Shown here one piece after another: positions 1-34,587 of a stretch of 34,587 bases of DNA. The DNA comes from a virus, in IMG/VR virus record IMGVR_UViG_3300043446_000762, positions 1 through 34,587 of that record; one strand, 5' to 3'. The translations under genes were made by a program, and so were the position numbers. How positions within the stretch are numbered: position 1 is the stretch's first letter; the number at the start of each line of letters is the position of its first letter. The notes beneath the pieces are model-generated. The model did no database searches. It worked only from the letters and a program-made list of their open reading frames with translations, and was not told where the DNA came from.

Positions 1-147
1 TTTCCCCGCAAGGTAGCCCAGCGCCAAAGCCGTGCAGAACAACCCAGCAACATCCATAATTTCGCACTCCACGGACAGCTTTGAGGCCCAGCCAATCGCC
101 AGCACCAGCAAGGTGCAGACCGAAATGATCTGTACAAGGTCGCTCAT
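1..147 (-). CDS. Small two-TM membrane protein, 3' end cut by window edge
   Basis: The frame opens with ATG at 147 and runs off the window start, so only 49 residues are visible. They begin MSDLVQIISVCTLLVLAIGW and form two hydrophobic stretches (about residues 6-20 and 33-47) separated by a short segment with charged residues. The start is well supported: GAGGAG lies just upstream and the ATG overlaps the stop of the preceding gene as ATGA (144-147), implying translational coupling. It is the last visible member of the accessory operon that carries the Rap1a-like genes. The family is not recognised; a small inner-membrane protein is all that the sequence supports. Confidence 0.65.
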   Translation of the reverse strand, partial: MSDLVQIISVCTLLVLAIGWASKLSVECEIMDVAGLFCTALALGYLAGK

Positions 148-392
148 TGCGTTTCTCCTCTTGCGCGGATGGCGGCGGCGCATTTGCTAGCCATCGTGTT
201 TGCTGGGTCGTGAGTAATGAGCGGAATGTTTGCCCTGACCCATTCCATGTTCCGTTGCTCCTCGCACAACTTCGCACACGCCTCGCGCTCGGCTGCGGCG
301 ACAAGGGCGGCGAAGCGTTCAATGCTCTCGTAACCGTAGACAGGCCCGATTCCAGACTCCCGCGCCATGCGGATGATGTCGTCGCGGGTCAT
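144..392 (-). CDS. Small Ala-rich helical phage protein, copy A of a duplicated gene
   Basis: An 82-aa protein beginning MTRDDIIRMARESG, with a central RFAALVAAAEREACAK helix and a C-terminal AAAIRARGE motif. Start codon 392 is chosen over an in-frame ATG at 425 because it makes an ATGA overlap with the upstream Rap1a-like gene and because the paralogue at 958-1257 begins with the same MTRDEII block. The two copies share both ends but differ in the middle. Proteins with this opening are, from general knowledge, common uncharacterised genes in phages of Burkholderiales. No catalytic motif is seen. Its fixed position directly after a Rap1a-like gene, seen twice in this window, suggests that the two products work in the same process. 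Confidence 0.75.
   Translation of the reverse strand: MTRDDIIRMARESGIGPVYGYESIERFAALVAAAEREACAKLCEEQRNMEWVRANIPLITHDPANTMASKCAAAIRARGETQ
271..314. repeat. 44-bp direct repeat, copy 1 (inside helical-protein gene A)
   Basis: Nearly identical to 1130-1173, with two mismatches in 44 positions by eye. It codes for the shared RFAALxAAAEREACAK segment of the two paralogues. Identity at DNA level is much higher here than in the rest of the two genes, which suggests recent duplication, gene conversion or strong selection on this helix. Confidence 0.7.
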
Positions 393-712
393 ATCCCATT
401 CCCCCTGCGCTGGGCACACGGCCATGTAGTTTTGAGTACATGGGACACGATCACGTCGCCGGTCAGGTGTTGGACCGCCGGGGTGTTGTCCAAGTAGTTT
501 CTTACCATGTCACGCAGTTGGCCTGCATTGACGTTCGACTGCGGGCAAAAGCTGATGCTTCGAATCGCATCGGCTATGCCCACGACATAGCCCATCGCAA
601 ACATGCGGTCGTGTGAGTCGCCTCGCAAATCGTTTAGCAATTGATTGCCGTCCATGAATTCGGCGTGGGCCATGTTGCAGAACACGGCGGCTATACAGAT
701 TAATTTCTTCAC
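389..712 (-). CDS. Rap1a/Tai-like secreted protein, copy A
   Basis: A 107-aa protein with a clear Sec signal peptide (MKKLICIAAVFCNMAHA, likely cut before EFMDGNQLL). The mature part follows the Rap1a/Tai immunity family pattern: an F-DGN-L opening, an MGYVVGIADA helix, a CPQ segment, a QLRDMVRNYLDNTPA helix and a terminal TTWPC motif, whose two cysteines could form a disulfide. The start is GTG at 712, supported by AAGGAG upstream. Known family members are periplasmic proteins that neutralise type VI secretion amidase effectors; in phages the role is not established. The protein is about 45-50% identical by eye to the copy at 1254-1586. It could protect peptidoglycan from an amidase, block superinfection, or modulate lysis. 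Confidence 0.75.
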   Translation of the reverse strand: MKKLICIAAVFCNMAHAEFMDGNQLLNDLRGDSHDRMFAMGYVVGIADAIRSISFCPQSNVNAGQLRDMVRNYLDNTPAVQHLTGDVIVSHVLKTTWPCAQRRGNGI

Positions 713-721
713 TGGTTCTCC

Positions 722-961
722 TTATCGCCAGACTTTGAGGACGTCTAGGCTAATGACTTTCGGGCCTTCATCAATCTTTTCTTTTGTTTGCTTGTCCTCG
801 CGTGGTTCGCGGGGCAGCTTGGTTCCGGGAACAACAGTCTCGATGGTGATCACAGACTTGGAACAGTTGGGGCAACAGCGTTTTCGGTACACGGCATCCT
901 GATACCGGCGTGTTTCCAGAACCATGGAGCGCAGTTCAAATTGGCAGTGAGGGCACTTCAT
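722..961 (-). CDS. Zinc-ribbon protein resembling the NrdR/Ogr zinc finger
   Basis: A 79-aa protein beginning MKCPHCQFELRSMVLETRRY, followed by RKRCCPNCSKSVITIETVV. Two CxxC pairs (residues 4-7 and 30-33) with an arginine-rich spacer and a following (I/T)-x-E-T strand match the layout of the NrdR N-terminal zinc ribbon and of the P2-type Ogr/Delta fingers. The ATP-cone that defines NrdR is absent; the tail is charged and short. A DNA- or RNA polymerase-binding regulator is plausible, but this is inference. The start at 961 forms an ATGA overlap with the gene upstream, so it is cotranslated within the Rap1a cassette and separates the two Rap1a/helical-protein pairs. Confidence 0.7.
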   Translation of the reverse strand: MKCPHCQFELRSMVLETRRYQDAVYRKRCCPNCSKSVITIETVVPGTKLPREPREDKQTKEKIDEGPKVISLDVLKVWR

Positions 962-1257
962 GTTTCTCCTCGTGCGCGGATAGCGGCGGCTGTCATTTTG
1001 AGTACCGAGGCACCGACCGCCATCAAAGTCTCGTACCAGCCGTGTTTCTCTTGCGCCTGATTGAATGCTTGCGTCATCGCTTGCATCTCCTCCTTAGACC
1101 AAACCTTGATGTCGGTGGGCCACACCTCTTTCGCACACGCCTCGCGCTCGGCGGCGGCGGCAAGGGCGGCGAATCGGCCAAGTGCAACAGGGTGAGTCGC
1201 AAGGCACGACGGTAAGTTGGCTTCCCGCGCCATTTGAATGATTTCGTCGCGGGTCAT
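958..1257 (-). CDS. Small Ala-rich helical phage protein, copy B of a duplicated gene
   Basis: A 99-aa protein beginning MTRDEIIQMAREANLP, with the same RFAALAAAAEREACAK helix and AAAIRARGE end as the product of 144-392, but about 17 residues longer in the middle. Start 1257 is preferred over an in-frame upstream ATG at 1296 because it overlaps the stop of the Rap1a-like gene as ATGA and matches the paralogue. No enzymatic motif is visible. Like copy A it follows a Rap1a-like gene directly. Confidence 0.75.
   Translation of the reverse strand: MTRDEIIQMAREANLPSCLATHPVALGRFAALAAAAEREACAKEVWPTDIKVWSKEEMQAMTQAFNQAQEKHGWYETLMAVGASVLKMTAAAIRARGET
1130..1173. repeat. 44-bp direct repeat, copy 2 (inside helical-protein gene B)
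   Basis: Partner of 271-314 with two mismatches. The copies lie 859 bp apart in the same orientation, so recombination between them would delete one whole Rap1a/helical-protein unit together with the zinc-ribbon gene. Confidence 0.7.
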
Positions 1258-1586
1258 AGTGCTTGCCCCCTTCCACGACGCTCCTGGCACGGCCAAACGG
1301 TTTTAAGCACCTCCGTGACTATGGAGTCGGCCGAACGGTGCCGGATTGCAGGGGTGTTGTTTATGTAGTTGCGAACCATGTCTCGCACTTGCCCACCCGT
1401 TACGTTTGATGGAGCGCATTGCACAGCTCCAAAAAGCGTATCGCTTACCCCCATGATGTATCCAAGAGCAATGTGCTGATCTGCCTGGGTACCGTTTAGC
1501 TTTTCATGTAGGTAGTTACCGTCCCAAAACTCTGCATGTGCCGCAGTGCAACATACAAAACTTATCGCTATTGCTATTCGTTTCAT
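1254..1586 (-). CDS. Rap1a/Tai-like secreted protein, copy B
   Basis: A 110-aa protein with a signal peptide (MKRIAIAISFVCCTAAHA, then EFWDGNYLHEKL). It shares with copy A the DGN opening, the LGYIMGVSDTLFG helix, a CAPSNV segment, QVRDMVRNYINNTPA and the terminal KTVWPC, the hallmarks of the Rap1a/Tai family (periplasmic immunity proteins known from type VI secretion). An AAAGG ribosome site precedes the ATG. Its stop overlaps the next gene as ATGA. It diverges from copy A mainly in the loop around residues 28-60, where a partner-binding surface could have specialised. Whether phage members protect against amidases, exclude other phages or delay lysis is unknown. Confidence 0.78.
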   Translation of the reverse strand: MKRIAIAISFVCCTAAHAEFWDGNYLHEKLNGTQADQHIALGYIMGVSDTLFGAVQCAPSNVTGGQVRDMVRNYINNTPAIRHRSADSIVTEVLKTVWPCQERRGRGQAL

Positions 1587-1603
1587 TGCTTTGCCTTTCA
1601 GGA

Positions 1604-1801
1604 TTAAGAGGGTTTTTTCTTAGGACTAGTGGAGCGCACAGTCCAACATTTGACGCAATACCACTTGTCTCGTGACATTTGCACCCCTCCCTCTGGCGGT
1701 CGATCTTCATTGCATTTGCCGCAGTGTTTGAACTTGTGCACTGCAATACGATCCTGTGAATAACTGTTTGGCAGTTGAAGCGGGTTTTTTACGAAGCTCA
1801 T
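1604..1801 (-). CDS. Zinc-ribbon miniprotein
   Basis: A 65-aa protein with one C2C2 zinc ribbon: HCGKCNEDRPPEGG at about residues 26-39 and WYCVKCW at about 47-53. The N-terminus is unremarkable and the C-terminus is basic (PKKKPS). An AAGGA motif sits at normal distance before the ATG at 1801. It is the first gene after the structured noncoding gap and 17 nt ahead of Rap1a-like copy B, so it probably heads that operon. The function is unknown; nucleic-acid binding is the default guess for such small ribbons. Confidence 0.65.
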   Translation of the reverse strand: MSFVKNPLQLPNSYSQDRIAVHKFKHCGKCNEDRPPEGGVQMSRDKWYCVKCWTVRSTSPKKKPS

Positions 1802-1860
1802 TTCTATTCCTTTACTACTTGTCTTTATCTTCTACTTATATTCTTTATAGGTGCTCTTTG

Positions 1861-2078
1861 GTGAATGTCTGAGCAAAGCACAGCCTTACCGTGGTCACAA
1901 CCAACAGTTCGCTCTGTGCTCTTCGGAGCCATGCCCTCGCATCGCACTACCCCAGACTTATTTCAACCACCCGGCTCTAGGGATTCGCCCACCGCCCCCG
2001 CTCTGGCTTGCTCGTGTAACGGGGTTCCTGAGATAGCCACCACCGACGTACCGCATGGCTTCAGGGCTATCGTTTAGG
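1861..2078. ncRNA. Candidate structured RNA or leader in a gene-free gap
   Basis: The 398 bp between the genes ending at 1801 and 2200 hold no convincing gene but several strong inverted repeats. These are AGCACAG 1877-1883 with CTGTGCT 1914-1920; a GCTC/GAGC hairpin with a TTCG loop at 1918-1929; CCCCG 1996-2000 with CGGGG 2020-2024; and GATAGCC 2032-2038 with GGCTATC 2065-2071. GGAGCC at 1925-1930 could also pair with GGCTCT at 1973-1978. The block is GC-rich, while 1802-1860 is AT-rich and looks like a promoter or leader for the downstream minus-strand genes. No known RNA family (RNase P, tmRNA, 6S, group I intron) could be matched by eye. Strand is uncertain. Confidence 0.35.
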
Positions 2079-2162
2079 CAACAAAAAAGCGGCTTGAGGC
2101 TGCTCCCGGTAGTAGTGCCTCTTTCGAGGCCAGGAGCATTCTCAAACCGCTTCATTTTGTTG
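2079..2162 (-). terminator. Long hairpin with U-tract (terminator of the 2571-2200 gene, or attenuator)
   Basis: Read on the minus strand, an outer stem CAACAAAA/TTTTGTTG (2162-2155 with 2086-2079) encloses a 12-bp stem (AAGCGG, a T-G wobble, TTGAG; 2152-2141 with 2098-2087). A 3x3 internal loop follows, then GCTCC/GGAGC (2137-2133 with 2106-2102). An inner hairpin GCCTC-GAAA-GAGGC (2130-2117) has a GNRA tetraloop on this strand. Six T residues (2088-2083) follow the GC-rich stem, as in an intrinsic terminator. The GNRA loop and U-run both favour the minus strand. Confidence 0.65.
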
Positions 2163-2183
2163 ACTACTACGACAACAGGACGG

Positions 2184-2211
2184 ATTCTCTACACAACCGC
2201 TACGCTGTCAA
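2184..2211 (-). promoter_or_regulatory. Candidate sigma70-type promoter before the long hairpin
   Basis: On the minus strand a perfect TTGACA (2211-2206) is followed after 16 nt by GAGAAT (2189-2184), four of six matches to the -10 consensus. The -35 overlaps the last codons of the replication-like gene (LTA, stop at 2200), so it may be fortuitous. If active, transcription would start near 2177 and meet the terminator-like hairpin at once. Confidence 0.3.
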
Positions 2212-2571
2212 GGGGGTACGGCGCAATTCTTGAAGTTTTTTTCGAATGTGATCCGGCATAGGCACCGCCTTCTTTGCATCTTGTTCGATTTTTACAACAG
2301 CCGGATCTCTAACAGGGGTGTTTGCCACGATTTCAGGGATCTCAGCCCCATCCCATCGAGCTTGGTTGATGTAAACCAGGGGCGCAGGAATGAATGATCC
2401 GCCATCCTTTGTCCAGGCCTCTTGCCCCTTCATGTACATCACATGTTTAATGATCTGGCCCGCCTGGGCGTCTAGTTTCTTTGCTTTCCATTTGGCTAGG
2501 CACACACTCTTGCTGGCCTTGCGAAAGTGCTTAGGCCATACCTGCCAAAACTCTTCAAATTTTTCGCTCAT
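2200..2571 (-). CDS. Replication-protein-like (C-terminal domain resembling phage O/DnaT-type proteins)
   Basis: A 123-aa protein beginning MSEKFEEFWQVWPKHFRK and containing WTKDGGSFIPAPLVYINQ then ARWDGAEIP. The pattern FxxFWxxWP...K...AxxKWxxxKL...FIPxPxxxxNxxRW is the conserved C-terminal region found in many phage replication/primosome-loading proteins that also have an N-terminal helix-turn-helix. That N-terminal part is absent here. Start 2571 is chosen over 2604 because AGGAGA lies seven bases upstream. It overlaps the preceding gene by 17 nt. A helicase-loader or origin accessory role is inference from family resemblance. Confidence 0.55.
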   Translation of the reverse strand: MSEKFEEFWQVWPKHFRKASKSVCLAKWKAKKLDAQAGQIIKHVMYMKGQEAWTKDGGSFIPAPLVYINQARWDGAEIPEIVANTPVRDPAVVKIEQDAKKAVPMPDHIRKKLQELRRTPLTA

Positions 2572-2767
2572 AAACTTCTCCTGCTTCGTCAGACACGGAT
2601 TCAATCAGGTAGTTTCTCTCTTTACTTTGCTGGGCTGTCTCAATAGCCCGCCCTAGCGCCACATGGACCTCGAGGGCACTTGGGCCATCACCCTCCCTAA
2701 AAAACCAGTTGTAGGCCATTTTGGCGGCTTCTAACAGGCTTATTTCTTGTCCCACTGGTGCTTGCAT
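2555..2767 (-). CDS. Hypothetical 70-aa protein
   Basis: It begins MQAPVGQEISLLEAAKMAY and is predicted to be helical and acidic towards the C-terminus (SVSDEAGEVYERKI). ATG 2767 is preferred over an upstream in-frame GTG at 2776 because AAGGAG lies eight bases before the ATG and would be too close to the GTG. It overlaps both neighbours (28 nt upstream, 17 nt downstream), typical of this compact early operon. No family recognised. Confidence 0.6.
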   Translation of the reverse strand: MQAPVGQEISLLEAAKMAYNWFFREGDGPSALEVHVALGRAIETAQQSKERNYLIESVSDEAGEVYERKI

Positions 2768-2937
2768 CGTTCGCACTCCTTATGCGAAAAGGGTTCGCCA
2801 TCCCGGATGCCCCTGCTCACGTGATATTTCAGGCTTCCGCAGGCAGGGCAGCTTTCCTTGGCAAAGATTGCGTCCCAACGCTCGGCGTATTCCTGGTTCG
2901 ATACGGAAAAGGGACGGGGTGTAGATCCTTTACTCAT
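2740..2937 (-). CDS. Zinc-ribbon miniprotein
   Basis: A 65-aa protein whose second half is a C2C2 ribbon: ESCPACGSLKYHVSRG, then HKECERCKHQWDKK at the C-terminus. The N-terminal half (FSVSNQEYAERWDAIFAKE) looks like one amphipathic helix. It lies in the early minus-strand operon, 12 nt after the next zinc-ribbon gene (2950-3120), to which the ribbon part bears some resemblance. Function unknown. Confidence 0.65.
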   Translation of the reverse strand: MSKGSTPRPFSVSNQEYAERWDAIFAKESCPACGSLKYHVSRGIRDGEPFSHKECERCKHQWDKK

Positions 2938-2949
2938 GCGCCCTCCTTT

Positions 2950-3120
2950 CTAGGCGTAGTCAATGTCCAAAACATGCTCGCACTCATCGCACTCGACAAT
3001 CCATACGTCCATCCCATGCGCGGTGCCCAGATGCCCACTGACCTCGGTGCAGCCGCATTTAGGGCAAACCAGTTCGGGAGCAGGTTCAGCGACCGGCGTT
3101 GCGATTTGCTGTTCAGTCAT
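2950..3120 (-). CDS. Zinc-ribbon miniprotein (56 aa)
   Basis: A short gene. The protein begins MTEQQIATPVAEPAPELV and carries CPKCGCTE and, 18 residues on, VECDECEHVLDIDYA, a typical two-knuckle zinc ribbon. AAGGAG precedes the ATG at 3120 by six bases, and only two bases separate it from the upstream gene's stop at 3123. The acidic C-terminus contrasts with the basic ribbon at 2740-2937. Confidence 0.65.
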   Translation of the reverse strand: MTEQQIATPVAEPAPELVCPKCGCTEVSGHLGTAHGMDVWIVECDECEHVLDIDYA

Positions 3121-3122
3121 GG

Positions 3123-3359
3123 TTACTCCTTATTAAACTTCTTGCCGTTGACAGCGATGTAGTTCATTTGCGACAAATGCTGGAAATCCTCTTTACTCAT
3201 GTTCTTGAGCATTTCCTTGCACTGGTCTTCGTACATCAAGAAAAACAACTGGCAGGTCATGGCATGTTCGTAGTCTCCATCCAGAACACAAGTCCACATA
3301 TCTGCCAACCACTCGTCAGCCTGGGAGCCAATAGTCAAATACTTAATTGCGTTTTCCAT
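3123..3359 (-). CDS. Hypothetical 78-aa early protein
   Basis: It begins MENAIKYLTIGSQADEWLAD and is acidic and helical, with aromatic residues in the middle (CQLFFLMYEDQCKEML). AAGGAG sits eight bases before the ATG. It is the second gene of the minus-strand early operon after the Cro-like gene. No family recognised and no transmembrane segment is convincing. Confidence 0.65.
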   Translation of the reverse strand: MENAIKYLTIGSQADEWLADMWTCVLDGDYEHAMTCQLFFLMYEDQCKEMLKNMSKEDFQHLSQMNYIAVNGKKFNKE

Positions 3360-3410
3360 TTACAACTCCTTAAAATGATCTATCGAGGGGCTCTTCTCGA
3401 GGCCTGACTG

Positions 3411-3569
3411 TCACTCAAACCAATCGGGTTTAATCAACATCAGTTGCTTCACGCGCTTGGCAGGGATCTTTCCTGACTTCTTCCATTTGTAGGTCGCCGG
3501 TGCGCTGATCTTGAGCAGCTTGGCAATCTCGTACAGACTGGCCTTCTTCATCAAATCGTCTAGTGTCAT
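3411..3569 (-). CDS. Cro-like helix-turn-helix regulator
   Basis: A 52-aa protein beginning MTLDDLMKKASLYEIAKLLK, followed by ISAPATYKWKKSGKIPAKRV. The segment YEIAKLLKISAPATYKWKKSG is a classic Cro/YdaS-type helix-turn-helix, with the second helix presented to DNA. Start 3569 is set by AAAGGAGA upstream; longer in-frame extensions run into the control region and have no ribosome site. It is the first gene of the minus-strand early operon and faces the plus-strand operon across 3570-3736, the position of an early switch regulator. No partner CI-type repressor lies in this window. Confidence 0.75.
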   Translation of the reverse strand: MTLDDLMKKASLYEIAKLLKISAPATYKWKKSGKIPAKRVKQLMLIKPDWFE

Positions 3570-3736
3570 TGCTTCTCCTTTCGTTAATGACCGGTTTATT
3601 GTCGCTCTTCCGATCCAGAACGCCAATTGATTTTCTCTATTAAACTTCAACCTCCGATCAGGATAAAGTTGTTGAACTGAAGATCTTGAGGTAGTACAGT
3701 GTCTTCCGTGCCATCCCGGCACTCAGGAGCAAAGCA
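3570..3736. promoter_or_regulatory. Divergent early control region
   Basis: Between the Cro-like gene (minus) and the first plus-strand gene lie 167 bp with no gene. It must hold promoters for both early operons. An inverted repeat TTCAAC (3646-3651) / GTTGAA (3671-3676) and a GTGCC/GGCAC hairpin (3708-3712 with 3718-3722) are visible and are candidate operator and leader elements. I could not identify a convincing -35/-10 pair on either strand. Confidence 0.5.
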
Positions 3737-3958
3737 ATGAAATTTATATGGAACTGGCTCTCAGGACAGACGTACACGGAAACAAACGATGCTCTGATTG
3801 ATGAGCACGGAGATGTGTTCAACAAATGCGCCACCGGGTATGTGTCCCAGGATGGTGTGTTCATTGAGCGCGTCAACGGACAATTACTCAACACTCAGAC
3901 CGGCGAGTGGTCCACAACTACCGACGTTTTCCAGAACAATGTTGATCGAACTTTCTGA
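3737..3958 (+). CDS. Hypothetical 73-aa early protein
   Basis: First gene of the plus-strand early operon, with AGGAG nine bases before the ATG. The protein begins MKFIWNWLSGQTYTETND and is rich in short beta-like stretches with repeated G/D-x-V/Y turns (LIDEHGDVF, YVSQDGVFIERVNGQLLN), resembling the small beta-repeat proteins that many phages express early. No family is assigned. Its C-terminal codons overlap the next gene by 20 nt. Confidence 0.65.
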   Translation: MKFIWNWLSGQTYTETNDALIDEHGDVFNKCATGYVSQDGVFIERVNGQLLNTQTGEWSTTTDVFQNNVDRTF

Positions 3959-4151
3959 CCGGTCGCAGCACCTCATCAGCTGCTACCTGTACGACCTGTA
4001 CATGTTTATGACAGTGGATGCGTCTGCTGACATGAAGAACAGGTTACTCAATTCAGCCAGTGCCGCGCTCACTTCCATCCTCACGGAAAACGGCATAGCA
4101 ACTGGATATAGTGAAGCATTGAAAGATATAGCAAAGGAGTTCCTGCAATGA
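3939..4151 (+). CDS. Hypothetical 70-aa protein
   Basis: It begins MLIELSDRSQHLISCYLYDL and appears all-helical. The start at 3939 overlaps the previous gene by 20 nt and lacks a strong ribosome site, so translation may depend on coupling; an in-frame ATG further inside is an alternative. The stop overlaps the next ATG as ATGA. AAGGAG near its end is the ribosome site of the following gene. Not recognised. Confidence 0.5.
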   Translation: MLIELSDRSQHLISCYLYDLYMFMTVDASADMKNRLLNSASAALTSILTENGIATGYSEALKDIAKEFLQ

Positions 4152-4324
4152 TCAAGCCCTCTCACTTTGAAACACCTCGCAGCATGAGCGAGGCCATCTG
4201 GCTCTACAACTGCGATCCCATTGAGCGGCACATCGGCACGCCCGCAAGCCACGTACATCTGGCCGTCGGCGCTTTGATCGGCATCACGCTGCTGTCTGCT
4301 GCAATTTCTATCTACCTGCTATGA
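4148..4324 (+). CDS. Small membrane protein (58 aa, C-terminal TM)
   Basis: A short gene with ATGA overlaps at both ends (4148-4151 and 4321-4324) and AAGGAG upstream. The protein begins MIKPSHFETPRSMSEAIWLY and ends in one hydrophobic helix (AVGALIGITLLSAAISIYLL), so it is probably tail-anchored in the inner membrane. Function unknown. Confidence 0.6.
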   Translation: MIKPSHFETPRSMSEAIWLYNCDPIERHIGTPASHVHLAVGALIGITLLSAAISIYLL

Positions 4325-4554
4325 GCCAACAACAGTTTTACGAAACAGTCGCTCTGGAGTATGAGTTTATGGACTCGTGGACTAGAGAATTTCTACAAGC
4401 ACACGCAGAAGATTTCTACTGCTGGAACTGCCTGGAAACAAAACAGGAAGACGATTGCTGCACGGCAAAGCACTTTATTCGCCTGAAGGACATGCCGGAA
4501 GTTGTTCAGCGAAACATTGTCAATAACGAATACGACAAGGCATACGGAAAATGA
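4321..4554 (+). CDS. Hypothetical 77-aa cysteine-containing protein
   Basis: It begins MSQQQFYETVALEYEFMDSW. The middle has FYCWNCLETKQEDDCCTAKH, where CxxC, CC and H could bind zinc. It is joined to both neighbours by ATGA overlaps and lies directly before the annealing-protein gene, so it may help in recombination or replication, but this is only positional inference. Confidence 0.6.
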   Translation: MSQQQFYETVALEYEFMDSWTREFLQAHAEDFYCWNCLETKQEDDCCTAKHFIRLKDMPEVVQRNIVNNEYDKAYGK

Positions 4555-5126
4555 GCATTGAAAAGCTTCTCAAAACCAACGTCAATGATCACGTTGAAAA
4601 GAAGAACAACTTGTCCTACCTGTCGTGGGCATGGGCCTGGGCAGAAGCACTGAAGGCCGATCCTGCCGCAACATTCAAAGTTGAAATGTTTGATGGCAAG
4701 TGCTACATGGAAGTCAACGGCACCTGCATGGTCTGGGTCACTGTCACCATGTTTGGCAAGCCTATGACCTGCCAGCTACCCGTGATGGACTACAAGAACA
4801 AGGCTATTCCTAACCCGGATGCCTTCGCGGTCAACACGGCCATCATGCGGTGCATGACCAAAGCCCTGTCACTGCATGGCCTGGGTCTGTATATATATGC
4901 GGGCGAGGACCTGCCTGAGATTGATACGGGCCTGATCGACAGGATCGTAGAAGCAATTCGCCAGCACTATGCGGCAGACGATCATGCGGGCATGTACGGA
5001 GAGTGGGAGTCGATCACCGACAACGAAATCCGTCTGCGCGTGTGGGAGCAGCTAAAACCTGACTCTAAGATCCGTAGCGCCATCAAGGCCTACAAAGAGA
5101 AATTGAATGAAAAAGAGGTTGCATAA
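4551..5126 (+). CDS. sak: Sak-type single-strand annealing protein (DUF1071, Rad52-like)
   Basis: A 191-aa protein with the DUF1071/SSAP_Sak signature: NNLSYLSWAWAWAEALK (about 19-35), a central LPVMDYKNKAIPNPDAF, then MRCMTKALSLHGLGLYIYAG with EDLPE. Members are phage single-strand annealing proteins related to Rad52 that form rings on ssDNA and pair complementary strands. Length fits the family. The next gene encodes an SSB-like protein, a typical partner pair. The C-terminal third (after about residue 125) is variable and helical; it may contact SSB. Start 4551 is fixed by the ATGA overlap with the gene before. Confidence 0.85.
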   Translation: MSIEKLLKTNVNDHVEKKNNLSYLSWAWAWAEALKADPAATFKVEMFDGKCYMEVNGTCMVWVTVTMFGKPMTCQLPVMDYKNKAIPNPDAFAVNTAIMRCMTKALSLHGLGLYIYAGEDLPEIDTGLIDRIVEAIRQHYAADDHAGMYGEWESITDNEIRLRVWEQLKPDSKIRSAIKAYKEKLNEKEVA

Positions 5127-5420
5127 ATGGAAGTCACTGTAGTCTGGAAAGACGGTAAATATCCCTCGTTTAACCTGGGCCTAGCCAGCAAAGCAGGCGC
5201 AAAACCCTTCATGGAAATCAAAGGGTGCAAGCTGATTGAAGGGCAGAAAGGAACCTTTGTCTCCTACCCTGCCCGCAAACAAGACGACGGGAAGTATTGG
5301 AATCACGTATGGGCCTCTGATGCATTCAATCAGGTAGTGATCCAGAAGGCACAAGAGTCGCAGCCGGGGAAGTCCAAGGGCGGCGCTCTGGAAGACATGG
5401 AAAGCGATATTCCGTTCTAG
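5127..5420 (+). CDS. ssb: Single-stranded DNA-binding protein with acidic tip
   Basis: A 97-aa protein whose first 75 residues alternate beta strands (MEVTVVWKDGKYPSFNLGL, GAKPFMEIKGCKLIEGQKG, TFVSYPARKQDDGKYW), compatible with one OB fold. The end is an acidic tail, EDMESDIPF, closely resembling the DDDIPF tip by which bacterial SSBs recruit partner proteins. It starts immediately after the stop of the annealing-protein gene with GAGG upstream. It is shorter than cellular SSB and not obviously of the same sequence family; a phage-specific SSB is the best reading. It would coat single strands for the Sak protein and may use the tip to bind host repair factors. Confidence 0.7.
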   Translation: MEVTVVWKDGKYPSFNLGLASKAGAKPFMEIKGCKLIEGQKGTFVSYPARKQDDGKYWNHVWASDAFNQVVIQKAQESQPGKSKGGALEDMESDIPF

Positions 5421-5432
5421 GATAATTTTTAT

Positions 5433-5519
5433 GGGGCGAATTTCCGGGCTGTCGGATAAGGCCTAATGTTGCTCAGGCCGAAAAGTGAGAGCAGGAGTTC
5501 AGCACCTGCCGCCCCACCA
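5433..5519 (+). ncRNA. tRNA-like cloverleaf ending in ACCA (degenerate or pseudo-tRNA)
   Basis: The 104-nt gap after ssb folds as four arms. An acceptor-like stem GGGGCG 5433-5438 pairs with CGCCCC 5510-5515, followed by an encoded ACCA. A D-like hairpin is TCCG/CGGA (5443-5456), an anticodon-like stem GGCCT/AGGCC (5460-5479) has a 10-nt loop, and a T-like stem GCAGG/CCTGC (5491-5509) is contiguous with the acceptor. Its 9-nt loop contains TTC. Length (87 nt) and CCA are tRNA-like, but the loop sizes are wrong and no anticodon can be assigned. TGCTC (5470-5474) could also pair with GAGCA (5489-5493), a possible pseudoknot. Confidence 0.5.
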
Positions 5520-5524
5520 TTAAT

Positions 5525-6043
5525 ATGTCAAAGCCACTAACAATTCACACTATTGACTCTTTGAAAGAGCGAACGATTGAGGTTGGAGACTGTTGGATTT
5601 GGCAGGGGTACATGGCAAACGGAAGCCCACAGGTCTATCACTACGACAAGATTAAAACTGTCCGTAGAGTAATGAAAGAACTGATCTCTGGCGAGCCACC
5701 TCCTAAGCATCTGTATATTGCAGCCAAATGCGGAGATCCTAAGTGCGTCAACCCCGATCACTTCATTTGCCGCACTAGGCAGCAGCACATGTCTTACATG
5801 GCCGGCAATACCGATCAGAAGAACATCAATCGACGGATTAAACTGAGGGAGGCGGCAAAAAAAAGAGGCCTCCAGAAATTAACCGACGATCAAATTAAAG
5901 ACATTTTGGCAAGCGATCTATCTGGCGCAGAGCTAGGCCGCAGGCTAAATGTAAGCAGAGGCTTGATTGGCCTTATTCGTAGAGGTCAGAGCAGGAAGAT
6001 TACTGTTCAAACCAATAATCCATTTGCAGGACTAATGAGATGA
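5525..6043 (+). CDS. HNH-like protein with C-terminal helix-turn-helix; catalytic site looks degenerate
   Basis: A 172-aa protein with the layout of phage HNH_3-type endonucleases: CWIWQGYMANG (23-33), KTVRRVMKELISGEPPP (44-60), then a zinc-binding CGDPKCVNPDHF (69-80). In active relatives a His (often DH or RH) stands a few residues before the first Cys; here the segment reads LYIAAKCGD and that His is missing. A resolvase/sigma-like helix-turn-helix follows (LTDDQIKDILASDLSGAELG, then RRLNVSRGLIGLIRRG, 119-154). It may therefore bind DNA without cutting, or be a decaying homing gene. No ribosome site lies at normal distance from ATG 5525; the nearest AGGAG is inside the tRNA-like element. 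Confidence 0.65.
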   Translation: MSKPLTIHTIDSLKERTIEVGDCWIWQGYMANGSPQVYHYDKIKTVRRVMKELISGEPPPKHLYIAAKCGDPKCVNPDHFICRTRQQHMSYMAGNTDQKNINRRIKLREAAKKRGLQKLTDDQIKDILASDLSGAELGRRLNVSRGLIGLIRRGQSRKITVQTNNPFAGLMR

Positions 6044-6348
6044 GCACTTACGCATACCTTGAAGGCGAGATTGTTCGTTGGGCAGAACAACGTAAGATCA
6101 TTCCCAACAGCACCCCCCAGGCTCAACTTCTAAAGACGATGGAAGAGCTAGGTGAGTTGACCCGTGCAACGATCAAAGATCAGCAGGAAGAGATTGTTGA
6201 TGGAGTAGGTGATGTGATGGTCACACTCATCATCTACTGCGCCCTCAAGGACATTAATCTAGTTCACTGCATGGAGGTGGCCTACGATGCAATCAAACAT
6301 CGTAAAGGCACACTGAACTCCAACGGGTTGTTCGTTAAAGAGGCTTAA
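6040..6348 (+). CDS. MazG-like nucleotide pyrophosphohydrolase
   Basis: A 102-aa protein with the all-alpha NTP-PPase (MazG-like) metal-binding pattern: EELGELTRA (35-43) and EIVDGVGDVMVTLI (51-64), giving ExxE and ExxD motifs plus D58. These enzymes hydrolyse (d)NTPs to monophosphates; phage copies are thought to tune nucleotide or alarmone pools during infection. Length fits a single-domain MazG-like protein. The start overlaps the HNH-like gene as ATGA. It is the last plus-strand gene and its stop codon overlaps the stop of the convergent late operon by 3-4 nt. Confidence 0.75.
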   Translation: MSTYAYLEGEIVRWAEQRKIIPNSTPQAQLLKTMEELGELTRATIKDQQEEIVDGVGDVMVTLIIYCALKDINLVHCMEVAYDAIKHRKGTLNSNGLFVKEA

Positions 6349-7712
6349 CGAAATTGCGGGGGGTTCACGAATCCCCTGCCGGCACCAGCACCTTCACGCA
6401 CACGCCTGACGCGCTCTTCATATTCCGGCGTGGTCCCAGGGGCTAGCGTAGTTCCAGTAAATGCCTGCTTAAACGCAGACACTCCAGGAATAAAGTCCGT
6501 AGCAATGTCAGCGGCCTGCACGGCAGCTTGACCATAACGACCTTGCTGTGCAGCAAGAGCAGCTTCAGCGGCAGTAAGCAGCGTACCTGCCACGCCACCC
6601 ACCTTAACCGCCCGACCAAGGCCGCCAAAGGAACCAAAGCCCTGATGCGGAACACCCTGAGCAATACGTGCTTCGCGGCTTAGGATTGTCTCGGGGATCT
6701 GCCCCTGTACTGCTTTCCAGTATTCGTTAGTAATCTTGGAAACCCGATCATTAACATCAGGCGCATTACCGAAAGGCTGGCCTTTGTTAAGCAGATCTTT
6801 GGCATTCTGACGATGCTCTGGACCAAGAATGTTAAATAGAGCTCGGTCCACGTTACCAACATCAGGGCGAAAAACCATGCCAGCGGGAATATCTGCTGCG
6901 CTCTTAAATGTAGATTTGACGCGCTCTTTCGGGGGCACGGCAGGAGCGGCTGCGGGAGCAGCAGGTGTAGCACTGGGTGCTATAGCGGGTGTGGCGCTAG
7001 GCGCTACAGTTGGTGCAACATCAATTTGCCGCGCAAGGTCTGTTTGCACTGCCTTCGTCACATTTCCCCCCTGCTGAACAGTTTGAGACAAGGTGGGAAT
7101 TTCTAGAGGAGCCGGCGCAACAGGGGCAGGAGCGCCCATAGGAGGCGCAACAGGACCGGTCGCCATCTTTTGCTGCGTCACTTGCGCCGAGCGCTCAACC
7201 ATCGGGCGCATTTCGGGAGGGACTTCGCTCAGGTTTACCGGGCCACCAGCAGTCATTACTGTTTGGGCAGGCGCAGCAGCAGGACCAGCAGGCCGAGATG
7301 TGGCATCAGTCGGAGCCGGACGATTAAACGTAATATCCGTATCTAGGATGGACTTGGTTTGAGCAGGAGCACCAGCCTCTTTAAATGCTTTGTATCCGCG
7401 CCTTACAACTTCCGCGCCGGCTATGGCAGCAGGAATCTGCCAAAGACCAAGGATGTTATCCATGAAATCTTTGGTGGGCGATGCCGCAACAGGCTCAGGC
7501 ATATTTTGCTTGACAACACTGGCAGCAGCAGCAGCCCGCTCTGCCGTCCTAGCAGCATCTGGCTTGAAAATAACCGATTCGGCTGCTTGAGATTTTCGCG
7601 GCGTAGCAGCAGGCGCGGGAACAAAAGCAGGAGCCGCCTCTGCCGCTGCGCTCGGTGCTGAAGGTTTTTCGCTTGAACGACCTTCAAGTGCATCCCAAAA
7701 ATTGTCAGCCAT
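6345..7712 (-). CDS. Ala/Pro-rich protein, likely internal virion protein; last late gene
   Basis: A 455-aa protein beginning MADNFWDALEGRSSEKPSAP. The first 260 residues are Ala/Pro/Thr-rich low complexity (linkers such as APAATPRKS and repeats of SATPAIAP), with a short hydrophobic stretch near 88-100. The C-terminal 170 residues are more ordered and include an Ala/Gly-rich helical segment, VGGVAGTLLTAAEAALAAQQ. It ends the late operon after the nozzle and host-specificity genes, where podoviruses commonly encode ejection or core proteins. That role is positional inference; no lytic or other enzymatic motif is visible. Confidence 0.55.
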   Translation of the reverse strand: MADNFWDALEGRSSEKPSAPSAAAEAAPAFVPAPAATPRKSQAAESVIFKPDAARTAERAAAAASVVKQNMPEPVAASPTKDFMDNILGLWQIPAAIAGAEVVRRGYKAFKEAGAPAQTKSILDTDITFNRPAPTDATSRPAGPAAAPAQTVMTAGGPVNLSEVPPEMRPMVERSAQVTQQKMATGPVAPPMGAPAPVAPAPLEIPTLSQTVQQGGNVTKAVQTDLARQIDVAPTVAPSATPAIAPSATPAAPAAAPAVPPKERVKSTFKSAADIPAGMVFRPDVGNVDRALFNILGPEHRQNAKDLLNKGQPFGNAPDVNDRVSKITNEYWKAVQGQIPETILSREARIAQGVPHQGFGSFGGLGRAVKVGGVAGTLLTAAEAALAAQQGRYGQAAVQAADIATDFIPGVSAFKQAFTGTTLAPGTTPEYEERVRRVREGAGAGRGFVNPPQFR

Positions 7713-9199
7713 TATTTATCCTCGCCGTGACGAATGATGCGGTTGGACTTGTCTACACGCAACGTGCCCTTGGGCAAATCAGGCATCTTGCCCGTTAGTT
7801 CATATTGCAGTCGAGCGCTATACGTATTGTTAATTGCTTTGAAAATATCCGATTTCTGGAAGTCATCAGACAATTTGCCCATGTCCAAAGTTTCTCCAGT
7901 TTCTGCAATCTTGCGCTGCGCCTTAAAGAGTTCGTTGGTCCAGGCGGCAATCAGAGCATTGTTTCGCATTTGAGCAACTCGGTTGCTTGCAGCACTTTCA
8001 TAGCCACTGACTCGCGGATCAACTTCAGGCACGCTCACGTAACCAGGAGGCAGGGCGCTCTTGGGAACCGACCTATAAGCCTCTTGGTTTGCAGCATCTA
8101 GCGCCAAATAACGCCCAAGCGCTTCAAACTGTTTCCGATCCTTAATAACACCCTGCAACTCACGCATGATTGCAGTTTCAATGTTTTGCTGCTCTTGCAG
8201 GTTTTGGCTGCTGGAGACATTGGTGGTGGCAGCTTCACCAGCCGTGCCGCCACCGCTAACCTGGCCCAATGTTCCAACGCCAGTAGAAACGCCAGCACTC
8301 AAACGGCCACCAGACGGAGCAATTCCCTGCCCATCTGTGGTTCCCTGAACCCCGGTGCCAGCAGTGCCAGATACGTTTCGGGTGGTCTGCTGAAGTGTTC
8401 CAGCTTGGGCTCCAGTACGCTGTTCAGTACCAGCTTGACGGCCCTGACCAATGGCATTTAGACGACCATAGTAACCAAAAATGCGCTGACGATCCTCTGG
8501 CTTTAGGGTGCCAATGTAGTCAAGGATGCCGCGAATGTTTTTGCCAAGACTGATTTGCTCTTCAATGTTGCGGTTAGCAGCACTAGCAGTGCGAGCAGCT
8601 TCAAACGCATTGGCTTGAGCTTCAAAAATAGGTTTGTTTAGACCATACCGCGCAAGCTTTGCGTTTTCTCCAGCAGAGGCCCATCCTGCGGTTTGAATGG
8701 CTTTTTTGTCGGAATCAGTAATAGCGCCGCCACGAGCGCTAAGTTCTTTAACTTCCTGCTCAGTCATCTCCCTACCATCTCGATGACGATAGGTATTGGT
8801 AGCACCGCGAGCGTTATAAGTTTTGAAGCCGACTTTATTGCCGACCGCATCAACCATCTCTTCTTCTCGCTCGGGACCGCCGTTGTAAAACTTCCAAGCG
8901 TCAGAGAGATTGCCCCGTAGCAAAGAAATAACCACCCCTTCCCAAACAGGATTGGTATTAATCTTTGTGGTTTTTTCAGTGCTTGCGTCCCTAATAATTT
9001 GAGCGGCACGATTGCGCTCTGCATCTCCAGCGCCAGGAGAAACAGCAGCAGCTAGCTCAAACACCTCTTTTGGCGGCTGGTTCTTTTGGTCAGGAGGAGC
9101 AGCTTGAACAACCGGCATGGGAGGAACAGCCGCCTCAACGGAGGCAACAGGATCTCGACGCACTTCAGTTGGTGCCAGCGGAACGAGTTGAGCGGCCAT
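7712..9199 (-). CDS. Large low-complexity protein, likely internal virion/ejection protein
   Basis: A 495-aa protein beginning MAAQLVPLAPTEVRRDPVAS. Residues 1-130 are mixed; 130-260 are charged helices (TYRHRDGREMTEQEVKELSA, FEAARTASAANRNIEEQ); 265-340 are Gly/Thr/Gln-rich (GTGVQGTTDGQG, GVSTGVGTLGQVSGGG); the C-terminus is helical (NALIAAWTNELFKAQRKI). Its stop and the next start share one base (TAATG). Such helical and Gly/Gln-rich mixtures are typical of proteins packaged inside podovirus capsids. No transglycosylase or peptidase motif is recognisable. Confidence 0.55.
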   Translation of the reverse strand: MAAQLVPLAPTEVRRDPVASVEAAVPPMPVVQAAPPDQKNQPPKEVFELAAAVSPGAGDAERNRAAQIIRDASTEKTTKINTNPVWEGVVISLLRGNLSDAWKFYNGGPEREEEMVDAVGNKVGFKTYNARGATNTYRHRDGREMTEQEVKELSARGGAITDSDKKAIQTAGWASAGENAKLARYGLNKPIFEAQANAFEAARTASAANRNIEEQISLGKNIRGILDYIGTLKPEDRQRIFGYYGRLNAIGQGRQAGTEQRTGAQAGTLQQTTRNVSGTAGTGVQGTTDGQGIAPSGGRLSAGVSTGVGTLGQVSGGGTAGEAATTNVSSSQNLQEQQNIETAIMRELQGVIKDRKQFEALGRYLALDAANQEAYRSVPKSALPPGYVSVPEVDPRVSGYESAASNRVAQMRNNALIAAWTNELFKAQRKIAETGETLDMGKLSDDFQKSDIFKAINNTYSARLQYELTGKMPDLPKGTLRVDKSNRIIRHGEDK

Positions 9200-9201
9200 G
9201 T

Positions 9202-9588
9202 TTATTGCCCTACCCTAGAGGTGTAATCGTAATCATCAACCACCGGCTGCTGCACTACTCCAGGAGCAGCAGGAGGCTTAGGAGCGCCAGGAGGCACAGC
9301 ACTAGCAATGCCAGAACCACCAACAGAACGAACAGCATTTAATACATTGCCTTGACTAAGTTGGTTAGCAGCATTAGAAAGGTTAGTGCCAACATTTCCC
9401 ACATTGGTTTGGAACCTATCAACCATTTGTTGTCCCATTTCCGCAAAAGAACTAGGAGCAGCGCCTGGTGTTTGCTGCGGAGGGGCAACGCCTTGAGATT
9501 GGAATGTCCTATCAGTTGGCATTCCAGCATATTGTTGCCAATTGCCGAATTGTCTTGTGTCGCCAAAATAATTACGGAAGTAATCCAT
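9202..9588 (-). CDS. Small Gln/Pro-rich virion-type protein
   Basis: A 128-aa protein beginning MDYFRNYFGDTRQFGNWQQY. The middle (VAPPQQTPGAAPSSFAEM) and end (PPGAPKPPAAPGVVQQP) are Pro/Ala/Gln-rich, with one amphipathic helix in between (QMVDRFQTNVGNVGTNLSN). It lies in the series of five low-complexity genes at the end of the late operon. Structural by context; no family recognised. Confidence 0.5.
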   Translation of the reverse strand: MDYFRNYFGDTRQFGNWQQYAGMPTDRTFQSQGVAPPQQTPGAAPSSFAEMGQQMVDRFQTNVGNVGTNLSNAANQLSQGNVLNAVRSVGGSGIASAVPPGAPKPPAAPGVVQQPVVDDYDYTSRVGQ

Positions 9589-9589
9589 A

Positions 9590-10426
9590 TTACCCCCTCA
9601 TATTGATACCAAAGCCCTTGCTGCTTCCAGTCTGACCCTGAGTGCCAGCAAAGTTAGGCGTAGTAGAAGCCTGGGGCACGCCAAAGACCACGGACGCATA
9701 CTTGCTGTAAATGTCCTGAGGAGCGCCGGCGTATCCAATCCGGGAGGCGGCAGCTTGTTGTGCGCCTGTCAAACCCTGCTGACCCGCACCAAGCAGACTG
9801 CCATACAAAGAGCCAGCCTGACCTGTAGCGGCCTGACCAGCGCCCAGAATGCTTTCGGCGGCACGCTGACGTTGGGCTTCCACGTTGGCAGAAGTTTGCG
9901 CCGCAGCAGAATACAGGCGCTGCTGACCAAGTTGTGCAAGGTTTTCTTTGGCTAGGGCTTCCCGAGCGCTACCCAGAGCGCCAGCGCCGCCAAATTGAGC
10001 ACGCTGCTCACCCATTTGCTCACGCAAAGCTTCCCGAGCCGGCTGGAGAGAAGCATAGATTTGCTCTTGTTTGTACGCAGGATCAAACAACCCCGCAAGG
10101 CTAGATGCTCCGTAACCGGTCAGGCCCTCTCCCAGACCCCGCTGATAACCAGCAACATCGGAAACACCGCCAGTGCCGGTAAGGTAAGAACCACTGCCTA
10201 CCTGCTGCTGCAAAGCGCCAGCCTGACCTGCAACATCCATTGCGGTTTGAGCGGCTTGAGTTGTAGGCGAATAAGCTGTACCAAGCACATTGGCTGCGCC
10301 GCCAACAGTTTGCGTATACGCAGGCAGGAAAACATCGCGCAACGCATCGCGCTGGATTCGCAAAACATCTTGTTGTTCAGGAGTTAACTGAACCTGTGTG
10401 GACGAAGAGCCTTTTCCGAAACCCAT
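9590..10426 (-). CDS. Ala/Gly/Gln-rich helical protein, likely ejection or core protein
   Basis: A 278-aa protein beginning MGFGKGSSSTQVQLTPEQQD, with LRIQRDALRDVFLPAYTQTV. A central Ala/Gln-rich coiled segment contains FDPAYKQEQIYASLQPAREA, REQMGEQRAQFGGAGALGSA and KENLAQLGQQRLYSAAAQTS. The end is Gly-rich (FGVPQASTTPNFAG, KGFGINMRG). I recognise this overall pattern from podovirus virion proteins placed next to tail genes and commonly annotated as structural or DNA-transfer proteins. The role is inferred from composition and position. The spacing to the next gene is one base. Confidence 0.55.
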   Translation of the reverse strand: MGFGKGSSSTQVQLTPEQQDVLRIQRDALRDVFLPAYTQTVGGAANVLGTAYSPTTQAAQTAMDVAGQAGALQQQVGSGSYLTGTGGVSDVAGYQRGLGEGLTGYGASSLAGLFDPAYKQEQIYASLQPAREALREQMGEQRAQFGGAGALGSAREALAKENLAQLGQQRLYSAAAQTSANVEAQRQRAAESILGAGQAATGQAGSLYGSLLGAGQQGLTGAQQAAASRIGYAGAPQDIYSKYASVVFGVPQASTTPNFAGTQGQTGSSKGFGINMRG

Positions 10427-10436
10427 AATTCACTCC

Positions 10437-10943
10437 TTAGCCAGCTTTTTGCTGACCTTTAACATAATCAAAACTGGCATTAAAGTCTCTTTGAATCTGT
10501 GCCGGATCTTCGCCGGCAGCATATCGACCTTGCCAATATTTCATACCTTCAGGATCTCCGGTTGCGCCGCGAGAAGCGTACAAAGCATTTGCGGAATTGG
10601 CTTGCACGTTGCGAATTGGAGACTCAATTACGGGCTGCTGTTGTTGTGCGCGTTGGGCTACTTGTGCAATAGGAGCGCCACCTTTGCCAGCACTTTGAGA
10701 AGGATAACCAACACCAGATGGTTGAACTTTGCCGCCTTTACCGCCGCCAACAGGCCCCCTAGGATACAACGAAGCATTGTCCCAAGAAGTAGATCCAACC
10801 GAGTTGGCATACCGGTTAGGCATACCAAACTGCGGCTGTTGATTTGATTGCGGCGGCCCACTAGGCACACTGGTTTGTCCGTAAACGGGAGCATTCCCGC
10901 CTTTGCCACTTGCTTGAGCCGGTGCGTTTGATATTGTGCCCAT
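10437..10943 (-). CDS. Gly/Gln/Ser-rich virion-type protein
   Basis: A 168-aa protein beginning MGTISNAPAQASGKGGNAP. It is low complexity with repeated GKGG elements (SGKGGN, GGGKGGKV, SAGKGGAP), a Gln run (QRAQQQQPV) and a short ordered C-terminus (EGMKYWQGRYAAGEDPAQIQ). GAGG precedes the ATG. The 51-bp gap before it contains CATAAT on the minus strand, a possible -10 element with no good -35. Likely a minor virion protein by position. Confidence 0.5.
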   Translation of the reverse strand: MGTISNAPAQASGKGGNAPVYGQTSVPSGPPQSNQQPQFGMPNRYANSVGSTSWDNASLYPRGPVGGGKGGKVQPSGVGYPSQSAGKGGAPIAQVAQRAQQQQPVIESPIRNVQANSANALYASRGATGDPEGMKYWQGRYAAGEDPAQIQRDFNASFDYVKGQQKAG

Positions 10944-10994
10944 ATAAACCTCGTAACTAGATTATGTTACACCTAACTATTAAAAGAAAGCGTC

Positions 10995-13202
10995 TTAGCC
11001 GCAGAGATAAATACAAGCAATTTGTTTAACTTCAGTGCCAGAAGTAAATGTTGCAGCCTCTCTAGCTTTAGCAACAGTAATAGATCTAACGACATCATCA
11101 GATTGCTTCATGCCCTTACCCGACATAGAGCTAGTCACAATCAAATCCCCAGGCTGAATATCACCATTTTCGCCGCAAACGTTGATTTGGCCCTCGCCCA
11201 AAGCGTTTACCTGTACAACTTTATAAGTTGACTCTATTGTTGCCGGATCAAATCCTTCCGGCATAGACCACTGGTTTATTGTACTGCCATCAACTTGAAC
11301 GTCTGTGTTGATCCAAAGTGATCCAGGGGTTCCTGGAACAACGCTGGTCACAGAAGATGCAATTCCAATTGTTCTAGATTGATTTGGTTGTGTAGAGGTT
11401 GCTGTTTCAAACAACGTGCTATTAACGTCAGCTTTATAAATAAGCTGCGTATCAACCATAATATCTCCAACATTTACTTCATTATTTATTGGAGTTAATG
11501 TGTCGTGGAAGCCGGTAAATGGGCCATTGCCGTCAACAATATATATTTTGCCACCACCAGAAGGGCTATATGCAGAATATGCCCCGGGTGCTGCCCAAAA
11601 TTGTTTAGAAGCATTATTGTTAAAAAACTTTGCTGCACCTGAGCCACTTCCATTTGATGCAACATAAAGCGTAATACCGCCAGATACATTACCGGCAAAG
11701 CCTGCTGCATAAGTATGGCTTGCACTAGAAGTATCTGCTACGTAAAACGATTCTGTAGATGCGCCAGAGGTGTCGTAAACGTAAACAGCAGGAACGCTGG
11801 TAGAGCTTGTCCTATTGATTTGAAGGATGGTGTTTGCGCCAAGAATCTCCAAACTTCCGCGAGAACCGGAAGCCGGAATGGCCGTCAACTGGTCCATCAC
11901 TACAGAGCCATTTAGACGAACTACCGAGCCGTTATAAACAACGCTCCCGCTGGTATTACCAAGAGCGAAGTAACCGGTATTGCCCTCAATAACAGCGCCA
12001 GACCCAGAGGAAACCGTTGATCCGCTTCTAACAATATTGCCAGCCTGCAAATCGCCAGTAACAGTTAGTGCTCCAGTATTAACTGTGATGGCCGATAGAG
12101 TTCCAACCCTCAGGCTAGAGATGTAAGGGGTAGTCCAGGTTGTAACGTTGGTGACAGGATCGTAGGAACCCTCAGACTGATACAGAGAGTCGGTGCTAGA
12201 CGGGCTCGGATCAATTCCAGACCAGACAGTAGAAATGCCCCACACGGAAGCAGATTGGCCTGATGTTGGATAGGAAGCCGCGCCAGAAGTCTGAATGGTG
12301 CCGCTAGTTGGTGTGGGGTTGCCAGGAATGCGAGCAAACGCAAGCCTGCTCGATTGCCCGCTGGTAGAAAACGTAATCTGGATACTAGCCGGCGAGGCCT
12401 GCGAAACAACACCCGTGCTACTTTTGTAGCGAACCGGAACTGTAATCAATGCAGGCGATGCTGACATTGCAGTCGGTGCAGGCCATTGAGCAAACCCGCC
12501 GCCATCCGTAGGAGCGCCTACAGTAATGTTGGCATAGGAAATATCGCCGTTACCGGTGCTGGAGCTATTTCCAATACGCCAAGTATTGTTTGTAAAACCA
12601 GGATCTGAGTCGTTTTGGGCTGTCGAAAAATTGACATACCCCTGGCTATTTGATGCGTACAGCTTTGCAATTACGCCGGTAAAGTTAGGCCCAGTGGTGT
12701 ACGGAACTTGCAGCGTCGAGGGCTGGAAGAAGGCCACAAAAGTAGTTGACAGCACCGATCCTGACGTAACCACATCAAGATCAATAGCGCCAGTGGGAAC
12801 AGGGGCCCACTCAACAGCGGGCAGGCTTGTGTCTACGCGAAAGTCAATTTGCCGACCGCCAGTGGTCGTGTAGTAAAGCAGTTTAGTTGTGCTAAAGCCA
12901 CCCGTTACTTGGGTCCAGATGTAATCAGCAGGGTTAGTTGACTCAACAGAACTATCGCTATTACGAAGGCCGTAATATTGACGGTTCGTCGGAGAATCCG
13001 AAAAGTTAACCGACCCATCGTAGCTATCTGCATACTTAACTGCGATGTATTTATACAGATACCCAACAACTTGGTTATTCGGTCCAACGATTTCTCCAGT
13101 TGAGGGATCTGAATTTAGTCCGTTGTTTAGGTTGTTGAGCAGGTAATTAATTGCCTCAACAATCTGCCCAGTGTCGGACTGAGGAACAAGATCGTAAGGC
13201 AT
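10995..13202 (-). CDS. Tail/host-specificity protein
   Basis: A 735-aa protein. The N-terminus (about 1-140) has the pattern YLYKYIAVKYADS, then PTNRQYYGLRNSDS, STNPADYIWTQVTGGFST and LLYYTTTGGRQIDF, which I recognise from tail and host-specificity proteins of environmental phages. Residues 360-395 (SLRVGTLSAITVNTGALTVT) resemble the stalk of J-like tip proteins. The C-terminal 130 residues (NEVNVGDIMVD, GEGQINVCGENGDIQPGDLI, KGMKQSDDVVRSITVAKARE) look like a conserved terminal domain, possibly a self-cleaving or trimerising chaperone module. The ATG overlaps the preceding stop by one base (TAATG). Likely receptor contact or tail tip; enzymatic activity is not apparent. Confidence 0.6.
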   Translation of the reverse strand: MPYDLVPQSDTGQIVEAINYLLNNLNNGLNSDPSTGEIVGPNNQVVGYLYKYIAVKYADSYDGSVNFSDSPTNRQYYGLRNSDSSVESTNPADYIWTQVTGGFSTTKLLYYTTTGGRQIDFRVDTSLPAVEWAPVPTGAIDLDVVTSGSVLSTTFVAFFQPSTLQVPYTTGPNFTGVIAKLYASNSQGYVNFSTAQNDSDPGFTNNTWRIGNSSSTGNGDISYANITVGAPTDGGGFAQWPAPTAMSASPALITVPVRYKSSTGVVSQASPASIQITFSTSGQSSRLAFARIPGNPTPTSGTIQTSGAASYPTSGQSASVWGISTVWSGIDPSPSSTDSLYQSEGSYDPVTNVTTWTTPYISSLRVGTLSAITVNTGALTVTGDLQAGNIVRSGSTVSSGSGAVIEGNTGYFALGNTSGSVVYNGSVVRLNGSVVMDQLTAIPASGSRGSLEILGANTILQINRTSSTSVPAVYVYDTSGASTESFYVADTSSASHTYAAGFAGNVSGGITLYVASNGSGSGAAKFFNNNASKQFWAAPGAYSAYSPSGGGKIYIVDGNGPFTGFHDTLTPINNEVNVGDIMVDTQLIYKADVNSTLFETATSTQPNQSRTIGIASSVTSVVPGTPGSLWINTDVQVDGSTINQWSMPEGFDPATIESTYKVVQVNALGEGQINVCGENGDIQPGDLIVTSSMSGKGMKQSDDVVRSITVAKAREAATFTSGTEVKQIACIYLCG

Positions 13203-14815
13203 TAGAACGCATCCTCAACAACAGTTGCCTGCCAGTTAAGCGCAGACAAATTAAACGTGTCGGTGCTGTTGTTAGTCTCTACTTTTACAGCAGAAGTTCT
13301 TACAGCATTTTGAGTTGTTCCAACCCAAGGCGTGTCCGTGTCGATATTTGCGCGTTGTGTTTGTCCATATTTTGCAGATTGACCAACAGAATTTGATCCA
13401 CCTACGCTAATATCTACCGCACCGGTTCCAGTAATTTCAGGGAGCGCTCGATGCAAATACACTTTGGTGCTGTACGGAACAGGGCCATTGCCTGTATCTA
13501 AATACATATTGGTACGCTCAAACAAGGTAGGCATAGCAGCACCGCCAACCAATGAGTAGCCCTGACCGGTCTGCACCAGTTGGCTCCCCGCCGTATTTCT
13601 GGCGTACACCACCGTACGGCTAGCTAGTTTGAAAGACGGCGAAATAAACAGCGGCCCTTCAGTGCCATTGCAAGCGTTGTCAATATCTTTCGGAGGGTTC
13701 CAGACCTGAAGGTCATACCGATAAGAAATCATCTTGTTGCACCAGCCGGTGCTAGTTAGATCAGGATAATAAATCTCGATCTGATACTTCTTGCTGTTAT
13801 TAACCATGAAAGCACGATCAGCATAAGTCGCGCTTAGGTTATTAAAGAAGTAATTTTTTATCTTTTGGTTGGCAATACTTTCAAAATTGCTGCCATCAAA
13901 CGTCCAAATATCCCGAGCGTCAAAACCATAAGCAGTGTTATCTGCTACGGCATAGCAGTTATTACTTAGCATTCCGCGCCCGTTGTTAATTTGACGCAAG
14001 CCAAAAATAGGTGCGGTGCTGCTTTGGTAAGAAATAGGCGAGAAAACTACTGCATCCCAATAACTAAATACATAGAAGTTTCCACCCAACATAAACCCAT
14101 CAATAAGGGGGCCGCGCACAGGAACTTCTTGTTCGTTAGCAACAGTATTTAGAGTGGGTTGCCAGGTTTCCGGCACGCCGGTTTGGGCAAAAGATTGTGA
14201 CCAGCGCACGGTTGTCGGGTAATTGACAGTCGTGCCAACAGAGAATGTTTTGGTCAGATTTCCGGCAATAAGAATGTTGCCGACGTTAGGCGAGGAATAG
14301 TTCCGCACAAAACCAGCAGTTACAGAGGTAACGGACGGCTCGTAATTCCAAATGTAGTTATCTGGCGCAGCGTTATAAATCCGCATCTCGGTAAATCCGG
14401 GAGCGAAATACATAGGTGGACGCAGGCCATCATTAAAGAAGAAAACACCGCCAACTACAGAAGATGTAATGACAGTATTGTCTGAATAACCAGACAGAGA
14501 AACAGAAGGATTTGCTCCAACGCCAGGGGTAATATTAGAAATGGATGAGTTAGTAACCATCCACCACTTACCCTGAGCGGTTGCAACAATGTAAACAAAA
14601 GTGGTTTCGTTGCGAAAACCACCTTCTACATAAATAGGATTTCCAGTAATTGCCGACAATACGGCAACTTCACCATCTGCTTTGCGAATGCCACGCAAGT
14701 CAGTTTCAACATTCCTGCCACTGTTATATTCATTAGGCCCCAGAGCATTACTAGGAATGTCTGGGGTAAATGACATTTTGCTAAGAGGCGTCCTCAGACG
14801 CTGGTAATCGGGCAC
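13202..14815 (-). CDS. Tail nozzle-like protein (T7 gp12 / P22 gp10-type role)
   Basis: A 537-aa beta-rich protein beginning MPDYQRLRTPLSKMSFTPD. It includes NSGRNVETDLRGIRKADGEV, the usual opening of podovirus tail proteins that describes a plug-and-propeller fold, then repeated beta hairpins with aromatic turns (GFRNETTFVYIVATAQGKWW, DGLRPPMYFAPGF, WNYEPSVTSV). By size and position next to the host-specificity gene it suits the nozzle that closes the podovirus tail; distant homology to gp10 or gp12 is inference. The start is GTG at 14815 with AGGAG seven bases upstream; an ATG at 14776 lacks a close ribosome site. It overlaps the glycosyltransferase gene by 35 nt. Confidence 0.55.
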   Translation of the reverse strand: MPDYQRLRTPLSKMSFTPDIPSNALGPNEYNSGRNVETDLRGIRKADGEVAVLSAITGNPIYVEGGFRNETTFVYIVATAQGKWWMVTNSSISNITPGVGANPSVSLSGYSDNTVITSSVVGGVFFFNDGLRPPMYFAPGFTEMRIYNAAPDNYIWNYEPSVTSVTAGFVRNYSSPNVGNILIAGNLTKTFSVGTTVNYPTTVRWSQSFAQTGVPETWQPTLNTVANEQEVPVRGPLIDGFMLGGNFYVFSYWDAVVFSPISYQSSTAPIFGLRQINNGRGMLSNNCYAVADNTAYGFDARDIWTFDGSNFESIANQKIKNYFFNNLSATYADRAFMVNNSKKYQIEIYYPDLTSTGWCNKMISYRYDLQVWNPPKDIDNACNGTEGPLFISPSFKLASRTVVYARNTAGSQLVQTGQGYSLVGGAAMPTLFERTNMYLDTGNGPVPYSTKVYLHRALPEITGTGAVDISVGGSNSVGQSAKYGQTQRANIDTDTPWVGTTQNAVRTSAVKVETNNSTDTFNLSALNWQATVVEDAF

Positions 14816-15872
14816 GGTTTGACTCCTGCTCCATAAACTGTAAATTGGCCGTTAGCCGAGCATCATTCGGCGCTATTTCAATGGCTTTTTTACAGTAATT
14901 AGTGGCCTGGTCTATTAAGCCTAAATTGTAAGCGGCTATTGAGGCTAGATCATAAGGTTTTTCACCCCAAACAGCCGGGTCCATTGTGTAGACCTCTTCT
15001 TTGTTTGCAATTGCCAAAGCGCTCAAAGCAGCGCTATAGCTCTCTGCCCACATGTGCCGTCGATAACAGGCCTCGGCTAGCGACACCCAGGGCTCACGAG
15101 TCCCAGGAGCCTCTGCAACCGCTAGGCGATACCATTTTAAGCCACCATGCCAGTCTCCAAGCTCTTCATGCGCCCTGCCCATCAAACGCATGGCATAGCA
15201 TCGTTCATTCGGCCATGTAGCCCCAGGCAGCGCCAAATAACGATTAAGTTCAACTATTGCATCTTGCCAGCGATAGTGAAAGGTTAATTCTCTAGCGTAG
15301 TAAAAAGCATTACGAGGACATTCTTTGTCTTCAGTAACGGCTACTTTTAGCAGATCCAGGTATTGCCCACGCGATTTGGTCGGATCCGGGAGATGACGTA
15401 CCAGTAGCTTTTCGGTCGAGGCCCAGACTTCTCGTGTTCTCGGATCAGGTACTGGATATTCGTGGCAAGGATGGTGCCAATGGTATCCATGCCTTGCAAA
15501 GATCTTTTCGTAAAAGAACGAGATGCCCTGTCCCCAGTCGAACTTGTAACGCAGACGAGTTGTATCTTCTTTCCAGACTCGCTCAATTTCTTCCCTCCAG
15601 CCGGGTTCAAGAACTTCGTCTAGGTCTAGGCTAATAACAACGTCAATGTCTTTTGGCAGCAGCGCTATTGCCGCATTTCGGGCGTGATCAAAACGCCACG
15701 GAGAAATACAAATTTCATGTACATCAGCGCCACAACTGATGGCCCTGGCAATAGTTCCGTCCGTAGATCCCGTGTCTACGATGCTAATCAAATCAGCATC
15801 TTTAGCAGATTCGCAAAAACGCTCTACAAACTGCTCTTCATTTTTACTAATAGCGCTTACTGCAATTTTCAT
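14781..15872 (-). CDS. GT2-type glycosyltransferase with TPR repeats
   Basis: A 363-aa protein. The N-terminal GT-A domain has ISKNEEQFVERF (8-19), VDTGSTDGT (32-40) for nucleotide-sugar binding and SLDLDEVLEPGW (81-92) as the DxD-type metal site, then a conserved HWHHPCHEYPV (131-141). From about 185 on, helical pairs look like TPR repeats (YARELTFHYRWQDAIVELNR, GRAHEELGDWHGGLKWYRLA, AAYNLGLIDQATNYCKKAIE). This GT2-TPR fusion is typical of enzymes that glycosylate proteins or surface polymers. It sits inside the virion operon, overlapping genes on both sides, so it is produced with tail proteins. Targets could be a tail or capsid protein or host surface sugar; the sequence does not decide. 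Confidence 0.8.
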   Translation of the reverse strand: MKIAVSAISKNEEQFVERFCESAKDADLISIVDTGSTDGTIARAISCGADVHEICISPWRFDHARNAAIALLPKDIDVVISLDLDEVLEPGWREEIERVWKEDTTRLRYKFDWGQGISFFYEKIFARHGYHWHHPCHEYPVPDPRTREVWASTEKLLVRHLPDPTKSRGQYLDLLKVAVTEDKECPRNAFYYARELTFHYRWQDAIVELNRYLALPGATWPNERCYAMRLMGRAHEELGDWHGGLKWYRLAVAEAPGTREPWVSLAEACYRRHMWAESYSAALSALAIANKEEVYTMDPAVWGEKPYDLASIAAYNLGLIDQATNYCKKAIEIAPNDARLTANLQFMEQESNRARLPASEDAS

Positions 15873-16030
15873 TTTGTCCTCAACAATTCAATCCAAAGAA
15901 GTCCAACATTAGCCCATGCGTATCCAGAATAAATAATCACCATCGGCATATTCTGTATATACAGATAATATACAGCCGCTCCGGCATAGCAAAGAGTAGG
16001 AACTAAAACAAACCAAAAAGCTAATGTCAC
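15869..16030 (-). CDS. Small two-TM membrane protein (53 aa)
   Basis: A short gene embedded with overlaps at both ends: its GTG start shares GTGA with the stop of the phosphoesterase gene (16027-16030), and its stop shares ATGA with the glycosyltransferase start (15869-15872). The protein has two hydrophobic helices, LAFWFVLVPTLCYAGAAVYY and VIIYSGYAWANVGLLWIELL, with a short polar turn between. The exact tiling and the hydrophobic pattern argue for a real gene. It could anchor the glycosyltransferase to the membrane or belong to lysis; both are guesses. Confidence 0.6.
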   Translation of the reverse strand: MTLAFWFVLVPTLCYAGAAVYYLYIQNMPMVIIYSGYAWANVGLLWIELLRTK

Positions 16031-16998
16031 AAGTGACCTACATCTATAACTTTGCCACGAAACTCAACTTTGTTATCGCCCAAACTGTGAACGACTTCAG
16101 GCCAAAGCAACCGACCATTGTGAAATGTAAGCACCGCAAACCCGGAGCGCCAATTGACCGGGTTGGACTCTAGGTAGTCTTCAAACTGAGGACCAGTAGC
16201 ATCAGCTAGGGTTCCGGTATCAACGCCATACCGAGTGCCGTTGTAATCGCTCCAAGGGGTTACTTTTAAACTATGCAAATGGCCGGTAATAATAGATTTA
16301 CCGCCAGAAACAGTGTTGTTATGAACGGCATGAATGCCGCCCTTATATCGATGTTTAATTACAACATCTTCTGTAGGCCACACTGACCAGCACGGGGTCC
16401 ATTTGGGGAAATGGTCTTTAAGACTAAATCCTTTAACGCCCTGAAACTCAGGAGCATTAGCAGCTAGCCTGTTCTCAAACCGAGCATCATGGTTGCCCAA
16501 ACACCAGACAAGTTTGGAATTGCCGGCAATATCTTCAATTTCGCCCAAAGCTATTTCACAAGCTTTTAGCTCTTCAATGACCGAGGGCTTGCTATCCCAT
16601 CCGATCCTAGGGTGCCTAGAAATTGATGCTCCATCAAACGCATCGCCGTTATTGACGATAGATTTAGGCTTAAATTCCTTTATCGCCCACAAAAGTGCTT
16701 TGTACGCAGTGGTACGGATTCCAGGCCAGAAGTGAGCATCAGAGAAAACAAGAACAACCCCGTTTTCAATTCCTAAGTAATGCCGGCTTTTACTTAGATG
16801 GCCCGTATGAAGATGTTTGTAATACTCAGCTTTTTTGTCAGTTGCCGCCAATTTCTTGCTGAACTTAATTTCAATTCTGCGTCTACGCTTGTATATATTG
16901 CTGATGTCTAGCTTCGTGATCTCAGCTAAACGAGCGGCAGATTTGTGAGTCTCCCAAAGCTCAATAAACTCTTCATCGGAAACTGTTGGGGCCACCAT
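16027..16998 (-). CDS. Calcineurin-like metallophosphoesterase with N-terminal HTH-like region
   Basis: A 323-aa protein with all metallophosphoesterase motifs: VFSDAHF (84-90, DxH), NNGDAFDG (116-123, GDxxD), CLGNHDARFE (166-175, GNHD), a histidine in IHAVHNN, and ITGHLHS (GHxH). The family uses two metal ions to cleave phosphomonoesters, diesters or nucleic acids. Residues 1-50 (SDEEFIELWETHKSAARLAE, then LDISNIYKRRRRIEIKF) look like a helix-turn-helix, suggesting a DNA-related substrate. Phage relatives are often annotated as DNA repair exonuclease-like, without proof. ATG 16998 has AGGAG upstream and overlaps the peptidase gene by 26 nt. Confidence 0.8.
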   Translation of the reverse strand: MVAPTVSDEEFIELWETHKSAARLAEITKLDISNIYKRRRRIEIKFSKKLAATDKKAEYYKHLHTGHLSKSRHYLGIENGVVLVFSDAHFWPGIRTTAYKALLWAIKEFKPKSIVNNGDAFDGASISRHPRIGWDSKPSVIEELKACEIALGEIEDIAGNSKLVWCLGNHDARFENRLAANAPEFQGVKGFSLKDHFPKWTPCWSVWPTEDVVIKHRYKGGIHAVHNNTVSGGKSIITGHLHSLKVTPWSDYNGTRYGVDTGTLADATGPQFEDYLESNPVNWRSGFAVLTFHNGRLLWPEVVHSLGDNKVEFRGKVIDVGHL

Positions 16999-17371
16999 TT
17001 ACTTCTCCTGCCAGAACTCGCTCTAACACGTTAATTACTCTATGTTCTGCAATTTCCAACTGATCCGGTGTTGCAAGCCTGTCTTGAGCAACAGCAATTA
17101 AATCAAATAAAAACACATGCAAACACTCATGCAAAGCAGTGCTAGACAATGATTCTGGATTTATTTCGTCGCCGGCCCAATCACCTAGACGATATGTTGC
17201 TAGGCGAGCGTTGCTATCGCATGACACTTCTGCCATTGCGCCTTTGCCAGCTTGTTTGCGACCGCGCTCCATACGCCAGTCGCCAAGATTTAGCACCGTT
17301 TGCCAATGCTTTACATATTCGTCAAATTGTTTGGCCTGCTCCGCGTTAGGCCTGTTTACTATTTTTGACAT
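16973..17371 (-). CDS. Small zinc metallopeptidase-like protein (HExxH)
   Basis: A 132-aa protein with LSSTALHECLHVFLFDLI (75-92), giving H81-E82-x-x-H85, the zincin zinc-binding helix. A glutamate in LEIAEHRVINVLERVLAG, about 25 residues downstream, could supply the third ligand. The N-terminal half forms a strand-rich cap (WQTVLNLGDWRMERG). It resembles small phage metallopeptidases usually called hypothetical. It has no signal peptide, so it would act in the cytoplasm or in the virion; capsid or tail maturation and peptidoglycan-related roles are open. Ribosome site is weak at ATG 17371. Confidence 0.6.
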   Translation of the reverse strand: MSKIVNRPNAEQAKQFDEYVKHWQTVLNLGDWRMERGRKQAGKGAMAEVSCDSNARLATYRLGDWAGDEINPESLSSTALHECLHVFLFDLIAVAQDRLATPDQLEIAEHRVINVLERVLAGEVNGGPNSFR

Positions 17372-17402
17372 GCTTAATCATTTGGCAATGGTTGCATTTA
17401 GA

Positions 17403-17843
17403 CTAAATCAAAATGCACTCAGCTTTACGACGGCGCTCAAGACCTGGAAGAACTCGACCGCCAGCTTTTGTCCACAGCATTAATTGCTCTTTAACGCCTT
17501 CCCAGTCCTCTTCATTAACTTTGCGCCTTAGGGTGCTTGTCTGCAATCTGCCAACACCCAAATTGTAGGCAAAATCCACTATAGCGTTAAAACGCCTCTC
17601 ATACTTTACAAGATTTGGGCACAACCGCATAACACCTGCCGCATAAGTGTGTTGCAATTCATACATTAACAACTGACGGGCAGCAGGCTCATCTATTGGC
17701 TGGTCAGATAAAGAAACCTTTTTTCCGTCCGAATAATAGGTTGACCCATATCCAATCGTAGGAATGCCAGCCGGACAGAGATAAGGCTTAGAACGAAAGC
17801 CTTCAAATATCCGGCATAGTTCAGCAGCAGCCTCTAAATTCAT
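17403..17843 (-). CDS. GH24 lysozyme (endolysin)
   Basis: A 146-aa T4/P22-type lysozyme that cleaves the MurNAc-GlcNAc bond of peptidoglycan. Motif: IFEGFRSKPYLCPAGIPTIG (12-31), giving catalytic E14 and T29; the position of the T4 Asp20 is Cys23. A Cys at this position is seen in other phage GH24 enzymes and is known to be tolerated in T4 lysozyme. Later features are FNAIVDFAYNLGVG (85-98), RRKVNEEDWEGVKEQLMLW and the terminal RVLPGLERRRKAECIL typical of GH24. There is no signal or SAR helix at the N-terminus, so release depends on a holin. It overlaps the holin-like gene upstream by ATGA (17840-17843). Confidence 0.9.
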   Translation of the reverse strand: MNLEAAAELCRIFEGFRSKPYLCPAGIPTIGYGSTYYSDGKKVSLSDQPIDEPAARQLLMYELQHTYAAGVMRLCPNLVKYERRFNAIVDFAYNLGVGRLQTSTLRRKVNEEDWEGVKEQLMLWTKAGGRVLPGLERRRKAECILI

Positions 17844-18334
17844 AGCCCGCGCTTGGCAAGTGTCCGGTCTAGGAACCAGTAGTTTAGGGTTCCGGCCACC
17901 AGGGCACTCATGTCAGCGCTCATCATGGTTTTGAACACTTCAGCCGGTGCTGCGCCGCCCATCCAGGCATTCCAAGCAAACCAGACATGGATAAATGACC
18001 AGATGAACAATACCCAGTAAGTGACTACCGGGCGCACTGAGGCCGACAGGCTAGCCACCCAACCGCCAGCAGCCTTGACCATTTCGGTCTGTTGGTTGAT
18101 AGCGGCATTAAAAGCAGCCATTGCCCCAACATCTACAGCGGCCTCTCGTACCGCACCAATCTCGGCTAGCTTCTGAGCGCCACGTTGAGCCTCTAGCTCA
18201 CACTGGCGGTCAAACATAGCTAGCTCATGCGCCCGCTCGTCTTTCTTGTCCAGCCACTTTAGGACTTCTGGCGCAAGACGAAAGATGCCGCCAAAAATAG
18301 ATCCAAGTAAACCACCAGACAATAGTTCAAGCAT
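17840..18334 (-). CDS. Holin-like membrane protein (N-terminal amphipathic, C-terminal TM helices)
   Basis: A 164-aa protein with a Gly-rich hydrophobic N-terminus (MLELLSGGLLGSIFGGIFRL), a long charged helix (residues 28-75), a cytoplasmic or interfacial segment (GAMAAFNAAINQQTEMVKAA), then hydrophobic helices VRPVVTYWVLFIWSFIHVWF and, near the end, MSALVAGTLNYWFLDR. It lies directly before the lysozyme with an ATGA overlap, the usual place of a holin, and resembles the multi-TM holin-like proteins of proteobacterial phages. A second, more canonical holin lies at 19168-19398, so this one may be an antiholin or auxiliary holin. Confidence 0.6.
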   Translation of the reverse strand: MLELLSGGLLGSIFGGIFRLAPEVLKWLDKKDERAHELAMFDRQCELEAQRGAQKLAEIGAVREAAVDVGAMAAFNAAINQQTEMVKAAGGWVASLSASVRPVVTYWVLFIWSFIHVWFAWNAWMGGAAPAEVFKTMMSADMSALVAGTLNYWFLDRTLAKRGL

Positions 18335-18799
18335 TTAGTTCTCCAATATCTGTTTAGCAATCAAAATTAGCAAAAACCCTATGACGCATACCGTAATCAT
18401 CCCGCCTACAACTTGAGCTATAAAAATACGTTGTGCAGATATTTTTTTACGTTCAATCTCTGCAATCCTTGCTGCTTTTTCACGGGCCTGACGAATCTTC
18501 ATCCGTTCCCGTAGCATCATCTCCCATAATTCAGGGTAGCCGCCGTAGACAAGCTGGTGCTTCAAGTGCTCCTCGGCTTCGCGCAGGGCGTTGGCCTGCA
18601 TGACGATTTCCATCGCCCGCGCCGTGTCACTCTTTCCGCTTTTGGCGCTATCGTTAGCTGCCTTCTGAACTACATCTTTGGCATCAAAAAACTTACCAAA
18701 TTCTCCAATTATCTGGTTGATGTCCTTGCCCAGCTTGATAGCCTTTTGAATTCCCGCCACCGCAGCCTGAGCCGCTGCAAATGCAGTAATCGGGTCCAT
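18335..18799 (-). CDS. Coiled-coil protein with C-terminal TM anchor (lysis region)
   Basis: A 154-aa protein. Residues 1-45 are an Ala-rich helix (ITAFAAAQAAVAGIQKAIKL), 55-120 are highly charged coiled coil (LREAEEHLKHQLVYGGYPEL, RMKIRQAREKAARIAEIERK), and 125-150 form one TM helix (FIAQVVGGMITVCVIGFLLI). Topology is therefore mostly cytoplasmic with a membrane tail. It sits between holin-type genes. Not a standard spanin, because the charged part precedes the TM; the function is unknown. Confidence 0.55.
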   Translation of the reverse strand: MDPITAFAAAQAAVAGIQKAIKLGKDINQIIGEFGKFFDAKDVVQKAANDSAKSGKSDTARAMEIVMQANALREAEEHLKHQLVYGGYPELWEMMLRERMKIRQAREKAARIAEIERKKISAQRIFIAQVVGGMITVCVIGFLLILIAKQILEN

Positions 18800-18801
18800 G
18801 A

Positions 18802-19071
18802 TTATTTCTTGCTAAGACGCTCTCGCTCTTCAAGCAGCCGAACCTTGACCTGCAACTCATTGATGTACTGCATCAACTGCTCTTTCTGAATAGCTCTGCG
18901 CTCGGCAGAGATTGGCGAGTCTGTGGGGATGCCCTCTTTGGTAATCAGGGCAGGCATCTGTCCCTCAATTTTGGTCAGGCGTTCGGAAAAAGATGCAACT
19001 TGACCTAGCAGCCATGCAAGAGCCGCCACCACGATGGGAATCACTGCTTTTAGAACATCAGACCAGGCCAT
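18802..19071 (-). CDS. Membrane-anchored coiled-coil protein (possible spanin-like)
   Basis: An 89-aa protein with an N-terminal TM helix (VLKAVIPIVVAALAWLLG, 6-23) followed by a charged helical tail (ASFSERLTKIEGQMPALI, KEQLMQYINELQVKVRLLEE). Start 19071 is chosen because it overlaps the stop of the 34-aa gene (TGATG); a longer frame from 19158 would be hydrophilic noise. One N-terminal TM plus periplasmic coiled coil is the layout of an inner-membrane spanin, but no outer-membrane lipoprotein partner is seen, so spanin is only a possibility. Confidence 0.6.
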   Translation of the reverse strand: MAWSDVLKAVIPIVVAALAWLLGQVASFSERLTKIEGQMPALITKEGIPTDSPISAERRAIQKEQLMQYINELQVKVRLLEERERLSKK

Positions 19072-19175
19072 CACACACCCCAAAGACCAACGGCAAATTG
19101 GATTGCGTAAATTAATAGAGACACCAAGGCGGCGGCACAAGCAAAACCAATGAACCAATCCAGCATGTTATTCAT
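19071..19175 (-). CDS. Very small TM protein (34 aa) in the lysis cassette
   Basis: The frame begins at ATG 19175 (or at a second in-frame ATG, 19166) and ends at 19071, sharing one base with the next start. The product starts MNNMLDWFIGFACAAALVSL and is essentially one hydrophobic helix. Its start overlaps the stop of the holin gene (ATGAATAA). Ribosome site is weak. The perfect tiling and membrane character support a real miniprotein, perhaps a pinholin-like or antiholin peptide. Confidence 0.45.
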   Translation of the reverse strand: MNNMLDWFIGFACAAALVSLLIYAIQFAVGLWGV

Positions 19176-19398
19176 CGCTTTCAGGGTTATCGAGTTTCTT
19201 TTTTACAAGCTTGTAGTGCTGGTGTTTGTACCAAACGTTTACACACAAACCTACAAAAGCAATCAACAAGCCACCAAAAGCAGCAATTTCATTGGCAGTC
19301 ATGCCAAAGTAAACGGCTGCGCCTGACCCGCCGTATTGAGCGGCAGTTGCGGCTTTTGTTACTGCTGCATCAGTAGCATGTTGAGTAATGTTGCTCAT
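19168..19398 (-). CDS. Phage holin (small, one clear TM, HP1-like class)
   Basis: A 76-aa protein beginning MSNITQHATDAAVTKAATAA, with YGGSGAAVYFGMTANEIAA and a hydrophobic helix FGGLLIAFVGLCVNVWY ending in a basic-acidic tail (KHQHYKLVKKKLDNPESDE). The GGSxAAVxxGxTxxEIAAxGG pattern is that of a common holin family in proteobacterial phages, where the protein oligomerises in the inner membrane and releases the lysozyme. The lysozyme is encoded four genes downstream. First gene of the lysis cassette. Confidence 0.75.
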   Translation of the reverse strand: MSNITQHATDAAVTKAATAAQYGGSGAAVYFGMTANEIAAFGGLLIAFVGLCVNVWYKHQHYKLVKKKLDNPESDE

Positions 19399-19408
19399 GG
19401 CGGCTTAT

Positions 19409-19777
19409 TTACAAGTTAATCAATTCAACCCAGGCCATAGCATTTTCGTCCCAGGCGTAATTTTTCCCGTCCTGCGGCATCGGCAGTGGAGCATCCCAGC
19501 GACAAGTGGCCTCATTTAATACCCAACTTGCAAATGGCTTGAGCGGAATAAATGCATCGCGGTTTGCATCGTAGACATGCCCAATTCCGGCAAAGTTTTT
19601 ACGAAAATTTCCGTTGTAGCTGGTTTGCACCCAAAAAGTGTCTGCGCCAAACAGCGATTTACAAAACGCAATGCCTACTGCCTCAGACTCGATGCCGTTG
19701 ACTTGGCACTCAGCGTTATTCACCACGATCACCTGCGTGACCATGTTGTTTTGATCTATTTGAGCAAAGTGAGCCAT
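19409..19777 (-). CDS. Conserved virion-associated protein of environmental phages
   Basis: A 122-aa protein with the recognisable pattern MAHFAQIDQNNMVTQVIVV, then WVQTSYNGNFRKNFAGIGHV, YDANRDAFIPLKPFASWVLN and a terminal YAWDENAMAWVE. I know this family from marine cyanophages and related phages, usually next to fibre genes; no function has been assigned to my knowledge. Placement directly after the Gly-rich fibre gene suggests a fibre-tip or assembly accessory. Confidence 0.7.
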   Translation of the reverse strand: MAHFAQIDQNNMVTQVIVVNNAECQVNGIESEAVGIAFCKSLFGADTFWVQTSYNGNFRKNFAGIGHVYDANRDAFIPLKPFASWVLNEATCRWDAPLPMPQDGKNYAWDENAMAWVELINL

Positions 19778-19783
19778 GTTGCC

Positions 19784-20644
19784 TCAGAACGTGATCGAAC
19801 CGGAGCCGGTGAATTTATAGATGCGGTAGCCTCCCGTGACGGTTACCGTTGGAGAACCAGTTGTAGATGCGGCTGCACTGTAGGTATCAGGATAGCGAAT
19901 GATGACAATACCAGACCCTCCCGCGCCGCCTTGAGTTCCTCCGGGATTATTTTGAGTTCCACCGCCGCCGCCGCCGCCTGTATTGGTTGTCCCCGAGGTT
20001 CCATTAGAACTAGATCCCCCAGTGCCGCCGCCGCCAGTGCCTCCAGTTCCAGCACCAGTGCCGCCGTTACCAGCACCGCCACCCCCGGCATAAGTGACTG
20101 ATGCGCCGCTATAGGAGGAGGACGATCCATTCGCGCCATTTTTGTCGGTTGCGGCGGCACCTGCACCACCTCCACCGCCGCCCACGTCGCCTGATCCTTT
20201 TGGCGCTCCGTTATTGCCTTCTGATGGACTGTAAGCCCCTTGGTTGCCGGATCCGAAAGAAGAACCGTTATAGGCACCAGTGCCGCCACCCGAGCCGCCA
20301 GGTCCTCCGTTGGTTGATCCAGAAGCAGCGTCAGGACTAAACGACCCAAAACCGCCGCCGGTGGATGAATAGCCAAGTGCGCTTGAATTGCTGCCCTTGC
20401 TTCCGCTTGTGTCCTGTCCAGTGCTACCAGCACCACCACCGCCAACAGTAATGGTGTAGCTGGTGCCAGCAGACACTGAGACAGCAGACAATTGCCTAAA
20501 GCCGCCAGCACCGCCGCCACCGCCGCCGCCACCAGTTGGGCGACCTTGACCACCACCGCCGCCACCAGCGACAAGCAAAAGGTCTACGGAGGTGACACTA
20601 TTTCTCGTCACCGCCGTCAGAATCGCATTACGCGCTGCAAACAT
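19784..20644 (-). CDS. Glycine-rich fibre/adhesin-like protein
   Basis: A 286-aa protein. After a short N-terminus (MFAARNAILTAVTRNSV, SVDLLLVAGGGGGG) it is a polyglycine/serine array for about 220 residues (GGGGGGGGAGGF, YTITVGGGGAG, NGGTGAGTGGTGGGG), ending with VIIRYPDTY and a beta hairpin closing YRIYKFTGSGSITF. The VDLLLVAGGGGGG...YTITVGGGG pattern defines a Gly-rich family present in many phage tails; by analogy with Gp38-type adhesins the glycine loops may form a polyglycine-II lattice that presents receptor-binding loops. Start 20644 is preferred (GAGG upstream) over 20692, which would overlap the preceding gene. Confidence 0.7.
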   Translation of the reverse strand: MFAARNAILTAVTRNSVTSVDLLLVAGGGGGGQGRPTGGGGGGGGAGGFRQLSAVSVSAGTSYTITVGGGGAGSTGQDTSGSKGSNSSALGYSSTGGGFGSFSPDAASGSTNGGPGGSGGGTGAYNGSSFGSGNQGAYSPSEGNNGAPKGSGDVGGGGGGAGAAATDKNGANGSSSSYSGASVTYAGGGGAGNGGTGAGTGGTGGGGTGGSSSNGTSGTTNTGGGGGGGTQNNPGGTQGGAGGSGIVIIRYPDTYSAAASTTGSPTVTVTGGYRIYKFTGSGSITF

Positions 20645-20652
20645 ATTCAGCC

Positions 20653-21117
20653 TCAGACGGTATAGTTCTGACCGCCAGTAGCACCGTACCAATTCGTTCC
20701 ATCAGCAACAAACGAATAAATATCTTGCTTGCTTGCTGTGCTGGTAATGGTCGGAGCAGTTCCACCGGGCCATTTGACGGATGCAGCCCAAGTTACAGTG
20801 CGCGAACCTGTGCCATCCTGTTTAAGCAAAATAATAAAACTCTTGCCTGCTGTGGCCGTTGGAAATGTAAACGTACAGTTTCCCGTCAGCGTCAAAATTT
20901 GAACTGTACCGTTAGTAATATCAATTGTGTACGCAGTGCCGGTGTTAGCAGTAACCGTAGTTTCAACGTAGTTTTTAATTGTCGGGTTAACCACCGCGCC
21001 AGAAACTAGCGCAAGTGCATCAGTGCCGTTTGTCTGAAGCGTTATTGCCCCAGAACTGTCTGCCGTGGTAATCAGGCCCGTTGTCGGGCTGGTCGATGCG
21101 TTTAGCGTGACTGCCAT
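20653..21117 (-). CDS. Short tail-fibre-like beta protein
   Basis: A 154-aa protein beginning MAVTLNASTSPTTGLITTAD, with GAITLQTNGTDALAL, a beta-sandwich-like core (QILTLTGNCTFTFPTATAGK, FIILLKQDGTGSRTVTW) and an end DGTNWYGATGG. This arrangement is familiar from short fibre proteins of environmental phages. It probably contributes a trimeric fibre segment. No enzymatic motif. Confidence 0.6.
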   Translation of the reverse strand: MAVTLNASTSPTTGLITTADSSGAITLQTNGTDALALVSGAVVNPTIKNYVETTVTANTGTAYTIDITNGTVQILTLTGNCTFTFPTATAGKSFIILLKQDGTGSRTVTWAASVKWPGGTAPTITSTASKQDIYSFVADGTNWYGATGGQNYTV

Positions 21118-21130
21118 GTTTTTTCCTTTA

Positions 21131-21159
21131 AAACGTAATTGAACCGGGCCGGTAAATTT
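21131..21159 (-). pseudogene. Remnant of the 3' end of a fibre gene
   Basis: The gap between two fibre genes holds a stretch that is nearly identical to the last 30 bases of the Gly-rich fibre gene (19787-19816, coding KFTGSGSITF). There are about four mismatches and one missing base, which shifts the frame. It is followed by a TAA where the intact gene has its TGA. It has no start of its own. It looks like the tail of a former fibre gene left behind by recombination. Confidence 0.6.
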
Positions 21160-21166
21160 GTTTCAG

Positions 21167-21829
21167 TTACGCCCACGTTCCTACGTTGACGTTAGCGCCA
21201 CTTGCGCCAATAGGGTAAATCTTAAAATACGAATTGGCTGCGGTTGTGTACGCGCCACCAGGAGCCGCGCTCAACTGATATTGCGGAATAAAAGTGCCGC
21301 CTGCGTTGATGGACACCATCCCCTTAATCAACACCATGAAATAAATTGCTGCGGTTGAGTTTGAGCCTACGGCAAATGCGCCCGCAGTCTGAATAAAGTT
21401 CGGCTGCATGTTGCTCAGCGCCGTTGTCGTCGCGTTAAAACCTGTGCCGTTGTATTGGCCGTTGATCTGATAAGCAATGTTGTTGAGCGTAGCTGTGCCG
21501 CCAAACAAAATGCTCAAGCTGTGCGACGTTGTCCCCGCCGACTTGGAGAGCGCGTAAACAGCTTCAAACGCATAGTAAGTTGATCCAGATAGAGTAACGC
21601 CGACACCAAAGATCGGCTGCGCTCCGGTAGCGTTTGAACCAACATATCCACTATTTAGAACATAAAGCTGCTCACCAGGAATCACACCTCGCTGCGTGCT
21701 TTGTGGGGTGAAATATTGAACCTTTCCATCCCACTCGGTAGTTCCAGCAACAGCAGTTGAAAGCGCCGCAGAGGTTAATGTTTGAGCAGGAGTGGTAATC
21801 CCGGTTGTTCCGTTAAGTACGATAGGCAT
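21167..21829 (-). CDS. Tail-fibre protein
   Basis: A 220-aa protein beginning MPIVLNGTTGITTPAQTLTS, the standard opening of many short phage fibre proteins, with WDGKVQYFTPQSTQRGVIPG next. A beta-rich body (SLSILFGGTATLNNIAYQ) follows and the C-terminal FIPQYQLSAAPGGAYT, then YFKIYPIGASGANVNVG. It carries no collagen repeats. Likely a receptor-facing trimeric fibre, one of several fibre genes in a row. Confidence 0.65.
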   Translation of the reverse strand: MPIVLNGTTGITTPAQTLTSAALSTAVAGTTEWDGKVQYFTPQSTQRGVIPGEQLYVLNSGYVGSNATGAQPIFGVGVTLSGSTYYAFEAVYALSKSAGTTSHSLSILFGGTATLNNIAYQINGQYNGTGFNATTTALSNMQPNFIQTAGAFAVGSNSTAAIYFMVLIKGMVSINAGGTFIPQYQLSAAPGGAYTTAANSYFKIYPIGASGANVNVGTWA

Positions 21830-21837
21830 GATTTACC

Positions 21838-23838
21838 TTAAAGAACAATATACCGCGCACCACTTGGCACAGTAACAGAAACGCCCGTTGCAACAGTAAC
21901 CGGGCCAACGCTTAAACCGTTTGTTCCGGCAGTCAAGGTGTAGTTGCTGCTAATGGTTTGAAGTGTTTCGGCAATAGGACCGGAAGCGCCAGAAGACCCA
22001 GTGGGTCCGGTAGGACCAAGACTTCCGGCAGATCCTGTAGGACCAGTCGGGCCAGCAACAGTAGAAGCTGCGCCGGTCGGGCCGGTCGGACCAGTCAAAC
22101 CAGTTGCGCCTGCGGCTCCAGTTGGGCCCGTAGGTCCGGTCAAACCCGTAGCTCCAGTTGCACCCGTGGGTCCAGTGGGCCCGGTTAGACCAGTAGCTCC
22201 TGTTGCGCCTGTGGGGCCAGTAGGTCCAGCAACTCCGGCTGCTCCTGTTGCTCCGGTCGGTCCAGTGGGTCCAGTTAGTCCTGGATCTCCAGCGGCACCA
22301 GTAGGACCGGTAGGTCCAGCCGTTCCTGCTGCGCCAGTTGCACCCGTGGGACCGGTCGGACCGGTCAAACCAATACTACCTTGGGGGCCCGTAGGACCAG
22401 TGGCTCCAGCAGCGCCATTTGCTCCAGTCGGACCAGTGGGGCCAGTTAAGCCAGTAGCGCCTGTAGGTCCAGTAGGTCCAATGTTGGTGTACATCACCTG
22501 CACGGCGGTGACGATTACAGAAGGAATACGAGGGCTAACAGGCGTTGTTCCTGCCGGCAAAGTAGTCAGGGCAACAGTTGTGCTGGTGGTTGACCAAATC
22601 AACTCAATGTAATCGCCTGCATTTACAGACAAAACATAGTTGACTGTGCCAACTAGGTTTCCATCTACTCCACCATGTTTGTTTGGAATAGAAAATTTGC
22701 TGTCACTGTCAGGAATGTCTCCAGTACTACCGGAATCATTTTTCCTTACCCAAATGTTTGCATCATGGATTTGGGTATCAGTGTTAACAAACTGAGCCGA
22801 GTAAGTAATGCTGTAAACACCGGTGTAGGCAAAAGTAATCCGACTTCCAGAAACAACACTAACCCCATTGTTTGCAGGGTCAGCGCTATTAATGGTGACG
22901 GCATAAGCAGTGTTTGCGGCAGCAGCAGTTTGAGTTGTTGTATCCCAAAACGAGCCCCAATATGCCAAAGCACCGCCAGGACCGGTCGGACCAACAGAAC
23001 CAGTTGGGCCGGTAGGGCCAGTCAATCCAATAGAGCCAGTCGGACCTGTAGGACCAGCAACAGTTGAAGCAGCTCCTGTGGGGCCAGTTGGGCCAACTAC
23101 GCCTTGGCTACCCGTAGGACCGGTTGGACCCGTGGAACCAGTTGGGCCAATATCACCCTGAATACCCTGAGAACCAGTAGGCCCCGTGGGTCCAACATTA
23201 CCTTGAGTACCAGTAGGGCCAGTAGGACCAACATTACCCTGAATACCTTGTGCGCCGGTTGGACCTGTAGGGCCAGTAACCCCTTGGATACCTTGAGCGC
23301 CTGTGGGACCAGTCGGACCTTGAATGCCTTGACTGCCCGTTGGGCCTGTGGGCCCTACAGAGCCTTGGGATCCAGTCGGTCCAGTATTACCTTGAGAGCC
23401 GGTAGGTCCGGTGGGGCCAGCAACAGTAGAAGCAGCACCGGTAGCTCCTGTGGGGCCAGTCGGACCAATAGAACCAGTAGGTCCTGTGGGACCTTGTGCT
23501 CCAGGGGTGCCAGGTTTTGTCCATGCTCCAGGCGTAGACCAAACCAAAGCAGCAGTATTGCGACTATTAACAATAGTAATAGATGCCCAAACAGTATTTG
23601 TTGGGTTAGCCGGAGGATATGTGCTCCAGCCCGCAGGTGCCGTGCCAGTATTAGTCTGAAAGTCCCACGATCCACCTGTCGGCGTTGCGGGCGCTGTTGC
23701 AGACTCTTGAAAGATAAACCACTCAAAATAGGTTCCACCATAGTTAATGGTGTTGCCATACAGACCGGATGTTTCAGTACCCGGCTGTACAGCAAGAGCA
23801 GCACCTGACGTATTTCCGTAAAGTCCAATTGTTGCCAC
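21838..23838 (-). CDS. Collagen-like tail fibre with a C1q-like middle domain
   Basis: A 666-aa protein in five parts: an N-terminal virion-attachment region (1-108); a first collagen tract (about 110-289, G-x-y triplets dominated by GPTGPTG); a globular beta domain (about 290-453, with [33 protein letters not shown] and [15 protein letters not shown]) with the strand pattern of a C1q/TNF jelly roll; a second collagen tract (about 454-625); and a C-terminal beta cap ending [10 protein letters not shown]. Collagen triplets let three chains wind into a stiff rod; the jelly-roll domain would trimerise and may bind a receptor. Two rods separated by a globular node is unusual. Expression is as part of the late operon. 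Confidence 0.8.
21985..22490. repeat. Collagen-type coding repeats, tract 2
   Basis: A tandem array of 9- and 18-bp units coding GPTGPTG on the minus strand, imperfect at third codon positions. Such arrays are prone to slippage and recombination and may change length between related phages. It encodes the second rod of the collagen-like fibre. Confidence 0.75.
22975..23515. repeat. Collagen-type coding repeats, tract 1
   Basis: A longer, more varied array than tract 2, with SQGIQG and TQGNVG variants between the GPTGPTG units. Each tract contains a copy of the [13 protein letters not shown] segment, a likely recombination point between or within tracts. Confidence 0.75.
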
Positions 23839-23847
23839 GTTTGAACC

Positions 23848-24831
23848 TCACTTAAACGAGTAGCGATATTCCCTCGGCTGGAATTCCGAGGTAAGGTGCT
23901 GATCACCGCCCATCCATTTACCTTTGTAGTTTTGGTCTTCAATCAGACCGTATGCATCATCGAAACGAGCATTCCACTTTTGCGCTTCATCAGTGTTCTT
24001 ATTCTTATCGTAATAAGCAGCTAGGGTGCCGTAAAAATAACCCTCAGGGAATGAAGCAAGAATGGCGTTATTTTGCACAACCGGATTCAAAACATCGTCT
24101 GTCGGACTAAACAAAAACGGAAAAGTTTTGTAGTAGTACGCTTTGATAATTGTGTTTTGCCCAGGGTTGGGAGTAAACACATAGTTTTTGCCAACTTCAG
24201 AGAAAGAAGCCCTGATCACGCGAGGCACACCAAAAGGCCGCACGTACAGTTGGTCAATCATTCGGCGACGAATAATCTCTCGGTCACCAACACGGTCATA
24301 CATGATCCAAGGACCAAGGCCGGTTGCGCCAGGAGATACGCCAGATCCGGGCGTTTCCTGGAAGAACAAAATAGGCTTGTTCATGTCCGCAGGAATAGGG
24401 GCAAGACCCTGAGCGTTCACCGTCAAAATAGACGGAGCCACAGGATCATAGGGATCTGAGCGAAGAGCCGGCAATTCAATTGTTCGCATTTTCAATTCTG
24501 CGAACTGAATGCAAGCCGTAATCTCTACAGCAGATGCAGTGGGAAGTTTTTGAATTGCAACCGGATAACTGGTGGTTGACCAAAAACCATCTGGGTCATT
24601 AACAGTAATTGAGCCAGAAGATACTGCCTGGACAATAGTAAAAGGTCCATTAACACTAAAACCAACAAAATCGCCAACATTAATGGCAGACGAAGGGTTT
24701 GTAGTGCAAGTAACAACTCCTGTAGAAGAGTTGTAAGCAGATGCATTAATCCCGGTGGAAGAAGGAATTGCCCCTACCCATTGCGAAACTTGGCTAACTA
24801 AACTGTTCGCAGATTGAATGAATAGGGACAT
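23848..24831 (-). CDS. Head-tail adaptor/tail-tube-like protein
   Basis: A 327-aa protein. The N-terminal 75 residues (MSLFIQSANSLVSQVSQWVG, NVGDFVGFSVNGPFTIVQ) form an insert-like beta domain; after that come VEITACIQFAELKMRTIELP, ALRSDPYDPVAPSILTVN, YKTFPFLFSPTDDVLNPVVQ and YFYGTLAAYYDKNKNTDEAQ. The last part, with a helix of small side chains and a W-x-x-R-F motif, is typical of podovirus adaptors related in role to T7 gp11 or P22 gp4 that bind the portal and start the tail. Homology was not tested; position (between capsid and fibres) fits. Confidence 0.5.
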   Translation of the reverse strand: MSLFIQSANSLVSQVSQWVGAIPSSTGINASAYNSSTGVVTCTTNPSSAINVGDFVGFSVNGPFTIVQAVSSGSITVNDPDGFWSTTSYPVAIQKLPTASAVEITACIQFAELKMRTIELPALRSDPYDPVAPSILTVNAQGLAPIPADMNKPILFFQETPGSGVSPGATGLGPWIMYDRVGDREIIRRRMIDQLYVRPFGVPRVIRASFSEVGKNYVFTPNPGQNTIIKAYYYKTFPFLFSPTDDVLNPVVQNNAILASFPEGYFYGTLAAYYDKNKNTDEAQKWNARFDDAYGLIEDQNYKGKWMGGDQHLTSEFQPREYRYSFK

Positions 24832-24840
24832 TTCACTTCC

Positions 24841-25344
24841 TTACCTTGTAGGAATAGATGGATTATATGGTAGTGGGATCTTGCCGCTAGGGTGACAAAC
24901 AAAGTCGGAATAATATTCGTTAACGATAGCGTAAAACAAAATCTTATCTTTTTTATCCAGCTTAATTAGATCCCAAGGCCTATTATTAAACCATTTGCTG
25001 CTGATTTCGTGGGCAAAGCACTTGGGTAGCTCCATTGCGTGAAAGGTGCCGGCAAAGAACGGATTTGCCGTCCCATGCTCTTTGTAAAACTCACGCATTT
25101 CTTTGCATCGCTGGCGAATTGCCTCTACGTTCTTTTGCTCATATTGAACGTATCGCTCACCATCAATAGCGCCAACTTTATAGTTAATGTTTGGCGTACT
25201 GAAGGTTTGTGACCAAGTGCCGGACTTAACTTCATTAAATAGTTTGTCGTTTTTACGAAAAACCCCATCAACTCCGGCCTCTAAGTTGCCTTTGAGAAAG
25301 TAATCTTCGCTAACTTCGTTGGTTTCGGGTGGTACGTTTTCCAT
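24841..25344 (-). CDS. Hypothetical protein of the head-tail region
   Basis: A 167-aa protein beginning MENVPPETNEVSEDYFLKG. It is mixed alpha/beta and acidic, with two Trp-rich stretches (TWSQTFSTPNINYKVGAID, EISSKWFNNRPWDLIKLD). AAGGA lies before the ATG. It is the first gene after the capsid-gene terminator, so its expression relies on read-through or a promoter nearby. Not recognised; head completion or a regulator are possible. Confidence 0.55.
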   Translation of the reverse strand: MENVPPETNEVSEDYFLKGNLEAGVDGVFRKNDKLFNEVKSGTWSQTFSTPNINYKVGAIDGERYVQYEQKNVEAIRQRCKEMREFYKEHGTANPFFAGTFHAMELPKCFAHEISSKWFNNRPWDLIKLDKKDKILFYAIVNEYYSDFVCHPSGKIPLPYNPSIPTR

Positions 25345-25366
25345 TGCTTTTCCTTGTGCCTTTCCA

Positions 25367-25390
25367 TACAGGCCGAGTGAACAGCCTGTA
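25367..25390. other. Second inverted repeat downstream of the capsid gene
   Basis: TACAGGC (25367-25373) pairs perfectly with GCCTGTA (25384-25390) across a 10-nt loop. There is no U-run after it on either strand. It lies between the capsid terminator and the next gene's ribosome site, and may be an mRNA-stability or processing hairpin. Confidence 0.5.
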
Positions 25391-25393
25391 CAG

Positions 25394-25412
25394 AAAAGCC
25401 CCGAGGGGCCTT
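25394..25412 (-). terminator. Intrinsic terminator after the major capsid gene
   Basis: On the minus strand AAGGCCC-CTCG-GGGCTTT forms a 7-bp stem with a four-base loop, followed directly by a T tract (TTTTC). It begins 4 bp after the capsid stop codon (25416-25418). Late operons often place a leaky terminator here so that capsid protein is made in excess over tail proteins. Confidence 0.75.
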
Positions 25413-25415
25413 CCT

Positions 25416-26573
25416 TTACACCAAGTAGCGCTTGACCTGGGCGGCGGGACGAGCGGTGGTCACCGGGGTGCCAGTCGTCATAGCAGCCAGAACAGCAACA
25501 CCAGCGGGGTTACGCACAATCAGCGTACCTTCCATGATGTACTGGTCGAGCGAAGCGTCGGCGTTAGAGAACACTTCGTTGTTCGGGCCCAGCTCGCGCA
25601 GGGAACCCCACTGAACCACATCAGGGTTCAGGAACAGGATAGAAGTGTTGTCCGAACCAGTCTGATCCATCACCCACGAATCGTCGATCTGATACGTGTA
25701 GTTGAAGTCACCTTCATACGTACCAATCGTGTCGCCCTTATCAGCCGGGTTGAAACGGTTGATAGAACGCGAGGTGGGGATGTTGTCAGAAATAGTCGTA
25801 CGCAGCGAGGTGGGCACAACCATGTTCGTGATCTTGGCGTTGAAACGCTGTTCAGCCGTCGTCACCAGTTGCTTGTACAGCACGGGCGAGAAGGGTTGCA
25901 GAGTAACACCAGACGAGAACGTGAAGTAGCCCAGGCCAGCGTTCGACAGAACACCGTTGAACGGGGTGTTGGTATCGACAGGCGAAGTCGTGTCGTTACC
26001 ATCGCTGGTAGCAATGTTCAGGATGTCAGTACCGTCGGTAGCGTTGCCCGAACGAGTACCAGCAAACGAGAACAGCGAACCAAAGCGACGACCGTTGTTC
26101 GGAGCACCGCCACCTTGGGTAGCGTTCTGGCCCGAGTACTTGATCGAAGCACCGTCGGCGCGGAGCATTTGAAGCTCAACGTCGAACATGATTTCGGTAA
26201 GCTGCTTGACTTCCTGATAAGCCTGCGGATCACCACCAGCCTGCTCAACAGCGCGAGCGGTGCCGGTAGCGCCGATCACGGTCGTGAAGATCTGGGTGTA
26301 GTTGCCGCAGTTGGCGCGGGTGTTCGATGCAGCGTCAGAAGACGAAACAGCGGCACCTTCCAGCTTGGCGTTCAGGGTGGGGGTACGATAGTAGTCGATC
26401 GGCCAGATATGCAGCGTAGAGTTAATCTTGCGCTTCTTGCTCATAGCCATGTTCGTGACCGGGGTGCGGTCCTTCACATAGTTGGAGACGGTCATATCGA
26501 GGTCTTTGACCACGATGTCGGTTGCGTACGGGCCGTTGCCGTTGCCCAGGGAAGCAGAGGTAATGGTTGCCAT
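25416..26573 (-). CDS. Major capsid protein (SU10/DUF5309 family)
   Basis: A 385-aa protein that forms the icosahedral shell. It begins MATITSASLGNGNGPYATDI and shows the DUF5309/SU10 pattern: RTPVTNMAMSKKRKINSTLH, GNYTQIFTTVIGATGTARAV, QAYQEVKQLTEIMFDVELQM (E-loop and spine helix), and the C-terminal FLNPDVVQWGSLRELGPNNE plus YIMEGTLIVRNPAGVAVL. HK97-fold membership is inferred from family knowledge. AGGA precedes the ATG. Codon use is more GC-biased than in its neighbours, as expected for the most expressed gene; this also opens long false frames on the other strand. It is followed by a terminator and preceded by the scaffold gene. Confidence 0.85.
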   Translation of the reverse strand: MATITSASLGNGNGPYATDIVVKDLDMTVSNYVKDRTPVTNMAMSKKRKINSTLHIWPIDYYRTPTLNAKLEGAAVSSSDAASNTRANCGNYTQIFTTVIGATGTARAVEQAGGDPQAYQEVKQLTEIMFDVELQMLRADGASIKYSGQNATQGGGAPNNGRRFGSLFSFAGTRSGNATDGTDILNIATSDGNDTTSPVDTNTPFNGVLSNAGLGYFTFSSGVTLQPFSPVLYKQLVTTAEQRFNAKITNMVVPTSLRTTISDNIPTSRSINRFNPADKGDTIGTYEGDFNYTYQIDDSWVMDQTGSDNTSILFLNPDVVQWGSLRELGPNNEVFSNADASLDQYIMEGTLIVRNPAGVAVLAAMTTGTPVTTARPAAQVKRYLV

Positions 26574-26588
26574 GATGTTTCCTATAAA

Positions 26589-27710
26589 TTAACGTCGGCG
26601 GCGATTTGCTGCCAACATGGTTGCCAAAAGATCACGCGCAGCATTCTTATCGCCAGACTCAGCCTTGCGTTGAAGCTCAGAAGTTTTGTCTTCAGGAGTA
26701 GTCTTGGCTTTTGCAACAGGCTTTCCTGCCGCAGCCAAAGAGCCACCAGTATTCTTTACAACCTTAGGGCCCTCTCGGAACTTCATGCCATCACGAATCA
26801 ATCCAAGGATGTATTCGTCAGATGACAGCAGATCCAAGTTCTTTACCCCAGGAATGTAAGAGTTCTCGGCACCCTTCCACTCTTTTGACAACTTCTCACG
26901 AAGCTCTGAGAACACCGCCTTGTTGGCAAGCTCTTTATCCTGGAAACTTTGCCGCGCTTTATCCAGCGTCTGCTGAACAAATTGCGAGCGCACCTGATAA
27001 AACTGCTCAACCCTTGGGCGATTGGTCTGAATAAACTTTGACTTCTCTTGGATCAGTTGCGAGTTTTGGCGAATCGCCGCCTCTGCCTCGCTACGCTGAA
27101 CCTCATCAGTCGCGTTTTGAAGGATTTGCTGCCATTGCTGGTTGTACTGCTGTAGGGTTACCAACTCATCAGCGGCTTGCTGTAGCTGGGGCACAACAGT
27201 CAGTTCCAGACCAATTTGCAGGCCATCCAATTCAGCCCTTCTCTTTGCCTCGTACTCTTCAAACTCAGCTTTTTCAGCTTTAAGTTTTCGCGCATTTTCA
27301 TGGATAGCACTTCCTTGACCCAGAATAGAAGCCGCCTTTTGCGCCGTCATCTCCACAAAGCCGCCTTCTGCGTCCTTGTTCGGAATCTTTAGCACTACAT
27401 TCGGATTCTGTGCCGCAAACTCTAAGAAATCGACTGCTTCGTTTACACCTTCATCGGTGGACTCTTCAGCAACTTCTTCTTGTTCCGGCTCTGTAGCCAA
27501 TTCATTACTATCTTCAGGTTCGGCCTCCTTTACAGGAGCCGCCTCCGGGGATTCGGCTTTTGCCTCTTCTTGTCCGGCTGGTGGCGGCGAAGCACCCTCG
27601 GGCTGCGGATTGTTACGCCTATTGGCGGCAATCATCGCGGCAATGGTGTCCGCAGGATTCACACTACCAGTTTGCTCAGGGGCGGTCGCATTAGCGATTA
27701 CGTCTGACAT
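26589..27710 (-). CDS. Scaffolding protein
   Basis: A 373-aa, very charged, mostly helical protein directly upstream of the capsid gene, the classical place of a scaffold. An acidic disordered N-terminus (EEAKAESPEAAPVKEAEPED) leads into long coiled coils (LKAEKAEFEEYEAKRRAELD, QLQQAADELVTLQQYNQQWQ) and a basic C-terminus that ends LLATMLAANRRRR. In P22-type scaffolds a basic C-terminal helix binds coat protein. Here almost the same motif also stands near the N-terminus (TIAAMIAANRRNN, about 22-34), so the chain may carry two coat-binding sites. No protease motif is seen. Confidence 0.8.
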   Translation of the reverse strand: MSDVIANATAPEQTGSVNPADTIAAMIAANRRNNPQPEGASPPPAGQEEAKAESPEAAPVKEAEPEDSNELATEPEQEEVAEESTDEGVNEAVDFLEFAAQNPNVVLKIPNKDAEGGFVEMTAQKAASILGQGSAIHENARKLKAEKAEFEEYEAKRRAELDGLQIGLELTVVPQLQQAADELVTLQQYNQQWQQILQNATDEVQRSEAEAAIRQNSQLIQEKSKFIQTNRPRVEQFYQVRSQFVQQTLDKARQSFQDKELANKAVFSELREKLSKEWKGAENSYIPGVKNLDLLSSDEYILGLIRDGMKFREGPKVVKNTGGSLAAAGKPVAKAKTTPEDKTSELQRKAESGDKNAARDLLATMLAANRRRR

Positions 27711-27732
27711 ATCTTATCCTAATCTATTAAGT

Positions 27733-28068
27733 TTATACAACGTCTTTTGCTTTCTGGGCGTTAGCCTCAGACATTTTTCCTAGATATTCTTGCTTCTCAA
27801 TGAAGTCAATGAAATCTCTAACACCCGCTACATAGTGCGAGTTTGTAATACGCTCGGCATCATCCCTAGACTCCTCTAGGCGCTCAAGCATATTAAAGCG
27901 ATACAGGTTAAACATTAACGCAAAGTCATTGTTTGCCAGTAGTCGCCTTGCTGAGTCCGCATTATCTATAACAAGTGCTTTTCTAGTTACATCGGAATCC
28001 TTTCGAGAATCAGATAGGCGAGTTCGTTTGTTAAAAAAATCTCTGATATTTTCAGTCAGACTTTTCAT
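27733..28068 (-). CDS. Hypothetical 111-aa protein between portal and scaffold
   Basis: It begins MKSLTENIRDFFNKRTRLSD and is all-helical and charged, with FALMFNLYRFNMLERLEES and YVAGVRDFIDFIEKQEYLGK. AAGGAAAG lies before the ATG. Position suggests a head-assembly factor. No recognised family. Confidence 0.6.
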   Translation of the reverse strand: MKSLTENIRDFFNKRTRLSDSRKDSDVTRKALVIDNADSARRLLANNDFALMFNLYRFNMLERLEESRDDAERITNSHYVAGVRDFIDFIEKQEYLGKMSEANAQKAKDVV

Positions 28069-28084
28069 TGCTTTCCTTTGCTAA

Positions 28085-30226
28085 TTAATCCACCTGGACA
28101 GCTTTAAGGTTTCCTTGTTTAGCCGCCAAGGCCTCAAACATATTGTCCATATCAATATCTTCAGTCTGCTTGGCAACCAAACCAGCACGAGCCATAGTTT
28201 CCATACTCTTAGCCTTGTTAAGCTCAGTCTTGGAATCCAGTTCCTTAGTTTGGCTATCCGGGCCTTGCTGCTGTTTCTCAACAACAATCTTTGCAGCCTC
28301 TTCAAACGTCGGCAGGTAAGAGTCAATATCCTTGATTCCAAGGACTCGCAGCGTGTCTTCAAACGGACGGCGAACCTTAAAGAAGATTTCAGGAACGCTC
28401 TGCGGAATCATTGCAACAGCTTGTGCAAACTGCGTTTGAACCTGCTGGATCAGTTGCTGGCGAGTCAGTCGGTTTTCATCCGACAGGAAACCAAGCGCCA
28501 GGTCAATGTTGATCATGCGCCGGTCAATAAACTCAAAGTTTTCTACCGACTTGGCATCTAGGAAACCCTCGCCATCACTGCACACGGCGGCTAGTTGCTG
28601 GATGTTGTAGTCGTCGGAATACTGAACAAGAGTTTTCCAAACGATGTACAGAGCATCGCGTAGACCAATCGCGCAGTTCTTGACCATCTCATCTTGAATG
28701 AGTTGGTTCGGACCCATAGCCAGTTGCAGCTTGTAACCGCTATTGCCGTCCTTCATCACTTCAGGATTGAGCACATCGGTCGGGCTGGTCATGCCAACCA
28801 TAGCCATCTTGTCCTGCTCAAACCGCTGCATAGCAGATTGAACATAAGCTAGGTTACCCTGCAAAGGCGAGAACTCATAAATATGCTTGGCAGGATCAAA
28901 CTTACGATCCAGAACAAACATAGCGCTCACGCCGCGCTGGATTTCTTCAGCGTCTAGGAACTCAGGGTTAACGCCAATGCGGGGTGTAGATGCCTGCATT
29001 GCAAATGCCATTTCGGCGCGGGCAATTGACGTAGCGTATTCCTGCATGGGAATAAGACGCTCGGCAAGCGAGTACCCAAAGAAGTTGCCAACCAAAGGTT
29101 TCGGGCACATGTTTGCCAGAGGAATGAAATCAACCTCTTTGGCATAAATGATGTACGAGCCGGAATAGCAAACCTCAACAGTTTCCTCTTCCCCATCGTT
29201 ATCAATGTCTTTGCGAATCCAGGCTGTCGTCAGCATCACCACACGGCTAAACCTATCAGCACCAGCCGAGGCAATAACGCCTTGACCGGGAACAGGAGTA
29301 GAGTCGCGGGCGTGGATAGCCAGGTCGTTCTCTAGTGCGCCGGCCTGGTATGCGCCAGCAGGACCATAAGAAGCGTGCTCTGCAAAAGCCTCAATATCAA
29401 TGTACGGGAATTGAGCCTTGGCCTCATGGATTGTCATGGGGTCATAGAACCCGCAGAAATCCTGATCTTGAATGGTGCTGATAGTCGGGTTGCAAACAAA
29501 ATAATGTTGCGCGACTTGTTTGATGCGGACGGTGGTGGAGTAGCCCGTCAGTTTGTACTGAGCGCGGTAGATGGCTTTGTTGTCCAGTGCATCAACGGCA
29601 TCTTCACCCGTCTCAAGCACATCAGCCATTGCGGCTTCAAGATTGACATCAATCTTCCGCATATTTTGGCGTTTGGCAGTCAGGCCTTTTTCTGCGGCCA
29701 TGATCTCAAACACCTTCAACTCATCACGAGTGCCTTCAACTTCTTTATACATCGTGACGGGATCGCGCACGGGCGAAACCATCACAATGCCGTTTTTGTT
29801 TAGCAGTGCGCCCTGAGCCCAATCACGGATAACAGCATACGCATCGTTTTTGCTGTTAACCATGTACTTGACCATCTCGGTTGCCTGCCGAGAAGCCCTG
29901 CCGTCTTCATGCGGCATACGTTCAAACTCAAACTCCACTTTGCCATTGGGCATCAGGCACTTTGTAATAACCGCAGTGGCGTAATCAACGCCAGGGTTAA
30001 CTACAGGGTGGATGTAATCAATTCCACGAATCGGCTCGGTGGAGTTAGATACGGGGATGTTTAGGTAATGATAGGTAGCAAGACGGTTAAATTGGTTTTT
30101 AGACTGCGTTAGTCGCAGGTAGTCAACCATTTTGAGGTAAACCTCATGGGCGACATTTTCAACAAGACCCTTTTGACCGCCAGATGCAGCAATGTTTGGA
30201 ACGATAACGTTCTGTTTGTTTAGCAT
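28085..30226 (-). CDS. Portal protein (P22-like size class)
   Basis: A 713-aa protein, the size of P22-type portals (about 725 aa). N-terminal helices (VAHEVYLKMVDYLRLTQSKN) lead to EPIRGIDYIHPVVNPGVDYA, a clip/stem region with FCGFYDPMTIHEAKAQFPYI, a crown region with FGYSLAERLIPMQEYATSIA, and FILDRKFDPAKHIYEF-type beta strands. A helical barrel-like C-terminus (QVQTQFAQAVAMIPQSVPEI onwards) ends with a Lys/Gln-rich tail (TELNKAKSMETMARAGLV). Twelve copies would form the ring through which DNA enters and leaves and to which the terminase and adaptor bind. It follows the terminase with nine bases between. AAGGA lies before the ATG. Confidence 0.85.
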   Translation of the reverse strand: MLNKQNVIVPNIAASGGQKGLVENVAHEVYLKMVDYLRLTQSKNQFNRLATYHYLNIPVSNSTEPIRGIDYIHPVVNPGVDYATAVITKCLMPNGKVEFEFERMPHEDGRASRQATEMVKYMVNSKNDAYAVIRDWAQGALLNKNGIVMVSPVRDPVTMYKEVEGTRDELKVFEIMAAEKGLTAKRQNMRKIDVNLEAAMADVLETGEDAVDALDNKAIYRAQYKLTGYSTTVRIKQVAQHYFVCNPTISTIQDQDFCGFYDPMTIHEAKAQFPYIDIEAFAEHASYGPAGAYQAGALENDLAIHARDSTPVPGQGVIASAGADRFSRVVMLTTAWIRKDIDNDGEEETVEVCYSGSYIIYAKEVDFIPLANMCPKPLVGNFFGYSLAERLIPMQEYATSIARAEMAFAMQASTPRIGVNPEFLDAEEIQRGVSAMFVLDRKFDPAKHIYEFSPLQGNLAYVQSAMQRFEQDKMAMVGMTSPTDVLNPEVMKDGNSGYKLQLAMGPNQLIQDEMVKNCAIGLRDALYIVWKTLVQYSDDYNIQQLAAVCSDGEGFLDAKSVENFEFIDRRMINIDLALGFLSDENRLTRQQLIQQVQTQFAQAVAMIPQSVPEIFFKVRRPFEDTLRVLGIKDIDSYLPTFEEAAKIVVEKQQQGPDSQTKELDSKTELNKAKSMETMARAGLVAKQTEDIDMDNMFEALAAKQGNLKAVQVD

Positions 30227-30235
30227 TTCGTATCC

Positions 30236-31822
30236 TTAAATTTGCTGAACCTTACCTTCAACCAAAGGAATCTTTCTGAAGGTGGTGGCTCGGCTAACTT
30301 CTGATTCGCCATATCCCTGAATCAGCGCCAAGATACCAATACGCGCAGAGTCAATATGGTCATCAGGGTCAGAAAACCTACCGGCTTCATCAATTGCGTA
30401 ATTCCTAGCTTCATCCAAAAACTGTTTACAGTTCTGGTTAATCAGGAAGTTTTTACGCTCCATCCCCAGCCGCATTATATTAATCCCGTAAGACTTATGG
30501 TTGGTTACTTTACCATCAGCATTAGGTGGATTCAAAATTGCGCCAGGAATAACATTTAGGTTGTAGTTATCCTCAAATACTTCTCGCACCGATTGTTCTG
30601 TTAACGTGTATCGGCCCGGTTGCGTTGCGTCATGCGGCAATGCAATTGGCACACCTCTAGATTCCCTATCTAGTAGGTAATGCACATACTCATCAGGTGT
30701 TTCGCCTTTATTGACTGTAATCTGCTTGTGCAGATAAATAATGTCTTGGATTGGATCTCGAAAAAAGAACGAAATAACCGTAGGGTCGTTTTTAATACCC
30801 AGGTCAAAACTAATCAATCGCTCAAGACTAGGGTTGCTTTTTAGGTCAATCTCAGACGGATCATAAGTAGGCCATTCCAGTAGCGGAAACACTACTCCCT
30901 GCCCAATTAGCGGTATGCCATTCATGCGGCATTCGCGCTCCCAGGGCATGAAGTCTCTTTCTAGCTGGTCACGTTCTTCTTTTGGAAAAAACGGCTCGCC
31001 CCATTCGTTCTCAAAAGGAATGTCATTCCAAGTGACTCGGATGTGACAGTAGCCCTCGACCTGATCCCAGAACTTTCTGACCAATCCTGACATACCCTTT
31101 AGTGGGGTAAACGAGCATATAACCTGCCCGGATCGGTTTGCAGTACGGACGACTAGTTCCGAGAAAACCTCATCTGGCGGCTGCTCATCAAGAACAACTA
31201 GATCCAATTCAAAACCCTGCAAGTTCTTGGTTTGCTGGGTGTAGTTGGCAAAGTACAGCTTGGATTTGCCGCCAGTAATGTGCTTGATCTCCATCGCCAT
31301 GATGTTTGCGCCATCAGTGCGAATGGATTTTTTATCGATCAAATCTCTAGGTACTGCGCCGGTGCCGATCTTGTATTCCTGCTTAACGTCATCGCAGCCA
31401 ATCAGTTTGGACTGTAGCGTTTTTGCAACCTGTTCCCAGGATTCACCTGAGCACATAGCCACAATAGGACGGTCCCAGCGCTTACCCTCCCAGTCGTCGG
31501 GATAGATGCCGGTCAGGTGGTAGGCGGCCTCGAAAACCGATGCAATGGTTTTTCCAGCGCGGTTAGCCGCAATCATTCCACGTCGGGAATGTTTAGCGCC
31601 GGTCTTAAAAAACTCTAGTTGGTAAGGGAAAGGTCGAAACCACCGCAGTTGGTTGTACTGCATGTCTTCAGCCAGTTTGTCCCTGGCTTTACGCATGGCA
31701 TGGTACTGTTCTGTGGTGAACTTATCGACCTTCTTTTTCCCGCCCGCAAGGTTGATTAGATACTTGAGTGCCCGCTCTTTGTAGATGGGCTGGATGTAAT
31801 CAGACGCTTCACTCTTGGCCAT
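30236..31822 (-). CDS. terL: Terminase large subunit
   Basis: A 528-aa packaging motor. ATPase domain: Walker A AANRAGKT (85-92), Walker B LVVLDEQPPDEVF (208-220, D212 and E213), coupling motif CSFTPLKG (236-243). RNase H-like nuclease: RLISFDLGIKNDPTVI (D340 the first metal ligand), ALPHDATQPG (D399) and DPDDHIDSARIG (486-496). All expected catalytic residues are present. The first 60 residues are a helical extension (YHAMRKARDKLAEDM). It overlaps the preceding small gene by 14 nt and has no strong ribosome site, suggesting coupled translation. Small-subunit identity in this phage is not clear; candidates lie just upstream. Confidence 0.93.
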   Translation of the reverse strand: MAKSEASDYIQPIYKERALKYLINLAGGKKKVDKFTTEQYHAMRKARDKLAEDMQYNQLRWFRPFPYQLEFFKTGAKHSRRGMIAANRAGKTIASVFEAAYHLTGIYPDDWEGKRWDRPIVAMCSGESWEQVAKTLQSKLIGCDDVKQEYKIGTGAVPRDLIDKKSIRTDGANIMAMEIKHITGGKSKLYFANYTQQTKNLQGFELDLVVLDEQPPDEVFSELVVRTANRSGQVICSFTPLKGMSGLVRKFWDQVEGYCHIRVTWNDIPFENEWGEPFFPKEERDQLERDFMPWERECRMNGIPLIGQGVVFPLLEWPTYDPSEIDLKSNPSLERLISFDLGIKNDPTVISFFFRDPIQDIIYLHKQITVNKGETPDEYVHYLLDRESRGVPIALPHDATQPGRYTLTEQSVREVFEDNYNLNVIPGAILNPPNADGKVTNHKSYGINIMRLGMERKNFLINQNCKQFLDEARNYAIDEAGRFSDPDDHIDSARIGILALIQGYGESEVSRATTFRKIPLVEGKVQQI

Positions 31823-31997
31823 ACTTGTCGCGCAGCGTCAAAAGAATTTGTGCTGAAGCGGCAAGGTAATAGACTTCATCGGGCTCAAGCTCGTGAGTGT
31901 TTTGCAAATCCTTTTGCAGCCACTCCAAAGCTTTTCGAGCGCAAACCTCTGCTTGAGTTGCCAGCTTCTTGCGAAAAATAATGGAGTAGTCTTCCAT
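31809..31997 (-). CDS. Hypothetical 62-aa helical protein before terL
   Basis: It begins MEDYSIIFRKKLATQAEVCA and is two or three amphipathic helices (ALEWLQKDLQNTHELEPDEV, YYLAASAQILLTLRDKYGQE). Its start follows the upstream stop without a gap (TAA then ATG) and its end overlaps terL. Translational coupling to terL is likely. A terminase-associated role is positional inference only. Confidence 0.6.
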   Translation of the reverse strand: MEDYSIIFRKKLATQAEVCARKALEWLQKDLQNTHELEPDEVYYLAASAQILLTLRDKYGQE

Positions 31998-32639
31998 TTA
32001 AGCCCACGGGTTTGCAATATTTTTCTGTGCAATAGCGACAAGCTCTCGATCAATCAACGTCCAAATGTTGCCACCTTTTTCACCAATACAGTAGGTATAT
32101 AGACCCCTGCCTGTTTCGGTAAAAGTGCCATCAGGGCGGCGCATCACACGCTCTTCAGTGCGCGGATCAATCCAGCTATATTTCTCAGGAACGGTCTGCC
32201 CGTACTTATTAATACGGGTGCCAACAGCAACTTTTTCCAGCGGCCCCATGATCTGATACGTGATCATGCCGTTGTCGTATTTCCAGAAAGAAATGTGGAC
32301 CTTCCTGTCCGACTGCGGATCATGCGGGTGCGGCATATTAGTCGCCCCAAAGAAATGAACACGCGAATTAATGTCGGGGAGATCTTGCGACCTAGGCGGC
32401 AGAGGCTTGATCTCATCCTCAGGGATCAGGTCTTTCTTTTCCACATACGGGTTGTCATCAGTGACAAACTCCGCAGGGATCTTCTTGCCTTCAAGAGCAT
32501 TCTTGGCAACAAGATACTGCTCATCTTTAGGCTTACCAACTAGGTCTAGTGCAATGCCAGTTCGATCAAAAACAAACTGGGCCAGTTCTTTAGCATGGGG
32601 AAGGTCTTCCTTCAGTGCCTCAATATCATACGTTGCCAT
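31998..32639 (-). CDS. Hypothetical 213-aa protein upstream of terminase
   Basis: It begins MATYDIEALKEDLPHAKELA, with a helical first third including FVFDRTGIALDLVGKPKDEQ. The remainder is strand-rich with VHFFGATNMPHPHDPQSD, VHISFWKYDNGMITYQIMG and a C-terminal GEKGGNIWTLIDRELVAIAQ. GGAG is present before ATG. It lies where small terminase subunits occur, but it lacks the expected DNA-binding helix-turn-helix at its N-terminus. No family recognised. Confidence 0.65.
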   Translation of the reverse strand: MATYDIEALKEDLPHAKELAQFVFDRTGIALDLVGKPKDEQYLVAKNALEGKKIPAEFVTDDNPYVEKKDLIPEDEIKPLPPRSQDLPDINSRVHFFGATNMPHPHDPQSDRKVHISFWKYDNGMITYQIMGPLEKVAVGTRINKYGQTVPEKYSWIDPRTEERVMRRPDGTFTETGRGLYTYCIGEKGGNIWTLIDRELVAIAQKNIANPWA

Positions 32640-32655
32640 TCACATTCTCCAGTAG

Positions 32656-32805
32656 TTACTTAGGTTTCTTTGCTGTCTTAGCCGCTTGCTTAAATTGCTT
32701 TGCGGTTGGAGCGCCTTTTGTACCGGGCTTACGCATTCGCTCACCCGACCCCGCCTTGATGCGCTCACGTTTGGCGTGGATATTATCGTATAGACCTTGT
32801 GCCAT
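32656..32805 (-). CDS. Small basic protein (49 aa)
   Basis: A short gene. Protein begins MAQGLYDNIHAKRERIKAGS and ends KQAAKTAKKPK; about a third of residues are Lys or Arg. Its ATG shares one base with the upstream stop (TGATG at 32803-32807). One of five tandem basic genes. It may bind DNA or condense it in the head; that is inference from charge. Confidence 0.6.
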   Translation of the reverse strand: MAQGLYDNIHAKRERIKAGSGERMRKPGTKGAPTAKQFKQAAKTAKKPK

Positions 32806-33068
32806 CAGCAGTTCCAATTCTTCAGTGATGCTGCTTTGCGAGTAGGCCGGCCCTTCTCATCTTTCATGGGACCGGGCATCCCAGACATACGCGCACAGAA
32901 AGACTTCTTCCTGGCGGCATCTGCTTTGGTTTTGGGGTTGGGTGCAGGCGGCTTCAGATTAGAACCCGTCTTCTTGTTGTAAGCAGCACGACCTTTAGCG
33001 GTCATGCCGGCACCCTGTTCGGTAGAGCGGTAGTTAGCGCCCTTACCTTTAGTGGTTCGCGGAATCAT
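32805..33068 (-). CDS. DUF6321-like basic protein (87 aa)
   Basis: Pattern: GAGMTAKGRAAYNKKTGSN, LKPPAPNPKT, AARKKSFCARMSGMPGPMKD and a terminal SLKNWNC. I recognise this as a family common in cyanophage and other environmental phage head regions (DUF6321); its function is unknown. Strongly basic, no TM. ATGA overlap with the gene before (33065-33068). Confidence 0.7.
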   Translation of the reverse strand: MIPRTTKGKGANYRSTEQGAGMTAKGRAAYNKKTGSNLKPPAPNPKTKADAARKKSFCARMSGMPGPMKDEKGRPTRKAASLKNWNC

Positions 33069-33289
33069 ACGCGAGAGGGACGGGTGCCTTTAGTAAAGCT
33101 GCCACCACGAATGTTCTGAACATGCTGATCAGACAGGGTGTTAACTTTATATGCGTCACGCACAGCACCAGCAGTAGTCTCACGACGGCTAATCTCGCTC
33201 TCGCGGGCAGACAGCTTATCGTTAATACCCTTGCTAACGCCCTTACGCATGGACGCGCCACCAGAGATAACTTTTCCGTAGCCAGACAT
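33065..33289 (-). CDS. Small basic protein (74 aa), MSGY type
   Basis: It begins MSGYGKVISGGASMRKGVSK and continues with SARESEISRRETTAGAVRDA and a Gly/Arg-rich end (NIRGGSFTKGTRPSRV). GAGG precedes the ATG at 33289. Its first four residues are the same as those of the next gene upstream (33297-33581), though the remainder differs. Not recognised beyond being basic. Confidence 0.6.
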   Translation of the reverse strand: MSGYGKVISGGASMRKGVSKGINDKLSARESEISRRETTAGAVRDAYKVNTLSDQHVQNIRGGSFTKGTRPSRV

Positions 33290-33296
33290 AATTACC

Positions 33297-33581
33297 TCAC
33301 TTCAGGTAGCTAGAGCCTTTGACGTAGCCCGTATTCGTGGACTTCGTGCTGTAAGGCGCGGGGGTAGACAGAGCAACTTTCTGATACCGACCGCAGGTGA
33401 CTTCGCCGCCAACTTTGGGAGCGCCTTGCGAGCCAGCAGGAGTCATCTTATCGACTCGGTTGCCAACAACGTTAGTCGCACCGCCAGAGTGTTTGGCAGG
33501 ATCTTTCGACACGTTGCCTTTGCGGTTAGGAGCCTGCGCCATCAGCGTAGGAGCATTGTTACCAGAGGTATATCCGCTCAT
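33297..33581 (-). CDS. Small basic protein (94 aa), MSGY type
   Basis: It begins [20 protein letters not shown] and is Gly/Ser/Thr/Lys-rich throughout ([20 protein letters not shown]), probably disordered. Start 33581 makes an ATGA overlap with the gene upstream. Not recognised; by position and charge a head or packaging accessory. Confidence 0.6.
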
Positions 33582-33721
33582 TTTTTACCTTTCGGTTGTT
33601 TCGCTTTACGCTGAACCGAATATGCAATTGCAAGTGCCTGCTTCTGAGGCTTACCCGCTTTCATCTCGGTCTTAACGTTTGATTTAAAAGCCTTTTCAGA
33701 CTTGCCTTGTTTCAGGGGCAT
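33578..33721 (-). CDS. Small Lys-rich protein (47 aa) of a widespread phage family
   Basis: A short gene. It begins [20 protein letters not shown] and continues [20 protein letters not shown] to a Lys-rich end. I recognise the MPLK-G-S...[17 protein letters not shown] pattern from many phages, where it stays uncharacterised. With 13 Lys among 47 residues it is a probable nucleic-acid binder. It lies 4 nt downstream of the HNH gene stop. Confidence 0.7.
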
Positions 33722-33724
33722 ATA

Positions 33725-34267
33725 TTACACCTTCTTGAGATGTTGCAATATTTTTTCTATATGTTCATAAAACTTGTCAACAGACAAGTCAAGTTTCATT
33801 TTGTTGCAAACAGAACAACACGGAACGCAGTTGTCTAACAAATAGCCTTTATTTGAATCAATCCTGTCAACTCCATTTGACTCAAAATATCCGTTGCAAT
33901 TTTTTTGTTGTGTTTTTGTAAATTTTTCCTGACCACAATAAAAACAAGGCTGTTCAATAATTTTACGAAATTGATCTTTTGACAGATCAAAAATGAACCC
34001 TCTTTTTTTTGCCGAATTTACGTATTGACTATATTTTGCGTTAAAACTTGCAATGCCAAACGGCTTTTTGTTTAAACCTTCTTTTTTTAAACAACCACAA
34101 GACGTTGTTACTTTAAGATTTGAAGAACTAATTACGTTACTGCTTCCGCAATCACAAACAACATTCCACATAGCTCGTTTTTGACCAGAAGGTAAAACGT
34201 GACTATGGCTAAAACTAACAACACTTAACAAGCCAAATTTTTTACCACAAAGATCAATTCTCTTCAT
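33725..34267 (-). CDS. HNH endonuclease, probably a free-standing homing endonuclease
   Basis: A 180-aa protein with two parts. Residues 36-60 carry CDCG and SCGCL, a small zinc DNA-binding motif seen in phage homing proteins. Residues 108-155 are an HNH core with PCFYCGQEK, NGVDRIDSNKGYLLDN and CVPCCSVCNKMK, giving two CxxC zinc pairs and the DRID/N active-site pattern. The gene is strikingly AT-rich: 16 of 60 bases are G or C at 33901-33960, against 36 of 60 at 33481-33540. It lacks a ribosome site, though TATAAT stands seven bases before the ATG on its strand. Insertion between packaging genes and its composition point to horizontal transfer. Confidence 0.8.
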   Translation of the reverse strand: MKRIDLCGKKFGLLSVVSFSHSHVLPSGQKRAMWNVVCDCGSSNVISSSNLKVTTSCGCLKKEGLNKKPFGIASFNAKYSQYVNSAKKRGFIFDLSKDQFRKIIEQPCFYCGQEKFTKTQQKNCNGYFESNGVDRIDSNKGYLLDNCVPCCSVCNKMKLDLSVDKFYEHIEKILQHLKKV

Positions 34268-34307
34268 GGCAATATTATATGCTAGATTTTTTATTTTAGC
34301 ATCTAGT

Positions 34308-34587
34308 CTATACTTTCTTTAGTGCAGTTAGGAAGTCTTCCAAAGCCTCGTCAGCATTAACTTCCTCTTCCTTTTGAATCACGTTATTTACGTGGTCAAT
34401 AGAAATAATGGGCGCCCGAGACGACTCAAATGTAGCAATTTTTTCAGCAATACGGGACTTTTCTTTAATATCCAACTCTTCGGACTGCATGGCCTCAATC
34501 AGAATCTCCATAGCAGTCTTCAAAGGCGGCAAGCCTTTGTCATGGCGCTCTTCATTCAACCTATTGAACAGCGCCCCGTACTCAGTA
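34308..34587 (-). CDS. Acidic helical protein, 5' end outside window (possible small terminase)
   Basis: The frame is open to the window edge, so only the C-terminal 92 residues are visible. They read EYGALFNRLNEERHDKGLPP, then MEILIEAMQSEELDIKEKSR, SRAPIISIDHVNNVIQKEEE and a final EDFLTALKKV. An internal TTG at 34559 is not a likely start because the reading frame continues well upstream. Location ahead of the packaging genes and an acidic helical tail could suit a terminase small subunit, but no DNA-binding part is visible. Confidence 0.45.
   Translation of the reverse strand, partial: TEYGALFNRLNEERHDKGLPPLKTAMEILIEAMQSEELDIKEKSRIAEKIATFESSRAPIISIDHVNNVIQKEEEVNADEALEDFLTALKKV

Follow-up and report, generated by a model that had tools for sequence, protein, structure and literature searches.

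Two prophage small RNAs, STnc100 and PasD, have been described as Hfq-bound and base-pairing, encoded next to Q or holin genes and provided with RIL-seq targets and predicted seeds (PMC13192938). One representative, STnc100_4, was confirmed by Northern blot in EHEC (PMC5331693), so an RNA related to the class described below is expressed. A further structured RNA encoded by a phage, the putRNA of HK022, consists of two stem-loops, measures about 70 nt and has no closing helix (PMC9378689). In the openly accessible literature covered, STnc100 and PasD were the only related descriptions found; no paper there described the GCUGAU class reported here, a tRNA-like STnc100 fold or phage RNAs that mimic 16S.

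The window, i.e., the whole stretch of DNA analysed, is the 34,587-base record of an uncultivated virus, in which a gap of 104 nt between a gene at 5127-5420 and an HNH gene at 5525-6043 is filled by a cloverleaf. The upstream gene encodes a small protein with a weak match to SpoVG; in MW202484 (terminase 78% identical), the protein beside the corresponding recombination gene is annotated as an ssDNA-binding protein. Elsewhere in the window, positions 21838-23838 on the minus strand encode a large collagen-like protein with GPT repeats, which probably belongs to the tail or fibre proteins.

The RNA element occupies 5432-5516 on the plus strand, as do all its parts. Its acceptor-like helix P1 comprises seven base pairs, formed by TGGGGCG (T5432 to G5438) with CGCCCCA (C5510 to A5516), and across the family these pairs vary on both sides. 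An AAT spacer (5439-5441; present in 168 of 187 members among the matches listed) leads to the D-like arm P2, TTCC-GGGCTGTC-GGAT (5442-5457), with four pairs and an 8-nt loop, for which the family consensus is N4-AGGCTGAT-N4 with compensatory changes in three of the four pairs. The anticodon position (5458-5490) holds a variable segment, hereafter the payload, which by lineage comparison with contig L147 consists of a hairpin GGCCT-(10 nt)-AGGCC and a tail GAAAAGTGAGA. The T-like arm P4, GCAGG-AGTTCAGCA-CCTGC (5491-5509), has five pairs and a 9-nt loop; the loop is conserved family-wide, the stem covaries, and no linker separates it from the 3' strand of P1 (5510-5516). The same 0-nt linker together with a 3-nt 5' spacer was found in 174 of the 187 listed members. 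The window element thus shows the complete geometry of the GCUGAU class: a 7-bp P1 unlinked to P4, the AAT spacer, a P2 of 4 bp with an 8-nt loop and a P4 of 5 bp with a 9-nt loop. P1 ends 8 nt ahead of the HNH start codon.

A sequence-only reading of the same DNA had placed a tRNA-like cloverleaf at 5433-5519. The cloverleaf proved real, with the boundaries shifted to 5432-5516, and the encoded CCA (5517-5519) lies beyond the helix and follows it without a discriminator base. The ACCA to which that reading had drawn attention is no feature of the family, the sister phage L012 having ACCC (CCC at the place of the CCA) and NCCA directly following the 7-bp helix in just 16 of 174 members among the matches listed. 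The loop sizes had been given correctly: 10 nt for the anticodon-like loop (5465-5474) and 9 nt for the T-like loop (5496-5504), the latter being the usual size in the family. The suggested pseudoknot between 5470-5474 and 5489-5493 could be a competing structure at most, since its formation would cost the conserved T-like stem (5491-5495) its first three pairs. The four paired arms in tRNA order do appear in the minimum-energy fold, whose stability is not unusual (z -1.47, with 17 of 200 shuffles equally stable). Since the single sequence does only mildly better than its shuffles, homologues were needed to decide, and they settled the matter in favour of the four arms.

Within the window's own lineage, a close relative, IMGVR_3300020043_004090 (terminase 94% identical), has the RNA behind the same upstream gene and ahead of a MazG gene, with no HNH gene. 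The freestanding HNH gene at 5525-6043 is absent from this place in the sister phage, where MazG directly follows the RNA, and it may represent a recent insertion or loss. In two contigs of a different phage group, with AAA/DUF669 recombination genes, the RNA stands directly after the DUF669 gene and is followed by a terminator; its acceptor helix is compensated to GGGGGTG/CACCCCC and its payload stem is GGGCG/CGCCC. The payload stem of L147 is GGGCG/CGCCC, and the loop TGTTGYTC and the tail AAAGTGAGA are kept within the window lineage. The RNA was absent from the examined loci of other relatives of the same group (Sak protein about 75% identical), so it is to be regarded as an accessory gene.

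Beyond this lineage, a direct blastn search of the window locus against phage records gave no match. Distant blastn matches to the T-like hairpin came from several enterobacterial phages and related ones, where they fell in gaps or small ORFs, and the surrounding sequence had the same architecture, with the P2 loop AGGCTGAT. Used as the query, the element of Klebsiella phage RCIP0093 had matches in 364 phage records and in 1,015 of the 5,426 complete E. coli genomes, so that relatives occur in hundreds of sequenced phages from one query alone. Nearly all of these relatives are unannotated or lie under spurious ORFs. Two pattern searches yielded chance matches: the pattern CGGGCTGTCGG..GTGAGAGC in the genome contigs gave nine, in GC-rich genes without structure, and the loop pattern gave two in 369 genomes.

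The structure of the family was assessed from two scans with gapped patterns, which contained only the sequences of the P2 and P4 loops; counts out of 191, 187 or 174 refer to the matches listed. At least 191 distinct loop-motif matches were obtained, among which, in the list, all seven P1 pairs formed in fixed register in 158, as opposed to 30 with partners swapped, while all four P2 pairs and all five P4 pairs were each complete in 175 of the 191. The listed matches contained at least 74 distinct P1 helices, and the P4 stem occurred as GCCGG/CCGGC, GCAGG/CCTGC and GTCGG/CCGAC. Pairing of P1 among the matches listed fell from 93% at base pair 7 to 69%, 46% and 26% at base pairs 8 to 10, as expected of a 7-bp acceptor, and in most members it ended after seven or eight pairs. 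In an alignment of 26 members, 98.4% of the cells were paired and 11 pairs had double changes, a result equalled by none of 500 shuffles; the double changes fell on six of seven pairs in P1, three of four in P2 and two of five in P4. The sequence-only reading had held that stems without compensatory changes in homologues would speak against the RNA; examined in this way, the stems did change in compensation.

The custom model from homologues which that reading had proposed was built from these 26 members, all of other phage lineages and none of the window's own. In the window, this covariance model, R1, gave one significant match only, which spans 5432-5516 and covers model positions 1-93 completely (47.1 bits, E 3.6e-10). 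Other members of the window lineage scored 35-40 bits and six elements found by blast 41-54 bits. A sequence-free descriptor, fixing only geometry and loop complementarity, had 114 matches compared with 0 in shuffled sequences, nearly all of them with GCTGA(T). Among the 187 listed descriptor matches, L376, which falls within an ORF, has the look of a chance match. It is well supported, by these results, that the window RNA belongs to a large and widespread family of phage and prophage RNAs. This GCUGAU-class family is uncatalogued and is not detected by any Rfam model; at the window element, Rfam models matched nothing at gathering or permissive thresholds, and ARAGORN called no tRNA over the window. 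A further class is possible, to judge from L010:8814-8923, in which a 7-bp P1 (GATGGCG/CGCCATC) and an AAT spacer accompany complementary CGCAT/ATGCG in the P2/P4 region (R1 E 0.022).

The loops of P2 and P4 are reverse complements, GCUGAU:AUCAGC in the family and GCUGA(U):(A)UCAGC in nearly all other members. The window keeps four pairs, GCUG (5448-5451) with CAGC (5500-5503). It is proposed that the two loops touch in a Watson-Crick version of the contact between the D-loop and the T-loop of tRNA. In the 26-member alignment, these pairs are almost invariant family-wide, showing complementarity and no covariation, and a descriptor search for loop-loop pairs other than GCUGA(U) gave one doubtful case only. 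Since the pairs hardly vary, the contact is proposed rather than proven.

HK620, P1, PAJU2 and E. coli prophages all contain members of the family, whose flanking genes vary from phage to phage. The RNA lies between Q and the lysis genes (Q-holin) in HK620, in a prophage of E. coli HS and in PAJU2; in HK620, it sits in the late leader before the terminator tQ. In P1 and its relatives, it stands beside tRNA genes together with STnc100-type elements, and in Ackermannviridae the RNA, or its payload, is near or in the tRNA cluster. Among the matches listed, 27 of 187 members are near tRNA genes, and 26 of 187 (14%) have a terminator within 180 nt downstream compared with 2% of random control places. 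The elements avoid ORFs, lying inside them in 50 of the 187 listed (27%) versus 67% of random places, and are mostly on the strand of their neighbours, about a third of the flanking ORFs being opposite. In the P1-like phage plasmids L171, L202 and L269, elements of the GCUGAU and STnc100 types, with different payloads, are lined up in tandem batteries among interspersed tRNA genes. In P1 (AF234172, 69845-69890), the annotated genes upl and plp overlap the payload of the RNA element, and these ORFs may be spurious or share their DNA with the RNA.

The payload at the anticodon position is hypervariable, ranges from 32 to about 95 nt and falls into about 133-134 sequence clusters among the 187 members listed. 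That of the window is a 5-bp hairpin with the lineage-conserved loop UGUUGYUC and the tail AAAGUGAGA, and a search of it against 16S and 23S rRNA gave no match. The payload of HK620 and RCIP0093 turns up again in the tRNA cluster of Salmonella phage vB_Sen_ST2 (Kuttervirus), where it forms the anticodon arm of a tRNA whose body is otherwise normal. This gene (L170:2478-2563), annotated as tRNA-OTHER, has a 22-nt insert-like anticodon arm common to lambdoid phage RNAs and no readable anticodon. The payload of L342 and L357 matches nt 243-282 of E. coli 16S rRNA (E 9e-6; SSU covariance model, E 2.3e-7) and is, by its sequence, a mimic of 16S helix 11. Phages of Yersinia, Shewanella and E. coli carry the same helix-11-like hairpin inside at least three more RNAs closed by a helix (L421:1480-1600, L422:1480-1600 and L423:1485-1570), with changes that preserve pairing. 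In the ribosome, 16S helix 11 is one of the regions to which ribosomal proteins bind, S17 among them. Moreover, perfect 5-bp T-arms occur in 6 of 133 payload clusters among the matches listed versus none in 50 shuffled sets, and the payload of L286 is a tRNA without its anticodon arm. The recurrence in a tRNA body, the 16S match and the T-arm and tRNA payloads argue for a payload with a function, in some cases that of a mimic. Only about 7 of 133 clusters among the matches listed resemble known RNAs, payload stability is barely above that of shuffles (mean z -0.41), and Rfam matches inside payloads (riboswitch, ribozyme) amounted to nothing beyond tRNA and SSU pieces. Antisense matches of payloads to rRNA or to their own phage locus were not in excess, and some payloads are 90-100% identical across different phage records. 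On the same contig as one scaffold element, L384:7454-7576 is a 123-nt tRNA whose middle is enlarged (Rfam, 38 bits) and which may be another payload-bearing tRNA.

The best explanation, held tentatively and at somewhat less than even odds, is that a tRNA-like scaffold presents exchangeable mimics or decoys of host RNA, or regulators that work in trans. The scaffold, with its 7-bp acceptor-like, 4-bp D-like and 5-bp T-like arms, would make a compact, nuclease-resistant RNA, cut or folded out of longer phage transcripts, whose payload would act in trans. In at least some phages, the payload would imitate a host RNA feature, such as 16S helix 11 or the D and T arms of tRNA, and so titrate or decoy a host RNA-binding protein or an RNA-cleaving defence. 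It is probable that the GCUGAU-class RNA acts in trans. A more far-reaching proposal, that phages of many groups would share a general RNA-mimicry platform, in which tRNA-shaped cassettes offer interchangeable imitations of host RNA elements such as ribosomal helices and tRNA arms to bind or decoy RNA-binding proteins and RNA-cleaving defences of the host, and payloads are swapped as in an arms race, is possible but less likely than not; what counts against a general mimic role is that most payloads match no known RNA and are barely stabler than shuffles. The main rival, possible although on balance improbable, takes the RNAs as trans-acting base-pairing sRNAs, in which the scaffold would only stabilize and the payload would provide seeds against mRNAs of the host or of competitors. 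The description of the sister RNAs STnc100 and PasD as Hfq-bound base-pairing sRNAs favours it, with the RIL-seq targets and predicted seeds (PMC13192938) and the Northern blot of STnc100_4 (PMC5331693) as precedent, and hypervariable payloads of ordinary stability leave room for single-stranded seeds. However, the 16S-helix and T-arm payloads keep their structure by compensatory changes, which antisense action does not need, the lack of excess antisense matches to rRNA or the own locus speaks against it, and a terminator, as Hfq site, stands just downstream in only those 26 of 187 listed members.

A role in cis is unlikely; in it, RNase P (or E/III) would cut the fold so that neighbouring mRNA segments are separated or protected, and the payload would be filler. 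Placement between phage genes and mostly on the neighbours' strand suits such an operon element, as do the 12-bp stack of acceptor and T-like arms (7+5 bp), fit for RNase P, and the short distance to the HNH start codon in the window; filler, however, agrees poorly with a payload common to a Kuttervirus tRNA and lambdoid elements and with others nearly identical across different phage records, and the third of flanking ORFs on the opposite strand also tells against it. A nascent-RNA antiterminator like HK022 putRNA is very improbable: many members do stand behind Q in the late leader, ahead of terminators, which are enriched as given above, but putRNA has no closing helix (PMC9378689), and neither the hypervariable payload nor the locations in tRNA clusters fit. 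The sequence-only reading as a whole was borne out in part, namely in that the RNA imitates a tRNA in shape. Its decayed tRNA, or any chance tRNA-like sequence of a single phage, is refuted and has practically no probability left: silence of ARAGORN and Rfam and an unexceptional single-sequence fold would agree with it, but the independent model match and covariation across hundreds of loci do not, the arms being kept by compensatory changes across unrelated phages. The HNH protein, for which it had suggested the RNA as a target, is rejected as a partner, as the sister phage keeps the RNA in place without the HNH gene and most members lie elsewhere. The recruitment of RNase P or CCA enzymes to process the ssb-HNH mRNA, which it had also put forward, may apply: the stacked acceptor and T-like arms would suit RNase P, but the CCA is unconserved and the neighbouring genes vary among phages. 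If payloads do act as mimics, the favoured tRNA-like scaffold would be a modular phage RNA tool with a breadth comparable to that of protein anti-defence genes.

Among the known systems, HK022 putRNA resembles the family as a phage-encoded structured RNA upstream of terminators and differs in lacking both a closing helix and a payload (PMC9378689), so that the window structure does not fit it. GOLLD and ROOL are likewise ornate structured phage RNAs, of unknown function (PMC12286853), but they are far larger and multimeric, with no sequence or Rfam match to the family. STnc100 (RF02076) and PasD come closer, with a P1 ...GGTGAAT, a short P2, a variable middle and a P4 GGAG..GCACC set directly onto the 3' strand of P1. 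By inspection and descriptor, STnc100 shares with the window family the architecture P1-GAAT-P2-payload-P4-P1', and STnc100-type elements occur in phages that also carry the GCUGAU class (L169, L322 and the P1-like L171, L202 and L269). In contrast to that class, its P4 has no AUCA and its P2 loop is another one, so the GCUGA:UCAGC contact is missing; the joint loss of P4 AUCA and P2 GCUGA fits a contact between those loops. With E allowed up to 10, the RF02076 model still matched nothing in the window, and the Rfam model misses the GCUGAU class. STnc100 is best seen as an architectural sister, from which we infer common descent with the GCUGAU class. In E. coli MG1655, unannotated STnc100-type elements lie in Qin between dicF and dicB (L415:19457-19580, plus strand) and in Rac between kilS and kilR (L414:8265-8389, minus strand), adjoining well-studied sRNAs; R1 matches both weakly (E 0.02-0.06). 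The family also provides a frame for STnc100 and PasD and, in E. coli K-12, for the intergenic RNAs at dicF-dicB and kilS-kilR.

With tRNA (RF00005), the family has in common the order of the arms, their lengths (7/4/x/5), the T-like arm set onto the acceptor, the size, the locations in tRNA clusters and one payload that also occurs in a phage tRNA. It differs by a 9-nt T-like loop without TTCRA, an 8-nt D-like loop, a 3-nt spacer, the lack of an anticodon, an unconserved CCA and the Watson-Crick character of the proposed loop-loop contact; the window, with its 10-nt loop and T-like loop AGTTCAGCA, has neither a 7-nt anticodon loop nor a T-loop TTCRANN. The family RNA is a tRNA-shaped RNA and not a tRNA. 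In engineered tRNA-scaffold aptamers, an RNA payload replaces the anticodon arm of a tRNA for the sake of stability. Those scaffolds are man-made, whereas the phage arrangement is natural, and it would be their natural precedent if the payloads act as mimics.
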